Shown here: positions 1 through 41,729 of the stretch, piece after piece
Layout of the letters: each line of letters opens with the position of its first letter
Position numbering within the stretch: position 1 is the stretch's first letter
From: Gammaproteobacteria bacterium
GTDB lineage: Bacteria > Pseudomonadota > Gammaproteobacteria > Pseudomonadales > Litorivicinaceae
Direction of reading: 5' to 3'
NCBI GenBank assembly: GCA_009922705.1
Contig: RFUY01000002.1
Coordinates: forward strand, 1 to 41,729
Length of the DNA: 41,729 bases
Translations under genes and position numbers: made by a program
Notes under the pieces: model-generated
What the model saw: the letters and a program-made list of their open reading frames with translations, nothing else
What the model was told of the DNA's origin: nothing
Databases searched by the model: none

Positions 1-231
1 CATCCAGAGTTTTGGCGCCATCTGTTTCTGCACGAGGGCGTCGATCCAACGAAGGCGGTCTTCATCGATGACTCTCCCCGCGTCCTGGAGGCCGCAGAGC
101 GTGCAGGCGTTGCGCACATCATTGAGATTCGGCAACCGAATCTTGCAGAGCCTCCGCGGACGTTATGGAAGCAGGGAATCATCGATTTCGATGATTTGAT
201 TCCAGGGCTTTGCGCCCAATTTTCCCGATGA
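1..231 (+). CDS. yrfG: HAD-family hydrolase, GMP/IMP nucleotidase YrfG-like (5' truncated by window edge)
   Basis: Frame 1 reads HPEFWRHLFLHEGVDPTKAVFIDDSPRVLEAAERAGVAHIIEIRQPN...FSR* with a HAD motif (FIDDSPRVLEAA); directly upstream of hslR-hslO as in E. coli. Confidence 0.8.
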   Translation, partial: HPEFWRHLFLHEGVDPTKAVFIDDSPRVLEAAERAGVAHIIEIRQPNLAEPPRTLWKQGIIDFDDLIPGLCAQFSR

Positions 232-617
232 GTGGAGTGCGTCTGGATAAGTGGCTGTGGGCAGCACGGTTTTTTAAAACCCGTGGGTTGGCACGCGAAG
301 CCATTGATGGCGGCAAAATCCGAATTAGCGGTGTCAAGGCAAAACCCGCTAAAGAAGTCACCGAGGGAATGGAAATTGTGATTTCGCGCCACAGTGAAGA
401 AATCACAGTTGTGGTAAACGCTGTGCGGGAGGATCGCCGGCCTGCACAGGAAGCGCAGATGCTTTACGCAGAAACCGAGGCATCGAAGACCAAACGCTTG
501 GCCCAATCAGAGGCCTTCCGCGCAGCCCGCGCAGGATTTGTACCTGCGGATCATCGCCCCAATAAACGGGAGCGTCGCCAAATAAGCCGCTTGAAAGAGT
601 TACCTGATGCCACTTGA
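228..617 (+). CDS. hslR: S4-domain RNA-binding heat shock protein Hsp15
   Basis: MSGVRLDKWLWAARFFKTRGLAREAIDGGKIRISG S4 domain; ATG at 228 overlaps the upstream TGA (ATGA); next to hslO. Confidence 0.9.
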   Translation: MSGVRLDKWLWAARFFKTRGLAREAIDGGKIRISGVKAKPAKEVTEGMEIVISRHSEEITVVVNAVREDRRPAQEAQMLYAETEASKTKRLAQSEAFRAARAGFVPADHRPNKRERRQISRLKELPDAT

Positions 618-1497
618 CCTGATTGCCGATCAAAACTGCGTTCGCCGTTACTTGCTTGAGGATGCGGACGACGCGCGCGTTGCCACCGTCCGTTTGACAC
701 AGTCACTGACCACGATGTTGGCCCATCAATCCATGCCACCCGCGGTTTTTAGGCTTTGCGGTGAACTGGCCTCGGCGGCCTGTCTACTCGCCAATATGCT
801 GAAATTCAAAGGTGAAATGATTGTACAACTCAAGGGCAGTGGCCCCGTGTCACTGTTAGTCGCAGATTGCAACTCGGAGGGCCAAGTTCGCGCCACCGCT
901 CAGTGGCAAGACCTTGGCGCCGCACAGTCATTCCAAGACTTGGTTGGAACCGGATATCTCGCCGTCACCGCAGATCCTGAGCAAGGAGAGCGCTATCAAG
1001 GCATCGTGCCACTGGATGGATCCTCACTCTCAGCGTGTCTGAATCACTACTTCGCCAATTCCGAGCAGATCGATACCCGAATTTATCTGGCCGCAGATAC
1101 CGAGCAGGCTGGTGGTCTCCTCTTGCAACGGCTGCCTCGTGAGGGCGGCTCCGGTGCACAAGCCGAGACCTGGGAGACCCTGCATGCGCTGACTGAAACC
1201 ATGACAGACGACGAACTCAAAACACTCGCAGGACCACCGCTGGCGTACCGACTGTTTCATGGACAGCAGATCCGGCAGATGGACCCCTGGTCAGTTCAAT
1301 TTGGTTGTTCCTGTAGCCGGGACCGATCTGCCCGAGCGCTCAGATCACTCGGAAAATCGGAGGTTGAAAGCCTTTTCGCGGCACAACCCAGGGTCGAGGT
1401 GGATTGCCATTTTTGTGGGCAGGTCTACCAATATGATCAAGCTGACATAGAATGGCTGTTGTCTGATCAGCCACCGGGGCCTGACACATTGCAATGA
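607..1497 (+). CDS. hslO: Redox-regulated chaperone Hsp33
   Basis: C-terminal GCSCSRDR...CHFCGQ (CxC...CxxC) zinc/redox centre. Confidence 0.95.
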   Translation: MPLDLIADQNCVRRYLLEDADDARVATVRLTQSLTTMLAHQSMPPAVFRLCGELASAACLLANMLKFKGEMIVQLKGSGPVSLLVADCNSEGQVRATAQWQDLGAAQSFQDLVGTGYLAVTADPEQGERYQGIVPLDGSSLSACLNHYFANSEQIDTRIYLAADTEQAGGLLLQRLPREGGSGAQAETWETLHALTETMTDDELKTLAGPPLAYRLFHGQQIRQMDPWSVQFGCSCSRDRSARALRSLGKSEVESLFAAQPRVEVDCHFCGQVYQYDQADIEWLLSDQPPGPDTLQ

Positions 1498-3011
1498 ATC
1501 ACGACGGATCGAGTCGATACGACGATCTTTCGATCGCTGAGTTAATCGAGCACAGCATTCGTTTGGGCGAAGGACAGCTGTCTCGTCACGGTGCATTAGC
1601 CGTTCAGACCACGCGTGCTGAGGTGGTAAAGCGTTTCTTCGTCAATGAGCCCTCAGTCACCGACGTCTTGCGCGCCGATGCCAACTTTGATCTCCTCGAC
1701 AGCAAGGCATTCAAATCGCTGTGGGAATCCGTCAAGGATCAAATCGCCGACTATCCGCGCTATCGCCTCTACGCGCATCTTGGGGTCCATCCAGATAAAG
1801 CGGTCCCGTTAGAGATCACGACCCTGAAAGCATGGCATGCATTGGCATGTCACCACCTCTGTCATATTCCAGAGGATGATGCCTTCAACCCGCGAGAGAA
1901 ACCGCTTTGGAAACTGATCTGGGCACCCTTATCGGTCCTGAAACAGACGATGCCCTCGGTCATTGAGGAGGCTGCGGGCGTGATCATGATGCACGTCGGT
2001 AAACGTCGAGTCCTCATGGCAGGGGATCTTACAGCCGGCGAAATGCGCCGCACTCTGCTGACTGTGCTTGGGCTCCTACTGCCAGAAAAAGGGGCTCTAC
2101 CACTACACGGAGCCGCCTCGATTGGGGATGGCGAGATTACCCTGTTTTTAGGCCCTGCTGGCGCCCAGAAAACGACCTGGGCGATGCGGTGCGGACAATT
2201 AATCGGGGAGCGTGGGCTCTCTTGGTCAGAGGATGGTCTACACCGACTCGCAGATGGGTGTCGTCTCCATCTGGATGCAAGCCTGCCCATCGCGTTGGAT
2301 GAGGCATTGACCTTCGGCACGCTGGCAGAAGAGCTCACCCTGCACCCAGACCGTCGTCCAGTCTTGGCTTCCACCGAGACATCACAGCCGCCCGACCCAA
2401 TCCACCTGGTCTTGCCACTGTCGAAGCTCCAAGCGATCCAAGACCCTGACACGCGCGGTCCGAGTCAACTGGTGATTCTTGCCACGGACCCTCTGGGCGT
2501 CTTGCCACCCCTCGCGCAACTGACCAAAGAGCAGGCACTTGCCTGGTATGTTTTGGGGTATGGCAATCACTACGGACCGCTTGAACATCGCCAAGCCGCC
2601 TGTGATCTTCGATTTACGCCAGGATTCATGGACACGTTATTACCGCGCAGCCTCGATGAATACATCTATCTCCTCTCAGATCTCCTCGACACGCACCAGA
2701 CCCGTTGCTATTTGATTAATGCCGGATGGCATGGCGGTTCGTGTGGTGTTGGTGAGCCACTGTCGAGTTCAGAAGAAAGTGCCTGTCTCACGGCACTCTA
2801 CCACTGCGTCGATTGGCAACCCTTTGGCGCCTTCGGATTACGGATTCCCGCCGGGCACTCGGAAACCGCCGGGCCTTGGCACTCGCGTGAACGCTGGGCG
2901 GATCCCTCAGGATTTGGCGCCCAATTAGATGCACTCAAACAGGCCATTTCGGCCGAATTAAACACAACCTCTGATCCAAGCCGTTGGCTCACTGCTCTGG
3001 AGCTCTCGTGA
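1494..3011 (+). CDS. ATP-type phosphoenolpyruvate carboxykinase (PckA) family protein with degenerate active site; probable pseudoenzyme or neofunctionalised paralog
   Basis: PckA-like segments: AGEMRRTLLTVLGLLLPEKGALPLHGAASIGDGEITLFLGPAGAQKTTWA, LIGERGLSWSEDGLHRLADGC, LVILATDPLGVLPPLAQLTKEQALAWYVLGYG, CYLINAGWHGG. ATG overlaps the hslO stop (ATGA). Most catalytic residues are substituted. Confidence 0.85.
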   Translation: MNHDGSSRYDDLSIAELIEHSIRLGEGQLSRHGALAVQTTRAEVVKRFFVNEPSVTDVLRADANFDLLDSKAFKSLWESVKDQIADYPRYRLYAHLGVHPDKAVPLEITTLKAWHALACHHLCHIPEDDAFNPREKPLWKLIWAPLSVLKQTMPSVIEEAAGVIMMHVGKRRVLMAGDLTAGEMRRTLLTVLGLLLPEKGALPLHGAASIGDGEITLFLGPAGAQKTTWAMRCGQLIGERGLSWSEDGLHRLADGCRLHLDASLPIALDEALTFGTLAEELTLHPDRRPVLASTETSQPPDPIHLVLPLSKLQAIQDPDTRGPSQLVILATDPLGVLPPLAQLTKEQALAWYVLGYGNHYGPLEHRQAACDLRFTPGFMDTLLPRSLDEYIYLLSDLLDTHQTRCYLINAGWHGGSCGVGEPLSSSEESACLTALYHCVDWQPFGAFGLRIPAGHSETAGPWHSRERWADPSGFGAQLDALKQAISAELNTTSDPSRWLTALELS

Positions 3012-4579
3012 CCTTTGAACTCCCTCACTTTGATGCCACCGCGCGTCAGCTACTCGATCACCCAGAGTTTCTCAACATCTTGCAAGGATGCCGCTTTGGG
3101 CTCGAAAAAGAGGGACTCCGCGTAGACGCACGTGGCACGCTGTCTCAAAGCCCCCATCCAAAGGCGCTGGGTTCAAAGCTCACACATCCCGGAATAACCA
3201 CCGACTATTCCGAGTCCTTGCTCGAATTCGTGACTGGTATTCATGCCACCCCCTTTGCGGCGCTCCACGAAATCGACCAATTGCAGACCTTTACCGATCA
3301 GGCACTAGGGGATGAGTGCATCTGGCCCCTGTCAATGCCCTGCCAACTCCCAGATGATGACCATGACATTCCATTGGCTGACTATGGGCGTAGCCACACA
3401 GGACGCCTAAAAACCGTCTACCGGCGCGGTCTTGGCTACCGGTATGGGCGGCAAATGCAGACCATCGCGGGCGTACACTTTAATCTCTCCTTCCCTGATT
3501 CGCTCTGGGGTCAACTTGGCCAGCGGCGACCCGCACTCGCAGCCACTGACGCACGCCAGCAACGTGATTTAGGGTATTTCCATACCATCCGAAATTTCCG
3601 CCGAATCCAGTGGTTAATGCTGCTGTTGACCGGTGCCAGTCCAACCATGCATGACTCGTTTCGTCTCCTTGCGCTCGATCGCTTTAAGATTCGGGGTGAC
3701 ACTCGACTTGCACCCGTTGCAACCTCGCTCCGTATGAGTGACCTCGGCTATCAGAGTGCCGCGCAAGCCTCAATCAACATCTGCTTCAATCAACTCGAGA
3801 CCTATTGCGCCACCCTGCGTCGTGCCGTGTCGCAGCCTTGGCCGCCCTATGAAGGAATCGGCTTGATTGACCAAGAGGGTTTCAAGCAGCTCAACACTGC
3901 GATTTTACAGATTGAAAACGAGTACTACTCCAGCATCCGCCCGAAACGTGTGCAAGAGGCGGGGGAGCGCCCTGTGCGTGCCTTGATGAATCGCGGTGTT
4001 CAGTATCTGGAAGTCCGGGCGATCGACCTCAACCCCTTTGCGCGCAGTGGTCTCTCAGAAACCGAAGCGGCGTTCATCACACTGCTGATGACAGCAGCCG
4101 CTCTGTGTGAGGCTCGACACATGTCCGATGACGAATGCCGCATTATCGACAGCCTAAACGCTCGGGCTGCGTGGCGTGGTCGGGAAATCCAACAATCCTT
4201 CCCAGACGGGAGAGCGTTCCGGGAAACCGCGATTGATTGGCTGGCGCCACTGGATGGACTCGCCGCCCGCTTGGATGAGGCCCAATCTGTGACCTATCAC
4301 CGGGATGCGCTAAACGATGCCCGCATTCGACTCTCCGGCGACTGCCCACTGCTTGCTGAAGAGGTGTATCAAGGGGTTTTGCACCAAGGCCACTTAAATT
4401 TCGGACTCGAGCTTGGGCAGCACCACCAGTCGCACCGGCGAGGACAAGGACTGCCAACGGCCGTTCGTGACCATCTGACCACGCTCAGCGACACCAGTTG
4501 GATAGAAGATGCCAAGATCGCCGAGGCCGATCAAGGCACCTTCGAGGAGTATGTCTTAGCCTATGTCAATCAGCACTGA
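3008..4579 (+). CDS. gshA: Glutamate-cysteine ligase
   Basis: CRFGLEKEGLRVDARGTLSQSPHPKALGSKLTHPGITTDYSESLLEFVTG; GTG start overlaps the preceding TGA (GTGA). Confidence 0.95.
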   Translation: MTFELPHFDATARQLLDHPEFLNILQGCRFGLEKEGLRVDARGTLSQSPHPKALGSKLTHPGITTDYSESLLEFVTGIHATPFAALHEIDQLQTFTDQALGDECIWPLSMPCQLPDDDHDIPLADYGRSHTGRLKTVYRRGLGYRYGRQMQTIAGVHFNLSFPDSLWGQLGQRRPALAATDARQQRDLGYFHTIRNFRRIQWLMLLLTGASPTMHDSFRLLALDRFKIRGDTRLAPVATSLRMSDLGYQSAAQASINICFNQLETYCATLRRAVSQPWPPYEGIGLIDQEGFKQLNTAILQIENEYYSSIRPKRVQEAGERPVRALMNRGVQYLEVRAIDLNPFARSGLSETEAAFITLLMTAAALCEARHMSDDECRIIDSLNARAAWRGREIQQSFPDGRAFRETAIDWLAPLDGLAARLDEAQSVTYHRDALNDARIRLSGDCPLLAEEVYQGVLHQGHLNFGLELGQHHQSHRRGQGLPTAVRDHLTTLSDTSWIEDAKIAEADQGTFEEYVLAYVNQH

Positions 4580-4585
4580 CAGGCA

Positions 4586-5269
4586 CTAGTTCGCTGGGTT
4601 CACCTGAAGCAGTTCAACATCAAACACTAAGACGCTGTTCGGTGGAATCGGACCTGTTCCGCCCGGGCCATAGGCGAGTGCAGAGGGGATCGTAAACTGA
4701 TACTTAGCGCCAGGTGCCATTAACTGAACGCCTTCAGACCAGCCAGGAATCACACCGTTTAAGGGGAAGGTGACCGGCTCGCCACGCGCGATCGAACTGT
4801 CAAACACCTCGCCCGTGATTAACCGTCCTTCGTAGTGGACAGACACACGATCGGTCAGCGTTGGCTTAGTCCCTGACCCTTCAGCCAAGACCTTATATTG
4901 CAACCCTGAGGCCGTTGTTGCCACGCCCTCTGCCTTGGCGTTTTCAGCTAAATAGGCCTCGCCTGCTTTCAAATTTGCATCTGCCACAGCCTGCATCTGC
5001 GCCTCCCGTTGCTGTTGAACCTGTGCTTGCGCCGACTGCACGGACGCATTAATCGAAGGACGATCCATTTTCCACTGGGTGTCATCCGCAGAATCGACTA
5101 ATCCTTGCAAGACAAAGGCCGGATCAAGATCGCCAAAGTCATTCCGAATTCGCTCACCTAAGATAATGCCGAGGCTATAACTCAGCTTCTCCAAGTCTGA
5201 AGTGGGTGTCTCTGCGACAACGGGTGTGGCAAGACTCGCGGCCAACAACGCGACGTATACGGCTTTCAT
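4586..5269 (-). CDS. FKBP-type peptidyl-prolyl cis-trans isomerase, periplasmic (Mip/FkpA-like)
   Basis: Signal peptide MKAVYVALLAASLATPVVA; VSVHYEGRLITGEVFDSSIARGEPVTFPLNGVIPGWSEGVQLMAPGAKYQFTIPSALAYG. Confidence 0.93.
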   Translation of the reverse strand: MKAVYVALLAASLATPVVAETPTSDLEKLSYSLGIILGERIRNDFGDLDPAFVLQGLVDSADDTQWKMDRPSINASVQSAQAQVQQQREAQMQAVADANLKAGEAYLAENAKAEGVATTASGLQYKVLAEGSGTKPTLTDRVSVHYEGRLITGEVFDSSIARGEPVTFPLNGVIPGWSEGVQLMAPGAKYQFTIPSALAYGPGGTGPIPPNSVLVFDVELLQVNPAN

Positions 5270-5291
5270 AAAGCGCTCCCTAGAAACGAGG

Positions 5292-5924
5292 TCAAAGGGT
5301 ATCAGGATCAACTGGGTGATTGCCAACCAAGCGCCGACGTCCCTCGAGAATTCGACCGATGGTGGTCAACAAGCAAAGACTTGCAAAGCCATACGCGAGC
5401 CAACCAAAAAGCTCAGGACGTAAACACATGACGCTGAACACGAGGGTCGTTTCAAATCCCTCGGTGAGTCCTTCCAGATAGTACATCGACTTCTGCTGCA
5501 TCCTCAGGTTCGTCATGCCGCGGGTCTTGGCAAAGATGGCAAAGGCTAAGAAGCTCGACGCGGTGCCAATGAAGCTAAACAACAAGACTGCTGCAGCAAG
5601 ACTGTCAGCCGGATCGCGTAACGCAAAGCCCAGCACCATGCCGGCATACACCAAGAAATCCAACACGATATCGAGGAACGCGCCCGCATCGCTCGATTCG
5701 CGCTGGCGCGCGATTGCGCCATCTAGGCCATCACACAACCGGTTCAGTAGGAACAGTCCCAAGCCGAGTCCTGTGGCATCGACACTGACACAGCTAATGG
5801 CCAAAAGGCCAAAGAAAGCACCAAGCCAAGTCATCTGATCGGCGGACCAGCCGCGTTTGACCAGCACAACGGCAACCCGCGAGAGCGGGCCCTTCAGACA
5901 TTGATTCAGACGGGCATCAAACAT
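5292..5924 (-). CDS. ynjF: CDP-alcohol phosphatidyltransferase family protein (YnjF-like)
   Basis: DGLDGAIARQRESSDAGAFLDIVLD matches DGx2ARx8Gx3Dx3D; linked to ynjBCD homologs as in E. coli. Confidence 0.85.
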   Translation of the reverse strand: MFDARLNQCLKGPLSRVAVVLVKRGWSADQMTWLGAFFGLLAISCVSVDATGLGLGLFLLNRLCDGLDGAIARQRESSDAGAFLDIVLDFLVYAGMVLGFALRDPADSLAAAVLLFSFIGTASSFLAFAIFAKTRGMTNLRMQQKSMYYLEGLTEGFETTLVFSVMCLRPELFGWLAYGFASLCLLTTIGRILEGRRRLVGNHPVDPDTL

Positions 5925-6529
5925 TCGACCCTACGTTCATCCGCGCGATCTTCACCACTGTGCGTGACTTGCAAACACATCGCCCCACTCTCTCGAACCC
6001 ACTGAAACACATAGGCGCGGACCGCTTCACGACGCGTTGGATCCAGTGCACTGAAGGCTTCATCCAGAAATAATACCTGAGGCTCTGGCGCGATAGCCCG
6101 CGCAATTTGAACCCGCATCGCCTCCCCACGCGACAACGCCGTCGCTGGATGCTCAAGCGGATACTCCAATCCCAGTGCCGCCAGAAGTTGTCGCACCCGT
6201 TCTACTTTGCCCTGCCTCGTCAGCCCCTCGAGGCCAAGCGCGATGTTTGCACCGATCGACAGGTGTGGGAACAGACTCGGTTCCTGAAAGACCATCTGTG
6301 CCCGCTTCGCCGAGATCGGAATCTCAGACCATACGCGTCCGGATAACCTGACCTCTCCACACAGCGACACGCCTGGACAGGGACCAATCAACGCCGAGAG
6401 TAGTGTGGATTTACCTAACCCAGAGGGACCCTCAAGCGTCCACACCTCACCCGGTGCAATTGCCAAGGAAAATGGCTGGAACAATCGCAGTCCATTCCGC
6501 TCAACGGTCAGCTCAAGACACTCAAACAT
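5906..6529 (-). CDS. ynjD: ABC transporter ATP-binding protein (YnjD-like)
   Basis: Walker A GPSGLGKST, signature LSRGEAMRVQIARA, Walker B VLFLDEAFSALDP. Confidence 0.88.
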   Translation of the reverse strand: MFECLELTVERNGLRLFQPFSLAIAPGEVWTLEGPSGLGKSTLLSALIGPCPGVSLCGEVRLSGRVWSEIPISAKRAQMVFQEPSLFPHLSIGANIALGLEGLTRQGKVERVRQLLAALGLEYPLEHPATALSRGEAMRVQIARAIAPEPQVLFLDEAFSALDPTRREAVRAYVFQWVRESGAMCLQVTHSGEDRADERRVECLMPV

Positions 6530-8111
6530 GAGACCTCCGTCCACCTGCAAGTAAACTTGCCACGACAAAAAGAACGGCAGGCAAGATGGTATTGGCAACA
6601 CCCGCTACTGCGGCCAAGCGTCGATCCGACTGGAGACTCACCACAAGCTCCGTTGCAAGGGTCTCAACCCGACCACCGCCAAGCATCAGCGTTTGCGTGT
6701 ACAGGGCACAGCTGACCGAAAACGCGACTGCGAAGGCTAACCAAAGCGCTGCGCGGTGCTTCGGTACCCACACCTGACGTAGGGCACGCCAGGGCCCAAG
6801 CCCGGACATCTGAATCACACTGCGCTCCCAACTGGGCCTCGCGAGCCAAGGGCCTGACAAAACAATCAAGGCATAAGGGCATGCAATCAACCAGTGTGCA
6901 AACAGCACTGCCCAAAAGCCTGGCTGCCCCCCAATCATAAGCCACACCGACAGTAACCCAGCAGACAGCGGTAGGGCTGGGACCCAGAGCACACCCCACC
7001 AAAACAAGGGGACTCTTCGCTGATGCCGCTGTGCCATCGACTCTAACACCCAAACGGCTCCGATCACTGCGCTGAGCGCAGTCGCGAGTCCCATCGCTGT
7101 CGTCTCTCGGATTGCTGTCACCATTCGCAGTAAACGCAGGCCCAATCGATCCCAATCCATCACCGGAAACGGCATCTGAAACGACCAGGGCCCGGCCACC
7201 GCCCACAACACCAGCGAAACTCCGATGGCACACCAGAGGAGTCCCCCGACGCACACGAGTCCCTGATGTCCAAGCCAAGTGATCTGCGACGGTCTCGGGA
7301 GTTCGACGTTTAACCGCCGCCACCAGGCCAGTCCTCGCATCAGGCCCAGGCACGCCAGCGAGAGGGCAAAGGTGACGCAAAGCAGGAGCAGCGCCCCGAC
7401 TGCACCCGCTGCCCGACGGATTGGATCGGCATCCGTCAACAGCGCGATTAGCCGAGGGCCAATCAACCCTGGAATATCGGGCGCTAAAATCAGGGTGAGT
7501 TCAAGATTGGTGAGCCCGAATGCCAAAATAATCAAAATTGGCGCCGTCAGCTGCGACAGGACTTGAGGCCACACACACTGACGAAAGATCCGCGGCGATG
7601 ACCAGCCAAGACTGGTCGCATGCAAAACCTGTCCCTGCACGGGCAATTGAACCAGAACAGCCATCGCCATGACGGTCAAAAACACGGTTTCCTTGAGAGT
7701 CAGCGCAAGAATCAAGCCGACCCCCCAGGGATCTTGTGGAAAAGTCCAATCTGGCGGACTCATCCAACCCAAGGGCCAGGCAAGCCATCGAACGATCACG
7801 CCACTTGGCACCAGCAACCACAACAAGCCCAAGGCCACCGCACTATGCGGCACTGCCAGTAACCCAGGCAGCCAGAGACGATGAGGACGCTGCCAGAGCC
7901 AGGCCGTCAACACCTTGGCACACGACACGCTGAGTACCGTACTCGCCACGGCAACCCAGGTCGATAGGCCCCAAACAGCGCCAAGGGCCGGCTCAGCCAC
8001 AAACACGCGCCAGGCCGCACCCGCTTGCGCAAAGTCCCGAAGTTCCCAGCCTAATCCAAACACCCCAGACGCCAGAGCCACGCACATGACCCAGGCAAGT
8101 GGATGCCTCAT
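6522..8111 (-). CDS. ynjC: ABC transporter permease with two fused permease halves (YnjC-like)
   Basis: About 530 aa hydrophobic protein with two permease-like halves; ATG overlaps the ynjB stop (ATGA). Confidence 0.88.
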   Translation of the reverse strand: MRHPLAWVMCVALASGVFGLGWELRDFAQAGAAWRVFVAEPALGAVWGLSTWVAVASTVLSVSCAKVLTAWLWQRPHRLWLPGLLAVPHSAVALGLLWLLVPSGVIVRWLAWPLGWMSPPDWTFPQDPWGVGLILALTLKETVFLTVMAMAVLVQLPVQGQVLHATSLGWSSPRIFRQCVWPQVLSQLTAPILIILAFGLTNLELTLILAPDIPGLIGPRLIALLTDADPIRRAAGAVGALLLLCVTFALSLACLGLMRGLAWWRRLNVELPRPSQITWLGHQGLVCVGGLLWCAIGVSLVLWAVAGPWSFQMPFPVMDWDRLGLRLLRMVTAIRETTAMGLATALSAVIGAVWVLESMAQRHQRRVPLFWWGVLWVPALPLSAGLLSVWLMIGGQPGFWAVLFAHWLIACPYALIVLSGPWLARPSWERSVIQMSGLGPWRALRQVWVPKHRAALWLAFAVAFSVSCALYTQTLMLGGGRVETLATELVVSLQSDRRLAAVAGVANTILPAVLFVVASLLAGGRRSHV

Positions 8112-9289
8112 TGCGTCAGATACCGCGCCCGCCAGGCAGCTTCGAGAGGCTCCGTCCATGAGGCATGAGGCTCAGGCAGAGCGGGTCCAAGTTGTTCGGG
8201 GCGTAATACAGATGCTGGGATGGGAAGAGCCTCAAAGAGGGCCCTAGCGTCTGCAGGTAAACGCGTCACATCCAACACGGTTGGATCACCCCACACCTCT
8301 GGGTTTGCCTTTTCCGCCTGCCAATGCGGTGACAGCAGCGCATTGATGGTGACTAATGCGGCGGCGCGTGCCTGTGCATTAAACGGAATTGCCAGGAAAT
8401 GGGTGTTTCCGAGTGTCCCGCCGGCATGCACATGGGTTCTGACGGTCTTGGGCACACGGCCGGACGCGATCTGGCTGGCCGCCTCGTTTGGGTTAAAACT
8501 CAGCGCAATGGCCAACTCCCCATCGGCCAACAGCTGAATCATCGCCTCCGCCGAATCCGGAAATTGCACGCCTTGTCGCCAGGCCACAGCATGTAAGCGA
8601 TCCAGATAATCCCAAACCGGTGCCGTTTGTACCGCAAAGGTTGCGGGCGTAACCGGGGTCGCAAGCACCGTGGGATCAGGGGCGAGCGCGAGCAGGACAT
8701 GCTTTAAAAACGTCGTTCCGTGGAAATTCGGTGGCTCCGGATAGCTCACTCGGCCCGGATTTGCGTGTGCAAACGCCAACAGCGTTTCAAGGCTATTGGG
8801 GGGAGTGGAAACCACCGCCTCATCATGCAAAAAGACCAAGCGCGCGCGACCCCAGGGCGCTTCAAGCCCCTCTGTTGGAATCGAGAAATCCATCACGAGC
8901 GTGGGATCGTTCGGATCCAGGAATTGCGCATTGGGCAACTCAGACACAAACGGCTGACCCAATAACCCTTCCCGCTTGAGACGCGCGAAGTTTTCACCAT
9001 TGACCCACAACAGATCTGCAGAACCGCGCGCAGAACCCGCTCGACGCTCAGCTTCAATCCGTGCAATCACAGCCGCGATGTCATCGACTTTCACATGAAC
9101 TAGGCGGAGTTGATACATCGCCTCCAAGGCGTCACCCACGCGAGCGATGTACTGATTGATCGTCTCTGAGCCACCCCAGGCATTGAAGTAGACCGTTTGG
9201 CCTCGCGCCTGGCGCTCGACCTCGGACCATGTTTGGGCTGCGCCCACCTGAGCCATACCCACCAGCAACAACGCCATCAAAAACCGCAT
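8108..9289 (-). CDS. ynjB: ABC transporter substrate-binding protein (YnjB-like)
   Basis: Signal peptide; QTVYFNAWGGSETINQYIARVGDALE...ADLLWVNGENFARLKREGLLGQPF resembles E. coli YnjB. Confidence 0.88.
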   Translation of the reverse strand: MRFLMALLLVGMAQVGAAQTWSEVERQARGQTVYFNAWGGSETINQYIARVGDALEAMYQLRLVHVKVDDIAAVIARIEAERRAGSARGSADLLWVNGENFARLKREGLLGQPFVSELPNAQFLDPNDPTLVMDFSIPTEGLEAPWGRARLVFLHDEAVVSTPPNSLETLLAFAHANPGRVSYPEPPNFHGTTFLKHVLLALAPDPTVLATPVTPATFAVQTAPVWDYLDRLHAVAWRQGVQFPDSAEAMIQLLADGELAIALSFNPNEAASQIASGRVPKTVRTHVHAGGTLGNTHFLAIPFNAQARAAALVTINALLSPHWQAEKANPEVWGDPTVLDVTRLPADARALFEALPIPASVLRPEQLGPALPEPHASWTEPLEAAWRARYLTQ

Positions 9290-9392
9290 TTCAAACTCCT
9301 GTAGACAAGGGGGTCCGCATCGGAGCCGACCCCAAGCTGTGCTTTCTAAGTCTCTGGGCTAGCGCACACGTTTTCAAAACATCTCATCACCG

Positions 9393-10787
9393 TTAGGGAA
9401 TCCATCGTTGCACCCAGCGCACCACAGCCCGTGTGCGATCCGAGAAGAGTCGAGGCGTAAAAAACGCACTTGCGACCCGTTTTGTCACCTCTGACCGCGT
9501 CGGATAGGGCACGATCGTCGAAGCAATCTGACTCAATCGCAAGCCTCGATCGAGGGCGAGGACCCAAGGCAGAATCAGTTCGCCCGCATGTTGTCCCAAA
9601 ATATCGACACTCAACAAGCGCCCCCGATGATCAGTCACGATTCGAATACGCCCATCGGTCCGTCCCTCGCAACGCGCCCGATCAATGTCAGAAAATGGAA
9701 TCTCAACCACGCGTTGTCCCGAGCGCGGAACCACCGCATCGCGCTGCTCAACAGTCAACCCAGCATGGGCAAGCTCTGGATCCGTATAGGTCACCCAGGG
9801 GACGGTTTGACGCCCAACTTTTGCTGGTAGACCGAATAAGGCTTGCTTAACCACGACACTGGCATGCGCACTGGCGGCGTGGGTAAAGGCCTCACGGCCT
9901 GCCACATCGCCAATGGCAAAGATATGTCGCTGACTGGTCCGCAAACGAGAATCTGTCGTCACACCTCGTGATGTCGCAGCAACCCCCGCACGCGGCAAAT
10001 CCAACGTCTCCACATTTGGCACACGGCCAGTGGCTAAGAGCAATCGACTTGCCGTCAGTGTCTGACCATCAGACAGCCGCACAGTGGTTTGGCCGTCAGC
10101 GGCTCGAGCCACGTCGCGGACCGAAGCCCCAACCAAAACGCGAATACCGCTGGCCTCGAGAATTTCCCTGAGCTCCGCAACCAAGCTCGGCTCATCGCGA
10201 GGCATGAGAACATCCGGCTCGACGACTGTCACCTGACAGCCAAATAACTGGTGTGCCTGAGCCATCTCCAGTCCAATCGGGCCGCCCCCTAACACAATCA
10301 AAGAGGTCGGCAAGTGCTCGTCTGAAAATAGCGTCTCACTGGTCCAATACGGGACAGTCTCCAACCCCGAAATCGGAGGAATGCGCGGTCTCGATCCAGT
10401 CGCAATGACAATCCGGCGCGCGCGAACGCGAGAATCACCGCCAACGACGGTCTTGGCATCCTCAAATCGAGCCAGATGCTGGATCACTCGTACGCCAAGC
10501 CCTTCAAATCGCTCGACAGAGTCATGGGGCGCAATGCTCGCAATGACCTCGCGTACCGTGGCCTTCGCACGGGCATAGTGACCAGGCCCTGCAACGCCAT
10601 CGCGCGCCGCCGCCTTGGCCGCTGCAAGCAGCGTTTTCGAAGGGACGCACCCGGTGTTTAGGCAATCACCCCCCATCCGGTGCCCCTCAAATAACACCAC
10701 GGAAGCACCCAATTGCGCAGCACCAGCCGCCACGGATAATCCGCCACTACCACCCCCGATCACGCAAAGATCAACGCGGGTTGTCAT
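9393..10787 (-). CDS. FAD/NAD-dependent pyridine nucleotide-disulfide oxidoreductase, MerA/Lpd-like
   Basis: CVIGGGSGGLSVAAGAAQLGASVVLFE; redox CxxxxC in GGDCLNTGCVPSK; HIFAIGDVAG; C-terminal YPTRSE. No HMA domain and no C-terminal CC pair. Confidence 0.9.
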   Translation of the reverse strand: MTTRVDLCVIGGGSGGLSVAAGAAQLGASVVLFEGHRMGGDCLNTGCVPSKTLLAAAKAAARDGVAGPGHYARAKATVREVIASIAPHDSVERFEGLGVRVIQHLARFEDAKTVVGGDSRVRARRIVIATGSRPRIPPISGLETVPYWTSETLFSDEHLPTSLIVLGGGPIGLEMAQAHQLFGCQVTVVEPDVLMPRDEPSLVAELREILEASGIRVLVGASVRDVARAADGQTTVRLSDGQTLTASRLLLATGRVPNVETLDLPRAGVAATSRGVTTDSRLRTSQRHIFAIGDVAGREAFTHAASAHASVVVKQALFGLPAKVGRQTVPWVTYTDPELAHAGLTVEQRDAVVPRSGQRVVEIPFSDIDRARCEGRTDGRIRIVTDHRGRLLSVDILGQHAGELILPWVLALDRGLRLSQIASTIVPYPTRSEVTKRVASAFFTPRLFSDRTRAVVRWVQRWIP

Positions 10788-11466
10788 TGAGCACACCCTC
10801 CTGTCGTTGGCTCACGATTGCGGATACAACGGACAAACACCCAAGCGCAAGTAGCGGAGCCCACACCTGAGGATGTGCCAAGACGTCAAGATTTGGCATG
10901 ACCCCTTGGCTCAAGACATGATCAAATCCGACGCCCACACCGACGTAGATCAACGTTCCGGGCAAAATCCCCACTGCTGTCGACACCACAAACTGGTCAA
11001 ACCGCATGCCAAGGAGTGCTGGTAGCGCATTGGCCACCCAAAAGGGGACGACCGGAATCAGTCGAAGACTCAGTGCCCAGCGAAACGGGCGGGCTAAAAA
11101 TGCGCCCCGAAACCGTTGGAGTGCGTGGGCCAGGCGCTGCTCGGCCCATTGCCCAAAAAAGAACCGAACCATGACAAACACAATCGCAGCACCGCTCGTT
11201 GCGCCTATCCAAATCGGCACGACGCCGATCCAGCCAAAGAGTGCAGCGCCACCCAAAGTCAACACACTCGCCACAGGCAAGGAGAGTGAGACGGTCAGAC
11301 AATACAGACCACCGAACACGATCAAGGCCAAGCCCTGTGAGGCCGCAATCGCAGACTTTAAGGCCAAATAATGCAGGGACAGCGCAGAAAATGAGAGGAT
11401 GTCTCGCGCCCACCACCCAAGCCCGATGATGAGGCAGATCAACCCCAATCCAACGAATTTCTTCAC
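10771..11466 (-). CDS. TVP38/TMEM64 (VTT-domain) membrane protein, YdjX/YdjZ-like
   Basis: SLPVASVLTLGGAALFGWIGVVPIWIGATSGAAIVFVMVRFFFG...ALSLRLIPVVPFWVANALPALLGMRFDQFVVSTAVGILPGTLIYVGVG; GTG start at 11466 preceded by GGAG; overlaps the next gene. Confidence 0.85.
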   Translation of the reverse strand: MKKFVGLGLICLIIGLGWWARDILSFSALSLHYLALKSAIAASQGLALIVFGGLYCLTVSLSLPVASVLTLGGAALFGWIGVVPIWIGATSGAAIVFVMVRFFFGQWAEQRLAHALQRFRGAFLARPFRWALSLRLIPVVPFWVANALPALLGMRFDQFVVSTAVGILPGTLIYVGVGVGFDHVLSQGVMPNLDVLAHPQVWAPLLALGCLSVVSAIVSQRQEGVLNDNPR

Positions 11467-11525
11467 GACAATGCTCCGTTCAGAGCGCAATGGTATGCTG
11501 TCTCCCAAGCAATCACTACGGATAA

Positions 11526-12566
<1,041 letters not shown>

Positions 12567-12593
12567 CGAAAAAACGACTAAGGAGTCTCTCGA

Positions 12594-12920
12594 ATGAGCG
12601 ATCGGATTACCGCGTTAACCAATGACAATTTCGATACTGAAGTCGGCCAAGCCGACACGCCGGTTCTAGTGGATTTTTGGGCAGAGTGGTGCGGTCCCTG
12701 CAAAATGATTGCCCCTGTGCTTGAAGAACTCGCCGCGGACTATGACGGCAAGTTGAAAATTGCGAAATTAAACGTGGATGATCATCGGGAAACGACTGAA
12801 AAGTTTAATATTCGTGGAATCCCCACATTAATTTTGTTCAAAAACGGGGAGCCAGAAGCGACCAAAGTTGGGGCGCTCTCGAAGAGTCAATTGCAGGCGT
12901 TTTTAGATTCAAATCTCTAA
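12594..12920 (+). CDS. trxA: Thioredoxin 1
   Basis: [22 protein letters not shown]; 108 aa; upstream of rho. Confidence 0.97.
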
Positions 12921-12932
12921 AACACTAGACGC

Positions 12933-12964
12933 CCACACGGAAAGATTCTACTCTTCCCGTGTGG
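12933..12964 (+). promoter_or_regulatory. Stem-loop in the trxA-rho intergenic/leader region
   Basis: CCACACGGAAAGA-TTCTAC-TCTTCCCGTGTGG: 13-bp stem with one A.C mismatch and 6-nt loop; no adjacent U-run, so not a canonical intrinsic terminator. Confidence 0.65.
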
Positions 12965-13047
12965 CGACTTGTCACAACCTTCCATTTTTGTCTAATCCAA
13001 CCCAGTAAAACCCCGCCGGCCACAGCCCTGTGTGGGTCAGAGATCCC

Positions 13048-14307
13048 ATGAACCTGACAGAACTCAAACAAAAAACAATGCCCCAGTTGCTCGAGATTGC
13101 CGAGAGCATGAACCTCGAGAATCTCGCACGTAGCCGAAAGCAGGACGTGATCTTCTCCATCTTGAAAGCCCATGCAAAAAGTGGCGAAGACATTTACGGA
13201 GATGGAGTCCTTGAAATTCTCTCCGATGGCTTTGGTTTTCTTCGCTCGGCTGACTCCAGCTATCTCGCGGGCCCAGATGACATTTATGTATCTCCAAGCC
13301 AAATTCGTCGATTTAACCTGCGAAAGGGCGATTCAATTGCTGGAAAAATTCGTCCACCGAAGGATGGTGAGCGCTACTTCGCGCTGTTGAAGGTGGATGA
13401 AATCAATTTTGACCGACCTGAAAACGCAAAAAACAAAATCCTCTTTGAAAACCTGACACCGCTCTTCCCGCAAGAGCGCATGACCATGGAAATCGGAAAT
13501 GGCTCTACAGAGGATTTAACCGCCCGAATTATCGATTTGGTGTGCCCGCTCGGTAAAGGCCAGCGCGCCCTCATCGTGTCTCCGCCCAAGGCGGGTAAAA
13601 CCCTGATGCTGCAAAACATTGCCAACAGCATTACGCGAAATAACCCGGAAGCTTATTTAATCGTCTTGTTGATTGATGAACGGCCAGAAGAAGTCACCGA
13701 AATGCAGCGCACCGTGCGCGGTGAAGTGGTGGCCTCCACCTTTGACGAGCCACCCACTCGCCACGTCCAAGTGGCGGAAATGGTCATCGAAAAGGCGAAG
13801 CGACTCACCGAGCACAAGCGCGATGTGATCATCTTGTTGGACTCCATCACCCGACTCGCCCGTGCCTACAACACGGTACAGCCGTCCTCTGGAAAGGTCT
13901 TAACCGGTGGTGTGGACGCAAACGCGTTAGAGCGTCCAAAGCGCTTCTTTGGCGCCGCCCGAAATATCGAGGAAGGGGGCTCTTTGACCATTATCGCAAC
14001 CGCATTGGTTGAGACCGGATCAAAGATGGACGAAGTCATCTTCGAAGAGTTCAAGGGTACAGGGAATAGTGAATTGAACTTGGAGCGTCGAGCAGCCGAG
14101 AAGCGGATCTTCCCTGCGATCAACATTCGTAAGTCAGGAACACGTCGCGAAGACCTTTTGACCACGGAAGAAGAACTCCAGCGGATGTGGATTCTCAGAA
14201 AACTGTTGGATTCCATGGAAGATTTACAGGCCATCGAATTCTTGGTGGATCGCATTAAAACCACCAAGACCAATGATGAGTTCTTCCAATCGATGAAGAA
14301 GCGTTAA
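13048..14307 (+). CDS. rho: Transcription termination factor Rho
   Basis: [81 protein letters not shown]. Confidence 0.98.
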
Positions 14308-15134
14308 GCGTTCAAAACGGTGGCCAAATTCTGTAACGCAGGATGCGGCCCAACCGCTGCCTCTACCGCCTCAAGGAGCACCTTAGGATCATCAGGGGCG
14401 AGCGTCTGAGCTCGGTTTCGGTAGTGAGCTGCTTCAGCATCTAGCCCCGCCAAACGCGCTAACTTCGCCTGCGCAAGTGCAAGCATCGGGCTGTCCGCAT
14501 GGCGCTTTTCAAAACGCGTCAGCTCGCGTAATCGCGTCAGGGGATCCTGAATCTCGAGATGGGTTGCCAACAGAACCCAGTCTTCCTGCCAATGCTTCGT
14601 CAACGCGCGAACCAATCCTTTAAAGTCAGTCGGTGGTAAGGACGACAGCACTGGCTTGGGTATCTTCGTCATCAACGTCTCTGCACGCGCCAAATAGCGC
14701 TGTGCACCTTCGGAATCCTCAAGTTGAGCCGCGGCCATCGCGGCTAAAATCCAATGCACGGCAGGCGCACTCTCAGTGACATGATCTTTCGTCAATAACG
14801 TCAATGCGCGCGCAGGATCACCGCGCTGTAACCACAGGGCACCCTCGGCGACGCGGCGATCTGCGCGGTCTCGACGCAGCGAACCCAATGCTCGCCACAT
14901 GACGATCGGAAGCTGACCGGTCCGCCACACTAAACCGGTGAGGAACCACACGGAAACAGTCCCCACCACGAAGGTCACCATGAAGACCCAAAATGACATC
15001 TCAACCGCATAGCCGCCGACCGAAAACAGTACATATCCTGGATCAGCCATTACCTGCTGTCCGAGCCAAATCCCCCCGGCCACAAGCATGGCAAAGAGAA
15101 GGACCCGCACGCCGACTCGCATCCATCGGGTCAT
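14304..15134 (-). CDS. hemY: HemY-like TPR membrane protein (short form)
   Basis: Two N-terminal TM segments and a TPR-like region; last gene of hemC-hemD-hemX-hemY; ATG overlaps the hemX stop (ATGA). Confidence 0.8.
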
Positions 15135-16330
15135 TTTACGGACTCCACCGCACGCGCACTTGCCAAGCGATCGAGCCATTGCTGCCGATAAGACTTAAGG
15201 CGCTCCAACCCCTGATTGGCCTCCGGCATCGAGCGGGAAACAGCGATCGTCTCAAGCGCAACCAAGCCAGCATAGGTAGCAGCCCCCGCTCCTGTTTGCA
15301 CCTCAAAATAATGGTCCAAGGTTGAGAGGGCGGCTTGCCGCGTTGAGGAAAATAGCTCAGCCTCTTCTCGTAAAATTGCCAGCTTCAACTGCTCCAGTTG
15401 CAGGCGGAGGACCTCACGCGCCCGGCCCGCGTCAGCGGCTGAGACAAGTGGCGTGATTGGGGCCTCAAGTCGATGGATTGTGATGTATTGCGACACCCGA
15501 TCGAGTAATGGCTGAACGTCAGTGGGCAATTCCGCGACAGGCGCCGACAAACGCCTTACCGGGAGTGTTAAGTCATCAAGGCTCGCGATCATCGCCGTCA
15601 ACTTAGCTTGGACGCCAAGCACATCGAGTTCAGGGACGCTCGCGAGCGCTTGCATATCACTTGCCAAGGCTTCACGAACAGGCTGCAGTCGTGGGTCCGC
15701 AAGCTCAGCGAGAAGCGCATCCGCTGTTCGCATCAAGGTCAGCGCATTCGCGGGGTTCCGTTCGATCAAGGTCCGCTGTTGAGCCAGTTTTAACAGATAT
15801 TCCGCTTCGGCCAGCACATAGGTGTCTCGTGTATCCACTTGACTCGTTTGGACGCGCTCGGCGAGTACCTCGAGGCGTGCTAAGGCCGCCCGTGTTTCCG
15901 CTTGCAGGGCGGCCGCACGATCCTCGGCGGCCTCAAAGCGCGGCTCGATTGCATCAATGCGAGGCGTCAGTCGAGTCAGCGTCGACGACAGTGCTGAGTG
16001 CGCTCTTTGTGCCTCCTCGAGTGCGGCCACGGTCGAATTCAAACGCTTCCATTCAAGGAACCCGAACCAGCCAAGTGATCCCGTGGACGCCAAGGCCATC
16101 AGCCCCAGAGCAATCGCCAGCCAATTGGCACGATGACTGGCCTCTGTCACGATGCGCGCTTCAGTCTCAGACTCAGACCCGTCACGAGTCTGACCAGCCG
16201 CAGCGTCAGGGACGGATGACTCATGCCCAGCAACGTCGCTCTGTGACGCCGGATCTGTTGTCCTCGACTCTGTGGGTTGACTCAGTTCATCACGGTCCAC
16301 ATCCGTCCCTGGGTGTTGTGACTTAGACAT
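15131..16330 (-). CDS. hemX: HemX protein
   Basis: Charged N-terminus, single TM, coiled coil, YVLAEAEYLLKLAQQRTLIERNPANALTLMRTADALLAEL; second ATG has GGAGG about 9 nt upstream. Confidence 0.9.
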   Translation of the reverse strand: MSKSQHPGTDVDRDELSQPTESRTTDPASQSDVAGHESSVPDAAAGQTRDGSESETEARIVTEASHRANWLAIALGLMALASTGSLGWFGFLEWKRLNSTVAALEEAQRAHSALSSTLTRLTPRIDAIEPRFEAAEDRAAALQAETRAALARLEVLAERVQTSQVDTRDTYVLAEAEYLLKLAQQRTLIERNPANALTLMRTADALLAELADPRLQPVREALASDMQALASVPELDVLGVQAKLTAMIASLDDLTLPVRRLSAPVAELPTDVQPLLDRVSQYITIHRLEAPITPLVSAADAGRAREVLRLQLEQLKLAILREEAELFSSTRQAALSTLDHYFEVQTGAGAATYAGLVALETIAVSRSMPEANQGLERLKSYRQQWLDRLASARAVESVK

Positions 16331-17045
16331 GCGCTGCATCCTCCGCTAAAGCACGCTGAACTGCCTCTGGGGCCGGTGCTTCGACCAAATAATAGCGGGT
16401 TCCTGCGTGTAAATGGGAAATCGCGCGTGTGTTGGTGATTACATGTGTCATCTGCCAAAACGCAGGGATCACCTCACCAAAACATCGAATTGCCTGCATC
16501 AAGAGTCGTTCTGACCCATGAACAAGCAGGTCATTATCCGTCCAAGTTTCAGGGGAGGGCCAAATCGGACACTGGGGCACACGAGAAAATAATGCGAGTC
16601 GACTCACGTTTGGTAACGCATCAAAGGCTTCACCCCCCGTATCTCCAGTCACCACCAGTATCCGATCAGAGGGCTGTTGGACCGGCGATAACGTGGCCAT
16701 TAGCGCCGCAGCCCCGACGCCGTGCTCGGGGCATTCTGGGCACGGCCCGTCCCCTCGATAGGCTGCTGCGGTCCCCGGGCCGACAGCCCAGAGTCGAACC
16801 CCCAAGGGCCATTGCACCCAGCGATTTGCCACCCTCTCGTCAAAACAGTCCGCTGCCGTGGGGCTGGTCAGGACAACATGTGCAAATTGATCTAGATCGG
16901 CAATCCATTGCGCCTGAGCGGGCAGCAATACCTGTGGCTCAATCCGCTCACAGGGAAGTCCAAACGCCTGGAAGCCGGCCGCTTGAAATGCGGAAATGGC
17001 CGCATTCACCTGTCGGTCGACACGATTGACGAGTAGGCGCGACAT
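16323..17045 (-). CDS. hemD: Uroporphyrinogen-III synthase
   Basis: MSRLLVNRVDRQVNAAISAFQAAGFQAFGLPCERIEP...VVLTSPTAADCF...LWAVGPGTAAAY; ATG overlaps the hemC stop (TGATG). Confidence 0.88.
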   Translation of the reverse strand: MSRLLVNRVDRQVNAAISAFQAAGFQAFGLPCERIEPQVLLPAQAQWIADLDQFAHVVLTSPTAADCFDERVANRWVQWPLGVRLWAVGPGTAAAYRGDGPCPECPEHGVGAAALMATLSPVQQPSDRILVVTGDTGGEAFDALPNVSRLALFSRVPQCPIWPSPETWTDNDLLVHGSERLLMQAIRCFGEVIPAFWQMTHVITNTRAISHLHAGTRYYLVEAPAPEAVQRALAEDAAHV

Positions 17046-17983
17046 CACCCGTGTCCGAGGGCCGCAAGAAACTCCCGCGCACCCTGTCGCTCCAGATCCT
17101 GACCCACCAAGACCCCGAGTGCCTCCGGGGCTGTAACGGAACCGCGCGCTTCTGCACGAATCACCTGCGTACAATCCGCTGAACCCACGAGTGCTCGCAA
17201 CCACAGCTGCTCTCCATCTCGGACTGCATAGGCAGCAATGGGGACCTGACAACCACCATTAAGGAACCGATTCAACGCGCGCTCACAGCGGGCGACGAGG
17301 GCACCGTCAGGATCTGCGAGTGGCGCCAACATCGTTCGGACCGCCGCGTTATCAGACCGGATTTCCACCCCCAAAATGCCTTGTCCACACGCCGGAAGCA
17401 CAGCCTCGGGAGGCGTCTCAAAGGCAATCCGATGGGCCAGACCAAGCCGCTTCAAACCCGCTGTCGCCAGCATCAAGGCATCAAACGCATGACTGTCCAA
17501 TTTGCTCAAGCGAGTCCCCAAGTTGCCTCGCACGGGTGTGATTTCTAGATCTGGCCGTATCGCCATTAACTGGGCAACCCGCCGCAAACTCGACGTGCCG
17601 ATTCGTGCGCCCTGCGGCACAGCGGTGAGAGAGGGCCATGGTGCCAGATCCGCACGGCAGACCATGGCGTCAGAAGGTGTTTCGCGGGCCAGATAACACG
17701 CCAACTCGAGCCCATCAGGAAGCTCCATCGGGACATCCTTCAAGGAATGCACCGCAAGATCGGCACGTCCATCGAACAGCGCATGCTCCAATGCTTTCAC
17801 AAACACGCCTTTGCCACCGATTTTGGTGAGTGAGACATCGAGACGCTCATCACCCTCCGTCGAGAGTTCAAGAAGCGCCACCCGCAAACCTGGATAGGTG
17901 TGCTGCAGCAGGGCTTGAACGTGGTGCGCCTGCCAAAGCGCCAGCGGACTTTTGCGCGTGGCAATGGTGAGCGATTTCTGCAT
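17045..17983 (-). CDS. hemC: Porphobilinogen deaminase
   Basis: LTIATRKSPLALWQAHHVQALL, HSLKDVPMELPDGL, RIGTSSLRRVAQL, VRGNLGTRLSKLD, NRFLNGGCQVPIAAYA. Confidence 0.97.
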   Translation of the reverse strand: MQKSLTIATRKSPLALWQAHHVQALLQHTYPGLRVALLELSTEGDERLDVSLTKIGGKGVFVKALEHALFDGRADLAVHSLKDVPMELPDGLELACYLARETPSDAMVCRADLAPWPSLTAVPQGARIGTSSLRRVAQLMAIRPDLEITPVRGNLGTRLSKLDSHAFDALMLATAGLKRLGLAHRIAFETPPEAVLPACGQGILGVEIRSDNAAVRTMLAPLADPDGALVARCERALNRFLNGGCQVPIAAYAVRDGEQLWLRALVGSADCTQVIRAEARGSVTAPEALGVLVGQDLERQGAREFLAALGHG

Positions 17984-18004
17984 AGTACGGTCCTTCGTTT
18001 TCCC

Positions 18005-18014
18005 CAGTATACTG
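18005..18014. promoter_or_regulatory. Palindromic -10-like element in the divergent hemC/argH region
   Basis: CAGTATACTG is a perfect 10-bp palindrome presenting TATACT on both strands; centre is 26.5 nt from both start codons. Confidence 0.45.
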
Positions 18015-18035
18015 AACGCCTGTTGAGGAGTCTGT

Positions 18036-19439
18036 ATGAGTCAAAATGCATCCAATGCGCTCTGGGGCGGTCGCTTTTCTGAATCCACCGATGCCTTCGT
18101 GCAAGCGTTCACTGCGTCCGTGGAGTTCGACAAACGCATGGCTGACCAAGATATTCGTGGATCCAAAGCCCACGCAACCATGTTGGCGACCCAAGGTGTC
18201 CTCACCGAGTCGGAGCGTGACGCCATTCTCGGAGGATTAGACCAGATCGCCTCTGAGATCGCTGCGGGCACCTTTACCTGGTCTATCGCCCGCGAAGATG
18301 TCCACATGAACATCGAGGCGCGACTGATCGAATTAATCGGAGAAACAGGGAAAAAGCTTCACACTGGGCGCTCCAGGAACGATCAGGTCGCCACGGATAT
18401 TCGGTTGTGGTTGCGTGACACCCTCGATGCCATCCGTGAAGAGCTTGCCCGCCTACAAACGGGCCTGATCGATTTGGCAGAGCGTGAAGCAGACACCGTC
18501 ATGCCAGGATTTACCCATTTGCAGGCCGCCCAGCCAATCAGCTTTGGGCATCATATGTTGGCTTGGAATGAAATGTTGCAGCGTGATCAAGAACGACTCG
18601 CGCAATGCAGAGCACGCCTCAACGAATGCCCGCTTGGTGCGGCTGCACTGGCGGGGACCAGCTATCCACTTGATCGACATCTGAGTGCATCGCTACTTGG
18701 CTTTTCAAAGCCTACCGAAAACAGCCTCGACTCTGTCTCCGACCGGGACTTCGCCATTGAGTTCGCTTCAGTGGCCAGTATTGCCATGATGCACCTGTCT
18801 CGATTCTCCGAGGAACTGGTGAATTGGAACTCAACCGCCTGGCAGTTTGTCGACTTGCCCGACCGATTCTGTACCGGCTCCAGCATCATGCCGCAGAAGA
18901 AAAATCCCGATGTTCCCGAACTCGTCCGCGGAAAGTCAGGGCGTGTGTTTGGTCACCTGATGAGCCTACTCACCCTCATGAAGGGCCAACCGTTGGCGTA
19001 CAACAAAGACAATCAAGAGGACAAAGAGCCCATCTTTGACACCGCAGATACCCTGCGACAGTCGCTGCGTGCCTTTGCTGACATGGTGCCTGCGATCTCA
19101 GTCAATCGCGCGGCGCTAAAGGCGGCAGCCGTCAATGGGTTTTCAACAGCGACAGACCTTGCCGACTATTTGGTCCGCAAAGGAATCCCATTCAGGGATG
19201 CGCATGAGATTGTTGGACAAGCGGTTGCGCATGGCGTCGCCACCCAAACCGATCTAGCGGCCATGCCACTGCCGACATTGCAGACCTTCAGTCCGGTCAT
19301 CGATGCAGATGTCTACGCGGTACTCACGGTTGAGGGTTCAATGGCCAGCCGAGATCATTTTGGTGGAACCGCACCAAACCAAGTCCGAGCGGCGATTACG
19401 CGGGCTCGCGCGCGTCTTGCTGCCCAAGCAGCTCAGTAA
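18036..19439 (+). CDS. argH: Argininosuccinate lyase
   Basis: [64 protein letters not shown]. Confidence 0.98.
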
Positions 19440-20640
19440 TCGCGTGTGCTTGGCGCAACGTGGCCCCTGACTGTTGCGCGACCCACGCGAAAGCCGCTTC
19501 ACCGCGGTCTTGGGCGTCCGCCTGAACGCGTGCAGCATCGCTTGCGAGGCAAGGAAGCGTGCTCTGGATGAGCGCACCCACCTCAATCAGCCCCGCACAA
19601 ATGTCTGAGAAATTAAACACGTGTGCACCCGCAATCATCGGCCGGCGCCAACGTGCAATCTCCACTGGATTTTGTCCACCGTGCGGAATCCATGTCCCAC
19701 CCAACACTGCCACCGAGGTCACCGCGAGGACTGACCCCACCAGCCCAAAGCGATCCACGATGACAATCGCCGCGCATGGCAGCGAATCCTCGGACAGGCA
19801 CACTGAGAGGGGTTCTATGTCTCTGCTTAATGCAACAGCACGACTCGGGTGGCGCGGGACCAAGATAATCGCCCACTCGTGACGTCGATCGCCAAGAGCC
19901 TCAAGAATCTGCGCTTCCTCCGTCGGGTGGGAGCTGATGACCGACAACACAGGGCGGTCTGCGGCCCAGTGCCGAAGTCGAGCCACTGTCTCCGGATCGG
20001 CCACCGGCGCATCCTGATCTAACTTGATCGAGCCCATCACGACCGAGGTCGCTGGAGACGCACCGAGAGCGATCGCACGGACACGATCCGCGTCGCCCTG
20101 CATCAGGGTTAGAGAGAGCTGTTGCCAGAGTGGTCGTGTCAGCCACGACCAGCGCTGGTATCCGCGCATCGAACGCGCACTCAAACGACCGTTTGCAAGA
20201 ATCACCGGGATCCGCTGCGCATGGCACGCGGCGACGAGATTGGGCCAGAGCTCGGTTTCGATGACAACACACGCCCTTGGGCGGGTCTGCCGTAACCAAC
20301 GCGTCCAGACCCAGGGAAGATCCCAAGGGAACACCGCAAGAGGGCATCCAGCGCCCTGTTCTTTGAGCCGATTCAGACCGCTGGGGGTTGTACTGGTAAA
20401 CCAAATCTGGGGAATCGAGGCACCGTCTGTGAGCGTTCGGGCCAGGGTAAGCGCCACTTGCGCCTCGCCAACACTGCACGCATGAATCCACACCCCACCA
20501 GGCGCCACCTGTGGAGGCCGTCCAATCAGTCGTGCCCAGATCTCTGCGGCATGACCTTCGCGGCGATATTTTCGAAAGACATGCCAGATGAGCCCGGGTA
20601 AGGCCAACACATGCACCACTGAATACAGATGTCTGAACAT
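19396..20640 (-). CDS. waaA: 3-deoxy-D-manno-octulosonic acid transferase
   Basis: [73 protein letters not shown]. Confidence 0.93.
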
Positions 20641-20647
20641 AGGTGTG

Positions 20648-20657
20648 ATGCTAGCAT
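20648..20657. promoter_or_regulatory. Palindromic extended -10-like element in the 23-bp divergent waaA/FAD oxidoreductase region
   Basis: ATGCTAGCAT is a perfect palindrome presenting TGCTAGCAT (TGn + TAGCAT) on both strands. Confidence 0.35.
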
Positions 20658-20663
20658 GCCTGC

Positions 20664-21788
20664 ATGAAAATCATCGTCGGTGGCGGAATTGCAGGCTTAT
20701 GGCTCGCGCTCGAATATCAAGCGCGTGGCGTCCCCTGCATCGTGCTCGAACAAGGCGCCCTCGGACAGGGCCAAACCTTGGCAAGCCAAGGAATGATCCA
20801 TGGCGGCACAAAATACGCGTTGGATGGTGTGTTAAGTCAAGCCGCCACAGTCATCGGCGCCATGCCAAACCGCTGGCTCGACGCCCTCGCAGGCCGGGGG
20901 ATGGTCGACTTACGCGGTGTCCGAGTGCATCGAACAACGCAGCTCTTATGGTCAACCGACTCACTCAAAAGCCAACTGGTGGGCTTCTTCGCGTCGAAAG
21001 CAATGGCCTCTCGTCTGCAACGAATCCAACCCGACGAAGAGCCAGGATTTGGCGATGCCGGCTTTCAGGGATTGCTGTATCGACTCAATGAACCCGTCAT
21101 TGATGTCAGCAGTTGTCTGTCTGTGATGGCTGCACAGCTAACAGGATGTCTCTTTCAAGCCAAGGTGCACGCGTTGCGCTGGCAAGGTCAGCGGGTGATC
21201 GGAGTCGACACCGAACACGGCTACATCGAGGGTGACACGGTAATTCTGACCGCCGGCGAGGGAACCGAAGCACTCCTTGCCAAGACACCGGCCCAGGGTA
21301 TTCGCATGCAACGTCGTCCACTGGCAATGGTCGCGGTCCGGCTCGGACAGCCGACAGCGCCCATTTTTGGCCACTACATCGGTTTTGGCAGTAAACCGAA
21401 GCTGACGGTCTCAACCCACAGCACCGAGACATCGCAAACCCTCTATCTCGGGGGGCAACTGGCGGAAGATGGCCTCGACTGCAGCGATGCCGAACAGTGC
21501 CAGCGGGCCCTGGAGGCACTCCGTCAGGGCTTAGGATGGCGCTCGCTTGCCATTGAGGCGCTGTCGGTCATCCGCATCGCGCGTGCGGAACCTGCCACCG
21601 GACAAGGTCACCGTCCGGAGACAGCCGGTGTCTTTCACAGAGATGGGCTGGTGGTGGCCTGGCCCACGAAATTGGCCTTGGCACCTGCGCTCGCCGATGC
21701 GGTCTTGGCTGCGGCCTCGGGCGATGATCGTCCGGACTCGAAGCCGACCTGGCCGACACCAGCGATTGGGCGTTACCCATGGCAGTAA
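20664..21788 (+). CDS. FAD-dependent oxidoreductase (DAO family), unknown substrate
   Basis: N-terminal MKIIVGGGIAGLWLALEYQARGVPCIVLEQ dinucleotide-binding motif; QTLASQGMIHGGTKYAL. Confidence 0.85.
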   Translation: MKIIVGGGIAGLWLALEYQARGVPCIVLEQGALGQGQTLASQGMIHGGTKYALDGVLSQAATVIGAMPNRWLDALAGRGMVDLRGVRVHRTTQLLWSTDSLKSQLVGFFASKAMASRLQRIQPDEEPGFGDAGFQGLLYRLNEPVIDVSSCLSVMAAQLTGCLFQAKVHALRWQGQRVIGVDTEHGYIEGDTVILTAGEGTEALLAKTPAQGIRMQRRPLAMVAVRLGQPTAPIFGHYIGFGSKPKLTVSTHSTETSQTLYLGGQLAEDGLDCSDAEQCQRALEALRQGLGWRSLAIEALSVIRIARAEPATGQGHRPETAGVFHRDGLVVAWPTKLALAPALADAVLAAASGDDRPDSKPTWPTPAIGRYPWQ

Positions 21789-22582
21789 CCCCCACCAGGC
21801 TACCAACCCGACCCCTCGGTCAGTCTGGGTTAGACCTTTCTGTCCTTGGGTTAGGCACCGTGAAATTTGGGCGCAATACTGATGTGAAATACCCCCAGGC
21901 CTTCGCCCTTCCCACCGATGATGAGATTTTTGCACTGCTCGAGGTCGCTGGCTCGCTCGGCATCAATTATCTGGACACGGCCCCTGCCTATGGGCGGTCG
22001 GAAGCGCGGCTCGGATCGCTCTTAGCCCAGTGCCCGCATCGGTTTCAGATCATCACAAAAGCGGGCGAACATTACGATCCCGCCCATGGGAGCCAGTTTG
22101 ATTTTTCGCCCGCAGGCATTCGTCGAAGCGTCGAAAGGAGTTTGACACAACTGCAACGTGCCACTCTTGACGTTGTGCTCTTACACTCAGACGGCGATGA
22201 CCTCCGGGTATTAGATCAAGGCGCGCTCGAGACCTTATTGCGATGCCAAGCCGAGGGATTGATCAAAGCCGTCGGGCTCTCTGGAAAAACTTACGAGGGT
22301 GGGCAACGGGCCCTCGCAGAGGGTGCCAATGTGTTGATGGTGACGCTCAATGCGGAACAGCGTGCAGAGGCGCCCTTGATCAGAGAGGCAGTGTCACGCG
22401 GTGCCGGTATTTTGGTGAAAAAAGCGCTGGCCAGCGGTCATTTGGACCAAAACGAGGATCCCGCCAAGCGACTGGCCACTCTGCTCCATGATCCAGGCAT
22501 CACATCCGCCGTCGTCGGCACCCTGAACCCAGATCATTTACGGCATAATTGTCAGCACTTACTGAGTGGAGAGACCGTGTGA
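21779..22582 (+). CDS. Aldo/keto reductase
   Basis: GTVKFGRNTDVKYP, NYLDTAPAYGRSEARLGSLL, FQIITKAGE, LDVVLLHSDG (D/Y/K/H tetrad positions present). Confidence 0.9.
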   Translation: MAVTPTRLPTRPLGQSGLDLSVLGLGTVKFGRNTDVKYPQAFALPTDDEIFALLEVAGSLGINYLDTAPAYGRSEARLGSLLAQCPHRFQIITKAGEHYDPAHGSQFDFSPAGIRRSVERSLTQLQRATLDVVLLHSDGDDLRVLDQGALETLLRCQAEGLIKAVGLSGKTYEGGQRALAEGANVLMVTLNAEQRAEAPLIREAVSRGAGILVKKALASGHLDQNEDPAKRLATLLHDPGITSAVVGTLNPDHLRHNCQHLLSGETV

Positions 22583-23151
22583 AGACGCGTGCATTGATGG
22601 AGTCAACGATTCAAGACAGCTTGGCAACAAAGCAACGCTTATTGGACGATGGCGCAACCCTCGATGCCTTGGCGCAGTTAGCCGCACACATCAAACAACA
22701 GCTGGCAAAGGGCCACAAAGTATTGCTTGCGGGGAACGGTGGCTCTGCAGCCGATGCCCAACACATTGCCGCCGAATTTGTCGGGCGATTTGAAGCAGAA
22801 CGCGAGGCCTTAGCGGCGATTGCACTGACGACCGACACCTCTGCACTGACTGCAATCGGCAATGATTATGGCTTTGAGCAAGTCTTTGCGCGCCAAGTCG
22901 CAGGTCTTGGGCAGGCTGGCGATGTCTTTATCGGGATTTCAACCTCGGGTAATTCTGCGAATGTTGTGCGTGCGCTCGAGGTCGCCCAAGCCAAGGGATT
23001 GCATACTGTCGCTCTGGTGGGTGCACGCGCCGGACTCATGCATGAGCGAGCAGACACTGTCTTGGCAGCACCTTCCACACGGACTGCTCGCATCCAGGAA
23101 TGTCATATTTTGATGATGCATCTGTTGTGTCAGTTGGTGGACACACCCTGA
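22579..23151 (+). CDS. gmhA: SIS-domain phosphoheptose isomerase
   Basis: LLAGNGGSAADAQHIAAEFVGRFEAER; GVSTSGNS-like GISTSGNSANVVRALE; GTG start overlaps the preceding stop. Confidence 0.92.
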   Translation: MKTRALMESTIQDSLATKQRLLDDGATLDALAQLAAHIKQQLAKGHKVLLAGNGGSAADAQHIAAEFVGRFEAEREALAAIALTTDTSALTAIGNDYGFEQVFARQVAGLGQAGDVFIGISTSGNSANVVRALEVAQAKGLHTVALVGARAGLMHERADTVLAAPSTRTARIQECHILMMHLLCQLVDTP

Positions 23152-24569
23152 GGTCCTCTGATTTTTGAGATCAACCGTGTGGTAGACAGGTTCTCGACCT
23201 CTCCAAGCACCTTAACCACACCGCCGTAGGCCTGCACCTGCGCATAGCCAACGACCTCTTCGATGGATTTGTAATCACCCCCTTTCACAAGCACATCGGG
23301 ACGAATCAGATCGATCAATCGCTCCGGCGTGCCCTCATCAAATCCGACTACCGCATCAACAGCCTGCAGGCCGGCCAAGACCTCCATCCGCCGCGCTAGG
23401 GTGTTCACAGGTCGATCCGGACCCTTCAACCGAGACACCGACGCATCCGAATTTAACGCCACTAATAACCGATCCCCTAACGAAGCCGCCTCACGCAAGT
23501 ACGCAACATGCCCAGCGTGCAAAATATCGAAGCACCCATTGGTCATGACGATCCGATGACCTGCTAAACGGGCGTCTGCCACATACTGCAGAAGCGCTGC
23601 ATCAGACTCTAAAACGCCTTGATGCGCTCCCTCACTTGCCATGAGTTCCCGCGCGGAGACGGTGGCTGTGCCTAATTTAGAGACCACCAAGCCAGCAGCA
23701 AGATTTGCCCAGCGCGCAGCGTCTTGGTCCAAAAGGCCATGTCCCAAAGCGGCTGCAAAGGTTGCGATCACGGTATCTCCCGCACCCGTCACATCTGCAA
23801 CTTCACGCGCAGTCGCCGCCCAATGCGCACTGCTGCCGTCTGCGCGCACCAGTGTCATGCCTTGCTCAGAGCGCGTAATCAACACGCTGTCTAACGCGAG
23901 CGACTGAATCAACCCAACCGCCTTGGTGACCAATTCCTGGTCCGACCGGACGGCTCCCACCACCGCCTCAAATTCTGCCAAATTCGGGGTCAAACAGGTT
24001 GCACCGGCATACCGCTGATAATCACGACCCTTCGGATCCACCACCACCGGAATACCCCGGGCGCGCGCGGCCGCAATCCAGCGCGCCGGATCAAGACTGC
24101 CTTTGCCGTAGTCACTTAAGACCAACACCGATGCTGACGCCAAGACCTCAGACGCACAGTCAGCCAGCGCACTGGCCGCTGTGGCCTCAAACGGAGATTC
24201 AAAATCCAATCGGATCATCTGATGCGACTGGCTCATGACCCGCAGTTTGGTGATGGTCGGCGCCCCAGTCACGGTCAATTGGTGCTGAACATCATGCACG
24301 TCCAACGCCTGACGCAGTCGCGCTGCGGCTTCATCATCGCCAACCAATCCCACCAAGGTGACAGGAACATCCAAGGCGGCGAGGTTCAGCGCGACATTGG
24401 CAGCACCACCGGGACGCGCTTCGTCCATCTCGACGGACACAACGGGGACTGGCGCTTCAGGGGAGATCCGCCCTGCACGACCATGCCAATAGCGATCAAG
24501 CATCACATCGCCGACGACGACGATCGAAGTCGTTTGAAAAAGTGCGGTCACCGGATGCCTCTCTGCCAA
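23130..24569 (-). CDS. hldE: Bifunctional D-glycero-beta-D-manno-heptose-7-phosphate kinase / heptose-1-phosphate adenylyltransferase
   Basis: VVVGDVMLDRYWHGRAGRISPEAPVPVV (kinase); MTNGCFDILHAGHVAYLREAASLGDRLLVALNSDASV (nucleotidyltransferase). TTG start at 24569 preceded by AAGGA. Confidence 0.95.
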   Translation of the reverse strand: MAERHPVTALFQTTSIVVVGDVMLDRYWHGRAGRISPEAPVPVVSVEMDEARPGGAANVALNLAALDVPVTLVGLVGDDEAAARLRQALDVHDVQHQLTVTGAPTITKLRVMSQSHQMIRLDFESPFEATAASALADCASEVLASASVLVLSDYGKGSLDPARWIAAARARGIPVVVDPKGRDYQRYAGATCLTPNLAEFEAVVGAVRSDQELVTKAVGLIQSLALDSVLITRSEQGMTLVRADGSSAHWAATAREVADVTGAGDTVIATFAAALGHGLLDQDAARWANLAAGLVVSKLGTATVSARELMASEGAHQGVLESDAALLQYVADARLAGHRIVMTNGCFDILHAGHVAYLREAASLGDRLLVALNSDASVSRLKGPDRPVNTLARRMEVLAGLQAVDAVVGFDEGTPERLIDLIRPDVLVKGGDYKSIEEVVGYAQVQAYGGVVKVLGEVENLSTTRLISKIRGPQGVSTN

Positions 24570-24578
24570 AACGGATCC

Positions 24579-24590
24579 TTGCTATAGTAA
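24579..24590. promoter_or_regulatory. Near-palindromic -10-like element in the divergent hldE/lpxL-like region
   Basis: TTGCTATAGTAA: TATAGT on plus and TATAGC on minus, one mismatched pair. Confidence 0.4.
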
Positions 24591-24624
24591 CGAGCCACTC
24601 ACAGGATCACCAACACACATCGCC

Positions 24625-25512
24625 ATGTCACTTGTCTCTCTTGGGTTACTCCTTCTGCGTCTTCTTGCTCGGCTCCCGCGCACTGCAGGTTACGCCGTGG
24701 GCCGGACCTTGGGGCTCATCCTGTTTCGATTGGCACACGCAAGGCGACGGATCGCGCACACCAATTTGACCCTGTGTTTTCCAGATAAAACGCCTGCCGA
24801 GATCACGGCGCTCACGCGAGACTGCTTTCTCGAAAATGGCATCGGGCTCATCGAGACCGCCTGGGCTTGGTATCGGCCCCTGCCTTCCGTGCTGCCCAAG
24901 GTCCATCTGAAGGGTCTTGAACATGTCACGCAACGACCAGAAGGGCAGGGTCTCCTGCTGCTGTGTCCGCATTACAGCATGCTCGATCTTGTTGCTCCGA
25001 TTGTGCACCAGGCCGTTGGACGGTTTGTGGTGACCTATCGCCCGAACGACAACGCGCACTTTGATCAGGCGGTGTGTGAAGGCCGGAGGCGATACGCAAC
25101 ACTCATCGATGTGCGCGCAATTAGAGACACCCTGCGTGCACTCAAACAGGGCGAGATCGTCTGGTTTGGACCGGATCAAGACATGGGCCCCAAGGGCTCC
25201 GTGTTCGCACCCTTCTTTGGAACCCCCGCCTGCACCGTGACAACCCCGTCGCGTCTGTTGTCACTCAGTCGCGCCCGCCCAATCTTTCTCGCACTTCGCC
25301 GCGTGGAAGGCTGCTATGAAGCAGAGTTTATCCCGTTCCCAGCCACCTATCCCAGTGACGACTTGGTCGCCGACGCGACCTGCTTAAATGCCCTGATCGA
25401 AACAGCAATTCGGGCAGCACCAGCCCAGTACATGTGGATGCACAAACGCTTTAAAACCAACCCCGATCTCAGTCGGCAGACACGTTACCTTGAGACTGAA
25501 GCCAATCCATGA
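24625..25512 (+). CDS. Lysophospholipid/lipid A acyltransferase (LpxL/HtrB family)
   Basis: LLLLCPHYSMLDL (HX4D), TYRPNDNAHFDQAVCEGRRRY, GPDQDMGPKGSVFAPFFGTPACTVT. Confidence 0.9.
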   Translation: MSLVSLGLLLLRLLARLPRTAGYAVGRTLGLILFRLAHARRRIAHTNLTLCFPDKTPAEITALTRDCFLENGIGLIETAWAWYRPLPSVLPKVHLKGLEHVTQRPEGQGLLLLCPHYSMLDLVAPIVHQAVGRFVVTYRPNDNAHFDQAVCEGRRRYATLIDVRAIRDTLRALKQGEIVWFGPDQDMGPKGSVFAPFFGTPACTVTTPSRLLSLSRARPIFLALRRVEGCYEAEFIPFPATYPSDDLVADATCLNALIETAIRAAPAQYMWMHKRFKTNPDLSRQTRYLETEANP

Positions 25513-26431
25513 CCGCCTCTGCCTTGATGCTCTCCATCCGACCATCTGGGGCAACCATACACTGAGACCGAGGCTGTACTGGACCGACCCGTGCAGGATC
25601 AGTCGGCCCAAATAACGCCAATAGCGGCACACCGAGCGCGTCTGCGACATGGGCAAGCCCTGTGTCGACTGCAACCACCGCCCGTGCACCCGCAAGGCAG
25701 GTGGCCACCTGCGTCAGCGAGGCCGCGACCTTCCAGTGAATCCTTGGATCTGAACAGTGCGCTGACAAGACCTGTTGTTCAGCCGACGTTCCGACCGCAA
25801 CCACCACTTCTGCATAGTGGTCTAAGCCCCAACGCGCGACATCGGCCCAGCCGGTCACAGACCATTGTTTTGCGGGACGACTGGTTCCAGGCAGCAACAC
25901 CAATCGATCAGCCATTGCAGTCGAACACCCGAGATCAATCGAGGCATCAGGCAGAGTATCCGGGACAGAATACGCAAGCGCCTTTGCGAACAACTGTCGT
26001 GTCCGAGTCACCGCATGGTGTGCTCGAGACACCGCATGCCGATGCTGGTATGCAAAACTCGCCAGGCCTTCTCGGGCAGAACGACGGTCATAGCCATGCG
26101 TCGGCCCTTCAGCAAACCGAGTCAGCAGCCATGCACTTTTTAGTAGCCCTTGGGCGTCAATGACCACGTCATAGGGCAGGGCTGATAACGCGGCTTTATA
26201 CCCAGTGAACTCTTTGGAAAACCACAGCTTAAACAGTCGTCCTTTCCAACGACGCAATGGAATCTGAAGCACATCGCGGACCGACGGATGCCAATATGGA
26301 ACCTCGGCAAATGCCGGCTCGCACACCCAGTCCACCACTAAATTTGGATATGCGCGGGTCGCATCAGTGATGGCAGGCAGCGTGTGGACTAAATCGCCCA
26401 TCGAGGAGGTTTTCACCACCAAGATGCGCAT
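25469..26431 (-). CDS. waaC: ADP-heptose:LPS heptosyltransferase I
   Basis: MRILVVKTSSMGDLVHTLPAITDA, LLPGTSRPAKQWSVTGWADVARW, AVVAVDTGLAHVADALGVPLLALFGPTDPARVGP. Confidence 0.93.
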   Translation of the reverse strand: MRILVVKTSSMGDLVHTLPAITDATRAYPNLVVDWVCEPAFAEVPYWHPSVRDVLQIPLRRWKGRLFKLWFSKEFTGYKAALSALPYDVVIDAQGLLKSAWLLTRFAEGPTHGYDRRSAREGLASFAYQHRHAVSRAHHAVTRTRQLFAKALAYSVPDTLPDASIDLGCSTAMADRLVLLPGTSRPAKQWSVTGWADVARWGLDHYAEVVVAVGTSAEQQVLSAHCSDPRIHWKVAASLTQVATCLAGARAVVAVDTGLAHVADALGVPLLALFGPTDPARVGPVQPRSQCMVAPDGRMESIKAEAVMDWLQSQGNVSAD

Positions 26432-27471
26432 TAATCGACCTGACCCAAGGCACGCGTCATCGCGTCCATGACGCGATCAACCGAGAGCTCAGTCAAACAG
26501 GCTTGATGCCCTAACGGACAGGTTCGCTGAAAACAGGGTTGGCAGGGGACTGCGTGCGTGAGCATTTCGGCACGCTGCGATAACGGCGGCGTCTCTTCCA
26601 TGGATGACGGGCCGTAGAGTGCCACCAGCGGCCTGCCGACCGCCGCCGCGATATGCATCAGCCCAGAGTCATGGGTCAGCACTGCGCGACTCATGCCAAT
26701 GAGATCGATGGCATCCAGCAAACGAGTCTGCCCAATCACATTCTTCAAGTTCGCACGATCACCCTCTGGAACGCCTGCGGTGATCGCACCTCCCGCCTCT
26801 TGATCATTCGCAGAGCCCAGTAAGGCCACCTGATATCCATCCAACAGTAACTGATGCACCACCTCGGCATGCCGTTCCATTGGCCAGGCCTTGGCCGGTC
26901 CATATTCTGCGCCAGGACACACCACAACCAAACGGGCAGGATCCAAGCCAAATCGATCCTGCAACGTACGTTGATTCTCGGGATCGACCTGTAATGTTGG
27001 GGATGCCGTGGGGCTTGGCAATTGCAGCGCCGATAACGCAAGATTTTTGGGATAGTTCAAGGCCGCATAGCGATCCAGCATCATCGGAAAGCGAGACTCG
27101 ACTAAGACGCGACAATCGGTCAGTAGCCATTGTCGCCACTCACCCCGCCATCCAATGCGGCGGGGAATGCCTGCCATCCAGGGAATCAAGGCTGATTTGA
27201 AGGAGTTTGGAAGGACAAAGGCGCGATGGTATTGCTCAGCCTTCAAGGTCTGTGCGAATGCCCAGCGGCCCTTAAGATTCAGTTCGCCATGCGCAAACGG
27301 CAAAGAAATCCATCCGCTCACTTCAGGCATCCGACGCGCGACATCCAAACACCAATCGGGTGCAAGCACATGAATCCGATCATCGGGCCGATTCCCATGG
27401 ATATTTTGAATCAACCCATGGGCCATCATCATATCCCCAACCCAGTTAGGGCCGACGATGAGTGTTGGCAT
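26431..27471 (-). CDS. waaF: ADP-heptose:LPS heptosyltransferase II
   Basis: MPTLIVGPNWVGDMMMAHGLIQ, VVVCPGAEYGPAKAWPMERHAEVV, LTHDSGLMHIAAAVGRPLVALYGPSS. Confidence 0.95.
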   Translation of the reverse strand: MPTLIVGPNWVGDMMMAHGLIQNIHGNRPDDRIHVLAPDWCLDVARRMPEVSGWISLPFAHGELNLKGRWAFAQTLKAEQYHRAFVLPNSFKSALIPWMAGIPRRIGWRGEWRQWLLTDCRVLVESRFPMMLDRYAALNYPKNLALSALQLPSPTASPTLQVDPENQRTLQDRFGLDPARLVVVCPGAEYGPAKAWPMERHAEVVHQLLLDGYQVALLGSANDQEAGGAITAGVPEGDRANLKNVIGQTRLLDAIDLIGMSRAVLTHDSGLMHIAAAVGRPLVALYGPSSMEETPPLSQRAEMLTHAVPCQPCFQRTCPLGHQACLTELSVDRVMDAMTRALGQVD

Positions 27472-28403
27472 TAGTCCTGAACCTGACTGACCCAGTCCGC
27501 GTAGCGGTCAGAGCGGCCATGCACAAGATCAAAATAATCCGCTTGTAACTGCGCGGTCATCGGTCCACGACTGCCTGCACCAATCGGACGCCCATCCAGT
27601 TCTCTGATCGGTGTTACCTCTGCCGCCGTTCCTGTGAAGAATGCCTCATCCGCAATCACCACTTCATCACGCGTAATCCGCTTCTCGACCACCTCAATCC
27701 CACGGTCTTTGGCCAGCGTGAAAATAGTCCGGCGAGTAATGCCGTCTAGACAACTGGTGAGTTCCGGCGTGTACAAAACACCATTACGAACAATGAAGAT
27801 ATTCTCGCCAGAGCCCTCGGCAACATAGCCCTCTGGATCCAACAACAAAGCTTCATCACACCCACTTGCCAATGCCTCTTGTAGCGCCAGCATTGAGTTC
27901 ATGTAGTTCCCATTTGCCTTCGCTTTGGTCATGGTGATATTCACATGGTGGCGCGTATAGCTCGCGGTACGAACCTTGATACCGCGTTGCACGCCCTCGT
28001 CACCCATGTAAGACCCCCAGGCCCAAGCCGCGACAATCACATGCGTCTTCAAACTGTCTGCACGCAGTCCCATCCCCTCTGCACCGTAAAAACACATTGG
28101 CCGAATGTAGGCGTGCTCCAGTTGGTTCGAGGCGACCGCTGCTTTTTGGGCGGCATTGATCTCATCCATACTGAAGGGAATGGTCATGCCCAGAATCTTG
28201 GCTGAATCAAACAGGCGACGCGTGTGGTCCTGCAGGCGAAAAATAGCCGCCCCACGAGCGGTCTGGTACGCTCGCACGCCCTCGAAACACCCCAATCCAT
28301 AGTGCAAGGTGTGGGTCAGCACATGAGTCTGGCAATCACGCCAAGGGCGAAGTTCGCCATCAAACCAAATCAATCCATCGCGATCTGCAAAATTTGGGTG
28401 CAT
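27471..28403 (-). CDS. ilvE: Branched-chain amino acid aminotransferase
   Basis: LIWFDGELRPWRDCQTHVLTHTLHYGLGCFEGVRAY; GYVAEGSGENIFIVRNGVLYTP; DEAFFTGTAAEVTPIRELDGR. Confidence 0.96.
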   Translation of the reverse strand: MHPNFADRDGLIWFDGELRPWRDCQTHVLTHTLHYGLGCFEGVRAYQTARGAAIFRLQDHTRRLFDSAKILGMTIPFSMDEINAAQKAAVASNQLEHAYIRPMCFYGAEGMGLRADSLKTHVIVAAWAWGSYMGDEGVQRGIKVRTASYTRHHVNITMTKAKANGNYMNSMLALQEALASGCDEALLLDPEGYVAEGSGENIFIVRNGVLYTPELTSCLDGITRRTIFTLAKDRGIEVVEKRITRDEVVIADEAFFTGTAAEVTPIRELDGRPIGAGSRGPMTAQLQADYFDLVHGRSDRYADWVSQVQD

Positions 28404-28424
28404 GTTGTTTTCTATCCAATCCAG

Positions 28425-31055
28425 TCAGTGATTAATCATCCAAGTCGCCCACAAGGCCTGCACTTGTGCTCGCTCGACCGCAAAGCTATGGTCCTGTCGT
28501 GCGGTCTGTTCAGCAAGTAACGCATGATGCTGACTTCGCCGGTAACGCACATAGGCATCGGACAAAAGACGGGCATCGGCCTCCTGTACGCACCCTGTTG
28601 TGACAAGACCTTCGAGCTGCCGAATATTATCGGTGTAAGTGGCGAGCTCCGGATACTGAGACGCGTGTGCGAGAATTTGATATTGCACCATAAATTCAAT
28701 ATCGACGATACCACCGGCATCGTGTTTCAAGTTGACAGCGTCACTCCCAGTCGGTGTCGCCAGGTGGGTCCGCATTTTTTCCCGCATGGCGACCACCTCA
28801 TCCCTTAATTGGGCCAAGGGCCGTGGTGTGACTAACACCGAGCGACGCAAGGCCACCAACTGATCACTTAAGGCCGCATCCCCTGCAACCGGTCGCGCGC
28901 GCACAAAGGCCTGCAACTCCCAAGTCCAAGCCTCTTCATCGAGATACTTGGCAAACGCGTCTAAGCCAATCACCATTAACCCGCTCCGTCCTGACGGGCG
29001 TAATCGGATATCAATCTCAAACAGCTTGCCAAACCGCGTCTGGGTTTCGAGTAAGGCAATCACTCGGCGAACCACCCGTTGGACAAACACACCACCCTCA
29101 ATGGGCGATGCTCCCGAGGTCTCCGCCTGCGCATCAATCGCATGAACAAACACCAAATCCAAGTCTGAGCCATAGCTCATCTCAATGCCGCCCAACTTGC
29201 CATAGCCGAGGACAGCAATACCGCTGTCCTGCTCTGCGCCGACAGGTCGGCCATGTTTCGCCTCAACATCCCTGTAGGCAAAGGCCAAGACCTCAGCAAT
29301 CACGGCTTCAGCGATCCAAGTCAGTTGGTCAGACACACGCATCAAGGGGATGTCTTCGGTCACCTCAAACACAGCCACCCGAAACGCTTGTCCGCGCGCG
29401 AACTGCACGAGTGTCTCGATCAAGGCTTCCGCATCGTCTGGGTCTAGCCGCGCAAGCCGACTCTGTAGTTCTCGACCAAGCGCCTGACGATCCAATAGCA
29501 CCTGATCCACACGAAGCCCCAATAACTCATCCAGGAGAATCGGCATCTCCGTGAGGCGCTTTGCAATCCACGGAGACTGCGCAATGAGGTCAACCATCCG
29601 CTGCAGCACTGTCGGCTCCTCCGCCAAGAGTGCCAAATAGGCGCTTCGACGCAGACAGGTGGTTAAAAAAGCGAGCATACGGTCAGTACAAGGCGCTTCG
29701 TAGCGTGACAAAAGTGGCCCTAATAACCCAATAACACGCACTAAACGGGACCGCGCGACCGCTTCAAGGCGCTCGCATTGGGGCTCCAGAAGATAGGCTT
29801 CTAGGCGCTGTATCACCGCCTCAGAAATCGGGTTTGACGCGGTAGGTGACGTCTCAGGCTCCCCAAGAAATTGCGTAAACTCATGGCGGATCCGCTGCAT
29901 GGTTTGCTGCAGCGTGGTCTCAAAGGCCTCAACCTCGGAAAACCCCAGCATCTGCGCTAACACCAACCGGCGCTCAGGCTCTGCAGGCACTGCCTGTGTT
30001 TGCTGATCTGACTCCGCTTGGATGACATGTTCAACATGCCGGAGCCAGCCGTAATCTGCCCGCAGTTGCCGAGCAACCGATGCCGGCATCAGCTCATGCC
30101 GAATCAATGCATCAATCGCCGCCAACATCGAGGGCGTGCGCAAATCGGGCAGCTGACCGCCCCGCAATAGTTGGAGTGCTTGGACAATAAACTCGGCTTC
30201 CCGAATGCCACCTTCGCCAAGCTTCACATTGTCCGTCTTTCCTTGTCGGCGGACTTCTGCTGCGATCTTTTGCTTTAAGTCGCGGATCGACTCAAAGACC
30301 CCAAAATCGAGATATTTGCGGTACATAAAGGGCGTCAGTTCAGCCAATAAGGACTCCCCGAGACTCAGATCGCCAGCCACCGTCCGCGCTTTGACCAAGG
30401 CAAATCGCTCCCATTCCCGGCCGTGCTGCTCGTAATACGCGGTCACCGCGGAAACCGGTAAGACCAACCGACCAGCGCTGCCCCAGGGGCGCAGCCGTTG
30501 ATCCACCCGAAACACAAAGCCATCTGCGGTCTGTTGATCTAAGCTTTTCGCCATCCCCTGGATCACGCGCGTAAAAAAGTCGGCGTTATCACGGACTCTC
30601 GGGCCTTGCGTGTCACCATCAGAGCCATACACGCAAAAAATATCGATGTCAGAGGACACATTGAGCTCTCGACCGCCCAGCTTACCCATCCCGATAATCG
30701 CGATCCGTGGATCACTCGGAGCGCCCCAGAGGGCCACCTGACTTCGAAAATGATGGGTCAAGCTCGCCTCCAGAGACGCCTCAGCCATCACCGTCATTGT
30801 CGCCATGGTCGCCGTGTCTGGCTCCAAACCCTGCAGTAGGCGCCAATACACGCCTGCTTGCTGACGCATTCGAAGTTGCCGCGCAGCGCGATCAAACATC
30901 GCAGTCTCAGTGATGTCGCAAAGACAGTTCCAGTCGGCTCGCACCGCCTCCGCACTGGGTGTGACATCCACGCGACCCGCGCGGAGCGCTGACGCCCACT
31001 CAGGGTCGCGACGACAGGTTTCGGCTAAAAAGTGCGAGTAATCAAGCGCATCCAT
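28425..31055 (-). CDS. glnE: Glutamine synthetase adenylyltransferase/deadenylase
   Basis: Two nucleotidyltransferase modules: GKLGGRELNVSSDIDIFCVY and GKLGGIEMSYGSDLDLVFVH; downstream of a ygiF-like gene. Confidence 0.96.
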   Translation of the reverse strand: MDALDYSHFLAETCRRDPEWASALRAGRVDVTPSAEAVRADWNCLCDITETAMFDRAARQLRMRQQAGVYWRLLQGLEPDTATMATMTVMAEASLEASLTHHFRSQVALWGAPSDPRIAIIGMGKLGGRELNVSSDIDIFCVYGSDGDTQGPRVRDNADFFTRVIQGMAKSLDQQTADGFVFRVDQRLRPWGSAGRLVLPVSAVTAYYEQHGREWERFALVKARTVAGDLSLGESLLAELTPFMYRKYLDFGVFESIRDLKQKIAAEVRRQGKTDNVKLGEGGIREAEFIVQALQLLRGGQLPDLRTPSMLAAIDALIRHELMPASVARQLRADYGWLRHVEHVIQAESDQQTQAVPAEPERRLVLAQMLGFSEVEAFETTLQQTMQRIRHEFTQFLGEPETSPTASNPISEAVIQRLEAYLLEPQCERLEAVARSRLVRVIGLLGPLLSRYEAPCTDRMLAFLTTCLRRSAYLALLAEEPTVLQRMVDLIAQSPWIAKRLTEMPILLDELLGLRVDQVLLDRQALGRELQSRLARLDPDDAEALIETLVQFARGQAFRVAVFEVTEDIPLMRVSDQLTWIAEAVIAEVLAFAYRDVEAKHGRPVGAEQDSGIAVLGYGKLGGIEMSYGSDLDLVFVHAIDAQAETSGASPIEGGVFVQRVVRRVIALLETQTRFGKLFEIDIRLRPSGRSGLMVIGLDAFAKYLDEEAWTWELQAFVRARPVAGDAALSDQLVALRRSVLVTPRPLAQLRDEVVAMREKMRTHLATPTGSDAVNLKHDAGGIVDIEFMVQYQILAHASQYPELATYTDNIRQLEGLVTTGCVQEADARLLSDAYVRYRRSQHHALLAEQTARQDHSFAVERAQVQALWATWMINH

Positions 31056-31914
31056 GTCTACTGTGTTCCTGTTGAGTCTCAATCATCCACCTGCCCAGAC
31101 CGACTGGGATATCTCCGGCCATGAGGCGCTTCCCCCACTCATCCGCACAAGACGCGCCACTGGCGCGCAGTGCGTGGACAGCCGCTTCAGGGCTGGGTCC
31201 CGCCAATGGATCCAACATGCGACTGAGCCGATTCACCCAACCCAGGGGTGTCTGAGGAAGTGGATCTGCGAGGGGTGATTGCCCCCGAATGAGTCGCTCC
31301 CCCCGTTCTGCTTTACTAATCACAGCCATGTAGGCGGGGATGTGATCAGCCAGTGTCATCCCCAGGGATACCAAGCGCTCAAGCGAGCCCTGGTGCCATT
31401 CAAGCTCTACTTCAGAAACAGGGGAGGTGGCAGACCCCACACTGACCTCTCCGCGATCGAGGGAGATCGTTAAGGCCAGACCTTGATCCTGAATCCGCCA
31501 ATCGGTGCGCCACAGGACATTTTGAAAGACCGGGCGGAGGTGTGCCGGGTCCAACAGTTCCTGGACGGATGGCGCCAAGGGCAGCGCTTGTAGTGCAGAC
31601 CAGTCAAGTGCATGTGTGGTGACCGGAAGATTCCACTCTTGCCGCTGGGTGAGCCCAGATTCATCCGGCTCACGTACTTTCACCGTCATTTCTATTTGGT
31701 CGTCGACTTGGCGTAGACGCACCGCAACCCCCAATGCATGTAATGCACCTGTCGCCGTATCGAAATAGGTATTACCCAAGCGTTGCTCAGGCAGACGGAC
31801 AACCTGCTCGATGTCGAGTTGCGCAAGCAGCGAATCGAGACGATCGGCACTCAGGTGTCGTACACCCAGTTTTAATTCACGTTCGATGGGATCTGGAGTT
31901 ACTGGGGAATTCAT
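31042..31914 (-). CDS. ygiF: CYTH-domain protein, YgiF (inorganic triphosphatase)-like, short form
   Basis: IERELKLGVRH (ExExK), NTYFDTATGALHALGVAVRLRQVDDQIEMTVK; ygiF-glnE order as in E. coli. Confidence 0.85.
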   Translation of the reverse strand: MNSPVTPDPIERELKLGVRHLSADRLDSLLAQLDIEQVVRLPEQRLGNTYFDTATGALHALGVAVRLRQVDDQIEMTVKVREPDESGLTQRQEWNLPVTTHALDWSALQALPLAPSVQELLDPAHLRPVFQNVLWRTDWRIQDQGLALTISLDRGEVSVGSATSPVSEVELEWHQGSLERLVSLGMTLADHIPAYMAVISKAERGERLIRGQSPLADPLPQTPLGWVNRLSRMLDPLAGPSPEAAVHALRASGASCADEWGKRLMAGDIPVGLGRWMIETQQEHSRHGCA

Positions 31915-31946
31915 CGCACAATCCTAAGTCAAATCAAGGAGACGCC

Positions 31947-33239
31947 GTGATTCAAACCGAACCGATCGTGGCCTGGCTGAGAGAAGCGGGTCCCTACATC
32001 GAGTCCTTCCGTGGGAAGACTTTTGTCATCCTACTCTCGGACGAGCATGGCTCCGAAGTCAACCACAGTCGACTGGTGGAAGACCTCTGCTTACTGCATT
32101 CACTCGATGTTCGACTGGTTCTCATTCAAAGCACCCGACACGCCATCGACAGGCATGTCTCCTCACGCGGCGTTCCCACGGAGTTTCATGCCACGCGCCG
32201 GATCACTGATGGGCAATTACTGGTTGCAATCCAAGAGATCGTTGGCCAAGCCCGACTGACCTTTCGCGGGCTCTACACTCGGGCGATGCATCGCAATCGT
32301 GGAACCGCGCCGCTGGTCTCTGGTGCGTTCGTCACGGCAAAGCCGCTTGGTGTTCATGACGGCGTGGACCACCTCTTTACAGGCTCGGTTCGCAAAATTG
32401 ATATCGCCGGGATCAAAGCCCAACTCACGCTCGGTGCCGTGGTTTACGTGGACCACCTAGCGCATGCGCCCAGCGGCCAACTCTATAACCTGGCCAGCGA
32501 AGAAGTGGCGACAAAAACGGCCATTGCGTTGCAGGCGGATAAGTTAATTTTATTTGGGTCGACACCAACCTGTCTTGATCTCGATGGCACCGCCCTGACC
32601 GAGCTCACGAGCCGCACCCTAGATCGCGTAATGCCTGCCCAAGCCCCAGAGATGCAGCGGCGTCTGACAACCGCGGCGGCCGCATTGCGCGGTGGTGTCA
32701 AACGGTGTCATTTGGTGCATGCAGCAACCGATGGCGCACTGCTCACAGAGCTATTGACGGTACAAGGCTCGGGCACAATGGTGACTGGCGAGGCAACGGC
32801 AAGGGTCCGCTCCGCACGACTGGATGATCTCAGTCACCTGCTCCATCTGATGCAGCCATTGGAAGAAGCTGGCTCATTGGTCAGACGGTCACGAGAACAA
32901 CTCGAAGCAGAAATCGGAAACTTTATGGTGATGGACTGTGACGGTCGGATTTTAGGCTCAGCCGCGCTTTATCCGCTGGACCAACACACCGGCGAGCTCG
33001 CCGCGCTGGCTGTAGATCCGGACCATACCGGTGCGCGCATTGGAAGCCGACTACTTCAGGCCATCGAATCTGAAGCCAAACAGCAGGGGCTCACCACGCT
33101 CTGCGTGCTCACCACACTGGCCCCTGACTGGTTCAGCGAGCGCGGCTTTGCGCGTGCATCACTGACGGATCTGCCCGATAATCGGCAGGCACTGTATAAC
33201 TTTCAGCGTAATTCACTGATCCTCACCAAGGCCCTATAG
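31947..33239 (+). CDS. argA: N-acetylglutamate synthase (AAK + GNAT domains)
   Basis: AGPYIESFRGKTFVILL, LLHSLDVRLVLIQS, LEEAGSLVRRSREQLEAEIGNFMVMDCD, FSERGFARASLTDLPDNRQALYNFQRNS; GTG start with AAGGAGA upstream. Confidence 0.92.
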   Translation: MIQTEPIVAWLREAGPYIESFRGKTFVILLSDEHGSEVNHSRLVEDLCLLHSLDVRLVLIQSTRHAIDRHVSSRGVPTEFHATRRITDGQLLVAIQEIVGQARLTFRGLYTRAMHRNRGTAPLVSGAFVTAKPLGVHDGVDHLFTGSVRKIDIAGIKAQLTLGAVVYVDHLAHAPSGQLYNLASEEVATKTAIALQADKLILFGSTPTCLDLDGTALTELTSRTLDRVMPAQAPEMQRRLTTAAAALRGGVKRCHLVHAATDGALLTELLTVQGSGTMVTGEATARVRSARLDDLSHLLHLMQPLEEAGSLVRRSREQLEAEIGNFMVMDCDGRILGSAALYPLDQHTGELAALAVDPDHTGARIGSRLLQAIESEAKQQGLTTLCVLTTLAPDWFSERGFARASLTDLPDNRQALYNFQRNSLILTKAL

Positions 33240-33248
33240 GACTTTTCC

Positions 33249-34919
33249 ATGACCGATGATTCCCGCCGCAAGCATTCCGCCGTCATTGTTGATGGCTTAA
33301 ATCAAACACCGTCACGCGCCATGCTGCGCGCCGTGGGATTTGGTGATGAAGACTTTAAAAAGCCGCAGGTTGGGATTGCCAGCACCTGGTCGATGGTCAC
33401 GCCGTGCAATATGCACATCAATACCCTCGCAGACTGCGCAGAAAAGGGCGCTAATGCGGCCGGTGGAAAGGGCGTTGTCTTTAACACGATCACCGTTAGT
33501 GATGGCATTAGCATGGGGACACCAGGGATGCGCTATTCACTGGTCAGCCGTGAAGTGATTTGTGATTCGATTGAGACGGTTGTCGCTGGTCAAGGCTTTG
33601 ATGGAGTCGTGACCATCGGTGGCTGTGACAAGAATATGCCCGGCTGCGTGATGGCGATGCTCCGAATGAACCGGCCCTCAGTCTTTGTGTACGGTGGCAC
33701 GATTCAACCGGGAGCGGAGCGCCGTGATATCGTGAGCGTCTTTGAAGCCGTTGGTGCGCGTGCAGCCGGCAGCATCGACGATGCCGAGCTGATTGCCGTG
33801 GAGAAAACAGCCATCCCAGGGCCCGGATCCTGTGGCGGTATGTACACCGCAAACACCATGGCGAGTGCGATCGAAGCATTGGGTTTGTCGCTTCCGAACT
33901 CGTCAGCCCAAGAAGCCGTCTCTGGTGATAAGCGCATTGATTCAGAGCGTGCCGGAGAGGCGGTCGTTAGACTGATCGAGCAGGACCTTAAGCCATTAGA
34001 TATCGTCACCCGGAAGTCCTTTGAAAACGCCATTACCGTGGTCATCGCACTCGGAGGCTCGACCAATGCAGTGCTGCATCTGCTGGCGATGGCACACACC
34101 GCAAATATTCCCCTGACGCTGGATGACTTCACCGAGATTGGGAAACGAGTCCCTGTCCTTGCGGATGTGAAGCCCTCGGGGAAATACCTCATGAGCGAGC
34201 TGATCGCCATCGGCGGGATTCAACCATTAATGAAGATGTTGCTCGATCGTGGGTTGTTGCATGGCGAGGTGCTGACGGTGACTGGCCGAACACTCGCCGA
34301 GAATCTTGAGACGGTTGCGCCTTACCCTGCGCAGCAAGACATCATTCGAGCATTCGATAACCCTGTAAAAGCCGACAGTCATTTGCGAATTCTTTACGGG
34401 AACCTTGCGCCAGAAGGGGCTGTGGCAAAGATCTCAGGGAAGGAGGGTCTCACCTTTACCGGAAAGGCCCAGTGTTTCGACTCAGAAGAGGCCGCCCAAG
34501 CCGCCATTATCGCGGGTGAGGTTGAAAAGGGAACGGTCATTGTTATCCGGTACGAAGGGCCCAAAGGTGGACCCGGAATGCGGGAAATGTTGTCACCGAC
34601 GAGCGCGATTATGGGCCGAGGTCTTGGAAAAGATGTGGCCCTCATCACCGACGGACGATTCTCAGGTGGATCGCACGGGTTTGTGATTGGACATGTCACG
34701 CCAGAAGCGGCTGTTGGTGGCCCTATCGGGCTTCTCGAAGACGGCGATGTAATCACCATTGATGCTGAGCAAAACCGGCTCGTGGTCAATCTCGATGACG
34801 CCACACTGGCGGCCCGTCGCGCACGGTGGAGCATGGCCAAAGAGATTCCGACACGAGGCGTGTTGGCAAAATTTGCCAAGTTGGTGTCCAGTGCAAGCAC
34901 TGGGGCTGTGACCGACTAA
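33249..34919 (+). CDS. ilvD: Dihydroxy-acid dehydratase
   Basis: [59 protein letters not shown]. Confidence 0.98.
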
Positions 34920-35419
34920 CGGCGGTCAAATACCCGAAACGTGTGGTCAGGCTCGCCTGGTTGAGTCTGACCCACCTCGGTTGTCACTTCATCAAACAGG
35001 CTTGCATCGACTGCGGGAATTGTTGCATCCCCAGTTGGCTCAAGCTGGACTTCTGTCACATACCACCGATCGAGATAGGGCGCTGCAGCCCGATAGATTT
35101 CAGCGCCACCGATAAACATGACTGCATCGGCTCCATCCAACTCGGCTTGTGCTTTTGCGATCTGTAATGCGTGCTCAACCGAGGTCGCGACCTTGACGCC
35201 AGGAGACTGCCACTGGGGTTGCCGAGTAATCACCACATTGGTACGACCCGGTAATGGACGGCCGATGGACTCGAACGTCTTTCGCCCCATGATGACTGGC
35301 TTACCAAAGGTCTGCGCTTTGAAATATCGCAAGTCTGAGGGGAGATGCCAGGGCAACTGATTGTTCTGACCGATCACTCCATTTTTCGCACGTGCGACGA
35401 TGGCGCAGACCCGAATCAT
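34916..35419 (-). CDS. folA: Dihydrofolate reductase
   Basis: [63 protein letters not shown]. Confidence 0.97.
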
Positions 35420-36249
35420 ATCGCCACCGGTGCTTTGATGTGTGGATGAGGGTCATACCCCTCTATCTGGATGTGTGCCTCCGTGTAGCCCGTAATATCA
35501 GTGGGCTTACCCACCAGGGTGAGTCGCGGCAACGGTCTCGGAGATCGCGTCAACTGCTCTCTCGCCTGAGCAACATGGTTCTGATACAGATGCACATCGC
35601 CACCCGTCCAAATGAAGTCACCGACCGAGAGATCGCATTGGTGTGCCACCAAATGCGTCAGTAGCGCATAAGATGCGATGTTAAACGGCACACCAAGGAA
35701 GATGTCTGCGGACCGTTGGTACAGCTGACAAGACAAAGCCCCATCAGCCACATAGAACTGAAACAATGTATGGCATGGCGCAAGCGCCATGCGACCTGTA
35801 GCCACATTCGCCTGTGGACTGATGGACTCATCTGGCAGTAATGCCGGATTCCATGCAGAAACCAAGAGGCGCCGGGAGTTAGGGCGTGCTTTGATCTGTG
35901 CAATCACTTCCGTGAGCTGATCAATCACACGCCCGTCTGGTGCCGGCCAGCTGCGCCATTGCGCCCCATAAATGGGGCCTAAATCCCCTGACTCAGTGGC
36001 CCACTCATCCCAGATTTTGACGCCGTGCTCACGCAAATAGGCGGTATTTGTGTCTCCTCGGATAAACCACAGCAGCTCATGAATAATCGATTTGAGATGC
36101 AATTTCTTGGTCGTCACCATCGGAAAGCCGTCGCTCAGTGGAAAACGCATCTGATGCCCAAAGACGCTCAGCGTCCCGGTTCCAGTCCGGTCACCCTTGG
36201 GATGTCCGGACTCGAGCAATAACTTTAAAACGTCAAGATACGCTTTCAT
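35416..36249 (-). CDS. thyA: Thymidylate synthase
   Basis: [74 protein letters not shown]. Confidence 0.98.
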
Positions 36250-37021
36250 CTATCTTCCCTTTTCGCACCAATAACCATCCACCAATCAACATCATCGGTA
36301 CTGTCAGTACTTGTCCCATGGTCATCCACTCTAACCAAATAAACCCGAGGTGCGCATCTGGCGCTCGGACAAACTCCACAGAAAACCGAAATACGCCATA
36401 CCCCAATAAAAAGAGCCCCGTCACCTGTCCGGTGCGTCGAGGCACACGCGCATACAGATTGACCACCACAAATAACACGACGCCCTCAAGCGCAAACTCA
36501 TACAACTGGCTGGGATGACGGGGGAGGGGACCACCATTCGGAAACACCATCCCCCAAGGCAATGTCGTTGTGCGCCCCCATAACTCACCGCCGATAAAAT
36601 TTCCCAACCGGCCCAAGCCCAAGCCAATCGGAACCAACGGTGCGAGGGCATCACCGAGCACCAGTGGCGCAATGCGATGCTTTTTAGCAAACCACCAGGT
36701 CAGGGTTATGACGCCCAATAGGCCGCCGTGGAACGACATCCCCCCTTCCCAAATCGCAATCGCGCTCAAAGGCTCTGCAATCGTTCGTTCAAGTTGATAA
36801 AACAACACATAACCAAGGCGCCCACCCAGAATGACACCAATCGCCACCCAGCCCACGAAATCAGATAATGCGTCAACCTGCATTGGGAAACGACCCGCGG
36901 CAATCCGGCGCTTTGCCAGCCAATAGCCCCCCAGAAAGGCAAACACATACATCAGACCATACCAGTGGATCTGAATCACACCGAGGTCCAGCGCCACTGG
37001 ATCAATCTGTGGATAGTTCAT
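36233..37021 (-). CDS. lgt: Prolipoprotein diacylglyceryl transferase
   Basis: [56 protein letters not shown]. Confidence 0.97.
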
Positions 37022-37824
37022 CCCAAAATCCTCCACAGCAGGCGCAACGCGACCAGCCACAAAAAGGTCGCAAATAATCGCTTTAACACCACTTGATCGA
37101 GACTATGGGCCAGCCGGACGCCAAACCGTGCGGCAAGCGTGCTCGTGGCCACAATCCCGAGAAATGCAGGGAGATACACATACCCAGCAGACCATGGCAA
37201 TCGATCTGCCGCATCCCATCCTGTCACCATAAAGGTCAATGCACCGGCCGTTGCCGTTGGCAATCCGAGTAATGACGCCGTGCCAACCGCACGTTTGACC
37301 TGCTCACCAAAACTGGTCATCAAGGGGACAAGAAAGGCACCCCCGGCAATCCCCATCATCGCACTCAGCCAGCCAATCGCAGTCCCGGACACCGCAATGA
37401 CAGCCGCATGTGGTCTTTTTTCATCGCCAGGGGCAACCACCCGTTTGGCTGTCAAAAACAACTGTAAGCCCATGGACATCAGGAACACGCCAAGCATCAG
37501 GGTGAGTGTCTCGCCATGCAATTGATCTGCAGTCCAGCCCCCGATCACACCCCCCATGATGAGAAATGGCACCAATCGTCGGATCCAAGTCCATAACATG
37601 GCGCCCTTTTTGTAGTGGTTGTAAGACGAGCTCAATGCGGTCATCACCACACAGGCGAGCGAGGTACCGACCGCCACATGCGAAGCCACATCCAGAGACA
37701 GTCCAAGCACATCAAAGGTCAACAACAAGACGGGGACAATGACAATGCCACCACCGACACCAAACAGCCCTGCGATGACACCAGAGACGACCCCCAGCGG
37801 TAGATAAATCAGAAATTCCATCAT
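37018..37824 (-). CDS. TauE/SafE family sulfite exporter-like membrane protein
   Basis: GVVSGVIAGLFGVGGGIVIVPVLLLTF; ASHVAVGTSLACVVMTALSSSYNHYKKGAM; GWLSAMMGIAGGAFLVPLM. Confidence 0.92.
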   Translation of the reverse strand: MMEFLIYLPLGVVSGVIAGLFGVGGGIVIVPVLLLTFDVLGLSLDVASHVAVGTSLACVVMTALSSSYNHYKKGAMLWTWIRRLVPFLIMGGVIGGWTADQLHGETLTLMLGVFLMSMGLQLFLTAKRVVAPGDEKRPHAAVIAVSGTAIGWLSAMMGIAGGAFLVPLMTSFGEQVKRAVGTASLLGLPTATAGALTFMVTGWDAADRLPWSAGYVYLPAFLGIVATSTLAARFGVRLAHSLDQVVLKRLFATFLWLVALRLLWRILG

Positions 37825-40124
37825 TGACAGGCCTCAAGCGCCAAGGTGTCTCGCAATGACGGGGGGAGCAACAAACTCAAGCCATGTTTCAAAAAGGTTT
37901 CGGCCAACACACGCAAGACCTGCTCGCCCGACTCCAAAGAGACCGCAAGGGTCGCCAGAGATTCACAATCTGAGCGATCGAATGCCTGGACTGCCCGCTT
38001 CACCTTGGCCAAACTCGATCCAGACATCGACAACTCATTAAACCCGAGCCCCACCAACAACACAGCGGCCATCGGATCGCCGGCCATCTCGCCACAGACG
38101 GCGACTGGAATCCCTGCGCTTCGCGCCGCCTGTGCGGTCTGAGCAAGCGCTCTTAAAACGGCTGGATTTAAGCTGTCGAACAAATTTGCAACACGCGCGT
38201 TAGTGCGATCCACAGCCATGAGATATTGGGTCAAATCATTCGAGCCCACCGACAAAAAGTCACAATGCTGGGCAAGTTCTGGGGCCATATAGACTGCACT
38301 GGGGACTTCAATCATGACCCCGATTTCAGGATTCTCTAAGTGCATTCCGTCGCCGCGCAACTCGCCCAGAACCCGGGCAATCAACCGTTTAGAGGCGGTA
38401 AGCTCTGCCACGGTACTGACCATCGGTAATAAGATTCGCAGATTATCTAAGCCCTCAGAGGCACGAAGCATGGCGCGGATTTGTGTGATAAAGATTTCCG
38501 GGTGATCCAAGGTCACCCGAATTCCACGCCAGCCGAGAAAAGGGTTTGACTCATCAAAGGCAAAATAGGGGAGTCCCTTGTCGCCACCAATGTCCAAAGT
38601 TCGCATCACCACCGGACTCGGTGAATACTGATCGAGCTCGTCTTGATAGATGACACGTTGCTCATCCTCAGTCGGAAACCGTCCGCGCGCGAGGAACGCG
38701 AACTCGGTGCGATATAGTCCGACACCCCCAATCCAAGAACGCTGAAGTTGCGATAACTCCCCAAATAATCCGGAGTTCAACATCAGCTGCACACTATGAC
38801 CATCTCGGGTGAGGCACGGTCCTGGACCAACGCGATCCAAATCTGCTTGCAAGACCGCGGCTTCGGCAATCGCCTCCTGGTAGGCCTCACGAACAGCCTC
38901 AGAAGGATTTGCGACCACTTCCCCTCGCCATCCATCCACAACCACCGTTGCTCCCTGCAGGTCAGAAACCGGCAAATCGGTCGCTCCCATCACCGCAGGA
39001 ATCCCAAGGCTCCGCGCTAGAATCGCCACATGGCTGGTCGCAGACCCTTTCACCGATACGATGCCTTTAAGCTGATGTTTTTGAATCTCGCCCAACATCA
39101 CAGGCGTGACGTCTTCGGCCACTAAAATCGTGTCTGCATCCAGCGTTCCCAGATCATCGACCTGATCTTGCAGTCTCGCCAGAATACGGCGCCCCAAATC
39201 CAATAGATCAGACCCCCGTTCTTTGAGATACGCGTCTTGCATGGCCTCAAATCGCGCCACCAGGTCGAGCACGACATATTTTAGTGCTGTTTCAGCGCTC
39301 TCTCCGGACCGGATTCGACGACAGACCTCACCACTGAGTGTGTGATCTTCCAACATCCGCAAATAGGTCTCGAAGAGCGCCATTTCTGACTCTTTAAGAC
39401 TCGATGATAGATTTTGACTAATCCGACGAAGTTCGTCCTTGACGGCACTCAGCGCATCCTGAAAAGCAACCAGCTCTCGCTCTGGATCTTCAGTCATCCG
39501 ATCACGGACACGGCGCAGCATTGCCGGGGGGCGACGCACAAGGCAGGTCCCCATCGCAATCCCTGGGACGCTGCCCACGCCCTTGAAGTACACATCCGGT
39601 CGCGCGGTTTCACCAGTCTGACCGCTGCCCGTCCTTAACGCGCCGGAGATCTTTGCGTGCGCAATCAATGCAGACAACTGCGCGGCCACGGTAATCAACA
39701 GGGCCTCTTCATCATCCGAGAAACGGCGTGGCGTCACTTGTTGGACAACCAATACGCCCAGTACCTGTCGCTGATGCACGATCGGTACCCCTAAAAAGGA
39801 GTAAAACTCCTCTTCCCCTGTTTCTCGCAAAAACCGAAAGGCCGGATGGCGAGGCGCATTATCCAAGTTCAACAACTCTTCGCGCGTGCCAACGGTGCCC
39901 ACCAACCCCTCATGCAAGCCCAAACTGACTCTGCGTACAGAGTCAGGGTTCAATCCATCGGTCGCCATTAAGACCCATCGATCCGACGCATCGTCTTTTA
40001 GGTACACCGAACAGACACCCGTCTGCATGATGGATTTCACGCGACTGACAATCAGCTCAAGGGCAGCGTCTAAGTTTTCAGCATCGGTGACCGCCTGAAC
40101 CAGTCGCCGAAGGGTGTCTAGCAT
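37821..40124 (-). CDS. ptsP: Phosphoenolpyruvate-protein phosphotransferase PtsP (EI-Ntr, GAF + EI)
   Basis: N-terminal GAF; GVGSVPGIAMGTCLV; active-site His in GSATSHVAILARSLGIPAVMG; GIGGVGLYRTEFAFL-like; FLSVGSNDLTQYLMAVDR. Confidence 0.96.
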   Translation of the reverse strand: MLDTLRRLVQAVTDAENLDAALELIVSRVKSIMQTGVCSVYLKDDASDRWVLMATDGLNPDSVRRVSLGLHEGLVGTVGTREELLNLDNAPRHPAFRFLRETGEEEFYSFLGVPIVHQRQVLGVLVVQQVTPRRFSDDEEALLITVAAQLSALIAHAKISGALRTGSGQTGETARPDVYFKGVGSVPGIAMGTCLVRRPPAMLRRVRDRMTEDPERELVAFQDALSAVKDELRRISQNLSSSLKESEMALFETYLRMLEDHTLSGEVCRRIRSGESAETALKYVVLDLVARFEAMQDAYLKERGSDLLDLGRRILARLQDQVDDLGTLDADTILVAEDVTPVMLGEIQKHQLKGIVSVKGSATSHVAILARSLGIPAVMGATDLPVSDLQGATVVVDGWRGEVVANPSEAVREAYQEAIAEAAVLQADLDRVGPGPCLTRDGHSVQLMLNSGLFGELSQLQRSWIGGVGLYRTEFAFLARGRFPTEDEQRVIYQDELDQYSPSPVVMRTLDIGGDKGLPYFAFDESNPFLGWRGIRVTLDHPEIFITQIRAMLRASEGLDNLRILLPMVSTVAELTASKRLIARVLGELRGDGMHLENPEIGVMIEVPSAVYMAPELAQHCDFLSVGSNDLTQYLMAVDRTNARVANLFDSLNPAVLRALAQTAQAARSAGIPVAVCGEMAGDPMAAVLLVGLGFNELSMSGSSLAKVKRAVQAFDRSDCESLATLAVSLESGEQVLRVLAETFLKHGLSLLLPPSLRDTLALEACQ

Positions 40125-40609
40125 GCAAGTGGTCCAAACCAGCGTAACGCCGGTGACAATTCAGTGAGGGCGCGCCGGTATACGTCACGCTTGAAAGGAA
40201 TCACTTGGCTTAAGGGATACCAGTAGGAGACCCACTGATGTGCATCAAACTCAGGATGATCGGCCACATCAAATTTCGGCGTCATCATCAAGTCAGTCAA
40301 AGCGAGCAAATACCAGCGTTGCTTTTGGCCAATACAGGTGTGCTTGCCACGCTGCCGAATTAACGATTTCGGCAACTGATAACGAAGCCAGCCCGCGGTG
40401 TGTGCCAAAATGGCGACTTGGTTCGACTCCACCCCAAGCTCTTCATAAAGCTCCCGAAACAGTGCGTCATCGGGGTTTTCGCCTGAACGCACGCCCCCCT
40501 GTGGAAATTGCCATGCATTTTCGCCCCGGCGCCGCGCCCACAGCACGGTACCCGTCGGATGCGCGAGGATAATCCCCACGTTTAGCCGATACCCGTCCTG
40601 ATCAATCAT
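40118..40609 (-). CDS. rppH: RNA pyrophosphohydrolase (Nudix)
   Basis: MIDQDGYRLNVGIILAHPTGTVLWARRRGENAWQFPQGGVRSGENPDDALFRELYEELG Nudix box. Confidence 0.97.
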   Translation of the reverse strand: MIDQDGYRLNVGIILAHPTGTVLWARRRGENAWQFPQGGVRSGENPDDALFRELYEELGVESNQVAILAHTAGWLRYQLPKSLIRQRGKHTCIGQKQRWYLLALTDLMMTPKFDVADHPEFDAHQWVSYWYPLSQVIPFKRDVYRRALTELSPALRWFGPLAC

Positions 40610-40682
40610 GCCTTGCAACTCCCGAACAACCTCCGCATTCTTTCAAGTTTTTGAATTACGCTCAATTCTTCAGTGGGGTTTT

Positions 40683-41342
40683 ATGCGTCTCGCCATTTTT
40701 GACCTTGACCATACATTGCTGCCCTTTGACAGCGACAAGTCATGGAATCAGTTTCTGATTGATGCCGGCGTGGTGGACGCCGATCATTACCAACGACGCA
40801 ACGATCAGTTCTACCAAGACTATCTCGACGAGACGCTCGACATTCGTGCTTATCAACGCTTTGCCACTGAGGTGCTGAGGACACACCCCCTCGATCAGGT
40901 GCTCGCTCTGCGCGCACGCTATCTTGCTGACATCATTATTCCGGGACTGTTGCCCAAAGCGCTGGCCTGTATTGCAGACTATCGGCGACAGGGCTACTTC
41001 ACCCTCATTATCTCGGCCACCAATGAGTTTATTGTCGAGCCGATTGCGGTCTTACATGGCGTCGACGACTTTTTGGGATGTCGCCTGGAATTCAAAGATG
41101 GGCGTTACACAGGTGAGATGATTGGCATTCCGACCTATCGCGATGGCAAGGTCGATGCCTTGATGCAGTGGCTATCGGAGCGTCATGCCAAGGCCGAGAC
41201 AATTCACTTTTACTCGGACTCAATCAATGACTTACCACTACTCGAGCGCGCTGATGCACCCTTTGCTGTTGATCCAGATCAGAAGCTCAGAGCAATTGCA
41301 GAGGCAAACAATTGGCCGGTGATAGGATTCGTTGACGACTAA
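40683..41342 (+). CDS. HAD-IB family hydrolase (SerB-like phosphatase)
   Basis: MRLAIFDLDHTLLPFDSDKSWNQFL; LIISATNEFIVEPIA; FYSDSINDLPLLERADAPFAVDPDQKL. Confidence 0.92.
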   Translation: MRLAIFDLDHTLLPFDSDKSWNQFLIDAGVVDADHYQRRNDQFYQDYLDETLDIRAYQRFATEVLRTHPLDQVLALRARYLADIIIPGLLPKALACIADYRRQGYFTLIISATNEFIVEPIAVLHGVDDFLGCRLEFKDGRYTGEMIGIPTYRDGKVDALMQWLSERHAKAETIHFYSDSINDLPLLERADAPFAVDPDQKLRAIAEANNWPVIGFVDD

Positions 41343-41351
41343 GGAGCCGTC

Positions 41352-41729
41352 ATGAAACACCTCGGTTACATCACGCATTCAGAGTGCCTGCTTCATGACA
41401 TGGGGCACTTCCATCCTGAAAGCCCAATGCGCCTGCAAGCGATTGAAACCCATCTTCAGTCGCAGGGCTTGATGGATGATCTCACCCGAATGGAGGCGAT
41501 TCCTGCGACGCTTGGTGCGATTGAGCGAGCTCATCCGCGCCGTTACGTGGATGAGATTACACAGATCGGATACGACGCGATGCGGGGTGATTTAATTCCT
41601 GTCGACGGAGATACCTCCATGGGGCCCAACTCCCTGCGAGCTGCGTTACTCGCGGCAGGCGCTGGCTGTCAGGCAATCGATGCGATCATGGCCGGCTCAA
41701 TTGACCGAGCATTCTGTGCAACGCGCCCG
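41352..41729 (+). CDS. Histone deacetylase family (AcuC-like) protein, 3' truncated by window edge
   Basis: MKHLGYITHSECLLHDMGHFHPESPMRLQAIETHLQSQGLMDDLTRMEAIPATLGAIERAHPRRYVDEI; AAGG/GGAG upstream. Confidence 0.88.
   Translation, partial: MKHLGYITHSECLLHDMGHFHPESPMRLQAIETHLQSQGLMDDLTRMEAIPATLGAIERAHPRRYVDEITQIGYDAMRGDLIPVDGDTSMGPNSLRAALLAAGAGCQAIDAIMAGSIDRAFCATRP

Follow-up and report, generated by a model that had tools for sequence, protein, structure and literature searches.

Phosphoenolpyruvate carboxykinase (PEPCK) stands at the centre of carbon metabolism, and the locus described here raises the question of what a member of the PckA family does once the residues that define the enzyme have gone. 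In the 41,729-nucleotide stretch of DNA that we analysed (the window), an ORF of 505 residues, here called pckX, runs uninterrupted from an ATG at position 1494 to position 3011 on the + strand, exactly as a sequence-only reading had proposed. It matches Pfam PF01293 (PEPCK_ATP) over residues 9-453 with 207.9 bits (E 3e-61; gathering score 26.5), covering positions 4-457 of the 465 in the profile, and a Pfam scan at E <= 0.001 returned this family alone. The protein nevertheless falls far below every NCBIfam PckA cut-off, reaching at best 216 bits against the 815 of NF006823, and its 152.5 bits against the equivalog cut-off of 590 in TIGR00224 place it outside the functional ATP-PckAs; the other members of the pckX family in the genus match the same six NCBIfam models. 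A profile search of the window's genome (89% complete) found neither a canonical pckA nor any other second PF01293 protein, leaving this divergent protein as the sole PEPCK homologue. Judged by its sequence, pckX is a PF01293 member by descent whose functional PckA membership fails on the defining residues tested. AlphaFold2, given two input sequences (the window's pckX and L032, 86% identical to it, from a Litoricola sp. MAG record), returned a pLDDT of 31.7.

Position and descent of pckX

The gene lies downstream of hslR (S4-domain, Hsp15-like; 210..617, +) and hslO (Hsp33; 607..1497, +), whose stop overlaps the pckX start by 4 nt (ATGA), and upstream of gshA (glutamate-cysteine ligase; 3008..4579, +), whose GTG start overlaps the pckX stop (GTGA). 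Both overlaps recur in 17/17 genomes, and the order hslR-hslO-pckX-gshA is found in every complete locus of the genus. Canonical pckA has hslR and/or hslO directly upstream in most genomes of the order; in E. coli yhgE separates hslO from pck. By its hslR-hslO-pckA synteny pckX is orthologous to pckA in position and did not arise by duplication. Because this adjacency is ancestral, the operon tells little of the new function. No PF01293 protein was found by profile search of the genomes of the sister genus (g2), and there the locus L087 (genome G022, 1492-3808) reads hslR-hslO-gshA, with gshA 118 bp past hslO and pckA gone from between them, a natural deletion at the same place.

Divergent pckX is carried by 19 of the 21 other genomes of the genus, the Litoricola/OM252 group, and by none in a second copy. 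OM252-clade genomes ('Ca. Halomarinus') are assigned to Litoricola by GTDB (PMC8269220). The full-length set, including the window's copy, comprises 17 sequences that are 58-86% identical, the three left out being contig-edge fragments or the broken copy of G006. In this last genome (L020) a single stretch with several frameshifts breaks both pckX and the end of hslO, and since hslO is affected too an assembly error is the most likely cause. In the two genomes without pckX, G011 and G021 (88% and 61% complete), hslO is missing as well, which probably means that their assemblies do not cover the locus. Against a pckX profile members of the genus score at least 939 bits and the best protein outside it 283 bits, the outside matches inspected being canonical PckAs. 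No pckX-like protein was found outside the genus in about 1,000 proteobacterial genomes (samples of 296 from the order, 369 from the class and 398 from the phylum, partly overlapping), and the viral contigs searched held no relative. pckX is about 30% identical to the PckAs of the order, which among themselves have a median identity of 67%. In the tree the genus sequences form one clade (SH-aLRT 100) with a very long stem and a much shorter crown, in which saturated branch lengths show merely that most change fell on the stem. A horizontal origin is not favoured, the synteny being ancestral and the best outside matches lying in the same order, though on this question the tree by itself is weak evidence because of the long stem.

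Two further regions of the window were noted by eye. A 545-residue ABC-permease-like protein (6522-8159, -), with no Pfam match at E 0.001, is flanked by an ABC ATPase (5906-6601) and a solute-binding protein (8108-9289). An N-acetylglutamate synthase-like ORF of 501 residues (31734-33239, +) has a kinase-like and a GNAT region; its start lies far upstream, where it overlaps with an opposite ORF, and is probably misplaced.

The altered active-site residues

The orthologues were aligned with E. coli PckA (L033), whose residue numbers we use, and with 57 PckAs of the order and class; single-residue roles are those established for the E. coli protein. In canonical PckA R65, Y207 and R333 bind oxaloacetate/CO2, K213, H232 and D269 form the Mn2+ site, and R449, T455 and K288 bind adenine and the gamma-phosphate. 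Each of these sets is altered in all 17 pckX sequences. R65, the Arg of GRSPKDK, is deleted in 17/17, with Y207 replaced by T/S and R333 by H; the Mn2+ site reads R, H, R throughout; R449, in the KRISIKDTR loop, is deleted in every sequence, as is K288 together with A287, and T455 has become S in 16 and F in one. Beyond these, the replacements K212 to R, K213 to R, C233 to G, L249 to P, S250 to A, G253 to Q, D269 to R, H271 to L, E297 to P and F413 to L are fixed in 17/17, and E270 to G/A is near-fixed. The orthologues retain E210, H232, G248, G251, K254 and T256, with a hydroxyl residue (T/S) at 255 and an acid (D/E) at 268 kept in 17/17. By comparison GLSGTGKT, GDDEH and R..YP are retained in 57/57 comparator PckAs of other lineages. 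Functional regions of a rhizobial PCK are listed in PMC3482446, in which the adenine-site Arg and Thr, R441/T447, are the equivalents of R449/T455.

In the window's own protein these changes fall in recognisable, degenerate motifs on the + strand. The PEPCK-specific YAGEMKK appears as L179-TAGEMRR-186 (2028..2051), with T180 for Y207 and R185/R186 for K212/K213, and the metal ligand H232 is kept as H205 (2106..2108), as in all 17. The kinase-1a P-loop GLSGTGKTT has become G220-PAGAQKTT-228 (2151..2177), GPAG(T/A)QK(T/S)T across the genus, so that the Lys (K226) and hydroxyl persist while Ser250 and Gly253 (now Q225) are lost. The kinase-2/metal motif GDDEHGW reads G238-ERGLSW-244 (2205..2225), with R240 for D269, and H304 (2403..2405) replaces the substrate Arg R333. 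An HMMER alignment that included the sequence of the T. thermophilus PckA structure (1j3b) placed EM-[KR][KR], the His, the P-loop and GD alike. Every residue that had been called by eye from the sequence holds in the alignment with E. coli PckA and the 57 others, which adds the deletion of K288 and the changes E297 to P265, F413 to L382, T455 to S424 and G253 to Q225.

pckX has also gained fixed residues that canonical PckA lacks. These comprise a C119-H120-x-L-C123-H124 cluster (1848..1865, +), invariant in the genus, and C405 and C438. With its i/i+4 spacing the cluster, if helical, could serve as a metal site or as a redox pair. A haem motif was considered and rejected, the spacing being C-x3-C-H, not C-x2-C-H.

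Selection and metabolic setting

Several measures indicate that the protein is constrained. dN/dS for the eight closest pairs (Nei-Gojobori) is 0.03-0.13, much like that of hslO, and a gene in decay can be rejected on these values. Across the order, PckA identity exceeds hslO identity in 276/276 pairs, by a median of 22 points, whereas within the genus pckX exceeds hslO by a median of just 6 points, so pckX is less constrained than canonical PckA, though clearly under constraint. Columns that are invariant in canonical PckA and changed in pckX have been re-fixed more often (31/67) than ordinary variable columns (118/366; Fisher p = 0.035), which suggests that the old pocket is in use in a new form, although the test is weak because the species are related and not independent.

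Loss of PEPCK appears tolerable in this lineage. No other PEPCK was found in any genome of the genus and, as GTP-PEPCK is absent from the 25 family genomes searched, its substitution for PckA was rejected. PEP synthase and malic enzyme are each present in 23/25 family genomes. In G020 the PEP synthase scores above the equivalog cut-off of its NCBIfam model; the malic enzyme, intact, matches its own model over the full length, with a score under the subfamily cut-off. Together these two enzymes would provide a bypass that made pckA dispensable.

That pckX is no longer a PEPCK but is still under selection is therefore strongly supported. The sequence-only reading had claimed as much for the single protein, and the claim survives extension to its orthologues, which share the substitutions in 17/17 within one clade and evolve with dN/dS far below 1, in a genus with no second PEPCK and, in most genomes, both bypass enzymes. 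The refuting condition set by that reading, a lack of orthologues with shared substitutions under purifying selection, was checked and did not overturn it.

What pckX may do

The explanation we favour, and consider probable, is that the former pckA of this genus turned in place into a protein other than PEPCK, likeliest a ligand-binding regulatory pseudoenzyme. In the ancestor of the family a malate to pyruvate to PEP bypass may have taken over the gluconeogenic flux, leaving pckA dispensable; the sister genus would then have deleted the gene, and the pckX genus kept its protein for another role. The remnant of the pocket would consist of the P-loop Lys226, Thr/Ser227 and Thr228, the acid at 239 and His205, with the newly fixed positive residues Arg185, Arg186, Arg240 and His304 predicted to sit where metal or substrate was held. 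The most likely ligand of such a pocket, with the Mn2+ site and oxaloacetate gone, would still be a nucleotide or another phosphorylated compound; a phosphate-bearing ligand with no second metal is the simplest reading of what remains. The protein would be synthesised alongside Hsp33 and glutamate-cysteine ligase. The sequence evidence is thus best read to mean that the protein kept a phosphate-binding pocket and took on a new role in regulation or phosphotransfer, for which a ligand-binding regulator is most likely and a new phosphotransferase the second possibility. The earlier suggestion of a nucleotide-binding, kinase-like or regulatory protein accordingly stands in part: it agrees with the conservation of K254, T/S255, D/E268 and H232, and is weakened where it concerns nucleotides by the loss or change of R449, T455 and K288. 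Indeed these losses, with the change of G253 to Q, disfavour ordinary ATP binding, so that the ligand is perhaps no nucleotide, and the Gln225 that replaces the P-loop glycine makes an ordinary ATPase doubtful as well.

A new enzyme would have the PEPCK/HPr-kinase-type fold carry out another phosphotransfer through Lys226, Thr/Ser227, the acid at 239 and His205, as a kinase or phosphorylase with a protein or small molecule as its substrate. All four are kept in 17/17, and HPr kinase/phosphatase and PEPCK have been grouped in one kinase family (PMC1079889). However, the second metal-site Asp (D269), K288, S250 and the P-loop G253 are all lost, the adenine contacts R449/T455 are lost or changed, and PEPCK_ATP is the one Pfam match, which makes this unlikely. 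HPr kinase/phosphorylase, a P-loop protein of the PEPCK family according to the same source, is the candidate that might work alike; pckX gave no HprK profile match in the Pfam scan (E <= 0.001), through which alone the motifs were compared. A PtsP-like gene (nitrogen PTS enzyme I with a GAF domain) was noted by eye in the window at 37821-40124 (-), and would gain relevance should pckX prove to be an HPr-type kinase. Less probable again is a purely structural or scaffolding pseudoenzyme with an empty pocket, its fold serving contact with a protein such as Hsp33 or GshA or a Cys/His redox or metal site. Fixed C119, H120, C123, H124, C405 and C438 and the translational overlap with hslO and gshA, which act in redox stress, fit such a role and allow a redox-linked one more generally, but the hslO adjacency is ancestral, and most of the substituted positions in the old pocket are fixed, not drifting.

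Canonical PckA (EC 4.1.1.49; PF01293; E. coli Pck, T. thermophilus 1j3b) resembles pckX in whole-length homology, similar length, place by hslO, P-loop Lys/Thr and metal His, and differs in the oxaloacetate, Mn2+, gamma-phosphate and adenine residues. PEPCK activity through an unconventional active site would suit the retained fold family, the single PF01293 copy and the conservation of H232 and K254, and is very unlikely given the loss of R65, Y207, K212, K213, D269, K288, R333 and R449 in 17/17 and the presence of the bypass enzymes. We give even less credence to a decaying relic, or a filler that merely couples hslO and gshA translation: the gene is lost in the sister genus and its frame is broken in G006, but 17 copies are intact, dN/dS in close pairs is similar to that of hslO, the G006 break extends into hslO and so points to the assembly, and coupling by itself would not constrain amino acids. 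A bolder reading, which we consider less likely than not, is a genus-specific family on the PckA fold, arisen in place without duplication, in which the whole old site was remade as an Arg/His-rich pocket without a Mn2+ site and given a new function, possibly as a phosphotransferase or as a sensor of a phospho-ligand, linked to redox defence by Hsp33/glutathione.

To our knowledge no bacterial PEPCK pseudoenzyme has been described, and searches of the open-access literature found none. The MoeA-derived Glp of Actinobacteria (PMC11733289) is likewise a metabolic enzyme given another cellular role in one lineage; it belongs to a different family and its new role, in cell division, is known. In pckX it appears to be the original gene, not a spare duplicate, that changed function, and the gene-less sister lineage provides a natural control. 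Automated annotation based on Pfam would name the protein PckA and so wrongly attribute gluconeogenesis or CO2 fixation through PEPCK to this marine clade. pckX would instead represent a clean case of a central enzyme freed from its duty and then reused.

Follow-up and report, generated by a model that had tools for sequence, protein, structure and literature searches.

Six adjacent genes, for a membrane protein, a flavoprotein, the three parts of an ABC importer and a CDP-alcohol phosphatidyltransferase, raise the question of what they do together. In the window (the whole 41,729-nt stretch of DNA that was analysed, from a Litoricola-like MAG) they form a minus-strand run, VTT–flavoprotein–ynjB–ynjC–ynjD–ynjF, at 5292-11466, with overlapping ends and a single gap of 103 nt between the flavoprotein gene and ynjB, which confirms the order, the overlaps and the gap of about 100 nt described in an earlier note on this DNA. 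The run is a real operon whose E. coli relatives are poorly understood; together with its flanks it comprises:

11467..11555, no strand: 89-nt intergenic space, divergent operon start versus hemB (plus strand, from 11556), read from the sequence
10771..11466, minus strand: VTT protein (TVP38, COG0398-type DedA), YdjX/YdjZ relative, GTG start at 11466 (PF09335)
9393..10787, minus strand: class I pyridine nucleotide-disulfide oxidoreductase, MerA-like (Pfam/NCBIfam, alignment A2)
8108..9289, minus strand: ynjB, periplasmic substrate-binding protein with Sec signal (NF008633, AlphaFold model)
6522..8111, minus strand: ynjC, long permease (weak ThiP similarity across 488 positions)
5906..6529, minus strand: ynjD, ABC ATPase without a C-terminal regulatory domain (PF00005, 90.9 bits)
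5292..5924, minus strand: ynjF, CDP-alcohol phosphatidyltransferase (PF01066, alignment A1, fold comparison)
4586..5269, minus strand: FKBP-type peptidyl-prolyl isomerase with signal peptide, 22 nt 3' of ynjF

Gene products of the operon

The flavoprotein begins at an ATG and overlaps the VTT stop by 17 nt, the ynjC frame is open from 8159 with an ATG at 8111 that gives the classic 4-nt ATGA overlap with the ynjB stop, and the ynjC/ynjD and ynjD/ynjF overlaps are 8 and 19 nt. The FKBP gene was found at every Litoricola-clade locus with a long enough contig and lies directly 3' of ynjF in that clade only; its function is probably separate from the operon. As the earlier note had claimed, ynjA (CMD fold, PF02627) and ydjY (NF040466) gave no match and ynjE has none within the window, though true absence of the first two is unproven because the assembly is 89% complete.

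The VTT protein (PF09335, 63.9 bits, cut-off 33.9) belongs to the COG0398/TVP38 group of DedA proteins and is homologous to YdjZ and YdjX; a search for PDB sequence relatives returned none. Lipid flipping or scrambling has been suggested for the COG0398 subfamily (PMC10127716). This protein may move a lipid, and the flavoprotein may perform a redox step. The flavoprotein carries the redox motif GGDCLNTGCVPSK and, at the C-terminal base position, the Tyr of PYPTRSE; it ends in RWIP with no CC pair. It resembles the MerA and RclA families and falls below the MerA, RclA and HOSCN-reductase cut-offs; mercuric reductase MerA was rejected, with 318 bits against a TIGR02053 cut-off of 454 and the C-terminal Cys pair absent. 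Its best NCBIfam match, NF004991, is also that of proteins in which VTT and FAD-oxidoreductase domains are fused (VTT-FAD hereafter).

YnjB is a clear member of its subfamily (NF008633, 505 bits, cut-off 203) and its AlphaFold model (pLDDT 94) has the type-II substrate-binding protein fold. PDB searches gave no relatives with the single sequence and only weak ones with a profile; the ligands of its fold neighbours are polyamines, aminoethylphosphonate, ferric ion, thiamin, sugar phosphates and pyridoxal phosphate, none of them a nucleoside. The thiamin importer ThiBPQ was considered and rejected (ThiP 25 versus 395 bits, ThiQ 101 versus 298, no ThiB match). YnjF scores over the PF01066 cut-off and combines a 6-TM fold with the D-x2-DG-x2-AR-x7/8-G-x3-D-x3-D motif of CDP-alcohol phosphatidyltransferases, here D65-x2-D68-G69-x2-A72-R73-x7-G81-x3-D85-x3-D89, which is intact and invariant in alignment A1; its closest folds are PIP synthases and AF2299 (Foldseek TM 0.64-0.73). 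The predicted activity, from these sequence features, is transfer from CDP-DAG to a small alcohol.

Co-occurrence, neighbours and replacement of the importer

Among 299 evenly drawn Pseudomonadota genomes, YnjB was present in 31 and YnjF in 35. YnjF accompanied YnjB in 29 of the 31 YnjB genomes and occurred in 6/268 others (Fisher p ~4e-32, uncorrected for phylogeny), an association that exceeds chance, and in seven of the 29 the two were at unlinked loci, where the neighbours of ynjF (nrdB, a Crp-type regulator, a branched-chain substrate-binding protein) share no common theme. Phylogenetic co-occurrence, which the earlier note had proposed as a check, thus holds for the importer and the lipid enzyme, and their functional coupling is well supported by genome comparison. 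It also holds for the VTT/flavoprotein pair and YnjF, but less tightly. The pair, usually fused, adjoins ynjF or ynjB in many lineages: 16 of 37 genomes, from 9 families, have VTT or VTT-FAD no more than about 10 kb away from ynjB/ynjF, and all 14 genomes with VTT-FAD and no glycosyltransferase TIGR04283 carry ynjF (p 8.5e-12). Many ynjBCDF loci have no VTT gene nearby, and many lineages lack VTT/FAD there, so the pair is not obligatory. In sister Litoricola-type genomes the flavoprotein is missing at the locus and VTT directly precedes ynjB; the idea that all six genes form a minimal core therefore fails for the flavoprotein.

Accessory genes vary among other members of the ynjBCDF family. 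Two lineages have TonB receptors in the operon, AhpD-like genes recur near the module and a TIGR03169 (SelD-associated) oxidoreductase adjoins VTT-FAD. In enterobacteria, conjugative plasmids bring together VTT-FAD, TIGR03169, ynjBCDF, an AhpD-like protein and an ECF sigma factor with the bufferin-type copper genes DUF2282-DUF692-DoxX; since the complete set travels on such plasmids, it must have selective value somewhere. We also observed an APH-fold small-molecule kinase upstream of ynjB at one locus, with a similar unassigned open reading frame at a second, and a single case (G012) of an 8-oxoguanine deaminase adjoining VTT-FAD-ynjF. The flanks of distant loci (FtsY, HrpB, TonB-like, Hsp70-like and CcdA/DsbD-like, named by eye from sequence) look lineage-specific.

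The substrate can be narrowed because in one Sphingomonadaceae-type family a CNT/NupC nucleoside-symporter gene takes the place of ynjBCD. There ynjF directly follows the CNT gene in 13 of 14 genomes, mostly after a gap of 4-29 nt, and VTT-FAD adjoins 12 of the 14 ynjF genes; the RefSeq annotation of a Sphingopyxis plasmid lists TVP38/FAD, a TonB receptor, a nucleoside transporter, a CDP-alcohol transferase and a peroxidase-related enzyme. The catalytic motif of YnjF and its C-terminal motif (K145, Y149, G152-L153, E155-G156, E158-T159) are identical in ABC-linked and CNT-linked proteins. The importer is thus exchangeable for a CNT nucleoside symporter, which hints at a nucleoside-like imported molecule. 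The swap is confined to a single clade inside one family and therefore counts as one evolutionary event. The sphingomonad CNT scores 272 bits to nupC against a cut-off of 442, and a member of this family need not carry an ordinary nucleoside. E. coli, the control, gave a CNT match and has nucleoside transporters as well as ynjBCDF; the incomplete assembly of the source MAG gave no match to a CNT homologue. This replacement is the reason for proposing that YnjB may bind a nucleoside. The view that the importer supplies YnjF with a small alcohol gains strength from the genome comparison; that this alcohol is a riboside, and that YnjF uses it, we infer.

VTT-FAD has a second setting: of 8 gammaproteobacterial loci with the arsenosugar radical-SAM gene arsS (TIGR04167), 6 have it as a neighbour. 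Each of the 49 VTT-FAD genomes has ynjF or TIGR04283; the partner of VTT-FAD is YnjF or an arsenosugar-type glycosyltransferase. The pair, normally fused outside the Litoricola clade, is therefore not specific to YnjBCDF. A purine nucleoside phosphorylase-fold gene lies inside one arsS cluster (L127). Neither arsS nor TIGR04283 had a match in the source genome, and arsenosugar synthesis in the source organism was rejected.

A possible salvage-and-lipidation module

As the best reading, held tentatively, we propose that a small riboside resembling a nucleoside, or another ribosyl alcohol, would be captured by YnjB in the periplasm and brought in by YnjCD using ATP. YnjF would attach the phosphatidyl moiety of CDP-diacylglycerol to one of the free hydroxyls on the imported molecule, and the product would be a phospholipid whose head group is unusual. 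Next, the VTT protein and its MerA-like NAD(P)H:flavin partner would act on this lipid, by transfer across the inner membrane and/or by reducing a partner thiol or the head group. The co-occurrence, the CNT swap, the identical YnjF motifs, the TonB receptors, the two settings of VTT-FAD and the phosphorylase-fold gene in an arsS cluster speak for it. Against it, the swap is one event, the pair is not obligatory, E. coli keeps ynjBCDF despite its own nucleoside transporters and the fold neighbours of YnjB bind no nucleoside. In the open-access literature we found no paper on YnjBCD or YnjF function or a CNT-YnjF link, and no report of a phospholipid of this kind for these bacteria. A bolder version, which we consider doubtful, would make YnjBCD a new type of nucleoside/riboside ABC importer, YnjF the maker of a phosphatidyl-nucleoside-type lipid and VTT/FAD a general ribosyl-phospholipid processing unit common to the arsenosugar route.

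The same importer and YnjF logic might instead serve a non-nucleoside alcohol attached to CDP-DAG (a polyol, an amino alcohol, or a thiamin-like or phosphonate-like compound), a possible though not a probable alternative: the sequence and fold neighbours of YnjB bind polyamines, 2-aminoethylphosphonate, thiamin and phosphorylated sugars, the YnjBCD layout is that of ThiBPQ and the APH-fold kinase gene, with the similar reading frame at a second locus, fits, yet the importer swapped in belongs to the CNT nucleoside family. An envelope stress module (copper, hypochlorous acid or thiol), with the flavoprotein a RclA/MerA-like detoxifying reductase and YnjF/VTT adjusting the membrane, seems unlikely. 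The plasmid bufferin genes, the resemblance to MerA/RclA and the recurrent AhpD-like genes speak for it, but bufferin genes were seen only in that enterobacterial cassette, importer–YnjF coupling is independent of it, and the flavoprotein misses all three reductase cut-offs.

We give a low probability to a metalloid role, in which an organo-arsenic or organo-selenium riboside (e.g. an environmental arsenosugar) is imported or processed and stored as lipid, with VTT/FAD as a step shared with the in-house arsS route. Besides the VTT-FAD–arsS adjacency and the neighbouring TIGR03169 oxidoreductase, TIGR04282/TIGR04283 (named arsenosugar glycosyltransferases) are found within or next to ynjBCD in genomes G050 and G086, but these NCBIfam names are based on neighbourhood, not assay. 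The gene arsS never accompanied YnjB (0/31) or YnjF (0/35) against 114/299 genomes overall, an exclusion confounded by phylogeny because a few families of another class, rich in MAGs, account for most of the arsS genomes drawn; the source genome lacks matches to arsS and TIGR04283, and arsenic resistance genes are not a recurrent feature of ynjBCDF neighbourhoods. That the VTT protein, flavoprotein and FKBP are mere hitchhikers in the source genome, beside a coupled YnjBCD and YnjF and with no shared pathway, is very unlikely. The flavoprotein-free sister loci, the Litoricola-only position of FKBP and the many loci without VTT agree with this, but not the linkage in nine families or the 14/14 ynjF count.

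If the riboside reading were true, E. coli would hold an undescribed head-group salvage pathway; the CNT swap, with the same lipid enzyme and VTT-flavoprotein as neighbours, points to a definite class of ligands that can be tested. VTT proteins are bacterial relatives of the eukaryotic scramblases TMEM41B and VMP1, and the presence of VTT-FAD in both ynjF and arsS clusters would link such a relative with unusual phospholipid head groups.

Relation to known systems

ThiBPQ has a similar substrate-binding fold and the same arrangement of binding protein, long permease and short ATPase, but YnjB, YnjC and YnjD are all far below the ThiB, ThiP and ThiQ cut-offs. PIP synthases and AF2299 CDP-alcohol phosphotransferases share fold and catalytic motif with YnjF, unlike its C-terminal acceptor-side motif K-x3-Y-x2-GL-x-EG-x-ET, which is YnjF-specific and kept across YnjF. 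Bifunctional TVP38/TMEM64–FAD-dependent oxidoreductase proteins (COG0398 + PF07992-PF02852), the commonest fusion for COG0398 (PMC10127716), match the window pair in their two domains and in domain order; the window pair is two overlapping genes rather than one and only about 40% (FAD) and 25% (VTT) identical to them. The arsS clusters place VTT-FAD beside TIGR04282/TIGR04283, whereas the source genome has YnjBCD and YnjF instead.

The E. coli K-12 genes ydjXYZ-ynjABCD/ynjE/ynjF (b1750-b1758) are FNR-regulated and of unknown function (PMC3688515). They count among the orphan systems that K-12 still has. The window differs in its separate MerA-like flavoprotein, missing at the E. coli locus, in one VTT gene instead of two, in the accessory genes ydjY and ynjA (no match in the 89%-complete assembly) and ynjE (not in the window), and in ynjF lying on the same strand directly after ynjD. 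Both have the same YnjB, YnjC, YnjD and YnjF subfamilies, with ynjB-ynjC-ynjD in one operon, ynjF linked to it and a YdjX/YdjZ-type VTT gene upstream.

Gene order in the Litoricola-type operon

All six genes of the VTT–flavoprotein–ynjBCDF cluster, which an earlier note had read as an importer joined to a lipid head-group enzyme, are present on the minus strand, their coordinates confirmed in the window sequence, and an FKBP gene follows them:

GTG start at 11466, minus strand, VTT gene (PF09335), 17-nt overlap with the flavoprotein gene
ATG at 10787, minus strand, flavoprotein gene (PF07992, PF02852), 103 nt between its stop and ynjB
9289-8108, minus strand, ynjB (NF008633, 505 bits; cut-off 203)
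Frame open from 8159, minus strand, ynjC, overlapping ynjB by ATGA when started at ATG 8111
6529-5906, minus strand, ynjD (PF00005), 8-nt overlap with ynjC
5924-5292, minus strand, ynjF (PF01066), 19-nt overlap with ynjD
4586-5269, minus strand, FKBP gene, 22 nt after ynjF

The source genome is a 2.0 Mb MAG of 366 contigs, and the closest relative found was a Litoricola MAG (locus L003, 77% YnjB identity). No homologue of ydjY or CMD/ynjA, and none of the CNT transporter, was found in this 89% complete assembly, which also gave no match to arsS (arsenosugar radical-SAM gene) or TIGR04283 (named an arsenosugar glycosyltransferase family). VTT, ynjBCD, ynjF and FKBP occur in all Litoricola-type loci with enough flank, FKBP being kept directly 3' of ynjF across the clade. 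The flavoprotein was found only in L003, L004, L006 and L007; in L005 and L008-L015 the locus is without it, VTT lying directly 5' of ynjB. The proposed minimal core therefore fails for the flavoprotein in this clade.

The flavoprotein resembles MerA in its redox motif and in having Tyr as the residue at the C-terminal base position; its identification as MerA itself was rejected, as it falls below the MerA cut-off and lacks the C-terminal cysteine pair. In L007 the flavoprotein and ynjC (2716-4135, 5342-6931) are each broken into two frames, which is decay or assembly error. The window FKBP scores 103.7 bits to NCBIfam BamJ (cut-off 100), other FKBP models scoring higher yet below their own cut-offs.

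Partners of YnjF and VTT-FAD

Across 299 evenly drawn Pseudomonadota genomes, with YnjB counted above its cut-off, YnjB occurred in 31 and YnjF in 35, both in 29, YnjB alone in two and YnjF alone in six (Fisher p ~4e-32, a statistic that ignores kinship). The two were unlinked in seven of the 29, and the genomes cover several orders and classes, so the association is more than inherited gene order. The earlier pairing of importer and enzyme thus stands up to phylogenetic co-occurrence for YnjB and YnjF, and gene content shows YnjBCD and YnjF to be coupled. YnjBCDF is also present in Desulfobacterota. Several Comamonadaceae (L054, L063, L066, L067, L068, L070, L071, L074) keep the order with up to ~5 kb of inserted DNA between ynjB and ynjC.

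Outside Litoricola, VTT and flavoprotein are usually a single fused protein (VTT-FAD), reported to be the commonest fusion for COG0398 (PMC10127716). VTT-FAD was carried by 49 of the 299 genomes, as a full-length fusion in 44 and split between adjacent frames in 5; each of the 49 held YnjF or TIGR04283, and YnjF was present in 14/14 without TIGR04283. In 16 of 37 genomes, representing 9 families, VTT or VTT-FAD lay no more than ~10 kb from ynjB/ynjF. Typical operons are TonB receptor–VTT/FAD–DUF547–ynjBCDF in Alteromonadales-type loci, VTT/FAD–ynjF–ynjBCD, with a FAD oxidoreductase gene downstream, on Rhodobacterales plasmids, and the bufferin-type cassette of conjugative enterobacterial plasmids described below. 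VTT-FAD adjoins arsS in 6/8 gammaproteobacterial arsS loci, and TIGR04282/TIGR04283 genes lie inside or beside ynjBCD in two sampled genomes (G050, G086); YnjF occurred with TIGR04283 in three genomes and with arsS in none (n=299, counts confounded by the phylogenetic make-up of the sample). By these neighbourhoods VTT-FAD recurrently partners YnjF or TIGR04283/arsS.

The loci with VTT-FAD beside arsS are L127 (split), L129, L130, L131, L133 and L134, usually with TIGR04282/TIGR04283. DUF3047 genes occur in arsS loci L130, L129 and L133 (the last two by eye) and adjoin VTT-FAD in L034. A TIGR03169-like oxidoreductase, of the kind fused to SelD elsewhere, repeatedly lies near VTT-FAD or ynjBCDF (L034 17153, L062 13476, L080 6447, L084 185, L107 1933, L108 4808, L121 2743, L134 15545, L166 5038, L170 13276). 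It also occurs in a bufferin-type cassette on conjugative IncC/IncF plasmids of E. coli and Providencia (L143 5958-17391, NZ_KP056256.1; L144; L145), with DUF2282-DUF692-DNA-binding-DoxX, VTT-FAD, ynjBCDF, an ECF sigma factor, an AhpD-like protein and a haloacid dehalogenase. Plasmids of Klebsiella, Salmonella and Citrobacter carry similar YnjB/YnjF matches, and cattle or milk was the source of many. On Providencia plasmid L145 (9980-12867), IS26 and resistance genes cut the cassette after ynjB, so ynjCDF is interrupted there.

Exchange of the importer

YnjF occurs in 14 of 121 genomes of a Sphingomonadaceae-type family, 13 of the 14 having a NupC-like CNT gene (PF07662, PF01773, PF07670) directly 5' of ynjF, mostly 4-29 nt away, and 12 having VTT-FAD in the same stretch. 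The same set is annotated in RefSeq on a Sphingopyxis plasmid, together with a TonB receptor gene and one for a YnjA-like peroxidase-related protein; the latter gene also lies 3' of ynjF in other members. Gene content thus shows the importer to be interchangeable, a CNT protein standing in place of YnjBCD. The CNT-linked YnjF proteins form one group on the YnjF tree; the swap therefore happened once and was then kept across many genera. In alignment, the probable acceptor-facing residues of YnjF are identical in both settings. CNT proteins are nucleoside symporters, and the simplest interpretation would be that they import the same class of molecule as YnjBCD.

Proposed reaction and known systems

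CDP-alcohol transferases release CMP when they couple an alcohol to a phosphatidyl group. Their motif is intact in the YnjF alignment, and the confident YnjF model (pLDDT 87) has PIP synthases and AF2299 as its closest solved folds. YnjB is modelled as a type-II binding protein (pLDDT 94), near binders of polyamine, aminoethylphosphonate, ferric iron, sugar-phosphate and thiamin in fold comparison. We propose that an imported riboside would be the YnjF acceptor and that the VTT protein, whose eukaryotic COG0398 relatives scramble lipids, would move the lipid product, with the flavoprotein perhaps supplying reducing power for that step. In arsenosugar clusters ArsS makes a modified nucleoside in-house; the link to these clusters, the weakest part of the argument, would fit a common theme of ribosyl phospholipids.

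In the open-access literature we found neither a functional study of YnjBCD or YnjF nor any mention of their CNT replacement. The E. coli ydjXYZ-ynjABCDEF kind is known, uncharacterised and FNR-regulated (PMC3688515); compared with it, the window cluster is of the same kind, a variant that has a separate flavoprotein but lacks the accessory genes.
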